Assembly: GCA_030407005.1 (NCBI GenBank)
Contig: JAUDYN010000005.1
Location: 3,782,001-3,846,000 of the forward strand
Direction of reading: 5' to 3'
Length of the DNA: 64,000 bases
DNA from: Desarmillaria ectypa
Taxonomy: Eukaryota > Basidiomycota > Agaricomycetes > Agaricales > Physalacriaceae
A program made the position numbers and the translations under genes. The first letter of the stretch is position 1. Each line of letters begins with the position of its first letter. Positions 1 through 64,000 of the stretch are shown here, piece after piece. The notes below the pieces were generated by a model that searched no databases, was not told the origin of the DNA, and saw only the letters and a program-made list of their open reading frames with translations.

Positions 1-364
1 AGGTCAAAGGGCGTGAAAGAGGCTCTGGAACCCATTCGTCAACGAGCTCGTCGACTTCCTGCAGGACCCTATCATTCCCAACGGTTGGTTCCATCGCATA
101 TATACCACGCACCTTTTCAGAAAACTCGATAAAACTTTTTCCAGTCCTGTCTGCCCGCGTTCGGGATTGGAGAAGGGTCCGTATGACCAACGCGACTAGG
201 ATGAGCTCTAGCAGCGTGCGACCCGGGTCGTTCTGGTGGGAGCTCCTTACATACCGCTCAATGACGCCAGAGCCCGGCAGCTTGTAAAAGGCTCTTTCGA
301 GCGCCAGCAAGGACTCGGCGACGAAGGAGAATATTGGCTCAAGAGGGGTCGTCGTGCTTGTCAT
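1..364 (-). CDS. LCB1: Serine palmitoyltransferase subunit 1, N-terminal part (cut by window edge)
   Basis: The first enzyme of sphingolipid synthesis condenses serine with palmitoyl-CoA at the ER membrane; LCB1 is its non-catalytic subunit. The start codon is at 364-362. Exon 1 (113-364) encodes 84 residues, a canonical intron (59-112, donor gtgcgt, acceptor gcag) follows, and exon 2 (1-58) runs off the edge. The protein has the typical LCB1 start: an amphipathic head (FYKLPGSGVIERYVRSSHQN), a membrane helix (LLELILVALVIRTLLQ), then FSEKEVDELVDEWVPEPL, which matches the family's segment just before the aminotransferase fold. The PLP-dependent fold itself lies outside the window, so the catalytic region cannot be judged. 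It is divergent from ATG1 across about 340 bp. The call rests on this N-terminal signature only. Confidence 0.8.
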   Translation of the reverse strand, partial: MTSTTTPLEPIFSFVAESLLALERAFYKLPGSGVIERYVRSSHQNDPGRTLLELILVALVIRTLLQSRTRADRTGKSFIEFSEKVRGIYAMEPTVGNDRVLQEVDELVDEWVPEPLSRPLT

Positions 365-700
365 CGTGGTCGATTGCAAGGGGCAATCTCAAATTACGGC
401 TTCATACCCGGTGCCGAACGACAAGCTTCATTTCACGCATATAGGCACCGCATGGGCGCCGTCTACACTAACCACCACACCAGTATATAGTACAGCGACC
501 TTTGCGGGTGAGAATTCCAAGAAAGGGTGCTCGTCGTCCGGCGTCATCATTAGCACGTGGTCAGCTATCTTTGTCTCTTTCCGTCGATGTCGACGACATT
601 GAGGAAACCGGTTGTCCTCATAAGCAAGCCTTGACAGCCCTACACATACCAGGATAGACCCCGGCGCGAAGTTGACAACGTTCCCTTGGAATTGCCACTG
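365..700. promoter_or_regulatory. Shared divergent promoter region of LCB1 and ATG1
   Basis: This 336-bp gap separates the LCB1 start (364, minus) from the ATG1 start (701, plus). It must hold both 5' UTRs and promoters. I see no clear TATA box or repeat. The short open frames here do not resemble known proteins. Confidence 0.5.
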
Positions 701-3700
701 ATGACTCCAGCTCCGATATCAAATCCTCCGTCGACGGGCAGGGTATCTACCGCCATTCCTGCAACGAGAAGGGAAGAGGACGATGAAGTCCATCCGTATG
801 TGATTGTATCAGAGATTGGAAAAGGAAGCTTCGCTACGGTGTACAAGGGATATCACGAGGTGCGTATCGTCGCTACTCTTTCGATGTTGGCGGCCCTGAC
901 CTTGCACGCGGGTATAATACAGGAAACTCATGTTCAAGTCGCAATCAAGACCGTAAAGAGAGACAATCTCTCTGCAAAGCTCTTCGACAACCTCCAGAGT
1001 GAAATCCAAATCCTCAAATCGCTCTCTCACCGGCATATAACGAGGCTTACCGATATCGTGGTAGGCGATCTAGTTTACTGTTCTCTGAGGCGTAGTTGAC
1101 CATTTTTCAGCGCTCAGAACATCATATCTACCTCATCATGGAATACTGCTCTGGCGGAGACCTCACTGGTTATATCAAGAAACGGGGGCGCGTCGAGACT
1201 CTCGAGTACATACCCTCACCTGGCGCAGCACCGCAGTACTATCCTCACCCTAGGACAGGCGGTCTGGACGAAGTCGTCCTGCGAAGTTTCCTACGGCAAC
1301 TTGCTAGGGCTCTCAAGTTCCTGCGGCACCATAATCTGATTCACAGAGACATAAAGCCTCAGGTTGGTGGCTTACTTCTTTCTTGTACAGGACTACACTC
1401 ATGCACTGTAGAATCTACTCCTGAAACCCGCTACACCCGAAGAACTCGCTAAGGGTCATCCTCTAGGCGTTCCGATCCTTAAGGTGGCCGACTTTGGGTT
1501 CGCTCGTTCTCTACCCAGCGCTATGATGGCGGAAACGCTGTGCGGTTCACCGTATGTCGTGCTTCATTGTCACGGAGTGGTATCATATGACGCCTTGATA
1601 GATTATACATGGCACCTGAGATACTCGGTTACAACAAGTACGATGCCAAAGCCGATCTGTGGTCTGTTGGCGCGGTTCTCTACGAGATGTCAGTCGGAAA
1701 GCCTCCCTTTCGCGCTCAAAACCACATCGAGCTTCTGAAGAGGATTGAGCATTCCAAAGGCATCAAGTTTCCGGATGAAGATCCTCAGTCAACGGCAGGA
1801 AAGAGCGGAGGTGGCGGCAGCGCCGACCTCCCTGTACCAAATGACATTAAGAAGCTCATCCGTGCCTTGCTTAAGCAGAAGCCGGTTGAACGCGCGAACT
1901 TCGACGACTTCTTTGGCAGTCAGGCTATGGCGAAATCGAAGTTCCCCAAACCACGAGAGCCTTCCCCAGAGCCGGAACCCACTTACGATGATGGCAAGCC
2001 TTGGACGGGACGCCCGCCAACTCCCCCTCATCATAGAATCATCCCGCCGGAAGTACTGGATCCCACAGCAATGATTCCTCCAAGCAAATTCAACTTCCGG
2101 AGAACGTCAACATTGAGTGATGCGCCACAGACAGAGACACCTGTATAGTTCGTGACTCTCCCTCGTAGTCATTTTGATCCTCATTTTTTTTGTAATACAG
2201 TCCGACGCCGACTCGGGAACACGCGCCACCACCTCCCATATCTAGGCGGCAGTCAACTCAGGCTCCTGTCACAGTGGAGAGAAAGCTTCCTATACCCGTA
2301 GAAGCTTCTGTCATCCCTGGAGAGACTGAAGAAGATGGCATCCTTCGTCGCGAGTATGTTTTGGTAGGAGACAGTCGCGCTTTGGAGTTCAATCGTGCAA
2401 TAGACGGTGAATGTTTTCGCGTCACAACCCAGGCGTATTAGATTACTTACAGTCTATCATCAGAGCTGAGTTCCGTTCCCCGCAAACCGTTAAATGATAG
2501 GCGTGTACCGCCTTCACCCTCAGTCGAAGACCCGGCAGTGGATATTACCTTCCCGCCCCCTCCACATCCCAATGCTCCGCCATTATCGCATTCTCCATCA
2601 AGCATAGCGTCGAGAGCTGCTACAAATGCATTAAATAGGGCACTCAGTTTAGCCTCAAAGAAACTATTTGGCCATCGTTCATCCCCATCACGTGATTACA
2701 GTGCGCCTTCTTCTCCCCGAAGACCACAGATAATAGCCTTGGATGGTGATGGCGAACGAGATCCTCTCGAGGACCAGCTCCTTGCTGAATTAGAAGATCT
2801 AGCACAGAAAACTGACGTGCTAACTCATTGGGCTGACGAAATGTACGAGTACGTCAAGGCCATTCCGCAGAGTAAGTCTGGTTGCTCCGCTCCTTTCCCA
2901 TCTAACTTCTGGTCACCGTCAGAACCTCTTGCAGATCCGAACAGGTTTGCCAAGCGGGATGGGGAGGCTGATCGACAGGCTCGGAGACGGAAAAATGGCG
3001 AGATGGAAGCTGAATACAACGCCGTTACGTGCGTTGCGGTGTATATGCTCCTCATGTCGTTTTCGCAGAAGGGCATCAACAAGCTGCGAAACCATCAAGA
3101 GCATATGAAGATGCGGCGTCCTGACGGGGATTTCGTCGTCAGTGAGGGGTTTGATGACGGTGTGGCTTTCATATACTCTTCATGTGAAATCCGCATGGCT
3201 GATGAGTTGTTATTGATAGCATTATCGTGGTTCAAGAATCATTACTTGAAGTGTAATGATAGGGCGATATTGGTCAAAACGTGGTTGCCGGCCCAGTACG
3301 ACGGTCCCAAGACGTGGTTAGACCAGCTGGTCTACGACCGTGCGCTCGTTTTGGTGAGTCCGCACCTGTGTTCGGAGATGAAATCTATTTATTGATGTTA
3401 TTGTGATAGAGTCGCACTGCGGCACGGAAAGAACTCCTCGATCAAGCCACCAGCCCGGACGAATGCGAGAAGTTGTATGAAGAGTCGTTGTGGTGTTTGT
3501 ACGCTCTGGAGGATGATCTATTGCAGACGGAGAATCCATTCATGGATGAGGATCGGGAGACTATTGCTACCTGTAGGTGGTTTCTGAAAGTGCCCGCTGG
3601 TCTTGGTGATGACTTTCTGGTTATAGGGATCAAGAGGACCAAGCTGCGTCTGGTTCGGTGTCATGCACGGATGAACATGACGGAGCGCGAACGATTGAAC

Positions 3701-3802
3701 GATGTCAAAGCTGATGCCAATCTCGCGGACGTTGCCAGGATACCAGCACCATGGGACGTGAAGCCTGAACCAGAGGATAGGCCTCCTGCTCTGCCTTCTT
3801 GA
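701..3802 (+). CDS. ATG1: Autophagy-initiating serine/threonine kinase ATG1/ULK
   Basis: ATG1 phosphorylates autophagy factors at the pre-autophagosomal structure, together with Atg13 and Atg17. Ten exons join in frame: 701-859, 923-1060, 1111-1362, 1412-1551, 1602-2147, 2201-2406, 2464-2871, 2923-3353, 3410-3572 and 3627-3802, giving 872 residues. The kinase domain (about 33-330) shows [11 protein letters not shown] (P-loop), AIK (lysine), HRDIKPQN (catalytic loop), ADFGFAR (DFG), CGSPLYMAPEI and [13 protein letters not shown] Pro-rich linker follows, then [18 protein letters not shown], a block typical of ATG1. The C-terminal third is the helical region (tandem MIT) that binds Atg13. Length and order fit the family. 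The first ATG in the open frame was chosen as start. All active-site motifs are intact. Its 3' end converges on SFM1, leaving about 210 bp between the stops. Confidence 0.93.
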
Positions 3803-4015
3803 GAAACCATCTTGTTTTCCATTCTTTTTGTTTTCGGGGTTCATCGTATATATCTGTAATTGGTTGTATTGTTACTCGCATCGTTCATTTTCTCCTTTCA
3901 TTCATCTGTCTCGCTATTAATTACACAAGCATGAGGACATCTATCACATCTATCTGTTGCTTTTATGTAGTTTTAGGTATGCTAGTAGACCTTCTTTCAA
4001 TCTATCGCGCCATTG

Positions 4016-5175
4016 TCAGAAGTCGAAGCTCTTGTTGAGGTCATCGTGTAAGAGTTGCCGCATTCCTGGCGGTAATTTTGGTTCTGGGCCTTCGGCAATG
4101 TATCCTGCGTGTGTGTGTGGGGGGGGGGGGGGGTTAGTGAGCGAGTGAAAGGGCAAATGAGTAGTGAGGGACGGACTGAAAGGCATTTCGACGCTTTCTT
4201 TGGGGTTGAATGTGATTGTCGGGTAGTCCTGTCAAGGGTTGTTATCATGGGTCTGAGTAGAAGCATTCACAGGAGAAGGGTGAACGGGGGGCAAAATGAC
4301 CAAAGTGGCGAGGTGGGGAGACCTGTGAGGAATCTGTTCCTTGGTCTTTCGGACTTTCATAGATACCAGTCTAGGGCCTGAGGATATCGTATTTGGACTC
4401 ACGATGTAGGGTATCTTATCGATGGGAACTGCACAGATGGATCAATAAACGTGCGCGCATTTCTGAGATTAAACGCGTACTTTCATCTTCAACGACCAGT
4501 TTTGTGACACCTAGGGCAGTGTCCGTCGTCATTTGGATGGGACCCAATCGTCGTGTGGGGAATCCCATGTCTCGTAGCTCAGCAGTTCTATCCCGCGGTG
4601 GATCGTCGCCTGCACTGAAAGTGTTTCAAAATGGTTTGGACCGAATTTTGGATATCCTTACCGAGAATTCCCTAGATGCTCTTTCCTCCGTCAGCGCTAA
4701 TAAAGTTCGAGAGGAATGACAGCATACCCCGAACAAAAACCACTCAAACTCTCCATCTCCGTCTTCTGGTGACAGCTCCTTCTCTGCTTTGGGATCCAAG
4801 AGGCACACTTTTTCTATTGGTAGTGTACCCCTGATCCTGTCCATTACTCCGGATTGGAAACACGACGCTGTAGCTAAAGTGTCGCTGCCGTCGGCAAACG
4901 AAGTAGACAGCGCGTCGGCGGATGATTTTGATAGGTGAGTAAAATGCACTTGGGAATCGGGTCCTGCTAGCATTCGCATGTGCTAAGAAATTCGGTAGGT
5001 ACACGTTCAGAGATTCATTTAGTGATGAGGACAGACCGCATACTCTAACATTGCCCAGGGCGGGATGACACGAGTGGTCTCATCGTCGTCTTCCATATGT
5101 TCTGACAGAGATAATCAATGATTATTTGATTAGGGAAAAGACGGAAAACATACCGATAACGTAGACAAAACCCAT
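4016..5175 (-). CDS. SFM1: SPOUT-type protein-arginine methyltransferase SFM1
   Basis: SFM1 uses S-adenosylmethionine to methylate an arginine of small-subunit ribosomal protein uS3; unusually for a protein-arginine methyltransferase it has the knotted SPOUT fold. Eight exons join in frame: 5154-5175, 5037-5101, 4728-4982, 4662-4671, 4481-4609, 4403-4428, 4177-4228 and 4016-4104, exactly 648 nt or 215 residues (yeast SFM1 is close to this length). Family motifs are VCLLDPKAEKELSPED, FGGILGDDPPRDRT, PTRRLGPIQMTTDTA, ESVEMPFRYIAEG and LPPGM. The GGIL segment depends on a 10-nt micro-exon (4662-4671) with tag acceptor and gtaagg donor. The second exon ends at a weaker gtctgt donor. The last intron holds a GT run and 15 Gs (4119-4133). 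Its promoter is shared with the next gene on the right. Confidence 0.92.
4662..4671 (-). other. 10-nt micro-exon of SFM1
   Basis: Read on the minus strand, the 10 bases GGAATTCTCG lie between a tag acceptor and a gtaagg donor. Including them restores FGGILGDDPP, the conserved core of the family, and keeps the frame; skipping them breaks it. Confidence 0.85.
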
Positions 5176-5544
5176 TCTTGGCTGCAAATCCAATAGAAAG
5201 TAACGTACACTTCAAGGGAAATAAACGGGGATCCTTTGCTTTTGTTTACCATCGCCCTCCGGTGGACGGCGCTTTTTTCTTGACAGAGAGCGCGCAAGGT
5301 TGCAGCACTTGGAGGCTTCTCAGTAAATTAAAATTCATTTATACTCTGCGTTCCCGCTGAGGTACATTTTTCACCCTAGGATCCCGAATTATTTTTGTTG
5401 AGAGAAAGTGTGGGAAGTAATTGTGCACGTGATCGCCGGCGAATTAAACCGCAAATCTCAAGGCATTCATCGTTCCGTCCTTTAACGTCGCGGACGACGA
5501 CAAGGTCATTGACCCCCTTCCTCAAGAGCAAGACATCGACGGGG
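5176..5544. promoter_or_regulatory. Divergent promoter region between SFM1 and the 5545 gene
   Basis: About 370 bp separate the SFM1 start (minus) from the ATG at 5545 (plus). The reading frame of the 5545 gene stays open some way upstream without an ATG, so an extra 5' exon there cannot be excluded. No repeat or clear regulatory site was recognised. Confidence 0.4.
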
Positions 5545-7867
5545 ATGGCCAACTCACCCTCTCATTCATCGACTCATTCGATGTCCTCGAGTAACCTTCA
5601 GCTCCCGAGTATAACTGACCAGAAACGGCAGAGAAGAATGACCAGTCCGTCTTCGATGTCCTTGACTCTGGTTTGTACTGTATTTGCTGCATGCATTACA
5701 GTGTATAATACTATTTCTATAGCCTGAAAAGTCTCCCAGTCAATCGTCGTCAGGGCGACCACCATCGCCTCTTCGCAACCAGTTCATCCCGAACACGTTC
5801 ACAGGCATCGATGCCGAATCCGAAGACGGAGATGAAGACGACGAAGACGAAGATGAGCAATGGATGCGCTCACACTCTCCGACGTCCTCCGTATCTCAAT
5901 TTGCAGCCAACTGGGCGAATCGAGTGGGAAATCTTGTTAGTGGTATCGCGCCCCGGTCGCCCGGTAGTATGCCCACGGACGCCGAAATTGAGGCAGAGGC
6001 CGAAAGAGAGCGCGAACGCGGCCGCAGGGAGGCTGAGCGAATCTTAACAGAGGAAGCTGCTGGTCGCAAAATGGTGGAAGACCGCGTTCTAGCTATGTTG
6101 GAAACGACACGGTCCCTTCCTCCTCCTCCGTCTCGTTCACAGACGATGCCAGCCTCTAATCCTCCATCACCGTCAGCGTCTCAAAAGGAGAGTATGGGCT
6201 GGTGGACAGCGGCAAAGAATCGGCTTACACCGACAAAAGAACTCACGCCTGCGCAGCAGGTGATACAGGACACCAAAGCCCGGGACAAGGAGCAGAAGAG
6301 GAACAGTAAGGGCAAGGAAAGGGAGAAAGAGAAAGCCTGGCCGGCTAATACGCAGATGAAGTACTCCGATCCTTCGTACCTGAACCTCAATGCTCCCACT
6401 ACACCACCCCGAAGACCTATACCTGTCTCGTCGCCCAATGTTTCGCCGACCCCTTCTCGTCCAAGCGCTACGATTATGCCTCCCAATCTAACACCGTCGC
6501 CCATGCGCCATACTGACTCTGGATCATCACCATCTCGAGAAGCGCCTCCTCTTTACGCGCAGTTCGATTCTGAAGGCATACTTGATGTACATGTTACACT
6601 TCTCACCATAGCCAAGCGGTTCGAAAAGCTGGAGAAATGGACTGTCGGCCACGTTCGAGCTTTGGAAGAACGTATGAGCGATGTCGAGCGATGGCTAGTT
6701 GATAAGGAGAAGGAGAAAGACGAAGCGTCTGTTCATGAGCCTCCGGCACCGACTCCCAATTGCGACAAAGAAATGCAAGACCTTCGTGATGAAATGACTG
6801 AGATTCAGAGTCGCGTAGGGGAACTTGGGAGGGAGATGGCAAAACTAGCAACTGCGCCCGCCAATCTCTCTTCCGTACCCTCGCGTCAATCGGCAGAAAT
6901 ATCCATTGCACCGCAAACTACATCATCTATTGTCGTTCAAGGGAATTCCTACCCAACACCTGCTATGAATACCCCGAATCAAGGTCGATATCCGTCTGGA
7001 ACAGTCCTCCAGACCAGTCCACCCTTGGGATCATCAAAGAGCTCCGTCAGCCGTCTCCCTTACCCAACGGGCGACTATGCTTCTCCTCTCCCTAGCACTG
7101 TCACTTCCTTCTCGCCTCCTAATTCACCCCCATCAGCCTCTCGTACCCGACCTCTTTCCATCTCTGGTCTTCCTCCAGTTGGGGTGGGCTTAGGTATCAG
7201 CACAGCGGCCACTGCTAGTCACTCACCCTCTCCTTCGGCTTCTCCTTATTCCTCTGCTTTAACGTCAGCCCAACCAGCTTCTCGTTCTTCGAGCCCAGCC
7301 CCGAAGAACCTACCACCACCCCCTGGATCACGCAGGCCCAGTTACAGCCCGACACCGGCTCCTCGGAAACGATACACCGTTGCACTAGGCGAACCTATCA
7401 CGTCCCCTTCAGAGGAAGAGGAACGACCCGAACGCCCACCCTCGTCCGGATCATCGTCCATCGGCCGAGCCTACTTCTCAAGTTCCCCCAAGGCCGTCAG
7501 CGACGAGGAGGAGTTCCAAGAAGAAACGATCGGCAAGTCCAGCGCCGCGAAGATACTTGGAAGCCACACCGGTTCTAATTCTGCGCCTGCTTCACCTCCG
7601 AACCCGGATCGACGCATTCGGGCGCAGTCGACGTATGGGTTCTCGTCATTACAAGCCCCGCAGGCGTCGATATCGCCATTGAAGCCCAAATTGCGGTCCC
7701 GGTCGTCTGAGCGCAGCGCTGCGGCACCGCCTGCACCGGGCAAGTTTGTGGATCCATACGTGTTGAGGCAGCAGAGTATGAACGCGAGCAAGATTGCTGC
7801 CCCCAAGCCAGTTGGGAAGGTCCCAATTGGGCAGCTCGTTGCGTTTTTTGATGGAGAGAAGAAGTAG
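5545..7867 (+). CDS. Large Ser/Pro-rich protein with central coiled coil, function unknown
   Basis: Two exons (5545-5670 and 5723-7867; intron with gtttgt donor and tatag acceptor) give 756 residues. In order, the protein shows a Ser-rich start, an acidic run (ESEDGDEDDEDEDEQW, about residue 75), a conserved-looking helix with NWANRVGNLVSG, a charged Glu/Arg coiled coil (AEIEAEAERERERGRREAER), a segment WWTAAKNRLTPTKELTPAQQ, then a more ordered block LYAQFDSEGILDVHVTLLTIAKRFEKLEKWTVGHVRALEERM that looks like coiled coil. A long Ser/Pro/Thr-rich disordered tail follows, ending in a conserved-looking piece (KPVGKVPIGQLVAFFDGEKK). No enzymatic motif, signal peptide or membrane segment is visible. 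It could be a cytoskeletal or cortical scaffold, but the sequence does not show that. Coding status is convincing from length, composition and the clean intron. Confidence 0.8.
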
Positions 7868-9461
7868 AGTAGATAATTTTTTATGCGTATTTCTTTTTTT
7901 GTCTTGTGTTGTTGGTGCACATCTGTTATCATCTATACCCTATAGCATTATCTTTTTGGGTTTTAATCAGAATCCGGTCCTGACCACGTCCGTTATGGCT
8001 TCTGTGGAAGAGTTGCGATACCTCTGCGTAGTAGTGGAGGAATACCGTCAAGGGAATTTAAAGGAAGGCATTCAGGCCATGTGAATACGTATCTCCGTAC
8101 CATACTTATACACCTTCAGAAACATACTATACCTCCAACAAATCTCGCAGTTCCCCACACCTACCCCGCCGACAACGGTGCATCTCCGACCGTCCAAAAT
8201 CTCAGAACCTAAAACCATTTCCCTAAGAGAAAGTTCGCTTCGCACTCACGCCCCTCTTCACATCACTCCAATCCATCCCATAGATTTCCTCTAGACTGTC
8301 CCCGGCATTCTCGAGGGGTAACCCAAACTAGCCTCCCACTCCGGCAGAGATGCATGAGCGATCTGCTAGTACTGACCGCTGGAATACGTTGACCATGCAA
8401 GCAAGCAAGCGATCGATGGAAATGCGGTGTATGTCGCGAGAGCGCAACCACGGATGCTGCAATATCATCTCGCAAGACGTTATCAGTATCTCCCGCCGTC
8501 CGAGTACGTAGATAACTCTTGAATGTTGAAGGGGCATGCGAGTTGGAGGTTAACCTAACCTACATAAGCTATGCTTAATGCGAGGATTCAGACTATGAGT
8601 GTGAACAAGGACAGAAGCAGTGGTAGATGAGATGATCCTCGCAAATGTTGATATCTGCAGATTAGGAAGATCAAAAAGTCCAGCCATATTCATCCGACGA
8701 ACAACAATGATCAACCCGAGCATTTGACCATCATTTTTTCATTCTTAAAAAAGAATTAGGGCAAGCCTATCCGTCTTTACATAAATCCAGAGTCATTTCC
8801 TGTGCAAGATTTGGGTTCGAATTCTGTAAAATGGAGCGATGGAACGTGCGTTACTTGAATGAAGGCTGTGCACTTTATGGCAAGGGATGATGTAATGCTT
8901 CTAGCTGTCGTATACCGCCATACAATGCCGTTCCAGTAAGTACCCTAGCAAACACGTCCTTGCCTCCTTACTCAGACCTTGGCATCAGCCTTCAAGGACC
9001 AAAAATCACACGTCTGTCCTCGTCCCCTGCCCGGAGCTGATCACTCATCATCTATACCCATAGATACGCACAAACGTAGAACCATCATTCCCGGGCAAGT
9101 GCACTCCATACCATACCAAGAAGGCTGACTGAGTTGCGATGGCCGCAGATTTCTTTATGTGACTTTTGTCCATTTCCGGCCGCGGTTTTCCGTGCAATTG
9201 GGGCGTCATGTACATATCAGCTGAACAGGCATTAATTTGTTATGCCATGAGGGAGGGAGGGCACGGTTTTCAATATATGCGTGGAAGGGGTAAGAAATGC
9301 AGAGCATACAAGTAGAATGTTCGAGATAAGGCTACATTGGTGTTCAAGTCCTACAAAAATAATACAGTAGCGATACTAGAAATGTGAGAGTGCGAAATAA
9401 TGCAAGGTTATAGTAGTAAAAGGATATTTTGGATACAGGAGGGACATAAAGTGGAGCAAAA
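7868..9461. other. Intergenic region, 1.6 kb
   Basis: This stretch lies between the stop of the 5545 gene and the stop of the Clp1-like gene. Apart from a short kinase-like remnant at 8223-8540 I see no gene. The short open frames have no recognisable motifs. It holds the 3' UTRs of both neighbours. Confidence 0.5.
8223..8540 (-). pseudogene. Possible remnant of a protein kinase C-terminal end
   Basis: On the minus strand the segment around 8440-8500 reads EMILQHPWLRSRD, like the end of a Ser/Thr kinase domain, where an HPW box closes the last helix. About 150 bp further on, another short frame reads LENAGDSLEEIYGMDWSDVKRG and stops at 8225-8223. The two could be joined by one or two introns. 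No kinase catalytic core is found upstream, so at most this is the tail of a decayed gene. It may also be chance. Confidence 0.25.
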
Positions 9462-10380
9462 TTAATTCGCATTCCTAGCAGCGATGGCCAGCGCGCCAAT
9501 GATAATTCTCCAAGAGAGGTCAACAGCGTCCCACAAATCAGGGCTATAAATCCCAAGAGCGACCATATCCTGCCAGAGCTCCTTCACATGCACAGCATGC
9601 GTCGTGAGCCTCTGCAAGTTCCCCTGCTCCTGGGTGCAAAGATAGGCGGACAGCTGCATACACGTCTCCTTGGAGTCAAGAGTAGCGAGTAGCGTATCGT
9701 GCGTGATAGACTGGAAGAAACCCGCTGGGACAGGCAGGAGCGCCCTGAACACGGGCTCGAGGCGATGGGTGTAAATAAAGCTGTGGATGATGCCGAATGC
9801 TGGTGGCGAGGGGAGGGCAAAGGGGAGGACGGGGAGCTTGACGAGCGTCTGGTCGACTTGCGATTGGGCAGGCGGGAGTGCGGGAAGGTGCGCACAGTGG
9901 GAGGCGAGGACGAGAGCGTGTATCGGGAATACCATGCACTGCTCTGAAGGGGTTTTGGAAGATGAGACGGCTAGCACGTGGGTGGGGAAGAAGCGGGATG
10001 ATGGTGACGACGAGCGAACAGGGACGGATAACGCGCCCGGAAGGTGGCTTTTCGGTAGAATGGTGGGAAGATGGGAGGGCGCCAGAGCAGATATTCCTGC
10101 TAGCATTCTGTACATTGTTCTTAGCAAAATCAAGAAAGAAATGTGTTGAGAGTGATACGTACTGTGGTGCTTCGGAGCGAAGGTTCCTTCGGATATATTC
10201 GGGAGGAACATCAGCGAGCTCGGGAGATACTGCCCCAATTGCGCTAGCAGAGACTTCGGAGTAATGGGGACGAGCTAAAGTCGCAGGGAGCTGAACGGTA
10301 CTGCAATGGTGAGCACCTCCGTAACGAGGCTGCTGGGGAAGCATATTGAATTGGGTCGAGTATGACGCGACTTGAAACAT
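9462..10380 (-). CDS. Clp1-like (clampless-1) developmental regulator
   Basis: Clp1 proteins of basidiomycetes act downstream of the homeodomain mating-type genes; in Coprinopsis clp1 is needed for clamp-cell formation, and in Ustilago Clp1 for growth after mating. Two exons (10163-10380 and 9462-10107; donor gtacgt, acceptor acag) encode 287 residues. The C-terminal two thirds match the family pattern as I recall it: FFPTHVLAVSSSK, MVFPIHALVLASHCAHLPALP, LPVLPFALPSPPAFGIIHSFIYTHRLE, then VKELWQDMVALGIYSPDLWDAVDLSWRIIIGAL. The N-terminus is Gln/Tyr-rich without a known domain. There is no signal peptide. The start is the first ATG of the frame after a TATA-like box at 10453. It is the last recognisable gene before a repeat-bearing region. 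The family call is by motif recall, not a search. Confidence 0.78.
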
Positions 10381-10452
10381 AATTTTAAAAGAGCTTGGAG
10401 GAGGTTGTAAGAGGGAACTTGTAACGAACGGATAAGCGCGCTTGCCAACCGT

Positions 10453-10458
10453 TATATA
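10453..10458 (-). promoter_or_regulatory. TATA-like box of the Clp1-like gene
   Basis: TATATA lies about 73 bp upstream of the start codon at 10380 on the minus strand. Spacing fits a core promoter, but the motif is short and could be chance. Confidence 0.35.
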
Positions 10459-11099
10459 CCAAATACCAAATATTCCAGAATAGAACAAGGATCGTCATCA
10501 TTGATTTCCATTTCGGGGTCCCAACAAGTGGATCGCCAAAACGGGAACATGGAGCATTCAACAAACTCTCCTTTCACGCGTTGCCAACTCCTAATTGAAG
10601 CCCCGCTTTGGTCATCCTTGTATATCGCTTTCACTCCTACATACGTTAACCTCTCGCAGCCGCAATTTATTCCACTACACCATATACTATCTATCCGCTT
10701 TTCGGCCTGAGCATGTCATTAGGAACCACCACGTTGGGCGTTGACTAAATTGATCAAGGGAACGGTAAAAGATCTCACGCTCTCGTGGCTGAAAACCGTA
10801 TTTCTGCCCTTTGTTCCATGGATAGCGAGTCGTTTATTACTGGGCATCCTTGTCCTTGTTGTTAACCAACCAAACCCCTTGTGACTCTACTGGGAAAAGA
10901 ACTCGAGTCAAAGCTGTGTCTCCATACGAGTCACCATCAAGCAGGAGACTCGTGTCACAGCTGATGCGCACGGCAGCTTTGTATCTGTTATACTCGAAGG
11001 AAGAAAGGTATTGTCTGTGCGGTCCTCAGGCAAACCCTGCCTCGAGGCTAACTCTATCACATACAAACACCCATAACAATACACAATGCTCGCTCCCCT

Positions 11100-11480
11100 G
11101 GGAACATTACGCCTTGGCACTTCCAAATCTAGGTCCTCGAGTCACATCATGCGTAAGGCACCGAGGGAACTGCGACACACAGAGTGGAGATTTTACCATT
11201 CTCACCTTTAGCAAAACCTATCTTTTCCCGTATAACTTTTCCAGTTCACTGGTGTCTTCCGGTCCGTTAGCCTCCCTGGCTGCTTTCCCTTCACAGCAAC
11301 CCAGATGGGAATGCACTCGAGTCATATCATTATCAAACAAACGCACCAAGAGACCTGTGACACACATACTGTATTTGCGTATCCCTAATATATACTTCTT
11401 CTCGTATAACTCTCCCCTTCCACCGGTTCTGGCTCAAAGCGCATTTGTTTTCCCTTCACAGCAACCCAGATTCGGAGTAA
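11100..11480. repeat. Short degenerate repeats
   Basis: TTTCCCTTCACAGCAACCCAGAT occurs near 11287 and again near 11450. CTCGAGTCA(T/C)ATCAT occurs near 11134 and 11318, each followed by similar text including GTATAACT. This suggests diverged units of about 165-185 bp. No protein similarity was recognised. Confidence 0.5.
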
Positions 11481-11939
11481 CAGCTTCTCTCCCTCTCCAT
11501 ATCCCAGCCACAGATCGTCCATTCCAGGAACGCATCCACACACCGAAGTCAGCATTCAACCCCAGGATACCATTTGTAGGAAGCCACTTCGTCTGCCTCG
11601 TGCATAACGAAACGATACACACTCATGCTGTGTACTAGGAACGGAACCCCACTCAAAGAGCGTACAATCGAGGGCCACAAAGGATAATGCAAACACGTAA
11701 ACGTGGCTGCGTAAAGTCAGAACCTGCGACCCACCCCACTAGCCAACTCCCCTTCCAGACGAGACCTGCCGCCTCCGACCCCCGATGCCTCTCAGGCAGA
11801 ACGACTCGAGGACTTGAACCGAGCACTGCGGTCGCTTGAACGTACCCACTCCTCCCGGGTGGACAGAGGACGCCGAAACGAGCGGTCCAGCTCCAGCATT
11901 CAAACTTGCACATATAATACAAACCCTCGGCTTGTTACG

Positions 11940-12250
11940 CTCAATTGCCGTACCGTTCTTCCGTGCGAGTGGAGAGACAGAGCACCGCTGCATAAGCGAA
12001 TCCCTACCCACCGAATGTGCGGATGCGGTGTGGGGAGACCTTTTTCGATGTAGGCTCTCGGCCTGGACCAAACGGTGTATCCATGTTCACCGCTTTTTCT
12101 TTGGTTACGCAGTCATCCCTGCTTTACGGTACGCATAACCGTTTTACTCGCCATTCGATGAAGGACGCGCATGCGGCCTTGTATCCACAAGGCCGGTCGT
12201 TTTCACTTGTTTCGTGCGGTACACAGTCTGTGTTGGTATACACTACTGGG
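11940..12250. repeat. Diverged direct repeat, copy 1
   Basis: Starts with GCTCAATTGCCGTAC and contains CCGCTTTTTCTTTGGTTACGCAGT, GGTACGCAT, CATTCGATGA and CTTGTATCCACAAGG in this order. The same markers recur in the same order at 12566-13085, with extra bases inserted. Both copies are gene-free. Confidence 0.65.
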
Positions 12251-12559
12251 GCTGGCTCCTTTTCAGGACGGAAAAACCTAAAGTTCACAAAATGTTTTCA
12301 CTTTTTTTTTTCTTTCTTGTATGCCTCAAAAATGGGATACAGAAAACACGGGGAAAACCTAGTTTTATTTAGTGCTCCTTTCGCATACCAAAAATAGCTC
12401 AAAGGAAACGTGGTTTCCTTTGTTCTGACCGCGGGGAAACACCTTTTTCCTTCCGTTTTCCTGTTATCCCAAAAGAGTACAGAACTATCTCACTTTCAAC
12501 TTGCTTTTGTGAACCCATTTTTACCGTTAGAATTTCAAATGAACGACTCGTCGTCCGGC

Positions 12560-13085
12560 TCGTACGCTCAATTGCCGTACGAATTTTTTCCATCCTCATC
12601 CTCTTCTCTCTTGGACGCAATTGCGTCTAAAGGGAGGGATAGGATATCTGGGCTGCATGCAAGGGATACGTAGGCTAGTACCCGTGAATTCACAACTGCA
12701 TAAGCAAGTCCCGAACGTATGCCATGCCAATTGGAAAGAGATGTACTACAGAGCGCCCATCGGAAAGACGGAGCGGGGAGGCCTCCTCTTCAACGTGGAC
12801 CCTGCGCTTTCAAACGCCCTTGAACCGAACGATGTATCACTCTCTCGTTCTTCTGGTTGGGACGCGGTTCCATGTCCGCCGCTTTTTATTTTTGGTTGCG
12901 CAGTTACTTACGACCTCCATTCCTTACTTCATGATCGCTCCGGTACGCATTCTTTTTTACCGGTCATCCGATGAGGTACGCTGACATAGGTGTGTTGACT
13001 AGCATACGGACTTGTATCCACAAGGGCGAGTACTGCTCCTTCTCACTTATCTCATGCGGTACCACGTACCGATTGTATTCTTACA
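12560..13085. repeat. Diverged direct repeat, copy 2
   Basis: Matches copy 1 in order: GCTCAATTGCCGTAC (12568), CCGCTTTTTATTTTTGGTTGCGCAGT (12880), GGTACGCAT, CATCCGATGA and CTTGTATCCACAAGG (13012). The spacing is longer because of insertions. The repeat type is unknown. Confidence 0.65.
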
Positions 13086-13899
13086 TGTATCAGAGCTTCA
13101 CATGCCAGTGAAGACGAGTCACGAATTTTTTCCCGGAACACCACGGGTCAGCGGCTCGATTACGAGCACCAGATTATGATGCAGCTTCGTCCGCAACTCC
13201 CGGTCGTGAACTCTTTCATCACACGCTTCCGTAAAATGATACCCAAAGGCGTCACCATCGCGGTATCCGTCTCACCGAGCGTCAGAATGTCCAGGGTCAA
13301 CGGAGCTGAGGGACAATATCCCGAGCGATTTTGTTCGACGTGAGCTGGGATATCGAGTCGACTGTCCGGATTTTAGCAGACTCGTCCGAAGTGATTGGTC
13401 CCACCTTGCATCGGATGTCGAGTCTTTGTTCGTGTTCCCTTTTTTTTTTTTTTTCCTATTTGCAAGCTGAGCTGAAAGTGCGACATTTCGAGTTTCTCAT
13501 AGCATTGACAGTCAGTCGCCGTTTGGGTTCTCGTATGGTTACTTACGTGTTTGCTTTGTTCTGCGAGAATTTCATAGTGTATGAGGCTGTATATTTCATA
13601 CTTGGCCCCCCATGTCGCGTTTGTCACAGATATAAACCATTTCTGCTACTTACTTCGTATGAGTCCGGCCCCACGATTCTAATATAAAGCATACTTGGTG
13701 TATACTTTATTTGACCATCATCCAGAGAGAAAACTATTCGACGAACGTATCGCTATAGTAAGTAAAGGATTGACAAGAGAACCACACTACATAGATGCAG
13801 ATACATAGACACCTACGTAGAGCATACATACTGCTATTAGGACAATACGAACACTGCTCCTTGTCCTTCTACACTCAACCGTGTCGGGAACTGCTACTT

Positions 13900-16005
13900 T
13901 CACGGGGCACGTACGCGCTTCCTGAACAACACCTTGCTGCTCTGATTCGGGATCCGATTCTCAGAAATCCACGTGGATGTAGGATACTCGTCCAACTTCA
14001 CGTCAAAGTTCAGGAGAACCTGGGACATGAGGGCTTTCAACTCGTTGACAGCGAAGAAACGGCCCGGACTGCAAACAAACGTCGACCTGAGAACTTATAC
14101 CAGAGCTCGAGCATACGCACCATGCTGGCCGTCCATGGCCAAAGAAGACGAAATCCAGACTCGGCGTGACCATATGGTGGCGAATACCTTCGCCTTCTTG
14201 TTTTCTCATTTCGGAGAACCTCCACGGCTTGAACTCCAATGGGTCTTCGTAGTTCCCCTACATAGGAAAACCGATGAGAGGGACCGCCAGGATAGAAACA
14301 ACTCGTATGTACTTCATCTGTATGCGTGGACAATGTGGCCACAACAATTTGCACTCCGGCGGGAACCACCGTCCCGTCCGAAAATACAAAGTCCTTACGA
14401 GGCGTACGATGCATTGCGACTGTACCCAGCGGTCAGAAACAATTGACGTAGCAAACAGATTAACGACTCACAGGCACCCGTGCCATACACTCTTTGAGCT
14501 TCCTTCAAAAAGCTGTCGAGCTGACTCATCTTTCCCATTGCAGCTTTCGTATATCCTTCTTCGTTGATGACGGATTCCACTTCATTTCGAAGAGTTTCAA
14601 CATATTCAGGGTGCGTAGCCAATGCGTATAGAGTAGTAGTGAACGTCTATAAGTATGCAATCAGCTGTAGCTCTTGGATACGTAATTCAACATACCATCG
14701 ACGTTGTATGGATAGCTGCCGTATTCAGGGAGAGCACCCTATTGCATAGATCGTTTACTGTGCGCCTGTTTTCGTCACCACGAGCCATGTCAATTAGCCA
14801 CGAGACGAGATCATTCTGCCGTTGTGTGAGGCAAAAAGTGAATAGAATTATATTTATCAAACTTCCTCACTGGTTTTCCCGGCCAATCTTTTCCATGGAC
14901 AGTCTCCTGGTGTAGTCGCTCCCGAATAGTTTCGCCAAGAAATCTTTCTGCCTTGGCCAAAGCACGCCTGCTGGGCGTGAAGACGGAACTCACGATTCTA
15001 ATCATATGAAGTTACAGTGCCAGTATGAACGGTATTAAGTTAGAATGACTTACATCTTCAGGACCTTAGGGAGCAGGTGCATAAGACGATCAAAGGCGAA
15101 AATTTCGATGGTGTAGTTGATATTGAGTTTGATATAATCGCGGTTACGGCCTCAAGAGCGTGTTTGCATCAACAAGACATCGAGCGTCGAGACAGAGAGA
15201 TCACTCACAAAGAGGAAGCCCAACAAACATCCGGTTACTCGCCCTGCATACAATTTGCAAAATAGTTTCGTATACAGGTATCTCAACCCAGTCTACACTA
15301 ACGTTAGTCTGAGTAGCCGAAAACATCGTTAGTCTTAGCACCTTCAGTCATCGGTATAAGGTCGTTAAAAGCCGCTTTAATCTCGTCCTGAACGTCCGCA
15401 AAGCAATTACCAATGTTGCGGGTCAAGGCACCGCGTACAACGTCCAGATGGTAAGGGTCAAGCCTGAGGAAGCGACCAAAAGAGTAGTCCATCTAGTTGT
15501 TGTAAGCCTCTCCCTACAACTCGCGAACAAGACTGAGCACTCACGTCTTCATTCATGGCTATGGAAGATAGTTCTTCCGATGAAGCCTTTCGAAGGTCAT
15601 TAATCTTCTCTGCTCCGCTAACCACAACCGTCCATCTGTCGATCAAGGGTACTTTGAACACTGTTCCATACTGTTCACAGTGAGTCAATTCATAGCTCGT
15701 GAGGAAAACCGATGCACACCGTTCTACGACCCTCTTCGATGATTTCCTTTGCGTGGAAAACGAACTTGAAAGCGTCTATCCATGACCCGATGATACCAGA
15801 TGACCCAGCCGTAGGAATCAATTTCAACTGGTACGATATCAGCATTTACCGGGATGAAGTCGGTATAACAACTGACCCTCTCTCTAGAGACTAAGGCCTT
15901 CCGAAGCTGGAGCACAAGCAAAAGCACAGTGGCTATACCAAGACTGCGTAACACTAAGGTTTTGTCAACTTGTCGCGCGAGATCGACGTATTCTTCGAGG
16001 GACAT
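13900..16005 (-). CDS. Cytochrome P450 monooxygenase
   Basis: A heme-thiolate oxygenase, anchored in the ER by an N-terminal helix (about residues 18-35). The start at 16005 lies about 40 bp from a TATA box; the stop is at 13902-13900. About ten exons can be joined. Signatures: LKLIPTAGSSGIIGSW after the anchor, I-helix AAIHTTS (oxygen activation), ExxR in FLKEAQRVYG, then SMHRTPRKDFVFSDGTVVPAG, PLEFKPWRFSEMR, and the heme loop FFGHGRPACPGRFFAVNELK with the cysteine ligand; this loop is split by an intron within the Cys codon (donor gtgcgt). All key residues are present and I saw no disruption. The ALSMHR and FGHGR-ACPGRFF patterns are common in basidiomycete P450s of secondary metabolism. 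It is the leftmost enzyme of the putative cluster. The substrate is unknown; hydroxylation of an aromatic or prenyl unit would fit. Confidence 0.9.
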
Positions 16006-16041
16006 TTGTTGTATAAAGAAAAAGAACTAGGAGGGCTGGCA

Positions 16042-16049
16042 TTTATATA
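16042..16049 (-). promoter_or_regulatory. TATA box of the P450 gene
   Basis: TATATAAA on the minus strand, about 37-44 bp upstream of the start codon at 16005. The motif is a good match and well placed, though close to the ATG. Confidence 0.5.
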
Positions 16050-17050
16050 CGCATCGTGGGAGTGCATGTCAAAAGCACCGGGCTCTTCTGTCCCTGTTTA
16101 GTCACTTTGATATGTAGCAGTTGCCGAAATCCGTTCTAAAGAGAAAGTATAGTGTGGCTGTAGACTGTTTGGCTTCCCTGACATTTGGCGGACCATGCCA
16201 CTTGAAAGATTTGTTCTGTCGCTGAACGAATTTAGGAGGAATAAGAGAGCATCGTGATAACACAACATACTAAATAACTGTAGCATCTGTTAAAAGCCTG
16301 ACGCGTTTGGTACAAGTATGAGATCAAGCAGTAGCTGGCAAACAGTCCAAGTGTGTACCGGCGGCATCAATCACTGGCTTCCTGCTGGGCCGGCGTGTAA
16401 TGCCGATGACAAATGTCGAGTCCCATGATCCTAATCTGCTATAAACACAGCCATCCGAAGCTGCAACAAGGCCAGTTGGGAAGGTACGTACACGGTTCTT
16501 TACATGCCTCTTATCCGTCAACAACTTGGAATATTATGACCACCTCTTCATCCAAGTCCAATGTTTGGTGTCAGCATCACTTCAAGCCGCCAATCTGGGG
16601 CGTATCTCAGTTCTTGGTGGAGATATCAAGGTGATTTACGTCGAAAGCTAAGTTGTCGCCCATCTTCGTTTTCGAGACCCGAGCGAGACACACGCTCCGT
16701 GTCATCGTAAATAGCGAGTGGGTGATCCGAGACGCGTAATATACGTATCCAGGAAGATATTAGCCCGTGCAAACGTCCTTGCTCTTCAGTATGTTGGCAT
16801 ATAACGGGACGCTTTGACTACATGAAGAGGCCCAACTGAATCGCAGGCAGTGTTGGAAGGGTTATAAGTACTGTGTCCATTCAACGACTCATATGCTTGT
16901 CTTCGGTAGACACTCGCCAAGGGGCTCCAAGAATGTTCATGCCACATCATGGGATCACCTTTCTCAAACAACAACACTCAGCAACAAAGATGAGAAGCCG
17001 TACACATTGGAACTGAACGAAGAAACAGATCGTATAGAGAGATACGCTCC
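16050..17050. other. Intergenic region, 1 kb
   Basis: The region lies between the P450 promoter and the stop of the esterase. Several short open frames occur on both strands, none with a recognisable motif or credible splice structure. It may contain decayed sequence. Confidence 0.45.
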
Positions 17051-19234
17051 TTACCGGCTAAAAACGGCAGCATTATCTCTGATGAATTCAATCTGTTCCT
17101 TCCGATAATCATCCGCAATGACGGTCGTATTGTCGCCATGCAGTTGTAAGAGCACCTGATACCATGATCAGTGAAAGAAAACCCGCTTGGACGATTTTTC
17201 GACCTACCTCATTCTCCGGCGTGTATTGTGGCCAGAAGGGACCTGGCAATTGTGTAAAACATTGGACCAATAGCAGGAGAAAAACTCACGAGACATTCCT
17301 AGGCCATCGTTAGGATCCAAGCTCGTAGCAAATGAAACCCAATAGTCAACCATCATTTCACTCAACAAGATCGAAGACTCGGGCTCAGTGGAGGAATTTA
17401 ATGTCCTATAGATGAAGGGTATTTCTGATCCATGTGGAACTAGCAAAAAATTTAGTACAAGTCGGATGGATTTAAGAATAGAAAAATCCACCTCCCGTTT
17501 CAGACAAATACAACGATGAATTCTGTGTGAACTGGTATCCGTATGCTTTCACGCCCGCTTGCACAGCAGTCTGTGTCCATATCCGACGTTGAGCGTCAAA
17601 GGTCACATCTCCACCTGAGGTAGATGATTAAGTATATGATATTGGGAACGAGAAGCAATGCTAACCCATGGCAGCCGCTCTCTTAAAGCCTGAAGATAAC
17701 GCAAAAGTTTCATTCCCAGTGCCATATGGGGAGCCCAAGGATGGATCGTCAGGGTACAGTTCGAGAAGTTGGTCCAGGATAGTATCGGGGATGGTAGGTG
17801 GGAAAGGTGAGTATGTGGCTACCATGTAATCCTTGATGTCATCGTCGGTGTAGTTACGATTTGTCGGCAAGAAGAGCGTCCCTAACGAGTATCAATGTTG
17901 AGTTCGGCCCTTATAAAGTGTTTATATCATACCTTCATCTAGGTTCGTGCCTGATATGAAGGGAAGCCTAGCAAACTCGCCCTTTGCCCATAGACGTGAA
18001 GGCAAGTCGGGAAGAAGACCTGACGGACCGTCTAGTGCGGGATCAAAAGGAAATCCTTCAATGGCCAACGCATAGGCCTCAACAAGTCCTTGATATATAG
18101 CAGACGAATTCGCGGCCTGCAGGCAGTCAAAAGTATTCTCCGTGCCAGCGACGGACTCGCAGCCTGGTGTCCCGGCTACGAAATTCTTCCAGGCAGACTC
18201 TCGTGTAGATGCATTATAAGTTACGGGCGAAGACACAGAACCAGACTCAAAGATCTAACCAATGAATCAGAATGAGCACTTCTGTGAAACGACTGCATAG
18301 TTACCGCCGCCCGGGCCAAGTTAGAAACCGACGCGTTCAGAAACAAGAGATTCGTCAACATTGCTCCAGCACTTTGTCCGAAAATTGTGACCTACTACGT
18401 GTCGGAATTCAAGAAAATTGGCATATAATGAATATACGCGCCTTGGTTTTGTCGCCACCGAACAAGCCAATATTCTCTTGAACCCATTCCAGGGCGGCTA
18501 GCTGATCTCTCGCTCCGAGGCTGAGCTGTCCTCTGTCGCTGGCCTCCTGTCCTTGAGGGAAGCCTAACGGCCCTAACCGATAATTGTGGTTCACATAAAT
18601 AATGGGAGTGCCCTAGCAGCAATTAGCCAAGAAGACGTAAATAGAAAGCGGAACATTACTCTGGTGACACTCTGGGCAACAATATTGCTTCCATTGAAGA
18701 ACGATGAAGCGCCTCCAGAGAAACCACCACCATAGGTCCTTCGGCGTCATTAGCGCAAGAACCACATGGGCGAAAAACACAATCATACCAGAGCAGCACG
18801 GGCAAGGGATCTTTAGAAGACGCTCCCTTCGGCCGAAATATGTTGATGGTCAAACAATCCTCTGACATCTCATCGGTTGCGAGGTACTATTATTTCTGCG
18901 ATTAAAATAGAATCGTAGTCATCAAGCGAAAAAACCTACACGCTGTAAACAGGGTAGTCCAAAATTCTGGGCGTCGAATTCATCAGCGTCGATATCCGTT
19001 TTCAATACAGGACGCTGCAAACGCAACGCTCCAACCGGAGGTTCAGCGAATGGAATACCTTGCCTTCGTTTTAGCGTTGGCCATCGCTGCGCGGTATGTT
19101 GGCTCACCTCCAAAGAATTCTTGCTGTAGCCCTGCAACATCTCTTCCAATGAGTCTGGTGCTGCCTAGTCGGACCTCAGGCGCTGAAGCAGCAGCCAAGA
19201 GAGCGTAGTACAGAACACATATCACGATGAGCAT
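17051..19234 (-). CDS. Secreted type-B carboxylesterase/lipase (intact copy)
   Basis: An alpha/beta hydrolase of the carboxylesterase/lipase family, probably secreted: the N-terminus ([18 protein letters not shown]) is a signal peptide. The start is at 19234 and the stop at 17053-17051, with about ten short introns. Motifs in order: [40 protein letters not shown] (oxyanion hole, after splicing), FGQSAGAM (nucleophile Ser in GxSxG), GTNLDEG (acid) and [11 protein letters not shown] (His). The triad is complete. The intron after GGDKTK starts with GC (gcgcgt), not GT. Two damaged relatives lie at 19.8-20.7 kb and 56.1-58.3 kb. It sits inside the putative aromatic cluster, where it might cleave an ester, but it could also be an unrelated degradative enzyme. 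Confidence 0.88.
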
Positions 19235-19379
19235 GGTTCATGCGATGTGGAATGGGGGACAATACGGTCTCCTTATGTAGCATTTTGAGTTCAGGGAAGA
19301 ATGTGACCCATAGCTATTGATTGGACGAAGAAGAGGTATTGTTGTCATAAACTGCGAAATATCGGGGCTCAAGCGCATG

Positions 19380-19710
19380 TGCAGCGAGCCAAATGGGAAA
19401 AAGTTTTGTTCGTCCTATGACTTGTCGTCAAGGTTAACGCTATGGAAAATCCGACGCGTCAAGTGAAGCGGTGATTGACCTACCGAATTAGGTATGAGGA
19501 CTCGAGCACGGGTTTGATGTATCGCTCTCACAGGTATTTTTGAACTTCGAGCCAATATCCTTACATAGCACCTTTGGCCAGAGTCCTGTCAGAGAAAAGC
19601 TTTGAGCACTTAAGGTAATAGTAATAAGGAAAATATACATGTTGCTTTTTTGGTCAACTTTGTCCACTTGGACGCCATCTAATTGCGAGTCCGACATGGC
19701 GGCGACAGTG
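19380..19710 (+). repeat. Upstream module, copy 1 (of three)
   Basis: Contains AAGGTTAACGCTATGGAAAATC (about 19430) and TTGGTCAACTTTGTCCACTTGGA (about 19652). Both markers, in the same order, recur upstream of the two other esterase copies. This is the 5' flank of the intact esterase and so probably part of the duplicated unit. Confidence 0.7.
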
Positions 19711-19829
19711 GTACTTTTTACACATCACGGCTTTTATCTGCCGTGTCAGACACCCATGACCGTCGGAAAGAGCAAACCAGGAAAAAATCGCGTTCTGAAC
19801 TTTCCAAGAATTTCTACTCACTGTATTTG

Positions 19830-20704
19830 TCAACATGGATCTAGCACTTTCTCCGAAAATCGTAACCTACTCGGAGTAACTATCAAAGAGAATCGACATA
19901 TAATGGATTTGCGCACCTTAGTTTCGTCGCCACAGAACAGTCCAATATTCTCCCGAACCCATTCCAGGGCGGCTAGCTGATCTCTAACTCCCAGGTTCAG
20001 CTGTCCTCTGTTGTAGGCCTTCTGTCCTTGAGGGAAGCCTAGTGGCCCCAGCCGATAATTGAAGTTCACAGATGGGAGTACCCCAGCAGCAATTAGCTAA
20101 GGAGATGTAGATGGAACGCAGAACATCACTCCGGTGACACTCTGGGCGACAATATAGCTTCCATTGAAGGACGACGAGGCGCATCCAGAGAAATCACCAC
20201 CATAGGTCCCTCGGCGTCATTAGCGCAAGAACCACATGGGCGAAAAACACAATCATACCAGAGCAGCACGGGCAAGCGTTCTTTAGAAGATGCACCCTTC
20301 AGCCGAAATATTGATGGTCAAACAATCCTCCGACATCTCATCGGTTGCAAGGTTCTGTCTGATATTACCGCGATTAAAATAGAATCGTAGTCATCAAGCG
20401 AAAAAACCTACACGCTGTAAACAGGGTAGTCCAAAATTCTGGACGTCGAATTCATCAGCAACGAGATCCGTTGTCAATACAGGATGTTGCAAACGCAACG
20501 CTCCAATCGGAAGCTCAGCGGATGGAATACCTTACCTTCGTTTTAACCTTGATCATCGCTGCACAAGTATGTTGGTTCATCTCCAAAGAACTATTGCTGT
20601 AGCCCTGCAACGTCTCTTCCAATGAGCCTGGTGTTGCCTAGTTGGATATCAGGCGCTGCAGCAGCCAAGAGAACACAAAACAGAAAGAATACCACGATGA
20701 GCAT
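19830..20704 (-). pseudogene. Truncated carboxylesterase copy (second)
   Basis: Same gene type and strand as the intact esterase to its left. It starts with a similar signal peptide at 20704, but the codon after LQQ is TAG (20593-20591), where the intact copy has GAA, so the first exon ends early. The rest is recognisable as far as [30 protein letters not shown] and FGESARSM. Then homology stops near 19830, losing the acid and His of the triad. The nucleophile motif is also altered (SARS instead of SAGA). Two stretches (66 and 72 bp, spanning introns) are identical to the intact copy while exons nearby differ. Confidence 0.8.
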
Positions 20705-20829
20705 ATTTCATGAGATGTAGAATGGAAATAAAAATGTCTCCAGTAGCGTTTTGGGTTTCGGGAAGAATGGAATCCATGACAGTCTGGACAGACGAAGAAG
20801 GATTATCGTCATAAAATTTGGGTTCTTCG

Positions 20830-21260
20830 CGCACAGCTGCTACGAGCCAAGCGGAATAAGGCTTTGTTCGCTTGTCTTGACCAAGGTTAAAGCTATGGAA
20901 AATCTGACACAAATCCGACGAGTCAAGAAGCAGCAGTTGACATCCGAATTGTCAGCATTCTGAGACTTTGGTATAACAAGGGTTTGCGACCACCACCCAA
21001 AGGAATTAAGCCCTTAATAAAAGCCCTTGCACGGCACCTTCTGCCAGAGTATTGCCAAAGCATCGAAAAAAAGAATCGTTAAGCGTTACGGGAAGGTAGT
21101 GGTAAGTAAGGAAGACGGACGTGTTGCTTATTTGGTCAACTTTGTCCACTCTGTGATTGAACACGTGCGACACGCGACACGCTTGATGACCAAGCCTTCC
21201 CTTATTACCGCTGCGCTGCGCAATACCTTCAGATACCCAAGGCTGTCGAGAAAGAAAAAA
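20830..21260 (+). repeat. Upstream module, copy 2
   Basis: AAGGTTAAAGCTATGGAAAATC (about 20883) and TTGGTCAACTTTGTCCACTCTG (about 21132) match copy 1 in order and spacing class. It lies 5' of the truncated esterase, then runs on with CCTTCCCTTATTACCGCTGCG, which also occurs, diverged, in the inverted copy near 55.6 kb. Confidence 0.7.
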
Positions 21261-21495
21261 AAGAGAAATCCAAGCGAAGCAATTGTCCTGAACCTCCGCT
21301 CTGAACTCCACGGTTTACTAAATCGAACTACTACTGCGCTTGTTAAGAATAATAGTACCTCGACATTTGAAGGAGGAACTGTCCCCGGTGACGTGCGTTT
21401 GTCGAAGACTCAACGCTGTCGTGCCGCCGACCTGGGACAAATACAATAGGTTCACCTGCTTATCAGGCTCATTTTCGTCCTTTGTAGGGGGGATT

Positions 21496-21744
21496 CTAGG
21501 ATGAGAACTTCCGTGCTTGGCTATCACTGTTCGACACAGAATCGAAGCTGCGCAGTGCAAAGGCGTTTGGCGACCTGACTGGAACTACCTCGTGTTCGAA
21601 TTTGACCCACGAGTCGACTGCGTCATTCGGATCGAAAAAACGTTTATCTGGTATGTCTTCTCTCGTAACCCCAGGCTTCGTGATATTGCAGTCCATCATA
21701 AGTGTCCTCATCTCAGTCTTAAGTTTTTCGCTGACATCCTTCAA
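21496..21744 (-). other. Unassigned open frame, possible small gene or gene fragment
   Basis: The frame reads MKDVSEKLKTEMRTLMMDCN then ITKPGVTREDIPDKRFFDPN and DAVDSWVKFEHEV. It has a charged helical start and protein-like composition, and its codon pattern looks more coding than the opposite strand. The frame is open upstream (GGVYLHKEIETAL), so this may be the inner exon of a larger or broken gene. I do not recognise the family. It lies between the second esterase and the DAHP synthase. Confidence 0.3.
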
Positions 21745-21902
21745 AGCAGTTTCAATTTCCTTGTGTAAGTATACACCTCCAGTCTATGTGAAATCCTATG
21801 TAATGTGGTGGAAGGTGCGTAACGTTTTTTTAAATGCGATGATCATAACAAATGGAATCTTGTTCAATGACTTCCCTAATTCCCTAAGAGGTAACAAAAC
21901 TA

Positions 21903-23716
<1,814 letters not shown>

Positions 23717-24897
23717 GTTCAATGAAGTTGTGAGTGGTGGTTGAAAGGGAATAGGGATCAGCTGCAAGTGAAGGACTTTAAACTTGGTGGTTCCCAAAGA
23801 CTCTTTCATTTTTTTATACTTCAATGGTTATCAACAGCATACCTTTTGGGAAACCATGAATCCTATTGGCCCACTAGGGCTGGCATCCGAAACCGTGGTA
23901 GAGATCTCCAAACGGAAGATCGGGCACTGACAAGGCGAAAACGCGTGCTTCTAGGATTGCTTTGACGCTCTTCCAAATGACCAATACGGCAGCGAGTGAG
24001 TTTGGCATGTCCCCTAGTAGCCATGGCTAAGATAGTGGGACTATATTTGTTCCATGTTGTCGACGAAATCTCCGCCAACCACTGACTGTTACCCAAGCTA
24101 CAAGTGTGACAGCCCACGTCTGTCTCATGCGATAGATCAGCATTTGGTAAAATCTTCATCGGCGGCCACAAAAATAAAACACAAGAGACAAAGGTACGAC
24201 AGTAAACATGTGTATCGCTATCCCCACTCGATGCGGAGAGCAAGGACATGACGCGTTTTTCGCGTTTTACATCCCGCTGTGGGACACCTTCATTCAATCC
24301 AAGGGTACTTGAAGGGTCGCTGTGCGTCTCGCCCATAGCTCCATGTCGCGGCAATGAGGTTCATACCCGCATTGAGATATCTGTCACATCACCGGTCGAT
24401 AAGGAGAGCGAAAGAAATTGTCCCTAGCTTTCATCCACCTATCTTGCGGGCTCGTGTTCAAAATTTGAACCGGTCGTCAAGCTGGCTCAGGACATTGTTT
24501 CCGAAGTGAACCGAACTAGCGCGCAGGGCCGACCGGTGCGCATGATTGGACGATTTGAAATTATCGCGTGTGTTATAGACTGATGTGTTGAAGGCATCAA
24601 TCAAAGTCTAAATAAAGTCTTATCGACTCGGAACGTATACCCGTTTAGAGTATCACTCCCTATTGCCAATCTTTTATGAACTGTCATTCCGTAACTTTCC
24701 AGGTCCCGGAGGTGGTATGCTGAAAATCCGACTCGGGCACGAAGGCTGTCTTCTCATCCTTCGAAGTTTACACATCACGTTCATCACCATTTAGTGTTCC
24801 AGTAAACGGGGTAAATGCACATTGTGTGAAAGTCTATCTCCTATACTGGTTACAAACGAAAGTATCATTGAAGTGTATCCCCGTTAGCCGCACGCGT
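23717..24897. other. Intergenic region, 1.2 kb
   Basis: It contains the promoter of the DAHP synthase on its left side and the 3' end of the transporter on the right. A 163-codon frame at 23863-24354 shows no motif or splice pattern and was not accepted. I see no repeat or RNA gene. Confidence 0.45.
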
Positions 24898-26874
24898 CTA
24901 CAGCCGCTCAACAGTAACGTTTGCTGCCTCTTCTGACAAGTAAGATGACTTCTGTTCCCCTGACTCCACCTCGTCCGCCATCCCTGTGCCACTCCTGCTC
25001 CGCAGCACAACAGCCGCCAAAACAGCCTCAAGGGCACACAGTGCGACCAGGAACCAATAACTTGCCTTGTAGCCAGCAAAGTCTTCCACATTGCTCCCGT
25101 TCACTTTAGTGGTAATGGCCGTGGCAATAGCCAGGCCGATTGTAGATCCAATTTGCAAGTCGGCGTTAAAGATTGCGCCTATGAGAGCCGTACTTTCGTG
25201 GATCCTCACAGAAGGCTTAGCAAGTGGGGTGCGTATCAGGCCGATGCTGGTAAAACGGGACGTGTCAGTAGAGGTGTGGCGGGGAGTACTAAGAGTGCGT
25301 ATACGTACTTGGCCGCAACAAACCCGCTAGCAACACCTAGCGCAGTAATGATAAGCGCTGGGACCACCATAGACCAGTACTTGTCGGGGGTTGGCGCGAA
25401 AGCCACGAGAAGGGCACCGCCGATCATAAGGACTTGTCCAACAGCGAGGATCCAGCGAGGAGCGACGAAAGGCGTAACGAAACCCATGCTAACTGTAGTA
25501 AAGAAACCCGTGATACCAAAGGGAATACTATGAAAGAGGATGTAGAAAGTTAAAAAGAAAGGTCTGAAAAGCACATACGTTCGAAGGGCTGCGCTTAGCG
25601 CCGATGTATGCCAAACTTGTTGGAATAGGAGCGACTCTTGGAAGATTATCACATTCATCGTGAGATATTCGCTGGAAGAGACTGTTCAGCTGATCATCCA
25701 GTCGTAATCATGGAGAATTGTACCTGAAAGTGATTACAAACAAGGGGACGAACCCAGGGAGTGTCCAAATCACCGGTGGGATAAGCGGTTCTACTACCTT
25801 GGTTTCTAGGAAGCCAAACGTGGGAAGAAGAACGATAGCTATGATCAGAGGTGCGAGAACGCTTGCTGAGGTCCATCCCCGGTTGTTGCCTTCAGTCACC
25901 GCATAAGTGAACAGAATCAAGGCCACTTGATAAGTAAAAATGAGATAAAGCACTCGGAAGTCACGACGAGAAGACTTGCAAGTAATGGATGCTAGGCCGA
26001 GCCAGTCCATGTTCTTCAGTTTGGGCGCATCGTCAGAGTGTGGTGAAGAAGGAGCGAGTAGGAACGCTATGAACGAGAGGGGCAGTATAATGCATGCCGA
26101 GATCCAGAATACCCAGCGCCAGTCGAGGAGCTGGGAGATAATACCCCCCAGAACGAGACCAACTACGCTTCCCATCGCACCAAACCCAGCAAAGCTGGAA
26201 GAGAGGGAAATATCATCTACGGATGCTCAAGAACAGACTAAGTAGAGCTTACATTCCAAGAGCACGATCCTGCTCTCCACGAGTGGGAAACATGGTTGTT
26301 ATCATTGCCAGGGCCGAAGGAATTGTGAGTGCAGCTCCTAGATAAGCAATAGCATTAGATGGGAATATGAGAAGATATCGAGGGGTGCTGACCGATCCCT
26401 TGGAAAGCCCGAAAAACGAACAACATCGGTCCATTGGTAGAAAAACCGTCAATGATACCACAGACACCGACTATCGTGAACCCGAGAACAAACATGCTCT
26501 TAGACCCCCACATGGCGGAAAAGCGACCTCCCTGAATTCAAAGTCAAAATTTTTTTTTCATAATGACAAGATGAACGAACAGTCAAGAGAAATGCACCAA
26601 AAGTCAACGAATACGCATTGATGGCCCACTGGCGCTCAGCATAAGAAACACCCAAATCTGCAGCTAGTTCTGGTAAAGCAATCGTAGGCGCCGTGACGTT
26701 GAAGATATCAAGCATCTGAGCCATGGAAAAAACAAGCAGGAGTGTCCATGCTCGCCAACGGGCAACTGGTGGTGGAGGCGCCTCTGCTGTGATTTTTTCT
26801 GTATCAGAAATACGGTTTGAAGTAGACGATGGAATCGCAGAGTCCTCTAGAAAGTGAATTGTGGTGCTCGACAT
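24898..26874 (-). CDS. MFS drug/metabolite exporter, DHA2-like (14 helices)
   Basis: A plasma-membrane proton antiporter of the major facilitator superfamily. The start at 26874 (MSSTTIHFLEDSAIP) leads a hydrophilic 50-residue N-tail. The first helix (AWTLLLVFSMAQMLDIFNVT) and loop ELAADLGVSYAERQWAINAYSLTFGAFLL are typical of DHA2 pumps, followed by RFSAMWGSKSMFVLGF (motif A region), IGAALTIPSALAMITTMFP, GFGAMGSVVGLVLGGIISQL (motif C antiporter signature) and LDWRWVFWI. Later helices run to ASYWFLVALCALEAVLAAVV, then a polar tail. About seven introns; no disruption seen, though the exon join near 25965 (after NMDWLGLASI) is uncertain. It diverges from the alcohol dehydrogenase across 400 bp. 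It probably exports the cluster product or gives self-resistance; the substrate is inferred only from context. Confidence 0.87.
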
Positions 26875-27275
26875 GGTTGTAGGAGAAGGAAGGACTGCAA
26901 GGTCTGATCACGACTCTCGAAGTGAGCGCCACGGTATGGTGAGGCGGCGTTGCAACAAACCCATTCGCCCACCTCCGGCATGTTCGGCGAGTGAAGCACT
27001 TTCCGGAGGTGAGTGGGTGGAAGTGGGTCTTCCTCCGTTTCGGGGCATTTCAAGGTCATGTGGTCCATTATTGATCGAATATCTCAGCGGATTTGTTATA
27101 TCGTGAGAAATGATGGCCGTCTAATTTCAAAATAATAGCTCCCACCTTGTTTTGAGTGGATCTTTCGCAGACCGATGCCGAACTGATATAAATCCTTTGA
27201 TCTTGGATTATGTAGGCAACTGTTGCTTCGTATTATCTTTCCATCGATTTCACGGCTTGACTCGATAATCGTACA
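26875..27275. promoter_or_regulatory. Bidirectional promoter of the MFS exporter and alcohol dehydrogenase
   Basis: This 401-bp gap lies between two divergent start codons. TATAAA at 27187-27192 is 84 bp upstream of the dehydrogenase ATG. Shared control of the two genes is likely but not shown. Confidence 0.5.
27187..27192 (+). promoter_or_regulatory. TATA box of the alcohol dehydrogenase
   Basis: TATAAA, 84 bp upstream of the ATG at 27276, in the position expected for a core promoter. Confidence 0.45.
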
Positions 27276-28537
27276 ATGGCTAACCTCCCTCAGACCTACA
27301 AAGCAAGTATGTAGTTCTGTTAGTTGTTCTTCATACTACTGCTAACAAATCTCTAGTTCAATGCCCTACACCTGGATCTCCTTGGGAAGTCGTAACTCGT
27401 TCCATCCGCGATCCTGGACCCAACGAAATTCTCGTCCGTGTGCACGCCTCTGGCGTCTGTAACTCTGATCATTTTATCAAAGACGGCACATGGCCTGGCG
27501 TTCAATACCCTCGGGTTCCAGGACATGAAGTTGTCGGACGGATCGCAGGAATCGGGTCAGATATCAAGGCAAAGGATGGTGAATCCGGGCGCTTCAAGCT
27601 CAACGCCTTGGTAGGCGTCGGCTGGAACGGCGGGTTCTGCAATCGCTGCGACAATTGTCGCCAGGGCGAGTTCTGGACATGTAAGCATGCCGCCTATACT
27701 GGATCCAGCCATGACGGTGGACACGCCGAATACGTGTATGCCCCGGAAACATGTTCGTCTCAACTTCTGCTTCGTTTTCTTTGATTGACAAGTGATCAGC
27801 CATAATCACCCTTCCAGAAGAGGCTCTCCAGACATTCTCATATGCTGAACTGGCGCCTCTCTTCTGTGCTGGAGCGACAGTATTCGACGCTATCAGAACC
27901 ACCAAATGGTGCCACGGCGACATTTGCGTTGTTCAAGGAATTGGTGGACTGGGACATCTCGCTGTACAAGTAGGTGTAATCTTTATGTCTCTCCTCACGA
28001 ATCTCATTCAATCATTTCAAAGTACGCGGCTAAGATGGGACTAAAGGTGCTTAGATTGCATTGATATGATTATACACTACTAACAAACACTAGGTCTACG
28101 CTGTATCATCGGGGTCTTCCAAACGCGACCTTGCCCTATCCATGGGCGCATACGATTACATCGATTCCAGCAGCACGAACGCCGTTGAGAAAATACAGTC
28201 TCTCGGTGGTGCGAAAGTTATCATCTGTACCGCTCCATATGCCGACCAGATCAGCGCCATCATCCCCGCTGTCGCTGTCAACGGCACTGTCACCCTCGTC
28301 TCAGCCGCAACGGACACAGAGGTCAAGGTGTGGAACTTGCATCTCAACATGACTCGCGCAACGATTCGTGGCTTTTCGTGCGGGGCTGCGCCGGATATGG
28401 AGAAGTGCGTCAACTTTTCGACAATCGCGAATGTTAAACCTATCGTGACGGAACATAAGCTGGAGGAGTTTACTGAGGCGTACGAGGGCGTGATGAAGAA
28501 TACGGCGAGGTTCCGGAATGTCATTGTCTTCCCTTAG
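27276..28537 (+). CDS. Zinc-dependent alcohol dehydrogenase (medium-chain)
   Basis: Interconverts alcohols and aldehydes with NAD(P)H. Exon 1 is tiny (from ATG 27276, MANLPQTYKA); four introns follow. Catalytic zinc ligands are in ASGVCNSDHF (Cys) and VPGHEVVGRI (His-Glu). Four structural-zinc cysteines are in FCNRCDNCRQGEFWTC. The Rossmann motif is GIGGLGHLAVQYAAKMGLKV. The protein ends NTARFRNVIVFP. About 340 residues, usual for the family, with no defects. It is closest in look to fungal cinnamyl-alcohol-dehydrogenase-like or ADH1-like enzymes. In this setting it could reduce the aryl aldehyde released by the A-T-R enzyme at 35.5-39.9 kb; that role is inference. It pairs head to head with the exporter. 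Confidence 0.9.
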
Positions 28538-28849
28538 AAAAGTGCTGTAATGCGCTTTAATGAATACAGTTGTTTACACCCCCACAGTCGAAGTTGAGAT
28601 CCAAGTACTATCGATCGACCAGAAGTGTCAATCTGATTTTCTGATTTTCCAGAACATGAGCTGCTGCGGAATGGTACCGCAGCGGCCAATTTTGGCAGGG
28701 AAGTCTGATCGGCACGCCTTTGCAAAATTCCTGTTTTTTTTTGAGAGGGAGACGCACAAGATCAGTAGATGGAATTGTGAAGGACACTAATAGGTATCCT
28801 TGAAGAAAAAAAGAGGCAAAACTGGAAAGATTTGCGACCACTAGAAGTA

Positions 28850-29065
28850 AAAAGGCTTTGAAATCGACCCTTTCTGGTAAACTTGATACAAATCAAAGTA
28901 ATTTTACTTATGAAGAAAATATGCAAAGTTTTTTCACAGTTTTTATTTGATATTTTTTGTACTGTTATACACAAATTTTACAAAATGTTCTACCATTTTT
29001 TCTCTAAAAATACCCAAAAAATATTATATATATTTTGTGCATTTATAGGTAGAAATACTTAAAAT
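28850..29065. other. AT-rich tract
   Basis: Composition changes sharply to A/T runs, including ATTATATATATTTTG near 29022, in a genome region otherwise of balanced composition. It lies just downstream of the alcohol dehydrogenase. It may be a 3' flank, a matrix-type spacer or decayed repeat. Confidence 0.5.
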
Positions 29066-29573
29066 TTGGTGCAGTAGTAAGAACTACCGTGAGAACTCCG
29101 GCCTCAATATCCATCGTACAAAAGTAGCGGTGTTTAGGTGATGCGCCACCACAGCAAATATTTTTCGTGAGGCCCTTGAACATCAAAAGGGAAGTCAGGT
29201 AAAGATTCAAACTGGTGCGCAGGTTTCGTTCTCGAAAACCTCCGCTGGACTCTGGGAGTCCTTCGGTACAACACTTGCCCAGGACGACATTGCCAAGTAG
29301 TACTTGAGACTTTCTACAGTCTAGCATTGGGCTCTGGGCGGGGCCTATGTCATTCGCAACGTCGGTCTGTTCCTGAAAAAGAAGGGTGGGATCATGATTA
29401 ACCTCGGAGTAGAGGGTCTGGAAGGCACAGAGAATTACGTTAATGCACCTCAAGACTCGGAACTCGGAGAATCTGTCATTCCATGGGGGAGCGACAAGAT
29501 TCTGATTGAGTACGAAGCTGTCAGTAGTTGAACCGTTATTGGATGATGGCCCTGATAACGAGGCCCTTTGCAT
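29043..29573 (-). other. Unassigned 176-codon open frame
   Basis: A single uninterrupted ATG-started frame with protein-like composition (for example VAPPWNDRFSEFRVLRCINV, then SPMLDCRKSQVLLGNVVLGK). Its 3' end runs into the AT-rich tract. I recognise no domain, signal peptide or helix pattern, and an intron-free gene of this size would be unusual beside its intron-rich neighbours. It may be chance or a fragment. Confidence 0.25.
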
Positions 29574-32431
29574 TCCCGAATAGATGACGCTTCTTCGTTG
29601 GCAATTGAATGGCCGTGATTAGTATCATTCGTATTCTCACTTCTGCCCCGAAAGTAAACTGGTACAATTGATATGATTCCTGCACAGAAATACGTGTAAG
29701 GAGACCGAGGCTTCGGGTTGCACCCTCAACAAATTCAGGTGCAGGGGTGTGAGGGGTCAGCCCGTGCGATTTGTATAGACCGTTATCAGTCGGTCAACCG
29801 TCACGGCGCATTCATTATCAGTACCGTATGAGCTTAACCCGTAGGCGACGGGCATTTCCATCCTAGAAATATCGAGCGGCAGGCTATCCTCTCGACAAGG
29901 GTTGAATTTTCCAATGTTCTAATGTAGTATTACAATACAGTGACACTTGTCAGACGAAATGACAACCGTCGGGCCGCGTGGGGTGGCAAGAACGCGGAGA
30001 GTCGTTGTCGGTGCAGAAGCGCAAACATTAGCCAAAAAGGGGGGGGAAACACATTGTACGGTTCCTAATTTGAAACCATCTCATTTTCCTCAGCATTCTC
30101 GGTTGAGACACGATTCGGATCCGCCGTTCTGACTTTTAATAGTTAAGCGAGGTCGATAGGTAAGGTTGGGGAGGTGTAAGAGTCGAGGAGGCAAAGGCGG
30201 ATAAAGCAAGTTGAAAGAATCGAATCATCTTTGTTAGCATCAAACTATGCGCCATACCACACCCACCACCACCACTACCACTTTCCCGAAGAAGAACATC
30301 ATATGTCAGCTTCCGAGATCTTTCCGGTGCTTGCCAAGCAGCCAATCAGCACGCTTCAACTTGGCTAGGACTCGAGCTGTCCAGTGGGACTATTACTACC
30401 CTGCTCCTTAGCAAGTTCGACAGGCTGTCGTATGAAAGCCTTGGCTTTCTTGTGTCGACCTGCAACCCCGACAATCGTGATAATATGGTTAATGAACTCT
30501 CATTGCACTAGGTCGTCCGTATAATGATTGACCTTTCAGCTTTCAGCTTCAAGATAGCCCCGATCCATTTATGAAGCCGTCGGCGCGGCCTACAGACACA
30601 TCAGGTTTGAATTCCCAGTATTGATTTCCAATTGATGAACGTCGGTTTTATCACTTTACTTGGAGATACCCATTCATGACGAACCAGTTGTTTTCGGGCA
30701 AGTATCAACTCAAACTTCTTCATGAGGATAATGGTAAATCATTATTTTGATGGAACAACGACGAAGTGGGTCAACTCTTGAGCTTGGACTGCGGGAGCTC
30801 TTCAAAGACAATGTGCAGCGGCGCTTCGGGAAGGGCCTGATACTTGATGCACCGGATGGGAGATTCCCGGTTCATCAACGCATTACCCCTAGCTTCAACA
30901 ATCGTCGTACACGTCGGGACCGTTCGATGAAAGTCGCATATCTAACCTATCGGAGGACCTTGCCGAAATTGTCAGTAAAAATTACAAATCACTCTTTCTT
31001 GCCTTTCGACAAGCTGTTTTGCGCTTCAAGTGGCTAAGCGTTATCCCCTGCGAACAATGGGGAAGAACGACGTGCGCTGCTGCACCTTCTCCATCTGGGA
31101 TTTGAGCAACAGAAGCTAGTATTTCACCTTGAGGTCAATCCTGGTTGATCTCTGGAATTCGGCATGTAGGGTCGAGCTCGCCGCGTTCAGAAGCAAAGTC
31201 CCATCGTCGGTGCGTCGAGAACCTATAATATTACTAAAGGTTCGGCTTTAAAGTTGCTGCAACCTGAACTTGATCAAGGGTGTTCGATACATGTACAAGG
31301 CTTTCTTTTGGCACGATTCCTACTACTGCGGACGATACAACCCATCTGTGAGAAAAGATCCGCAGTTTCTCTGAATCCCAAGAATGCAGAGGAATTTGCT
31401 TCAGGCACATCAGCAAAGAGTCGGTCTCACACGCGATTCCGTGCCCGACGGTAACCGCCACGCCAGGGGAGTATTAATCTTTTGAATTCTCAATCAACCT
31501 GAAATTAACCGTGTGATAGTTTGGGCGCTAAATGGACTAGGTACCAAGGTTACGAAAGCTGGCTCAACTCAATCGACTTGAAAAGAACCAAGATACCGTA
31601 ATGCACGCTAGACAGACAGAACCCCCTAACCGCGGTAAGATAGATCGTATATGTAATGTGGCTGTACAACGGCCATCAAACAATTTTGCAAACTTGATTC
31701 ATATCAGTATCCGAGTCAGAAGGCCGCCGGTCGTGACTTCAATTCTGCTGAAGCTAAGGCTGTTCGGACTGTCCATGAAAACATGTGTACTACTATGAAG
31801 ACGCATATGGTTTTTTGGCCATGGGCGCGCCTTCACAATGCTGTTTCTAGCGCGCATCCCGTTTCACTTCTGTTGCGCCGCTCCCGGTACGTTACCGTCA
31901 ATCACATCATTTTGTTGAATCCGTCATACCCTCATGCTCAAGAGTCGTAATTGGATGTCGTCCGAGAAATGAGCTGCAACTTGATAGGTATCAGCACATG
32001 CGCTCTGACAAAAATTAAGGACCAATAGTCGTATCGCTCTCATCATGGTAAGGATCACATTGTTTCACTACATTCCAAACATTGATTTCAGCATGGACTC
32101 ACTAGTCAAAGTTGTCGGCTTCAAATCATCCATCTTGCTGATCAGGCCCGCCAATACTGAACAGCCAACAACTCCGTCGTATTCGATCACTGTGTCAGGC
32201 TAGAATGTAATTTTTTCATCCACTTTCAGGTCCATTCGGTGCGGTGTCAACTCTGCAACAGGGCATTGTAGCAGCCTAGCCTCTGAAATTTGTATGGTAC
32301 TGGTCCAGATGTCGGTTTCCCCATGCTTGCATCAGCGCTGTGCGATCAAACCTGACGGGACGAGGAGAACATAAGTACGGGATGGAAAGCACGGTTATAG
32401 ATGTCGCCACTTTGAAGCTTCCTTGTTAGCC

Positions 32432-34853
32432 ATGCAGAAGTACTTCATTTCCCCTCTCTTGATCCTATCAGTGCTTCTGAACACCGTCACCGGACGACTC
32501 TTACGAAACGTAAACGAAGCCCTGTCAGCTGAATACGATTTCATTATCGTCGGCGCGGGTACAGGTTAGGATTCACGATTAAATAGTTACGGCTTGGTTC
32601 TAACGCTCGTGCGCAGCTGGATGCGTTGTAGCCAATAGGCTCACAGAGTCCCCCAACAGCCGGGTACTTCTCATCGAGGCAGGCATCTCGTAAGTTGTCC
32701 GCCAAGTACAGCTTTCTTTGCTATCTCACGCAACTTACAGAGATGCCGGTCTAGCGGCAGATGTGCCCTACTATGGTCCGACTCTGACGCCCAACAAAGG
32801 CCCTTGGGATTGGAATTATACCGTCGTTCCCCAAGAGGCACTCAATAATCGAACGTTCCCTTACCCGCGAGGGAAAGTTCTTGGCGGTAGTAGTACCGTT
32901 AGTGAGTAATCAATTGCTATCCAAGCATATCGTATTTTGACCAAAGTCAGACTACCTGGTGTTCAATAGAGGTGGAATTGATGACTTCGACCGGATAGCA
33001 AATATATCGGGAGACCAAGGATGGTCTTGGGACGCTCTGGAACCTTACATGCGAAAGGCAAGATATTTCACCTATTCATTACTGATTGAACCTAAAATCT
33101 TGTGTGACAGCTCGAGCGATTGACACCACCTGCAGATGGGCACAACACCACTGGTCAATTCATCCCCGAGGCGCATGGATTTTACGGTCCACTTCTAACA
33201 AGTCTTCCCGGATACCCTATTCCCATAGACGATCTTATCCTGAACGCCACAACGCAGATTGACGGCTATCCATTTAACCAGGACATGAACAAAGGGGATG
33301 AAACCGGAATCGGTAAGGCTTCCGTGGTCGATACCCGTTTTCTTATCTCACAGATAGACAGGCTGGGTGTTTGGCTCTCTAGGCGGGGAGATACCGGAAA
33401 GAAGTAGTTCGGCAACAGCATACCTGACTCCTATCCTTAAAAGAGCCAATCTAGACGTTCTTATTGAGTATCAGGTCGGTTGTCAAGGCCCGCACTATAA
33501 TATTCTTCTAACTCTAGCATAGGTAACGAGATTGATTCAAACCGGTATTCAAGGAGGAGTTCCAGAGCTCAAAGGAGTTGAATTCTCGCAAGGTCCCGAC
33601 GGTATGTGCTGGAAAAGCGCAGCCCTGTATTCACGCTAACAGTCAATGTTCACAGAGCCCGTATTCAACCTTACGGCTAAGAATGAAATCATCCTGAGCG
33701 CAGGTTCCATTGGCACGCCTCAGATTCTGCTGCTCTCTGGAGTTGGAGATCAGGCTGAGCTCGAGGCCGTTGGAATAAAAACTATTGCTCAAGTTGCGGA
33801 TGTTGGTCGAAACCTTCAGGATCATGCCCTTCTCCCTAATCAGTTCTATGTGAACTCTGAAGATACTTGGGAGAAGGCCTCCCGAAATGCTTCTGTTGCT
33901 GCACAGCAATTGCAACAGTATACCGAGACTGGTCAAGGTAAACAATCTGGTACATTTTCTTCTTATATGCCCTACTGACTCTAATAAAGGTCCCCTTGTG
34001 AACACGATCTGCAATCATATTGGCTGGCTTCGCGTTCCGGCTAATTCTAGCATTTGGGAAAATGCCACAGATCCTTCTGCAGGTCCGACTGTTGGACACT
34101 ATGAGCTTGTTTTCTCCGTATGTATATCTCTTTCGTTCACCACTGAGCAGTGCTGATTGGCTCGTATAGAATGGCTTTGTGGGGCCAATCCAGTCACTCC
34201 CTGATACTGGCAACTTCATGACCGTCATCAGCAACCTGATCACCCCGGCATCTCGTACGTTCCGTCTAACCTTATCGCAGTCATCATGGCTTATCCCAAT
34301 CTCAATTCAGGTGGTTCTCTGAAGCTGAACACCAGCAGTCCATGGGACGCTCCACTCATTGATCCGGCATTGCTCCAGGAGAACATCGATCTACTTATCC
34401 TTCGTGAGGCGTACAAGAGCGCGCGCCAATTCATCTCCGCACCCGCTTTCGACGGATATATTTCTGGGCCATATGGAACTGCGGGGGCGAGTACAGACGA
34501 GGACATCGATGCATACATCCGCAACTTTACTACGACGGTCCGTCTATTCACTCCATCTATAATTAAGATGGACCACTGACAATGATATGCAGGTATGGCA
34601 TCCGGTTTCCACAGCAGCTATGAGCGCTTCTAATGACACCTCCGGTGTCGTTTCACCGGACTTGTTGGTAAAGAATGTGACTGGTGTCAGGGTAGTTGAT
34701 GCGTCCATCTTTGTGAGTACTACTCCGTTCATGTCTTCCTTTGATCTAACACGTGTGATATAGCCTTTCGTTCCTTCCGCGCATCCAGAAGCTCCCATCT
34801 ACATCATTGCCGAAAGGGCAAGTGACATAATCAGGACGGCTTGGGAGATCTAG
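32432..34853 (+). CDS. GMC oxidoreductase, aryl-alcohol-oxidase-like, secreted
   Basis: An FAD enzyme that oxidises alcohols to aldehydes while reducing oxygen to hydrogen peroxide. The start at 32432 gives a signal peptide (MQKYFISPLLILSVLLNTVTG). About ten short introns. The FAD-binding start is YDFIIVGAGTAGCVVANRL with LLIEAG. GMC signature 1 is YPRGKVLGGSSTVS; signature 2 is GSIGTPQILLLSGVGD. Further blocks are DVGRNLQDHALLP and SLKLNTSSPWDAPLIDP. The two active-site histidines are in VWHPVSTAAMS and PSAHPEAPIYIIAERASD. About 600 residues, complete, with many N-glycosylation sites, which fits secretion. It is convergent with the A-T-R gene. It might re-oxidise benzylic alcohols in the pathway, or serve lignin-related peroxide supply independently. 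Confidence 0.9.
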
Positions 34854-35477
34854 CGGAACATGGGGATTTTATATATTTTATTCAACACTCAGGCCAACGT
34901 ATAGTATACTACTCGTAGTAATAGTTTAAATCTGTCGTATGCATAACGCATCTTCAGCACGAGCGAATTGAACAGGTTGTCATTTGACATACGTACACGT
35001 GTAAGGCCTTTGTGGTGCAATGTGCACATGTACATCCAAGGTGCATGCGATTAAAAAGTGTACTCTTTGTGCGTGCAAATAAATAGCACTCAGTTAACAC
35101 ATGACATTGTGTGCAGAAAAATTCTTTCGTCTCGGCAGGCTTCACTACACTGACAAGAACTGTGGAGGTGGAGATGCTATGAGTTGGGGTTTCCTCGCAC
35201 CTGCTCACTTAAGGACATCAATGTATAATGTCACGATTCCCTCTCGTTGTCATTCACACATGAAATTCCCTAGCATAACTATATCTGCCATCATGTTTTA
35301 ACATCGAACGTGCATCTCATTACCATAGTTTTTTTACAGAGCCTGCTGGCCTTCTAATAATCATCCTTGAACTTATACGTATATTTACTAAGCCAATGAA
35401 ACGTAGCATTTGACATCATACTGATATTCTAGTTGTACGGTGAAGTCTCACAGACACAACTTTCTCCCTTCAAATCA
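34854..35477. other. Convergent 3' intergenic region, 0.6 kb
   Basis: Lies between the stops of the GMC oxidoreductase (plus) and the A-T-R enzyme (minus). AT-rich in part, holding both 3' UTRs. No gene recognised. Confidence 0.5.
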
Positions 35478-38400
35478 TTAAGCCAAAAACCCAGTCCTCC
35501 GCCAACATGAGATATATCTTTGCCAGAGCGAGCTATCCAGTGCCGGACACTGCCGAAGTGATTTTGAGGCGGCCAAAGTCTGAGGAAGGTCCAAAGTTGG
35601 CACGCCCCTTATATCCGAATCGTCCCGATCGTGGGCATTGACGAAGATATCCTGGATATATGCCTCCATCTTCATGCAAGGATTATCTTCGTCGGCACAG
35701 ATGGCGGTCCACCATTCTTGAGGAGACACGGGAACCACAGAAATTCCGCATGCCTGAAGATGATGGACCATATCTTTATAACTCGACGGGAAGGGATGGA
35801 CAACGTGATGTACGCGAACCACACCGGATTTCTGGGGTTGTAGGGCAAGTTCGACGGTGGTCGATGCGACAACGTCAACTGGGATCCAGTCGACGGCATC
35901 TGGAACGATAGGGAATTTTCCGATGCGTGCGCTACCCGCAATGATGGATGGGTTCATTTCCTGAGTCTTCCATGCACCGGACACTGTATCCCCCGTAATT
36001 TGTCCGACCCTAGCGACGGAGCAAGAAATCTCCAATAAGGAAGCGGCATTCTCGACCAAGTACTCGCATACGAATTTCGACTCGCTATATCCATGCGGGG
36101 AGGCAGGAATATGTGAATCTTTCCCCCACGGTAAGATAATCTCCGGCACCGGCTTCTGCTCCGACTCCAACACAGCGCCGATGCTGGAAATAAAGTAGAA
36201 CTCCTTCGGACGCATGAATCCAGCAAGAAGAAGGAGCTGAGTGGTACCTAGAATACAGATAAATTACGTGCTTATAATGCGAAAGATAGAAACCAACCAA
36301 TCAAGCAATCTTCAAAACCTTGAACAACTTGATTAAAGTCCATCTTCCATGCGGTATGGATGATTGTCGTTAGTCCCCTCGCCAAATCAAGGTACTCGTT
36401 TCTATCAAATTTAGGATTCGATAGGTCGAACGGGACTGCCACCACACGCTGGTTTAGCTGGATGGAAGGGACGTCGGGGTGCGCGACTTGATTGTCAAGC
36501 CAAAGATCGGTCTCGTTCGCTAGCTCTAGGAGCCCGGCTTTAGAGAAACCGATCTTGAGCTTCTTGTAGACAGCGGCAACATCTGATCCCCTGACCATAC
36601 AAACGACTTTGGTGACGTCTGGGCGCTCCAAAAGCATCTTCACTTGCCATATTCCGAGCGACCCAGCTGCTCCTACAACAGCGACTACCTGTCCATCACC
36701 CGGGTAGGACGTAGCTGGAGATCTGCTTGCAAGGATGAAGTTCGAAGAGAGGCCCAAAGCAAGGAGCTGACGTTCAAGCAGCTCATGCAGTACTTGGTTC
36801 TTATCGACAAAGTGAGCCGTAGGGGAGGGTAGACGTTCTGGGGTCGGTGCGACAAGAGTATACAGCGCAAGGGATAGTCGGGTGACCGAAAAGTTGTGAT
36901 ACACGAACTGTTGTGGGAGCTTTACACCAAATGCCTTCGCAAGTCTGTTGCGTAGAGCTAGTGCAGTCACTGAATCAAGTCCCAAATCGAATAGACTCTT
37001 GTCCAAATCGAGAGACTGATCTTTTTGATCAGTTAATTCTGCAAATATTTTCGAGACCTGATCCCGTAGTTCGGAGTGGGAAGTAACGAGAGTTGATGTA
37101 GAAGTTGTGCTATCGCCATCAAGGTCGTGGTAAAGTTTTTCGATCTCTTCGGAAAACATCTGATGATGGTGATGTGAATATGAATATGAATAGATCAATC
37201 AATAACGGAGAAACATACCTCCAGGACTTTGACCCGGATACAGTTACCTGCCGAGTACGATAAGATACAATCAGGATCACCAATGTTGGTACACGTACCT
37301 TTCGGAGTAACAGGGATCTGTTTATAGCCAAGGGGAAGGACTAAGAGCATATCTTCCATGACCCTCGAATGTGAAGGCGCTTCTAGGTTAGCTGCCTTGA
37401 TTACGCCGCGACATATCTCGTGAGACTCTTCTTCCGTATACTGCCGTGCCTCGACTTCATTGAGTTGGATGATGGCGGCACAAGCAGGGCGGCGGTGACC
37501 AACAATCGCAACACGACTGATAAGCTTATTCTCTCTGCAACGAAGCTCCATGGGGATAGGATTCGTCTTTTCGCCTATGAAAACGGTTATCATCAGTCTT
37601 TCGGAATATCGAGGTAACAGGCACCTACCGCTATCGTGAACCAAAATATCATCGTCTCTGTAAAGAATCCTGAAATTTCCGGGAGAGACCTCTTGAACTA
37701 TATCTCCCGTATTCCAAGTCTTTTCTCCAGGATTGAGCGCTCCTACAGCCAAACGGACGTCGTCCGCAGCCATATGAACCTGGTACAACTTGCGATGGTC
37801 CGAGGATTCGACGGGTTTTAACAACGGCGAAGTGTGGGGAAATGGTTGAAGAAGCTTCCACGACGCCCGGTTATCAGCCGTAAGACGTTCGTGAGATCCA
37901 ACCATCAAATGGCCCGTTTCACTGGAGCCATAAACGTACTTGAGGTTTACGCCGCGCGATACGAGGCGGTCAGCCAAACTATCTGGGCAGTGGGCGCCGC
38001 CAACTGTGAATGGATGTCAACTCTTCATAGTAGAGCTAGACTAAGCTCAACACACCTATCAGAACTCGAAGCTTAGCCAACAGATCGAAGGTATCTTGGC
38101 CGTTCGGATCGTCCTCTAGAGTACCAACTAGTTGATCCAAAAGTATCGGAACGAGGATGCACGTTGTGATATTCCCCGCACGAAGGGAGCGGATGACATC
38201 ACCTGGGGTAGGAGGCCATTGCTTGACCAGAGGAAATACAATGGTGGATCCGGAACAAATGGTGCTTGCGAGACCTAAGGTGAGTCCCATTGTATGGAAT
38301 CTAGGTTGTAGTCAGTACTCAAAACCAAAGTGGGGAAACAATATCATAAGTCCACTCACAATGGACCCAAACACAAGAAACGGTTGTTCGGACGTGCAAA

Positions 38401-39859
38401 GGCGGACCATTCACCGCTAGTGACCATGATTTGACCATTTGCCAAGAAGCTTGTATTTGACCAGCGGACTGAAATATAAGGTATGTTTAATCCAAGGGAA
38501 TGAACAAGGACGAGAAAATGTTTACCTGGCTTAGGATAAGCTGTTGAACCGGAGCTATGCACAATAATTGGTATTTCAGGAGGAGTAGGTAGGAAGGTAC
38601 GGTATTGGGAGGAGCCTGAAGAACCAAAAGGGGGGACAGCCATTAGCGGAAGAGCTGCAACAGCGCAGTCGGCTGCTGCCTCAACGGCCGATTTCATATG
38701 GTTTTGACCATACAAAAGGACAGAAACATCGCAGGAGCCCAAGAGATGTTTCACAGCAGCGAGAGAATTCTGTAAAAATTTGAGTGAACAAGACTTATTG
38801 ACCGAAAGAAAAAGAAACCCACGGCAGGAGCCAGAAGAAATACAGTGGCATGCAGCTTGGAAAGTGCGAGGACTGTGACAGCAAGATCAAAGCCACTATC
38901 TCCCAGTACAGCGATGACTGGATGGCTCTTGCTCGTCTTGACGACAGGCATGAAGCGCTCAGACCACAATGCCGCTTCGGCATCTACAAGATCATTGAAC
39001 TGACGATACGTGATCTCGGCATAGTGGTTTGGTGAAGGGGACGTTTGGTCAAACGGATCTGGATAGAGAGCAAAGACTCGTTGGCCAACAGTCGGGTCGG
39101 CGGCCTGTCTCTCGAGAATGGATATCAAGGTGGGGTTCGAGATGGGGGAAAATGGAGTAAACTGGAACAAGGAAGAGCTGGTACCTGATAGAGGCGATGG
39201 TTGAGCAGGAATTTTCGGGATAGGTTCGTCCAGCCACCCCTGTCCGCGAACGAACATGTCCCTGTCCGGAAATTCTTCCAAGATGTCGCAGACGATCCCT
39301 TCAATCTCGAGCCTGTAATTCCTGCGCAACTCTCGCCGAGCACCGATGACATTTGTCTCCGCGTCGATCAGGGTGAACTTTGGAGGACAACGAAGATGTC
39401 GAAATAACTGCCCAATAGCAAACTTTTGGTCTAGGAACAGACCTTCGCATTCGGGAGAGGTGATGGTGACGGAAGACGTTGCAACGCAAACCGTGCGTGA
39501 CGAGCATACGAGGTGAACTTGACGCTTCTGAGTGATAGGGTGTTCGGGAGAAGCTGGCTGTTCCCGAGGAGAAGTATGTGCGTAGATGCGCTCTATGGAT
39601 ATAGGTCTCCCAAAAAATGAGCTGTAGCAGTTGAATGAGTTCAACGTCTTGCAATTAGAAAACCCCGAAGATGATTTACCTTAAAACTCGCTGAAGGTCT
39701 CCTTGCGCTGCAAGAACTATACGTTCAAGCCCTGTTATATCCTCTGGGCATGACAGCTAAGGAGACATGGCGTCAGAGGGCTATTTCAGTATTTTGAAGT
39801 AGGACGACGCGTACCTCAACGCTGGTGGATGTACGGCTAAAGGTATCTTGGGAAGCCAT
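35478..39859 (-). CDS. Adenylate-forming reductase (A-T-R) with an N-terminal chorismate-lyase-like domain
   Basis: A-T-R enzymes activate a carboxylic acid with ATP, load it on a phosphopantetheine arm and reduce it with NADPH to the aldehyde. The start at 39859 gives MASQDTFSRTSTSVE; about ten introns; roughly 1,150 residues. Residues about 20-170 are an extra domain: GLERIVLAAQGDLQRVLSSF, KRQVHLVCSSRTVCVATSSV, FAIGQLFRHLRCPPKFTLID, RRELRRNYRLEIEG, ILEEFP. This pattern resembles chorismate lyase UbiC (including its Arg and Glu). One uninterrupted frame (38751-39644) joins it to the A domain. A domain: VHSSGSTAYPKP, YGSSETGHL, YRDDDILVHDSGEKTNPIPM, PVTPKG. T domain: FDLGLDSVTALALRNRL with the Ser. 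R domain: VVGAAGSLGIWQV, FYFISSIGAV, and GYSESKFV (catalytic Tyr and Lys). All motifs are intact. The substrate is probably an aryl acid; 4-hydroxybenzoate is inferred. Confidence 0.88.
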
Positions 39860-40210
39860 TGCGTGTAATGAAAGGTACGAGGGAGGGGAGGTAATAAACG
39901 TGAAGACGCAGCAGTTCGTATTTTGTTGCTATAACATAAATTTGCTTATCTATCGGCAGACTTGTGATAGCGATAGCTTTGTCTTCATCTAAACCTTGGT
40001 TGCACGCGCCCCCGTAGCCCCTTGCATCCGATTGAAAGGTAATCAGCAAATGGCCGTGTCATCGTTGCTGTAGAAAATGGGACTAGATCTACTTCATGAC
40101 CCTTCACGGAAGTGTCAGTGTAAGACTTGCAGAAATAATCAGTTGAAGTGGGTCGCGAGCTGGTATGAGGGGCAAACGAACTGAACAAACCAAGGACTCA
40201 GGGACGTAAG

Positions 40211-40235
40211 TGAGCTGAGCTGAGCTGAGCTGAGC
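40211..40235. repeat. Tandem pentamer (TGAGC)x5
   Basis: Five perfect copies of TGAGC lie midway in the divergent promoter. It could be a microsatellite or a set of protein-binding sites. Confidence 0.9.
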
Positions 40236-40934
40236 TGGCGTGAAAATCTGCTCCGATCAAAGGAAAAAAGGTGCCCTGGAGATGCCGCCGGCCGTACTTG
40301 AGGCACGGTGCTGACTATACTTGACTTTCTTACAATATTTTGACGTTTCAGACGACTACGCAGTTGACCCTGCCTTTGGGCGGTAGCGACGGGTAGAGAT
40401 GAGTGACGGTCACCAGCGACACCCGACCGGTGGCTCGGGGTCGGCAAACATCAATTAGGTAAGCCGGCGATCAACTAGTCCGCTTTTGGATGTTCTGATA
40501 GATGGTGATCGTTGATCAATCAAACGATTTTTATCAGCTTTCTCGACTATCAACTTCACCCGGGTCCCCTTACTCGTCGGACAGACATAGCCGTGTGAAC
40601 TTTTTTTTGTCTGTTACTCCCATTTCACCAACGGTCTTTGTTCTTACGAAAAGATAATCATCTCGCAGTGTACCGATCCACATGCATCGTATCTTTTTCG
40701 CAACTGTCACTCCGTTGCCGGTATCAACACTAGGCCTTTCTTGAATCTTGGCAATAATTAGAAGGCTCTTTCCACCTATCCTGAAACGTCGCGGACTATC
40801 CCTGGAAAGAACTAGGTCCGGGATCTCCATTGGTGCAATCCAGTTTCACTGGTCCTTTCATAAATGAGGTGCCTAAGTGCTACGGACTTGGTGGATATAT
40901 CGACCGCTCAAAGGACGAGTACAAACTTATTCTT

Positions 40935-40940
40935 TATAAA
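40935..40940 (+). promoter_or_regulatory. TATA box of the FAD monooxygenase
   Basis: TATAAA 55 bp upstream of the ATG at 40995, in a CTTTATAAAACCC context. Confidence 0.5.
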
Positions 40941-40994
40941 ACCCACGCGATTCAACTTCCATCTTCATCTCCCCGCACATCTTACTCACGAGTC

Positions 40995-43542
40995 ATGGCC
41001 GTTCTTCCTGATCAACCCCAAGGTTATACCCAGCCTCTCGTCTCGTCGCAGTACGTGCTCCTTCCATCTTGATCAGTCCAGAACTGAACAAACCTTTTTT
41101 TCGTAGTGCGAACACTTCGCTTCCAAACGACTTTGGAGTGAATGCCATCCCAACCTACCCCGACCTCTTGAATGGAACGAACTGTGAAAATCCCGCAGTA
41201 CCCGACTTCAAACCTCCCTCCCAGGTTGATGTACTTGTAGTTGGTGGTATGTTCATGTTCTACGCTATAGTTCACGTATGGTCGCTCACTGTTACTTTCT
41301 TTAGCGGGCCCTGTCGGACTGACGACCGCCGCACTCTTGGCTCGTCAAGGAATAACCACTCGTATCCTGGACAAGTCGAAACATCCTCTGCCTGTTGGTA
41401 GGGCCGATGCCTTGCAGCCTCGGACGTTGGAGCTTTTCCAGCAGATGGGTCTCGTTGACGAGGTCACCCCTCTCGGTCCGTTGATGGGCCACACAGTAGT
41501 CTACAAGGACGGAAAGAAAGAGATATTCGCAGAGAGTCACCAGTCATCTCCCTATTCCTGTCGTTATCATGGTATGCCTGAGCTCTATCACTTGTATTTT
41601 TTGATGTTCTCATTCATGTGCTATAGGTTTACACACCGCTACTCAAACTGAAATCGAGCATGCACTCATAAGGTCAGTGCATCGCTTTTTCGCAGTAACT
41701 ATGATTTACTAACGGAAGTTTGACAGAGATCTTATTCGTCATGACATGCTCGTCGAGCGGCCTTGCACTGCAACGTCATACAAGTTCGATGAAGACGCCG
41801 ACGCTTCCGTTACACATCCCATAACGGTCAACGTGACGAACCATGCGACCGGTGCTCAAGAACTTGTTACTGCCCGGTACTTGGTCGGAAGTGACGGTGC
41901 ACACAGCATGATTCGTAAATCTCTGCCCATCAAATTCGACGGAATCAAGACTGATCTTCATTGGGGAATTGTTGATGCTGTCTTTGAGACCAACTGTAAG
42001 TGTTTATTATTTAAGTGATGTCCCCTATGCCTGATACCAAGTCTATAGTCCCTCATCGCTGGATATTTGGGTAAGGCTCTATCTTTTAGGTTCTAAAAGA
42101 TTCATTCTAAGATGCGCCCTCCAGAACGGTTCTAAGTACTGAGCATGGTGGTGTTCTTATCATCCCTCGTGAACGTGACATGGTTCGACTATATGCCCAG
42201 CTGAAGCCAGAACCAGGCCAGGCATTTGATCCCTCGAAGGTAAATATTCGCTTGATCCCCTGTTCGGTTTATTCTAACATTTACCAAGTGGGGCCCGAAT
42301 GAAGTTCTTGAGCAAATCAACAAAATATTTGCCCCCTACTATGTCAAGTATGCGAGCCCTGTGGATTGGGTAAGGAAATAGTTTGAATGTCTTGACATGT
42401 TCTCTAAACTTAATTTTTTTTAGTTCACTATCCTCACAAGTAGGCAATTCACAGCCCTGCATTGACATATCTAACCTTTTCCCTCACTGACAGTCAATGA
42501 GCGCGTCGCGAGCTCCTTCACTTACAAAGACAGGATTTTCCTTGCGGGAGATTCATGGTCAGTTGTTCTCGTGACCATAATCTTCTCTTGTTTAACACGC
42601 AAACGTATTTTTAGCCATGTACACAGTGCGAAGGGTGCCTTCGGATTGAATACTGGGGTTCTAGATGCCCAAAACCTTGCTTGGAAACTCGGTGCCCTTT
42701 GCAAAGGCATCGCCAAGCCAGCTCTACTTAGCTCGTACGACGTGGAACGACGAGAAAATGCCCTTAGAGCTGTGCGGACATCCGCTAGGTACCTCCGCTT
42801 TGTGGGCAATTGCACCTTCGAGAGTCTGGACGGCTTAGAGTCGCCGATGAATATCGAGGAGACAAAAGTCGTTCCTTCTCCCGGGGAAGATGAACACGTT
42901 GCTTTCTTCAAACAATTCGCTGCGGAGAACACAGCGTTCCTTATCGGGCTTGACATTCGTTACAGGACCAACGCGCTCAATAAAGCTGTAGAAGGCTCGA
43001 TTACCGGTATTCGTTGCGGTTACAGGTGGGTGATCACACACCTTCATATAAAAATGACAGGCTTACAGGCTGACAGGACACCTGATCCACGAGTCTCCCT
43101 ATCCAGAGCTGTATCTGGGAGATTGTATGACGCCTTTGGACGCATAGATCAGTTCAAACTCGTCATCTTCGCAAGCAACCTGGCCGGAGAAATCAAAGGT
43201 CGACTCCAGATGCTCGACTCCTACCTCGCCTCATCCAATTCCTTCTATCAAAAATTCGCCGACGTTGATCTGTTCAAGATCGTCGCCGTTGTCCGATCGA
43301 CGCCTTCCCAAGCAGAGGCTCGCATTCGGGAGTACCCATTCCTGGCAAAGAATGCCCAGGTGGTGCTCGACGACCAGCTCCCGCCTGGCATATTCGGAGC
43401 TGATGCTCATTCAATTTACGGAGTTGACCACAAACAGGGAGCCGTGGTCGTCGTTCGCCCAGATACCTTTGTTGGGACGGCGGTCGTGATTGCTAAAGTT
43501 TCGGATTTAGAATCGTACTTTACGCAATTTTTGTCGAGGTAG
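40995..43542 (+). CDS. FAD-dependent aromatic hydroxylase, phenol 2-monooxygenase family
   Basis: Class A flavin monooxygenase that hydroxylates phenolic rings with NADPH and oxygen. The start at 40995 gives MAVLPDQPQGYTQPL; about nine introns. FAD motifs: DVLVVGAGPVGLTTAALLAR (GxGxxG, assembled across an intron), LVGSDGAHSMIRK (DG motif), RIFLAGD then HVHSAKGAFGLNTG (GD motif). The C-terminal third (LYDAFGRIDQFKLVIFASNL to VVVVRPDTFVGTAVVI) is the thioredoxin-like domain found in phenol hydroxylases. About 610 residues, complete, no damage seen. It is divergent from the A-T-R enzyme. In the proposed pathway it would add a hydroxyl next to a phenol, or hydroxylate 4-hydroxybenzoate or its aldehyde; the exact ring position cannot be read from sequence. 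Confidence 0.9.
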
Positions 43543-44171
43543 ACTGCTTCGGAACGCAGGACTATAAACTCAAGCGATAACTAGATAGATTTTTGGGGGC
43601 TAGGTAATGAAAATCAATAATGTAACGAAACTTGAATGACCGGCTGATCCCGATTGGGAACTCGACGCCATTGACTGTGGGAAGAAAGCGGACTTGCCTC
43701 TTGCCTTCAACGACGACGACGATTTTAACGACCCCGACGTTGCTAATCGCCTAGAAATTTCAGGATACACGAAATGGAAAACAGCTGGTTTATGCTAGTG
43801 CTCTTCAACCTCAGCTGAGCCGCAGCTATCAGTACTTATTGGAAATGGATATTAGATCCGAGTGACTGGCCTGGTAGCCTGACAGTGCTGTAGATGCGGT
43901 CTCTTGTGTTGTGATGGAGGTGCCTATTTGGGAGCAGAGGTCCATGGAGACAGGTTGTATCCGTGATACTCATCTGACTTGACTCAATCAGACAACAACT
44001 TTGCTCTTTTCTGATTGATTAGCATCGTGTCCATTTCTGGGGCACTTTCTCTAGGCAAACAACATCTCTACCCTGATCCAATAACGATGCCGACTCGGAT
44101 GGAATATGACTAAGTTCGGCCTATGGATCGTAATATAAGGCAACAGTGAAGGAGCAACATGTCAAAAGAAC
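43543..44171. other. Intergenic region, 0.6 kb
   Basis: Holds the 3' end of the FAD monooxygenase and the promoter of the SDR. TATAAG at 44134-44139, about 35 bp before the SDR start, is a weak TATA candidate. No gene seen. Confidence 0.4.
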
Positions 44172-45297
44172 ATGTCTGCTTCTCAATTTGTCTGGCTCAT
44201 CACTGGAACATCGTACGTTCAGTCATGAAACATCCTGCTGGTACTGACTCGAGTGTCGGTGTAGGACTGGCATCGGACGAGATCTCGCTCTTGCAGCCCT
44301 TGCGCGAGGAGAAAAGGTCATTGCAACGGCTCGAGCTCGATCTCTTCATCAGATAGTTGATCTTAAAGATCATGGAGCAGAGACGCTCGAGCTGGATGTC
44401 ACGGCACCGCTTGATGACTTGAAGAAGATTGCAGAAAAGGCTGTAGGAATCTATGGCAAGGTTGATGTGCTGGTGAACAATGCGGGATACATATTGGCCG
44501 GTGCATTGGAGGAAAGCACGTATGTGCCAGTTTTGTTTTTGCTCTTTCTTCCTCATTCATGATGTGAACGATATAGACCCGAAGAGACCTTCGAACAGTT
44601 CAAGTAAACATCATGCATTTCAACATAGCCCTTAGCTCATCACAATTTACAGCACGAACGTCTTTGGCGCTTTAAATGTGGCCCGTGCATTCCTACCATA
44701 TATGCGGGCCCGACGTACCGGCACCATTGTTTGGATGGGCTCTATTGGTGGCTGGCGGTGTGCCTGTTTACTCCCTCACCTTTGAATGTTACCCATAATG
44801 CAATGTCACAGCTCCGTACCGAACGCTGGACTCTACGGCACGACGAAATGGGCCCTTCGTGGAATTTCGGAAACTCTCAACGTCGAAGTCGCACCCTTGG
44901 GCCTCCGGAGTATCTGCATCGACCTTGGATACTTCCGCACGTCCTTCCTCACCGCAGACCATCGGAAACCGTACGTCTCCAGGATCGATGATTACCAGGA
45001 ACTCACGGGCAAAGTCGAGGCCGCGTTTCAGGGTAAGACCTGCTTCTTGGCATGCGGTCTATTAGTATTCTTATGAATTTATATTTAGCGTATAACGGAA
45101 ATCAGCCAGGAGATCCGAAGAAGGGCGTGCAGGTTATGCTGGATGTCGTACGTGGAGAGGGTGTTGCGCAAGGAAAAGAGTTTCCCAAGTCGCTGTTGCT
45201 CGGTTCAGACTGTTTCGGAGCCGTGCAGAAGCAGCTTGATGATTATCTGAAGCTCCAGTCCGAGTGGGAAACTGTTTCGAAGAGCACCGATTTCTAA
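44172..45297 (+). CDS. Short-chain dehydrogenase/reductase (SDR)
   Basis: NAD(P)H-dependent oxidoreductase of the classical SDR family. Exon 1 (ATG 44172, MSASQFVWLITGTS) joins across a gtacgt intron to TGIGRDLALAALARGEKVIATAR, completing the TGxxxGxG cofactor motif. VLVNNAGY is the NNAG motif. After three short introns, GTIVWMGSIGGW carries the serine, and AGLYGTTKWALRGISE gives catalytic YxxxK. The C-terminus (GSDCFGAVQKQLDDYLKLQSEW) is typical of fungal SDRs of secondary metabolism. About 280 residues, complete. It follows the FAD monooxygenase on the same strand and is the right-most intact enzyme of the putative cluster. It may reduce or oxidise a carbonyl or alcohol of the product. Confidence 0.88.
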
Positions 45298-45607
45298 TAG
45301 TGAACAAGAAGGGGTGCATAAGGGCATCAATATAAAGAATATTCGAACCATGAATTCTCAATCGAGCTGTCAGCATCGATCGCAACATCGGCCATGTTTG
45401 CAATACCTCTCGTTATGTTCGCGGCTTAGGCAACGGTGCCCTTCCACTGTGCAGCAATGTTGAAAGATGATGGAATGGTCGTGACGATCATGACGATTGT
45501 ATATGAAAAAGGTGGGTAAAGGTATAACTAGACCAAAGCTAGTACTTATGCAAGTGTTTGTTTATAGTCCAAGAAATGCAGCATCCATTGATGACGACAT
45601 TGTCAAT
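45298..45607. other. Convergent 3' intergenic region
   Basis: Lies between the SDR stop and the likely stop of the phosphatase-like gene. No gene recognised. Confidence 0.4.
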
Positions 45608-47123
45608 CTAGACGAACCTAACAGTGCCGAGGTTTTTCTCCTCCACTTGGAGGGTCGTCTATGGAAAGTACAAGTCAGTATGCGACGAAGAGGCCATGAA
45701 GTGTACAGCTCCTACGCCACTGCCGCAAGCACCATATCCGTACGCATTGCAAGGACTCACCTCTTCACCCGCGAGCTTGACACCCCTCTTTTTGTTCGCC
45801 CTCCACTTGAAAGACAAGCCAAGTGCAAACAAGGCAAACACGAACACGCCAAGAGCCCAGAGGGCATTGACGTTCAAGTTTTCGGTGGAAAAGACGGAGG
45901 CAGAAGCGGACTTGCCAGTGCAAACATCCCTCCATTGACGGTTGTTCGAGATGATAGAGTCCTGACTCTTGTAGATGAACTCGGTGAGCGGAATATCTCC
46001 CCTGTGGCCGAAGACGTGCACGGTCTGGGTAGGATGCGAGCCGTTGGTGAACTTGAAGCGGAGGAAGTCGCGTGTGTCGGGGGGAGCCCCGCGGATGAGC
46101 TCGATCATCAAGCCAGAGGCGGGGTCCGCTGTGAAATGACTTGGTTAATAAGCAATGGTTCGAACGTTCGAGGAAACTCACGAATGGCCTTCAGTTCTGG
46201 GTACGTGTCGACGATGTCGGTTGCGTGGAAGAAGGAGAGGAAGGGGTGGTAGGAGGATTCGATAAGGAGGAACTGCAACGGGTCACCGTCAAAGGCGATG
46301 CGCTCAAGGGAAGTAATGATGGTATGCAAAAGAGTGCGAGCAGCGATGTTGCCAATACCGTTCATGTCGTCGTCGGAGAACACTGCATCTTCGTGGAAGT
46401 TGGCAAGATCACGGGCGGTGTGAATGAGTGTCGGGGGGAGCCGGTAGGCGTACGTTTGGTTGTACGTGAGTTGGGTCTGCATGAAATCATAGATGTTCCA
46501 CTGACCGGTTGCGTTAGTGTATGTAGGATATGCGGAAGACTGGTAGGACTTACGATATTCGTCAAACTTCGCTCGCGACCAAAAACGTAGTCCTTGACCG
46601 TGTTAAAGAATCTTACGGTCGCAGCATCCTTCTCCTTGGCTTTGAACTTGTCGGAGGCGTATACCTGCGCAACGTGCTTGAGGAACGCGGGGCAGGACGT
46701 CCAAGGCTCGAGAGACCTGTCGTTTCCAGGCTCTACAGTTTCGACGGGAACATATTGGTATCCTCCAAGAGGTGCCGTGACGACGGTCTCGTTAGCGAGA
46801 ACGATGGAATTGCGCGGGGTGGGTGGGAAGAGGCCTTGAAGGAGCGCAATGGTAGAGTCGAAGACTGGATCGCCTTCTCCACCGGCTTTGGCGCGAACTT
46901 TGACCTGTTTGGGGTCCGCAAGGTCGGGGTTAAGTCCAGTGATGTAAGATGGGGACGACGGGTTGAGATAGGTTGACCTGAGATAGGAACCGAGCTGGTG
47001 GGACTGGACAGCGCCTAGAGGGGTGAGGTGCGTCGAGGAGGATAAATATGTGGCTGGGTCTTGGACGTAACCAAGCCTGTCGCCGTTACGGGCAAGAACA
47101 ATGACTCCGAGGACGTTAGGCAT
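45608..47123 (-). CDS. Histidine-acid-phosphatase-like membrane protein with altered RHG motif
   Basis: Member of the histidine phosphatase (phosphoglycerate mutase-like) superfamily, start at 47123. The N-terminus reads MPNVLGVIVLARNGDRLGY, where the catalytic family motif RHGxR appears as RNGDR, so the His nucleophile is Asn. Further blocks: HLTPLGAVQSHQLGSYLRST, IALLQGLFPPTPRNS, HPFLSFFHATDIVDTYPELK, HVFGHRGDIPLTEFI. A C-terminal membrane helix (ALWALGVFVFALFALGLSFKW) is followed by a basic anchor. There is no clear signal peptide. The last exon is uncertain: the best join ends EETTLQVEEKNLGTVRFV at 45608; an unspliced alternative stops at 45659. Two earlier introns. It may be an inactive relative or use another nucleophile. 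A link to the cluster is not evident. Confidence 0.78.
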
Positions 47124-49309
47124 TTTGGACACGAGCTTTTGCTGGGAACACGAGGATTTCCGAGGGTTGGAATGCTGTCTGGAGGATAAAGAGGCCACCT
47201 TTATAAGATGAGCGCTATGGCGTGGACTTGGCGTTTGACGATTGCACAAAACACTGCCACACGCGCAATACAGGGGCGTGTACTCCTTGCGTCGTTCATT
47301 GCAATGCCCGTTTCTCATGTCACGTCGTATGCTTTACTCTATACAACGTGCCTGATGACTATCGACACGCTCGTTGATGGCTCGTGCACGCATCTCTTCG
47401 TTATAGGAATTCTCTTTTTCTTCAAATGCAGCAACGAAGGCGAGAGCCGAGTTGTTAGCTGCAAACGGTCATGAAGTAGGCGTGTACACCACCCGCCGAT
47501 TACCTTTCTCTCCTGTCACATTGACCTCATTTTGGAAGCTCAAACGCCACTAGAAGCCGCGTGTTCAAAATGCAGTTTTGCTTGGGGACCCGCTAAGTTC
47601 AAGTCTTGGACAATGACCTGGGATGATTCTTTACAAAGTCAATGAAAGGTGAAGAGACATAGGCCATGATTTTGCTTCTAGGGCGCGACATAAATCGAGA
47701 ATTAGTGGCATTCTCATCCTCGCGTTGGCCACGATGCCTGGTTTGAAATGATGTATGGAAGCCAACGACAAGCCGGTGACAATATACGTAAGTACGTACT
47801 GCACTAGCCTCGTCGTCTCGACCAAGTTGACGACATTTCCTTAGATGCTAATATTTCAAGTGTGGCTTACAAGCCGCATTGGCGCAGCACTCTTTGCATA
47901 AAAACGACGCCAAAACCAAGTTTCCATTGTCGAACGCGGACTCTTTGAACGAGATTTTAGTCTGTTGTAACTTACGACGCGCGGTGTGCAACGCATTCGT
48001 ACATTATGGCGCAAAATCTGCACTCACCAGGTCACCCCGTTCAGATTCGGATTTTAGACATATGCATCGGGCTTCTCACCGCCGTATGCGTTTCTGTCTA
48101 GGCCTTCTGGACTTCTATCAATTTCTATGAACATCAAAATGGACCTTATTATGTACCTTTGGAAGCAGACAATGCTGAATCTCCTCCCGTAACTGTGACA
48201 CTGGCCTTAAAACTATCTGCTGATGACAATGAATAAAGCAACTCTCAGGACGTCTTTTTGAGGCGTATATGCAGTGGAAAACCGCCTTAAACGATACGTG
48301 CAAACGGTCGTCATTCGAAATTTCGTGACCCCACTAATGCCCGAGGAAATCCGTAAATTATGGTCGATTTAATCTCTAGGGTATGTCTTCTTGAGTTCTC
48401 TCGGGCTAAACCGAGGAATGAATCATAACGAAGGTTATCGAGTAATACGGAATCCATCGATGAGGTTCTCAGGAAGACAATTTACTGTCTGGACTCAGGT
48501 CGTCCTAGACGATACCTTTAGCCGGTCCAAGATGAAGATTGCATGCACAAGCTCAAATGACCTTACTGATGGGCATATAGACCTTAGAGACCACGAGTTT
48601 CGCATAATCCGCACTCGATACCTTTTTGACTTATTAGTATCTTTGCGTACTTAGGAGAATCCCGAGACGGTACTAGGAAATGGACTAGAGGCCCTGCTTC
48701 ATACACTCAATCTAGTCTCAATTCCGTCGCCAGCAGCGGATGCAGGTCATTAAATGAGGTACGACGCATCTACGTCTCCGTTCTTGACGGCGAGCATACT
48801 TTCGATCATGGTCTGTGCAGCTCTGTGAGGTCTTCGTTCAAGTAACATTTATTGAAGTTTGGGAATATTGACGTTCACATCTCGAACCTACATAAATCAC
48901 TGATGGACAGACATCTGGACCTCGTTTTATGCCTTTGATTTAAACTCTGGACCAGTGGTCGTATATGCTGTTCGCTTTTCCAAGTTCCGCGTCTACCGGC
49001 TTGTGGTCTCGACAGGCAGTTGAGGAATAACAAGCAACTAATCGACTACAGAATGTCGCGGCACGCAGATATTTTCCTGCAGACTGGTACAAACCTTTGC
49101 GGTCGCTTGTGTTTACCGATACGGTGGTGGGATTTTACAGGTCTCCCAGATGAGTCAAGCCACAATCCTCCAAGGCCACTGCCAGTGTGTGCCGGCCCAC
49201 TATAGTTTGATGAAACGTCACGATGATTATATTCATGACAATTTGTGTTCGGAATCGTGTTGATTGTTAGTGTAGGTACTCAATAATACAAGATAATGGT
49301 ATAAATTAC
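47124..49309. other. Gene-poor region, 2.2 kb
   Basis: Upstream of the phosphatase-like gene. Only short frames (for example 48391-48654 plus) without motifs or credible splicing are present. No repeat or RNA gene recognised. Probably spacer with decayed sequence. Confidence 0.45.
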
Positions 49310-49999
49310 CGGGTTGAGCCGCCGACAGTAATCTGGGTTAGGCCCTGGAGAGCAGCCTTTTTGGTACCTCGGGTACTGCAGTCTTTGAAAACGTCAGCTA
49401 CGTTGGTACCGACACCAGATGGAACCGAACTCACTTGATTTCCCTACTGAAGAGCAGATACCGATTATTCGACCCCCTCGGTTCTGCTTGATTATGGCCC
49501 TCGCAACGCATAGCAACATGTCTAGGATTTGTAATGGGTACGACAGCAAGGATAAAATGAGTAAGGTCTGACCCTTGACATTAGGGTCGAAGACGCGTCC
49601 CCATTCCTCAACAGATGTTGCAAGTTAATCTACAAGTGAGCCAGTCTCATTGCTAGCTGATCACTGTCCGAGATAGTGGGCGCAGCTTGCGTAGCAATAC
49701 CGTCATTCGCAACCTGGTAGGTTGTCAGCACGCATACAGAAAAGTGGCGCTCAACATACCATTATATCAGTGGATCCGAAATGGCTCACTTTTTGAGCAA
49801 CAAGATCCTCTACGTCCTTCTCCACTGATACATAAGCCGTGACTGCAATCGCAGTGCGACCGATTCGAGTTATTTCAGAGACCAAGTCATCGAGAAGAGG
49901 CTTTTGAGCCGCCGAGTCGTCGACTACAACCATCGGTATCACTTTTCCGACATCTTGGGCCGCGCCTGTGATTGTAACAGTCTTGGGAGCAGCAGACAT
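49310..49999 (-). pseudogene. Decayed short-chain dehydrogenase (diacetyl/acetoin-reductase type)
   Basis: From the ATG at 49999 the frame reads MSAAPKTVTITGAAQDVGK, then EITRIGRTAIAVTAYVSVEK, then DVEDLVAQKVSHFGSTDIM. After an intron comes VANDGIATQAAPTIS, then SVEEWGRVFDPNVKG in another frame, then NRGGRIIGICSSVGK and KKAALQGLTQ. The order is that of an SDR, but about ten residues after TGAAQDVGK are missing, one cofactor Gly is Asp, an in-frame stop precedes SVEEW, and the YxxxK region is damaged. It is a different SDR type from the intact one at 44.2 kb. Confidence 0.65.
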
Positions 50000-50530
50000 G
50001 GCCAGGGTATGTTGATGTTACTCGGCACCGGCGCGCAGAGTGGAATCCACGAGGTCTGATGGTGTTGGCGGGAACACAGACACACGCTACGCACACGGTG
50101 ATCTTGTCTCGTCTGCCTACAGCATGCCCCAAGTACGGACGAAGCACGATACTTCGATGCCAACTGGAGTGATGAAGCGAATGTATAAGCAGACGATCTC
50201 ACAGTATCCCCGTATGAACACGAGGTATCTCTGGTGCCTGATGCTAGCGTTCTGACTTCATACTGATTCACATGCTCGCCCACGGTGCCGGTGGGGTTCA
50301 TCGCCGGCGCATGATTGCTCGCTACGGCCCTCTGAAAAAGCTTAAGGAATGTGATTTCACGTCTTTAATTAGAGGCTCCACCTATGTACCGCTGGGAAAT
50401 AAAGGGACTGACAGAAATTAGCCTACAGATTAACCGTGAGTGGAAGCCAGAATCAGACATCACTGCACCCACATGTCATGAAAGAAGGATATTTTCTGAC
50501 CCAAAGGCGAAACAAGAGGAGGTTGGATAA
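50000..50530. other. Intergenic region, 0.5 kb
   Basis: Between the decayed SDR and the small membrane protein. No gene or site recognised. Confidence 0.4.
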
Positions 50531-51060
50531 TTATTTTGAGATACTAGAACCAAGGAAAATGCGGCAGAAATTAAACGCATGCAGGATGAGCCTAACTGTT
50601 ACCCGCCAGAAGGGTATTGAGATGGTTGGCATAAGGCATGTAGAAGAGCGTGATTGCGATGATGAGAAAGAATGGAACCCATACTAGTGATAAAATAATC
50701 GTCCGCCTCATATTTGCTAGGGATTTGATACGTCTATCATTAGCCCTCGCCGAAAATCTGGATGAGAACTACCGGTACATTCTGTCGAATAATGATACCA
50801 ATAAAAAGGCAGAGATATCACCAAAAGGCTGCAGGTAACATGTTGACACCCAAGACAAGAATGAATGCAGGATGACTTCCGACCAGTTCCAGAATATTGA
50901 AATAACCATTATCCGTTTTGACAATTCTTCGCTTGCGCCAGTATCCATGGACAAAATACATGTACCAGCGTGGCTCCTCTTCAATCTCAAAAAACTTCAT
51001 TAGAATCTCGATGTGCTCTCTGGAAGGAGCAAAGCCGTCTGGAGAGTAGTTGCTCGCCAT
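50531..51060 (-). CDS. Small putative membrane protein, unknown
   Basis: From the ATG at 51060, exon 1 encodes about 80 residues (MASNYSPDGFAPSREHIEIL, FFEIEEEPRWYMYFVHGYW, HPAFILVLGVNMLPAAFW). A gtgata intron with an unusual gag acceptor joins to ANDRRIKSLANMRRTIILSL, VWVPFFLIIAITLFYMPYA and a tail ending GSSISK (stop at 50533-50531), about 150 residues. Two strongly hydrophobic stretches suggest two membrane helices. I do not recognise the family. The frame is consistent and the composition protein-like, but the splice acceptor is weak, so the structure may differ. Confidence 0.45.
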
Positions 51061-51639
51061 TGTTCACATGCGATCCATAATATCGACTGCAAACTCGGTG
51101 TTAACGACCTCTGTATAGAGCAGCGTGTGTGTCACGTGACGGTCACCGAAGTCATGACGGTCACAGGGTAAGTCATGAGGCAAATTCTTGATAGCAGCCA
51201 AAGCCTTGTGCGAGCCTCCGTGCTAATAAAAGTGGCGAACCCAAGACAAAAATTGTCCTCACGCTGAAGCCAACAGACAAATTTCACGATGGTTGAAGAT
51301 CCTTGGGGATGGGTTTATAGCTTTCTATGGGAGCGTTTTGATTGGGAGTTTCTGGGGACATTGGCCGGTACGCATCTCAAGGCGCCGAAGTGTCTTTTCT
51401 ATAATCTAATGATGCAAGTTCGAAGAACGTGGTGCAAAAGAGGAGTTTTGCACAACAAATCGCCTTTGCATCGAGGACCTGTATTCATCAAAAACATTCA
51501 TTTCCTACGAGGTCGGGGAGGGGGGACCATCATAATCCGCTTCTTTGAATCCACCAAGGCCTTTGCACGATCTAATGCAGACATGCCATCCTGACGCTAG
51601 TAGCAGATCAACATCATGGCAAGGAGCACACAGAGAATA
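51061..51639. other. Intergenic region, 0.6 kb, with a short open frame
   Basis: Contains a 101-codon frame on the plus strand (51289-51594, MVEDPWGWVYSFLWERFDWE...) with Trp-rich start and no known motif. Expression cannot be judged. It starts divergently from the small membrane protein. Confidence 0.3.
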
Positions 51640-53749
51640 TTAACGCACAGAGGGCGTTGGTGTCGGTGGTTCCGGCACCGGCTTCCTCTCTTTCTCTATC
51701 TTAGCTTGTCGCTTCGGATGGGGAATCTTCACGGGCAGAGGTTATCGATGGAAAACCCGGCGTCAAGTTGAAGTCACTCACGTAACGCTGTTCTTCGGGG
51801 GACCAGGCTTTCTCTGGGAGGGGAATACGTCGAGTAAGGGTATGCCAAGCTTTGTCGAGGACCGGGCGCTGGTAAAGAAACGAGCATCAAGTCGTTAAAT
51901 CTTTGGGTATAGTCATGGAGAAACTTACAAGAGGAGAAGGTTCCTCTGCCTTGGAAATCGAAGGTTGTCTTGAGAACCGAGAGCGTTTAACCTAGACAAG
52001 TACGTTGTATGAGTGATGACTGTCGACATCAAGCAAGACATAATCACAGGATTCTCCTGTTCAAATGACCGGTGTTGGTGACAGAGGAGGTAGAATGAGG
52101 TGACACTCACAGAAATACTACCATCTCTTTGTGTCGGGAGCGACCCGTGATTTGTGTGAAAACCATCCCATCTTGAAGCGTACCGATGGGTCTTCTGCCA
52201 GCGATCCTATACTTCGTTAGATTGGGCCCAGAATAGTGGCATCGAGGTTCTCACATCCTGCACACCCGGCTCCTCCTCATCTTCGATCGGGGCGAATAAG
52301 ATATCCTTCTCGGCGTCTTCAACCACGTCGTCTAAGAATGAGATCCAGGAAGAGTTGTCCTTTTTCTTGAAGGAAAGAGCAGTTGACGCCTGAAAGTGTC
52401 ATCAGGATGAGGTCTAATCTGTTGAAGATGGATACCGACATTGTCGTCCTCAATCGTCTGAGGGGGTATTTTTGGCATTTGATTTGTACAGAGCAAGGAG
52501 TCGTCCTGTTTGGGAATCCTAGCTGGAATACTGTCGTCTCCATTGTTGAAGGCTGCTGACACAAAGCTACTTGATACATCGTGTTGTTGAGGTTGGTCGA
52601 GGGGATGATGGTAGGAATTAATTTCCTAAAGCGACATAAGTAGAAGGGACAAGAGATGGCGGCAAAGAGCTCACAGGCAAAGAATAGCCAGTGTCTGGCG
52701 ACAAAGGCTCACTTGAAGAAAGGGTTTCGCCATTCGGAGGCGCCTCTAAAATAACCGTCTCCTGGATCATCATGAACAACAAATATGGGATATAAACGAA
52801 AGTGTACTCACAGGTGAAGGACCGTCGAGTTGAAACTCACTCTCAACGGTCGCATCTCTGCGTCTTTTCTCTTCATTTTCTCGCATCTTGGCACGCATCT
52901 CAGCCAGCGTTGGGTTTCCAGGACGAGCACTAGTAAAGCGCGCCTCTTCTCGTCCAGAATACACGCGTTTATCTTTGGCTGCCCATTGTTGTTCCAGCTG
53001 CCTGATGCCGCTTGAAATCTGCAACAGAGATTTGCGTAAACCTTTGACGAGATCTTCGAATGGCATTCGGTATATCTCTAGCTGCGGCGAGATGACATAA
53101 CTCCAGCCTACGAGTTTTATAGTTTGAGTGACTACCCATCGATCATAGCAGGGCAACTCACCATCTACGATCAGCTTATCACAATCCACCCTCGTCTGTC
53201 TATCATTCAGCACCAGCTGACCATCACCCTCGACATCCAAACCCCTCGAAAAGATGAGTGCAATAGCCGTTTTGATTTTGCGTGCAATAGTCACTCTGAG
53301 GTACTTTTTCTTGTGCACGGTTTTCTTCGGCATCATCAAGTGCACAGGAAGCGAAATACTAGATGTATCCGTGTATTCCGTAGGAGGGGGAGGATACTTC
53401 AGCCTAGCAACACGACTCTCCCACAGCTCCACCGGTCTTTCAAACGTCAGAGCATTTTCTGGCTTGGTGAGGACGCCAAACGGTATTGCTTTTATGACCA
53501 AGAAAGGCTGTGATACGATTGGGAGGGTCTTGAGATTGACTCTGAGCGCTGGGTGCTTTGGATCCAACCGCGTCGCAAAACGGTCGGAGATGGGGAAAGC
53601 ACCAGTCAGAGCGCCAGGCTTGCATCCGCGGAACTTCGAATCTACCAGTCAAACAGAAGAAAAATTGAAAGTAATTTATTTTTTCTTACGACGACAGACT
53701 GGTTTCCATTGAGCTTGGGTAATTTGCTAAGCTGGCGACATTTGAACAT
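51640..53749 (-). CDS. Unassigned protein, possibly mitochondrial; weak resemblance to bacterial RNase P protein
   Basis: From the ATG at 53749 the protein begins with a short basic stretch (MFKCRQLSKLPKLNGNQS) and, after an intron, FRGCKPGALTGAFPISDRFA. The middle reads LPVHLMMPKKTVHKKKYLRV, TIARKIKTAIALIFSRG and, after an intron, GWSYVISPQLEIYRMPFEDL then VKGLRKSLLQI. This strand-helix-strand-helix order with basic residues recalls RnpA, but the RNR motif is not seen. A charged coiled-coil-like part follows (MRAKMRENEEKRRRD), then acidic pieces (DDVVEDAEKDILFAPIEDEE) and a Pro-rich end (VPEPPTPTPSVR, stop 51642-51640). About eight exons. Real coding sequence is likely; function is uncertain. 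Confidence 0.6.
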
Positions 53750-54229
53750 AAAGATGGCATAAAGTTAAAAGTGAGCCTGGTTATTGTCAGCGCTGGTCGA
53801 GGTGGCATCAATAAATCGACATTCACCTTGATTATGGAGAAAACCAATTCGGCTCTTTCATTCGAGAATGCAGGTACAGTCCGCTGGCTAGCGAGAGTGG
53901 AAGGAAAGACGCGTGCCCGCTTCGCCGTACCTTGCCGTACGCGACTGTAAAGCTTAGATCAGCGGCATACTACAGCGGCGAGATGCCGACTTACGGCAAT
54001 CAATCTATCTCCTGCGAGCTGAGAGCTCTTCCGGCTAAAGAAGACACCTCTGACCAAGAATATTGTCCTCTTTCAATAATTAAGTAAAGCGTAACTTTCC
54101 AAAAGAACGAAGAGTTTTTGCATTTAAATCATATAATGAACACTGATGACGCATACCGACAGCAAGTCTATTTTTGGGTTTGGCCGAATTAGCGCACCTC
54201 GGCAGGTGCGTCAAGTCCGAGAATATCTT
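53750..54229. other. Intergenic region, 0.5 kb
   Basis: Between the start of the 53749 gene and the DAHP synthase fragment. Holds a promoter region; nothing else recognised. Confidence 0.4.
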
Positions 54230-54670
54230 TCTTTCGACACATTGCATGTAGCCTGGATAGCAGAGAGCCAACTGCATCGCGAATCAAGCAGTGTTTCCTT
54301 CCCAACTGGACTCCAAAACGGTACTGATGGAGGGTAAGTACCTGAATGATTTGTTTTTTGACGGACGACTAATTTTCTGAGTCATAAGCATAATTACAGA
54401 TTATATGCGTCTATCATCAAAAAACTGTTAGTGCTCGGCTTCTAACCAAAGGAATATTTAACTTACCGTTCTGAGTGCAGGAATGGGAATTTCCATGTTA
54501 TTCTGAGGGATGAAAGTAAAGGTGTGTGCCAAGAGGACTTCGTGACTTGTGCGTAGAACTGAGCTGAATATGCAACAGGTCTAGATTACTCGAATGAGCG
54601 CATACAAGCTTCCGTGAAACAGATCGATGCCCGGAAATGACCTGAGCCGACACATTATTGAAGCTATGAG
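54230..54670 (+). pseudogene. DAHP synthase fragment, inverted relative to the intact copy
   Basis: Reads AESQLHRESSSVSFPTGLQNGTDGG followed by a gtaagt donor, matching [26 protein letters not shown] plus its donor in the intact gene. Further on, GGGAATTTCCATGTTATTCTGAGG matches the exon at about 22470-22495, and 54599-54670 (GCATACAAGCTTCCGTGAAACAGAT...) matches about 22310-22390. The order is the same and the strand opposite. The substrate-binding first half and the C-terminus are missing, so it is not functional. Confidence 0.75.
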
Positions 54671-55539
54671 TGAGTAGCATATTAATGAAAGGACTGAAAG
54701 GACGTAAAGACGTGCCTGAAGGAGGTCCAGGAGAGCATCAACTGTGAAAGGAAGACGGACAAGCCGTCGTTTCAAGGCTGGTTGTACCACTCACCCAGAC
54801 TAAACATCGGAAGGGCCGAACCCTCACGATACACGCTAGAATTGTGTGGTACCCTTTAATAAAGTCTTCTTCTGGTAGACAACTTCGGCTCCTGGATTTC
54901 AACGCATCGGACTGGAAGATGCTCAAAGCTTTCACGTAGATGGAAGAACTTTGAGGAGATTGGCGACAACGATGGTGAGGTTGGGTAAGGCGTTCAGACG
55001 ATGTTGTAGCAAAATTTTCAAGGGAGCGTGTATTGCATAGAAAAAACGCGGCAGCCCTAGAGACGGATAAGTTTCCGTAGAAAGAAAAGATGCCAATTCG
55101 GAATTGTTTTTATATTTCCACTCGTTGTCAAATGAAGGGCGCAGTAGTTGACAAACCGCAGTGCGACTCGACAGATCGAGAGAAACGTGAGGTGAACTTT
55201 GAAGGTGTTTGACGGTGAGCAGATTTGCAAGTCAACGAAGGCACCCGAATCTGCTTCAATGTGTATATGGGTAAGGGCAGCGAACAGGTTCAGAAGTGGG
55301 TTGAACATGGGTTGGCGATTTGAATTCTTTCTATCACTTCTGCTTCCTCGTTAGGTCATTGAGAAATTCCGAACAACGCCATGGAGCAGAATTCTGCAAG
55401 GCCGCCAAACACTCTTGTACTGCGCAGTATTGATGATTCTATGTGTGTCCAACTGTAAGTCTGAGAGTCAAGCTTGACACAGAGAATGAAGCCCTCCGTA
55501 TGGTCACAACCGAACAATCGCAGCAGTAGGGTATTGACA
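54671..55539. other. Intergenic region, 0.9 kb
   Basis: Between the DAHP synthase fragment and the inverted upstream module. Short frames on the minus strand lack motifs. Probably decayed sequence belonging to the duplicated arm. Confidence 0.4.
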
Positions 55540-55970
55540 GAGCTCTGAGAGGGGAGGTACAATTTCTGTCCTGACTTTGTCCTTCCGACGACCATGGTTT
55601 TCTGAAGATATCGCGTAGCAAAACAGTAATAACTTTAAGGGAAAGATTCATCACCGTCGGCCGCATCGGATGTATCAAGTGGACAAAGTTGACTAAACAA
55701 ACAACGCGTCTCTCTTCCTTACTTGCCATTGCTATCACCTCACAATGCTTTTTTTACTCTGCAGAAGTTGCATGCAAAGATTTTAGTCCAGGTTTGATTC
55801 CTTTCAGCGGTGGTGGCGAATTCTCGCTAAAGAAAGCTGACAGATTGGTATGTCAATCCCGCTTCTTGACGCGTCGGATTTGCGTTGGATCTTTCATAGC
55901 GTTAACCTTCGTTGACAGAGCATTTTCCCACTTGGCTCGCAGCAGTTGCGCGCGCGAATAGCCCGAATTT
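55540..55970 (-). repeat. Upstream module, copy 3 (inverted)
   Basis: On the minus strand it carries AAGGTTAACGCTATGAAAGATC (about 55900), TTAGTCAACTTTGTCCACTTGA (about 55685) and TTATTACTGTTTTGCTACGCGATA, matching copies 1 and 2 in order. It lies 5' of the third esterase, as the other copies do for theirs. Confidence 0.7.
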
Positions 55971-56070
55971 CATGATAATAATGCCTCTTCGTCTTTCCAA
56001 GCGGTCACTTTCCCGAACTCAATGCTACATAAGCAGACCGTATTGCCCCCCATTCCACATCGCATGAACC

Positions 56071-58259
56071 ATGCTCATTTTGATACCCGTTCTGTATTAC
56101 GCTTTCTTGGCTGCTGCTGCTGCTGCCTCTGAGGTTCAACTGGGCAAGACCAAGTTCATTGGAAGGGATGCTGCAGGGCTACGGCAAGACTTCTTTGGAG
56201 GTGAGCTGGTATACCGTGCAGGGATGGTCAAGGTTAAAACGAACTCTAGGTATTCCATTCGCTGATCCTCCAGTCGGAGCGTTGCGTTTGCAACATCCTG
56301 TATTGAAAACGGATATCGACGCGGATGAGTTTTACGCCCAGAATTTTAGACTACCTTGCTTACAGCTCGTAGGTTTTCCCCGTTGATATCTGCGATTATA
56401 TTTTAATGGTAGAAACAACAGGGCCTTGCAACCGATGAGATGTCGGAGGATTGTTTGACAATCAACATATTTCGGCCGAAGGGAGCGTCTTCCGAAGATC
56501 CCTTGTCCGTGATATTCTGGTAGAATTATATTTTTCATTCATGTGGTCCTTGCGCTAACGGCGCTGAAGGACCTATGGTGGCGGTTTCGCTCCAGTTGCT
56601 TCGGCGTCCTTCAATGGAAGCAATATCGTTGCCCAGAGTATTACTAGAGTAATTTCCGTGCTCTATTTATGTGCTCGTGGCTAACTACCTGCAGGGCACC
56701 CCCATCATCTACGTGAACTACAATTATCGGGTAGGGCCATTAGGTTTGCCTCAAGGACAGGAGGCTAACAACAGAGGACAACTCAGTCTCAGAGTCAGGG
56801 ATCAGCTAACTGCCTTGGAATGGGTTCAAAGGAACATTGGCTTATTCGGTGGCGACAAAACCAAGGCGCGTATATTCATTATATGCCAATTTTCTTGAAT
56901 TCCAACACCTAGTAGGTCACAATTTTTGGACAAAGTGCTAGATCCATGTTGACAAATCTGCTGCCTCTAAACACTTCGATTTCTCACTTGGCCCGGGCTG
57001 CGGTAAGCATGTAATCGTTTAACAGAAGTTATCATTCTGAGTCATCGGTTAGATCTTTGAGTCTAGTTATGCGTCTTCGTCTGTGATTTATAACGCATCT
57101 ACACGAGAATCTATTTGGCAGTATTTCGTAGCCGGGACACCAGGCTGCGAGTCTGTTCTGGCACACAGAACACTTTTGACTGCCTGCGGGCGGCGAATTC
57201 GTCTGCTATATATGAAGGACTTGTAGAGTGCTATGCATTGACCATCGAAGGGTTCCCTGTTTATCCTGCGCTGGAAGGTCCTTCAGGTACCATCCTTCCC
57301 GACCCTGCATATACATCTCTGGGCAAAGGGCGAATTTTCCGGGATCCCTTTTATAGCAGGCACGAACCTAGATGAACGTATGATATGAACACTTGACAAA
57401 GGCCGAACTCAACGCTTATGCTCGTTAGGGACACTCGGCCTAACGACAAATCCCAGCTTCACTGACGAGGACGTCAAGGATTACATGGCAACTACCTACT
57501 CAGCGTTTCCGCCTTACCTCTCTGATACTATCTTGGTCCGACTTCTCGAACTGTACCCTGACGATCCATCATTGGGCTCGCCGTATAACACCAGACATGA
57601 AACTTTTGTGTTGCCTTCAGGCTAGAAGAGAGTGGCATCCATGAGTTAGTATCGTTCCTCATTTCCAATGCAATACTCAATCATCGATTTTAGCTGAGGA
57701 TTTGACCTTTGATGCTCAGCGTCGGGCATGGACAGACTGCTGCACGTGCAGGTGTGAAAGCTTACGGATACCAATTCACGCAGAATTCATCGACGCATAC
57801 GGCCTCTGAAGGAGGTAGATCTCGTCCTTTCTGAATTCATCGGACTGGTACTAATATGTTTGCCAGTCCCTCGTGGAGCAGAAATAGAATTTATCTATGG
57901 ACAACTGGATTCCTCCAGCGAGCCAGCTTCGTCGATCTTATTGGCCGAAATGATGGTGGACTATTGGGTTTCATTTGCTACGCGCTTGAATCCCAACGAT
58001 AGCTTAGGGACGTCTCGTGAGTGATTTTCATGTTGTTCGTTGAATGCTCGTTAATTATCTTCCAGGTCCCTTCTGGCCGCAGTACACGCCGGAGATTGAG
58101 GTGTGTTAAAACTACTCGTTAAAGTAGTTTTCTCTCACTGATTCGTGACTCCAGGTGCTTTTACAGCTGAATGGCGACAATATGACCGTCATCCCGGATG
58201 ACTATCAGAGGGAACAGATCGAGTTCCTTAGAGATAATACTGACGCTTTTCACCGGTAA
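56071..58259 (+). pseudogene. Carboxylesterase copy, third, inverted and damaged
   Basis: Same gene as at 17.05-19.23 kb, on the opposite strand, and alignable from the signal peptide (MLIPVLYYAFLAAAA-like, ATG 56071) to the last exon (stop 58257-58259). The proximal promoter is also shared (CAATGCTACATAAG-AGACCGTATTG...CATTCCACATCGCATGAACC). Defects: a one-base loss in the segment equivalent to [10 protein letters not shown] (about 57155) shifts the frame; TAG replaces Phe in the SSGFKR segment (about 57622); the nucleophile motif reads FGQSARSM, so the Gly after the Ser is lost. Introns are preserved, including the GC-AG one. It is a segmental duplicate, not a retrocopy. Confidence 0.85.
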
Positions 58260-58658
58260 AACAAGCATCTATTACGATCCGTAGCTTCCTCTAGCTGGTT
58301 CAGTTTCAATACCCATAACTTTTCGTTTTTGGAGCTTGTCTACTGGACACATGTGTGGGAGTATTTGCAGTTTTGCGTTCCCAGGTTTATTATGGGGTAA
58401 GGTTCAGAGTTTTGACTTTCTAAGGGCTCACTGGAGCGATCTAAGACAGGCTAGATCGGGTTGCAACTTGTCGGGATAGGGTATGGAGGTCGATTCGCAT
58501 ACTATATTTTTTTTCAGTCAGTCATGTTGGGTCGGGTTTGAATGGGACGTCTAAAACTTTATTCGATTACCTAACGAAATGAGTGAAGGCAGATGATGTC
58601 ATTGACGCGACTCTGCCTCAAGTCCATCATTCGATGATACACTTGTTTCTCCACTATC
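58260..58658. other. Intergenic region, 0.4 kb, promoter of MCU
   Basis: Runs from the end of the third esterase copy to the uniporter start. No gene recognised. Confidence 0.4.
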
Positions 58659-59821
58659 ATGTTCAGCCCATATCCTCTTCGCAGGGTACCCTGGATGCGC
58701 TACCATTCAATACCCTTTCGTGCTCCGATAATTCCCAGGGCGATTCGTTGCCTCAGCGCTGCGCCAGACTCGCAGGAAGGAATTAAGGTAGCTCACGCGC
58801 AGTTCCTAGCTGGAGCACCGGCAAACACAAAATGGGAGAACGGCGAGGTAGCAGACGAACTGGAGGGTGTATCTCCTGGGATTGGTAAACATGTTCCTCG
58901 TCAAAGCTGGGAATTATCATGCTCATGGTCTTTAGGGAAACTCTTGCCGACTTCTTCCCATCTTTTCAAGCTCATCATTCCAATGCCAAACTCGAATACA
59001 CCGCCTACTGTCATTCTCCTGCATCCCGCTCAACCTCTTTCCCACGTCAGCCGGCTCATTTTAAGCTCTCTCGCTGAGGATCCACCATCCACTCGAATAT
59101 CCTTTCAAAGCTTCGCGGCCGTGTCTAAGCGTCCATACCAATGGTCAGACTCTACCGACGTCGGAGACTTCATCCGCGATGGAGCCCGTTCAGCCGAATT
59201 CAGAATATGCTTCACCGGCAATGAAGGGAAAGAGACAAGGGCGATCTCCGTGCGCGTCCCGACGTTTGCAGATCGCACGGTCTTCCTTCGTCGCAGGCTT
59301 GCAATTATCAATGCCCAATTAGAGTCTATGCATGAAATTAAGCGGACCTGCGACAAGGAGGCCCATCGTGGTGCGAAGCGTATGGCGATTGGGGGATTCG
59401 GGATGCTCGTGGCATATTGGGGTATCGTTGCGCGTCTGACGTTCTGGGATTATGGATGGGACGTGATGGAACCTATAACATACTTGTCCGGGCTATCGAC
59501 GGTGATTTGCGGGTACTTGTGGTGAGTGTTATTACCCTTCAGAGGAAGAATGATATGATAATTGGTAGGTTTTTGTACCGAGGACGGGAAGTTTCGTATT
59601 CGTCGGTGCTGGACAGCTCAATATCGGTGCGCCGGGAGGCCTTGTACAAGGTGCATGGTCTGGACATTGACAGGTGGCTGGATCTTGTTTCAGAAAAGAA
59701 AGGGCTGGTGAAGGAGATTGGTCGCATTGCGGAGGATTATGAGGGACAGGATGATGGATTGAAGAAGGGTGAGATTGAGGAGGAGGAGGACACCAAAGAC
59801 CACGATACGAAATCAAGCTAG
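58659..59821 (+). CDS. MCU: Mitochondrial calcium uniporter pore subunit
   Basis: Pore-forming subunit of the calcium channel in the inner mitochondrial membrane. Exons 58659-59521 and 59569-59821 (donor gtgagt, acceptor gtag) give 371 residues. The N-terminus (MFSPYPLRRVPWMRYHS...) is basic and looks like a mitochondrial presequence. A coiled coil (LRRRLAIINAQLESMHEIKR) leads to helix 1 (GGFGMLVAYWGIVARLTFW), then the selectivity-filter segment DYGWDVMEPITYL (the WDxxEP signature of the family), helix 2 (GLSTVICGYLWFLY), and a second helical part ending in an acidic tail. All signature residues are present. It is the first conserved gene to the right of the accessory block. Confidence 0.92.
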
Positions 59822-59949
59822 ACGTTGTATCGACACTGATAAGAAATAACGTCCATCGACATCCAGGAGTTTTGACATTCCTTTCCGCCCAACCTGAGCT
59901 TATACCTAGATGCGGACAGCATACCGGAACCAGACGCGGTGCCGGTTCC

Positions 59950-60600
59950 CGGCCATCAGCTTATGTCATACATGAACTTGGCATTGGCGGTGTGTCTTGA
60001 TGCCCTGGACAGAATGGCATGGATATCTTTGCGGAATGAGGGCAGCGTGAGCCAGTACGGCGCACTCGTCACAAACTTTCGAGCAGTCACAGCTCGGTAT
60101 CTTCCAGGGAAAGTCCAAGCAATAAAGCAACAACGTCCGTTTTTCGAGCACAAGACACGCAGGACATGGCTTCCCAACGTCCAGACGAAACGTATCTTTT
60201 CTGATGCCCTCAACCAGTCCGGCAAGTTGAAGGTCACTATGAGGGCATTGAAGAATATAAAGAAAGCGTGTTAGGCTTGTCAGGTGATCTATGTCGATGA
60301 CTGAAGGGTGCATAGCACGGCGGACTCGACAACTACTTCACCAAGGGCATGAAGCCTTCGGAACTCAGTACTCAGCTACGAAGGAATGCGGCTATGCGTC
60401 AACGTACTAGACGCGATACTGACGCCGCTACCTGCCAATGCTCAGCTACGAAAATCCCCGGCGTTCCTCAAGGAGCAGAAGAAGACGGCTGGGAAGGTGA
60501 GACTTGCAGAGATCATCGAGGCGCAGAGGGCTGCCCTCAATCGGGTCAAGCTCAATAGGAAGCCATCGAGGAGGGTCAGGATGGAGGGATGGAGGTGATG
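59950..60600 (+). pseudogene. Mitochondrial ribosomal protein bL28m, broken copy
   Basis: Pieces of bL28m appear in order but in different frames: SQLGIFQGKSKQ, then TAA where a Tyr would be expected, then SNNVRFS, a one-base loss, then HKTRRTWLPNVQTKRIFSDAL and KVTMRALKNIKK. An intron-like gap ending gcatag follows, then HGGLDNYFTKGMKPSELSTQ, another frame change, and YEGMRLCVNVLDAI. At least one stop and two frameshifts break it, unless base errors are present. The intron remnant argues against a retrocopy. The protein is essential for mitochondrial translation in fungi, so an intact copy should exist elsewhere. Confidence 0.65.
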
Positions 60601-61286
60601 GAGACTCTGGGACTCAAGGTGATGCCGGACCGTAATAGGTGAGTTGTTTTTTTTTTTTTTTTTTTTTGCTGGTGCTCCTGACGATAATTTTGTACAGGGA
60701 CAATAAAAGGGCCATCTTGGTTTTTTTTGCATCAGAGGGCGAATTTGCGGCAGAAGGTATTACAAGAAACTTCATAATACACCAACATTTCCCTTCTATC
60801 TCCTTGGAGGATCCAATGCGTGCTTGAAAAAGAATTTCGGTACCGACCTCGGATGCTGTTCATTCAACAATTCGACGTTGAAAACTCTATCTCACTCGTA
60901 GCCGACAGAGGCAGTTGTTCTAGGTCCTAATTATCTTTGCCTTGAGCCACTTTTTGCACTTTTACTTGGAAGAATTTCTTGCCAAGCGCGCTTTATTTGT
61001 CCAAGTGTGGTTGCCACAAACCAATGTCTATTTCCGGACAAACGCGAATCTTCATTCAAGACGCCCATTGTGCTGCATAAAGAAAATACAAATCGTTCAT
61101 TATGTTGCCTTTCCCACGCGTCTCATTGTTCTCTATTTCCCCTTTGTCTCCGGTTGCTTTTGTCGCCACCGTATAAAAACCCTCGTCACCCCATTGACAG
61201 GCCCAAGGCTCTCTTTCGAGTTTTCTTTTTTTTTTTACACCTGCTCCCTCGTCCTTCCCGTCGTCCTTCCTTTGCATCCATCAGCC
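60601..61286. other. Intergenic region, 0.7 kb, with 21-T run
   Basis: A run of 21 Ts lies at 60647-60667. The rest is the promoter of the CFEM gene, with TATAAAA at 61172-61178 and pyrimidine-rich stretches just before the start codon, as is common in strongly expressed fungal genes. Confidence 0.5.
61172..61178 (+). promoter_or_regulatory. TATA box of the CFEM gene
   Basis: TATAAAA about 109 bp upstream of the ATG at 61287, in a CCGTATAAAAACCC context. Confidence 0.55.
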
Positions 61287-61947
61287 ATGCGATTCTCACT
61301 CGTTGCTCTCCCTCTCTCCATTCTCGTTGCTGGATCCTCAGCAGCTACTCTCCACTCCCGTCAGCTTCCTAGTGCGTTCACACATTTTCCATTAAATGCA
61401 TCCTTGTCCTGACCTCGGTTTTCTTTCAGGCTGCGCGGTCGAGTGCACCACTGGTTCCAACATCAAGTACGGTAACTGCAGCACCTCGGATAACACTTGT
61501 CTCTGCAAGAACAACGACTTTGTTACCAGTGTCGAGACTTGCATCAACAAGTCTTGCACGGGGAATGACCTTCAAACCGCTCTCTCCGTCGCCCAGGCCC
61601 TATGTGCTGCCGCGGTATGCCACCCTTCCTTTCCATCTTTTCATCAACGTTCATCTTTTTTTTCCTCTTGTTCAGGGCGTCACATTGACATCAGAAGCCG
61701 TTTCGGCCACGGCAACTTCGCCGAGCTCTTCGTCGTCTGCCTCTTCGGCTTCTCGTTCTGCCTCTGCCTCTTCGTCAGCAACGGCAGCATCAGCATCCTC
61801 GTACGTGATCCATTTTCTGGCATTCAAATGATCTCGGCTAATTTCTGCTATTATAGCACTTCATCTGCTAGCAATGGTGCCCTCACTGTCGGTGCCAATG
61901 CCATTGCCGGCCTCACCGCCGTCGGCCTCGTCGCTCTCGTTTTGTAA
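61287..61947 (+). CDS. CFEM-domain GPI-anchored cell-surface protein
   Basis: Small secreted fungal protein, cell-wall or membrane bound; CFEM proteins bind heme or serve at the surface. Exons 61287-61371, 61430-61614, 61676-61800 and 61857-61947 give 161 residues. Signal peptide MRFSLVALPLSILVAGSSAA. The CFEM domain (about 29-85) has eight cysteines in order: CAVEC, GNCS, NTCLC, ETC, KSC, ALC. An Asp in the LC-to-ETC region (KNNDF), of the kind linked with heme iron in some family members, is visible; the assignment is uncertain. A Ser/Ala-rich stalk follows (SSSSSASSASRSASASSS), then a C-terminal hydrophobic tail (NAIAGLTAVGLVALVL) with a small-residue omega site upstream (about SNG). It is complete. 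Confidence 0.93.
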
Positions 61948-62259
61948 AAATGCGACTGTATATTCTATTTCGTCTTCTTTGCCTTTTGGCCCTTTTGTTG
62001 GTTTAGGATTTCAAGTCGGTACCATTTAAATGACGGAACAATTGCATACCGTCCTCATTTGCGTAATTTTGAGTGTGATGGTATCATTCTCTGTATCCTC
62101 GTTGATATTTTACCCCTTCATTCTTCAGTCTCCTTGACGATCTGTTTCGAAACAAGATCCGGTCGCTTGGACCGTGCACCTTGTACAAAGATTCTGATTG
62201 AGCTTGTCAAGATTCTGTCTGTTATGCATGTAAACACACTACGTGTAAATCACTGCAGA
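61948..62259. other. Intergenic region, 0.3 kb
   Basis: 3' flank of the CFEM gene. Nothing else recognised. Confidence 0.4.
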
Positions 62260-63500
62260 ATGATACATTACCTGTCCCATGCATGATCGCAACGTCCCGA
62301 ATATCTATGCGGGCAAGCGTACATGTGCCTACGCCAAATATATACGACCATACACTGCTCCATCCACTCAAATGCGCACGAATCCCGTCTACGAGAATCA
62401 CCATGTCAACGTTGACAGATGGAATGTGGGGCACACGACGGCAGAGACGCATGAATGATTGTCGATGTAGTAAAGGTCTAGTACTAGAGTCTTTGCTATA
62501 CGGCATTGATTCCGACTTGCACAGAAAGAAGCCTGTAGAAATAGCACTTTGACCATCTTCTTCTCTGGCATCGCTGTCACTTTCGCCTCCTTCTTCGTCC
62601 TCGTTGGGCATCACCGCTGACAAAAGATCAGGAGGACTCTTACCTGGAAGTATGCCGGCGCATAGCATAGCGATGATTATCGCAAGGAATGGCCCAGTGG
62701 GTATGTTAGTCTGAAACTGCGTGAGCGGATTTGGATACAGAAGAGTTTCGTTTTGGAGTTTTAAAACAGGTTAAAGGAGCAAAACCCTTCCTGGACGAGA
62801 GGGAACTGTGGAGCTTACTACAAACGGCCGGTAAGACAAATAAAAGACCGGGTGACGCTTGAAGAGAGGCTGTGCTGCAATTGCAATGAGTCCAGCAGAG
62901 AAAAATGCATACCCTGCTGTTGCAGCCACCATCTGCAGCGCGAGGTGCGTTGTGAGAGAGAGGGACCTCATATGCTACTCACCTTCACAGTCATAGCCCT
63001 AGCACCAGTTTGTTTCTTTGTTGCACCGAGCCTAAATGGCCGACTCAACGGCCTCCGCCTTTGAGTGTAATACATAATATGCCTTATCGTTGTCAGAACA
63101 GACTTGGATGAGCACCCATTCAGTGCGACCGTCCTCGATCTACGGTCGTACAATGGTAAGGTTGAAGTCGCCTCGCCCCTCACGGGCAGACGGATGCGAC
63201 CTGCGATGCCAGCAGCCTCAGCGATAGGCCCTATCGAGTCGTTAATGCGACGTCGTGGCCATGATACTCGCTCATGTCGGCTTCGGTCTGGACCGATCTG
63301 ATTGTAATGCGTTCCAAGTTCCGCCGTATCGATTGACAAGACACGCCACCGATGTCAAGGCTATTGACCAATCCAACGAAGAATTCCATCAACCTTCGCA
63401 TGAGAGTGAAGTCTGAATGGTAGTAGATGGAACGATCCTCTGGAAGGGCTACATCTTGTGTGTGTTCGTACGTCCCTCTACCTCTCGCCAGCAATTCGTA
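62260..63500 (-). CDS. Unresolved minus-strand gene, partly membrane protein
   Basis: Several minus-strand frames line up with plausible introns: LPLYDRRSRTVALNGCSSKS and IMYYTQRRRPLSRPFRLGATK ending AMTVK, then a gtgagt intron, MVAATAGYAFFSAGLIAIAA (a membrane helix) with QPLFKRHPVFYLSYRPFVV, then PTGPFLAIIIAMLCAGILPG (second helix), then an acidic loop (PNEDEEGGESDSDAREED). This suggests a multi-exon membrane protein whose family I do not recognise. Start, stop and splice sites are not fixed; coordinates are approximate. Confidence 0.4.
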
Positions 63501-64000
63501 AAGCCATGGTCATCGGAGGACAGTAGAAGGTATCGACAGCATTCTCCAGCCCTCAAAAGATTTGCATCGCATTAGATTTAGGCGGGGAGGCTTTTGAGGG
63601 CAAGAGCGTAGTCAGGGCAGGTATGAGAGCCGGCGGTGAACCAGCTGATGGCGTTATTCGTACGCCTCTCTCTCCATATCGTCCTTGCCAATTGTTACTT
63701 CCAAACACCAGTGTCGTCGTTTGGGGTAGGCCACTAACGGGTAGGCAGGAAGCATGGTGGTTGTGGAAGTGCCATTACGAAAAAGATACAATGGCCACAG
63801 AGCTGGGCGTGTGGTAGTACCGATACCATAGCTGCGAGTTTGCACGTTTGTCTCCGTCCCCTTGAAGATGTGATGCGCATAACGTGACGGTCCTATAAAG
63901 AGCATATCATTCTCTTTGGCCCAGCGCAAACATCCATCGAGAACGTCCCGAAAAACCGACACCAGGACGAGACCTCGTCGACATTGGCGGCCTTTCCTTC
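63501..64000 (-). other. Window edge, possible 5' part of a minus-strand gene
   Basis: A minus-strand frame at 63654-63962 reads MSVFRDVLDGCLRWAKENDM, then LFIGPSRYAHHIFKGTETN and so on, protein-like but without a known motif. It could be an upstream exon of the gene to its left or a separate gene running off the window. Confidence 0.25.

Follow-up and report, generated by a model that had tools for sequence, protein, structure and literature searches.

At the locus described here, a single gene of Desarmillaria ectypa (Physalacriaceae), a relative of the honey mushrooms, encodes a DUF98-type chorismate-lyase-like domain fused to a carboxylic acid reductase of adenylation-carrier-reductase (A-T-R) architecture, and this gene lies beside a relative of the flavin monooxygenase VibO. 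The window, a stretch of 64,000 nucleotides, contains the following features:

35478..39859 (-): fused gene encoding a chorismate-lyase-like domain and an A-T-R carboxylic acid reductase; 11 exons in the splice model, 1276 aa
39859-39815, 39756-39680, 39621-38823, 38769-38526, 38468-38360, 38300-38056 (-): exons 1-6 of the fused gene
38003-37629, 37574-37299, 37247-37219, 37159-36298, 36247-35478 (-): exons 7-11 of the fused gene
38823..39621 (-): exon 3, a single frame that takes in most of the lyase-like domain and runs through the linker into the A domain
39210..39859 (-): chorismate-lyase-like domain, residues 1-178, two introns inside, assigned from standalone relatives and fold
39522..39524 (-): Arg74, which aligns with mature Arg76 of UbiC (Arg77 in ORF numbering)
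39276..39278 (-): Glu156, which aligns with mature Glu155 of UbiC (Glu156 in ORF numbering)
37124..39122 (-): adenylation domain, about residues 208-745 (start approximate), introns inside; Pfam AMP-binding 240-546, AMP-binding_C_3 624-745
36887..37060 (-): carrier (T) domain, residues 767-824; the GLDS serine is residue 796
35859..36676 (-): reductase (R) domain, residues 895-1150, one intron inside; GAAGSLG and YSESK motifs
40995..43542 (+): flavin monooxygenase resembling VibO, 653 aa in 12 exons, in divergent orientation to the fused gene and 1135 nt away from it
32432..34853 (+): aryl-alcohol-oxidase-like GMC oxidoreductase on the other side of the fused gene (5oc1, E 1.4e-169); approximate exon joins, made by eye
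27276..28537 (+): zinc-type alcohol dehydrogenase, a candidate for aldehyde reduction (ADH_N, 6.9e-22); limits by eye
44172..45297 (+): short-chain dehydrogenase/reductase-like gene beyond the VibO relative, candidate aldehyde reductase; by eye

The splice model of the fused gene has ten introns, all GT-AG and 50-59 nt long, and its joined exons remain in frame. It was made before the NCBI record was looked at, and is identical, letter for letter, to the D. ectypa protein P0094. Translation starts at the ATG at 39859, and the two short first exons encode residues 1-41 of the lyase-like domain. The first-pass annotation had seen both domains in one open frame at 38751-39644 (-); that frame exists, and the coding exon inside it, exon 3, is free of stops, but the limits given for it did not hold, as both ends are intronic in the splice model, and the gene does not begin at the TTG of that frame. 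Among 20,000 first-order simulated sequences of equal composition, 4 remained open over the 266 codons of the exon 3 frame, and the other two frames of the exon contain 6 and 5 stops.

The reductase part is just as had been proposed, with four Pfam models well over their cut-offs in P0094 (AMP-binding 108.9, AMP-binding_C_3 101.9, PP-binding 46.7 and NAD_binding_4 96.2 bits). The motifs LGLDS (792-796) and YSESK (1074-1078), which we take to hold the carrier serine and the catalytic Tyr/Lys of the reductase, are both kept. The GLDS letters are present in all six fusions, in four of them by reading, and P0099 has a variant PKGN motif. Within the best 7,992 candidates scored, the reductase belongs to a clade that is set apart, the next relatives beyond the fungal set being at 30% identity, and in the D. 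ectypa genome no second place comes close to this clade, the others reaching 33% at most. Fungal carboxylic acid reductases and adenylate-forming reductases such as BvCAR, PnlA and LnaA have the same A, T and R domains, to which the protein described here adds an N-terminal lyase-like domain. A survey of 84 fungal carboxylic acid reductases reports the typical A-T-R architecture, and its main text contains none of the terms chorismate, N-terminal and additional domain (PMC9605436). Our searches of the open-access literature found no description of a lyase-reductase fusion.

A phenol-hydroxylase-like flavin enzyme next to a reductase raised the prospect of a vibralactone-like pathway, and the comparison with VibO was made on that account. 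The neighbouring monooxygenase is 65% identical to VibO, which forms the oxepinone in vibralactone biosynthesis (7YJ0; 419 of 644 aligned columns, 970 bits, the next PDB match scoring 258 bits), in a gene model whose last intron (43019-43060) was guessed and has an atypical donor. All seven VibO residues that have been probed by mutation (R97, D99, F265, I279, R287, Y289 and A366; PMC10257657) are kept in it. It is the sole close match found in the genome, where other places show 33-47% identity over parts of the protein. Beyond the aryl-alcohol-oxidase-like gene lie the alcohol dehydrogenase and an MFS transporter. UbiA has no match within the window, and matches elsewhere in the genome on contigs C2, C6, C27, C28 and C32. 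We read the locus as an early module of a vibralactone-type pathway. Downstream of the cluster, a match to branch 2 of the histidine phosphatase superfamily was observed at 46362-47333 (-) with an E-value of 1.4e-5.

What is the N-terminal domain? With the domain alone as query, a search whose length limits admit small proteins only returned 93 matches of 144-298 aa. Their named hosts are mostly Agaricomycetes, and seven matches come from Coemansia, Dipsacomyces and Martensiomyces; most are called "hypothetical" or unnamed at their source, with one named as a chorismate-pyruvate lyase and one as UbiC-associated. Three alignments were made: A1 (51 of the 93 matches and 3 fusions), A2 (84 of the 93) and A3 (74 of the 93, plus the piece from the window). 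The nine matches left out of A2 are P0021, P0033, P0063, P0065, P0067, P0068, P0083, P0084 and P0085, one of them marked partial and the others with 55-81% query coverage. All four motifs named in the first-pass annotation are present, at residues 73-78 (KRQVHL), 109-117 (AIGQLFRHL), 140-149 (RRNYRLEIEG) and 154-159 (ILEEFP), and its claim that an Arg and a Glu occur in the order of UbiC is borne out by a MAFFT sequence alignment, in which Arg74 and Glu156 are the counterparts of UbiC Arg76 and Glu155. In UbiC we assume these to be the substrate Arg and the active-site Glu, respectively. The same two residues are paired with those of a PF01947 protein by hhalign, and the pair is invariant in all 84 aligned standalone relatives and in all six fusions.

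As to which family the domain belongs to, its predicted fold is of the chorismate-lyase/UTRA type. The interpretation given in the first-pass annotation is partly supported. In the fold comparison the domain is closer to DUF98/Rv2949c-like proteins than to UbiC. The fold is common to the Rv2949c-like chorismate pyruvate-lyases of DUF98/PF01947 (AF1396, 2nwi; Halorussus P0106), which also have in common with the fungal domain a start of the form ER-(I/L)-x-L-x-x-x-G-x-x-x-R-L-L, an R-x-V-x-L strand, an IG(Q/K)LFR box and, near the end, R-x-Y and I-(T/L)-E-x-F. In a profile comparison by hhalign, the domain family aligned with one archaeal PF01947 member over 135 columns (probability 95.5, E 1.6e-8). 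Of the 84 standalone relatives, 32 match PF01947 at E-values up to 10, the best being 0.0012. P0094 has no match, and the best fungal score among those listed, 18.6 bits, lies below the Pfam gathering score of 22 bits, so that we regard the fungal family as a distant relative rather than a member of PF01947; the window copy differs further in being covalently joined to a reductase. E. coli UbiC (PF04345) has the fold and, by alignment, the order of Arg and Glu in common with the domain, but its profile similarity is undetectable (hhalign probability 0.8). UbiC is a single-domain protein that feeds ubiquinone, unlike the fused protein. The PF04345 HMM has no match anywhere in the 40.6-Mb D. ectypa assembly, and on this ground together with the missing profile match we rejected a plain UbiC identity.

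Further searches around the family returned little. The family profile found no relative among PDB sequences, the only match being 3gms with an E-value of 1.4, which we take as chance. A scan of genome contigs with the fungal alignment, using one peptide pattern, confirmed 0 of 18 stretches. A second contig scan, with the archaeal PF01947 protein as query for its kin, confirmed 0 of 91, so that the PF01947 comparison is one with a single protein. A second, standalone lyase-like gene is present in the D. ectypa genome (L002; G000:C30:2774618-2775270) with 48% identity, next to a SIR2-like gene when read by eye and with no reductase noticed in the part that was read, and this copy is possibly a general source of 4-hydroxybenzoate.

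The most probable function, in our view, is that of a two-part enzyme, a DUF98-branch lyase making 4-hydroxybenzoate and an A-T-R acid reductase, acting in an early vibralactone-type (oxepinone) module together with the VibO-like monooxygenase and the nearby redox enzymes. Lyase activity, adenylation substrate and pathway product are inferred in this reading. The N-terminal domain would convert chorismate to 4-hydroxybenzoate and pyruvate, the A domain would activate with ATP a 4-hydroxybenzoate-type acid, either free or prenylated elsewhere, and the carrier arm would be loaded with this acid, from which the R domain would release the aldehyde using NAD(P)H. An alcohol dehydrogenase may then reduce the aldehyde to the alcohol, and the VibO relative, given its 65% identity, may carry out a ring expansion or a hydroxylation.

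Previous work on Boreostereum vibrans describes a comparable route, in which 4-hydroxybenzoate is prenylated by UbiA-type enzymes, reduced to the aldehyde by BvCAR and then to the alcohol, and passed to VibO (PMC10257657). An acid reductase is thus part of both systems, but in D. ectypa the VibO relative adjoins a lyase-reductase fusion, whereas the vibralactone genes of B. vibrans are said to be unlikely to cluster and that study starts from 4-hydroxybenzoate, the word chorismate being absent from its main text (PMC10257657). 4-Hydroxybenzoate is the ring source of fungal products such as vibralactone and antroquinonol, and chorismate or phenylalanine is given as its precursor (PMC11574748).

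Does reduction precede or follow prenylation? The first-pass annotation had proposed a stricter version of the two-part enzyme, in which the polypeptide alone makes 4-hydroxybenzaldehyde from chorismate by direct hand-over from the lyase to the A domain, and any prenylation would come later, on the aldehyde or the alcohol. The covalent fusion kept in six species speaks for this route, and so does the finding that VibP1 and VibP2 prenylate 4-hydroxybenzaldehyde and 4-hydroxybenzyl alcohol, if less than the 4-hydroxybenzoate that they prefer. BvCAR, however, the characterised reductase of the VibO pathway, which is likened to the present enzyme by its pathway role, has no activity on free 4-hydroxybenzoate (PMC10257657). 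Because of these opposing properties of BvCAR and VibP1/2, we keep both the free and the prenylated acid as candidate substrates of the reductase. We give roughly even chances to an order in which an unlinked UbiA enzyme 3-prenylates 4-hydroxybenzoate and reduction comes afterwards, and think it slightly likelier than direct reduction in the same polypeptide, which is nonetheless a serious contender at somewhat less than even chances.

The lyase-like domain might instead be a non-catalytic, UTRA-like domain that binds chorismate or 4-hydroxybenzoate as a ligand-binding or allosteric sensor and gates the reductase. UTRA sensors indeed match the predicted fold at similar Z, but the best fold and profile matches are to the DUF98/Rv2949c-like branch, the Arg and Glu do not vary across the 84 relatives, and the GntR DNA-binding domain has no match in the 84 standalone members or in the fused protein, which makes a sensor improbable. 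We consider it about as improbable, or marginally more so, that the domain is a lyase now inactive or repurposed, which binds and delivers an aromatic acid or cleaves a different enol-pyruvyl compound. Taken alone, the Arg/Glu pair indicates binding chemistry only, and our open-access literature searches found no experimental work on the fungal family, both of which leave room for such a role; against it, between D. ectypa and Armillaria mellea the domain is no less conserved than the reductase (92% and 87% identity, respectively). A two-part enzyme with a working DUF98-branch lyase remains our preferred reading.

The fusion itself is conserved and internal to an exon, an observation that is now stronger than when it was first made. 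A whole-protein-context search with the domain found it in P0094, A. mellea (92%) and Infundibulicybe gibba (62%), three of 215 candidates. Searching with the A-T-R part (E<=1e-100) gave 12 proteins among the best 7,992 candidates scored, and reading of their N-termini added Pleurotus djamor, Hohenbuehelia grisea and Coniophora puteana to the species with the lyase-like domain. The 12 matches listed thus comprise six fusions, three fungal proteins that lack the domain (Gymnopus, Collybiopsis and Rhodocollybia), one fragment (Cyathus) and two rotifer proteins at 30% identity. The fusions in other species are gene models annotated by others; since five other fungi have the same fusion we regard it as conserved, and its linkers vary in length and sequence, which argues against a copied annotation error. 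That annotation has wrongly joined two adjacent genes, as the occurrence of both halves as separate proteins in other mushrooms might suggest, is hardly credible when the halves share one stop-free exon and five further species have the same join with differing linkers, and on these grounds we rejected an artefact, in agreement with the first-pass annotation. The fusion in H. grisea, the host of work on pleurotin, is HGRIS_011296, a name absent from the main text of that study (PMC11574748).

How often the two parts were joined is addressed by three trees. In a tree of the lyase-like domain with 30 rows (24 of the 93 matches and the six fusions), the fusions do not form a clade, and a single fusion clade is weakly rejected by these sequences (AU p 0.031), on a poorly resolved backbone with long rows. 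A quick tree of 52 rows (46 of the 93 and the six fusions) likewise does not unite them, again with a weak backbone. In the reductase tree of 12 rows, well-supported branches force at least two changes, and the unfused Omphalotaceae stand beside fused lineages. The trees are compatible both with a single fusion that was split again later and with several fusions. In Rhodocollybia butyracea, the lyase-like protein (P0073) and the reductase (P0102) are separate proteins, both listed with 130,160 bases as the length of the longest contig, a shared figure by which the two genes are probably linked.

The fungal family, tied to a reductase by fusion and to a relative of an oxepinone enzyme by neighbourhood, is a concrete candidate for the first step to 4-hydroxybenzoate, and the locus suggests where such fungi may obtain this building block. 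As the standalone form occurs in many Agaricomycetes, an answer would extend past the D. ectypa locus. More tentatively, and with the odds rather against it, mushrooms may possess a dedicated chorismate lyase that in several lineages was joined to a reductase, so that one polypeptide leads from chorismate to 4-hydroxybenzaldehyde and, with a VibO-type neighbour, forms a compact, clustered oxepinone pathway whose products are still to be found. By way of speculation, the family is perhaps also the ring source of fungal coenzyme Q. A natural lyase-reductase fusion would be of interest to makers of aromatic aldehydes.

Two further arrangements of lyase-like genes were observed. In Macrolepiota fuliginosa, two lyase-like proteins (P0077 and P0078) are both listed with a contig of 66,261 bases, which suggests linked copies. 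On a Halorussus plasmid (L017:1980-4348), an archaeal PF01947 gene lies beside genes for an FAD-dependent monooxygenase and a prenyltransferase annotated as menA.
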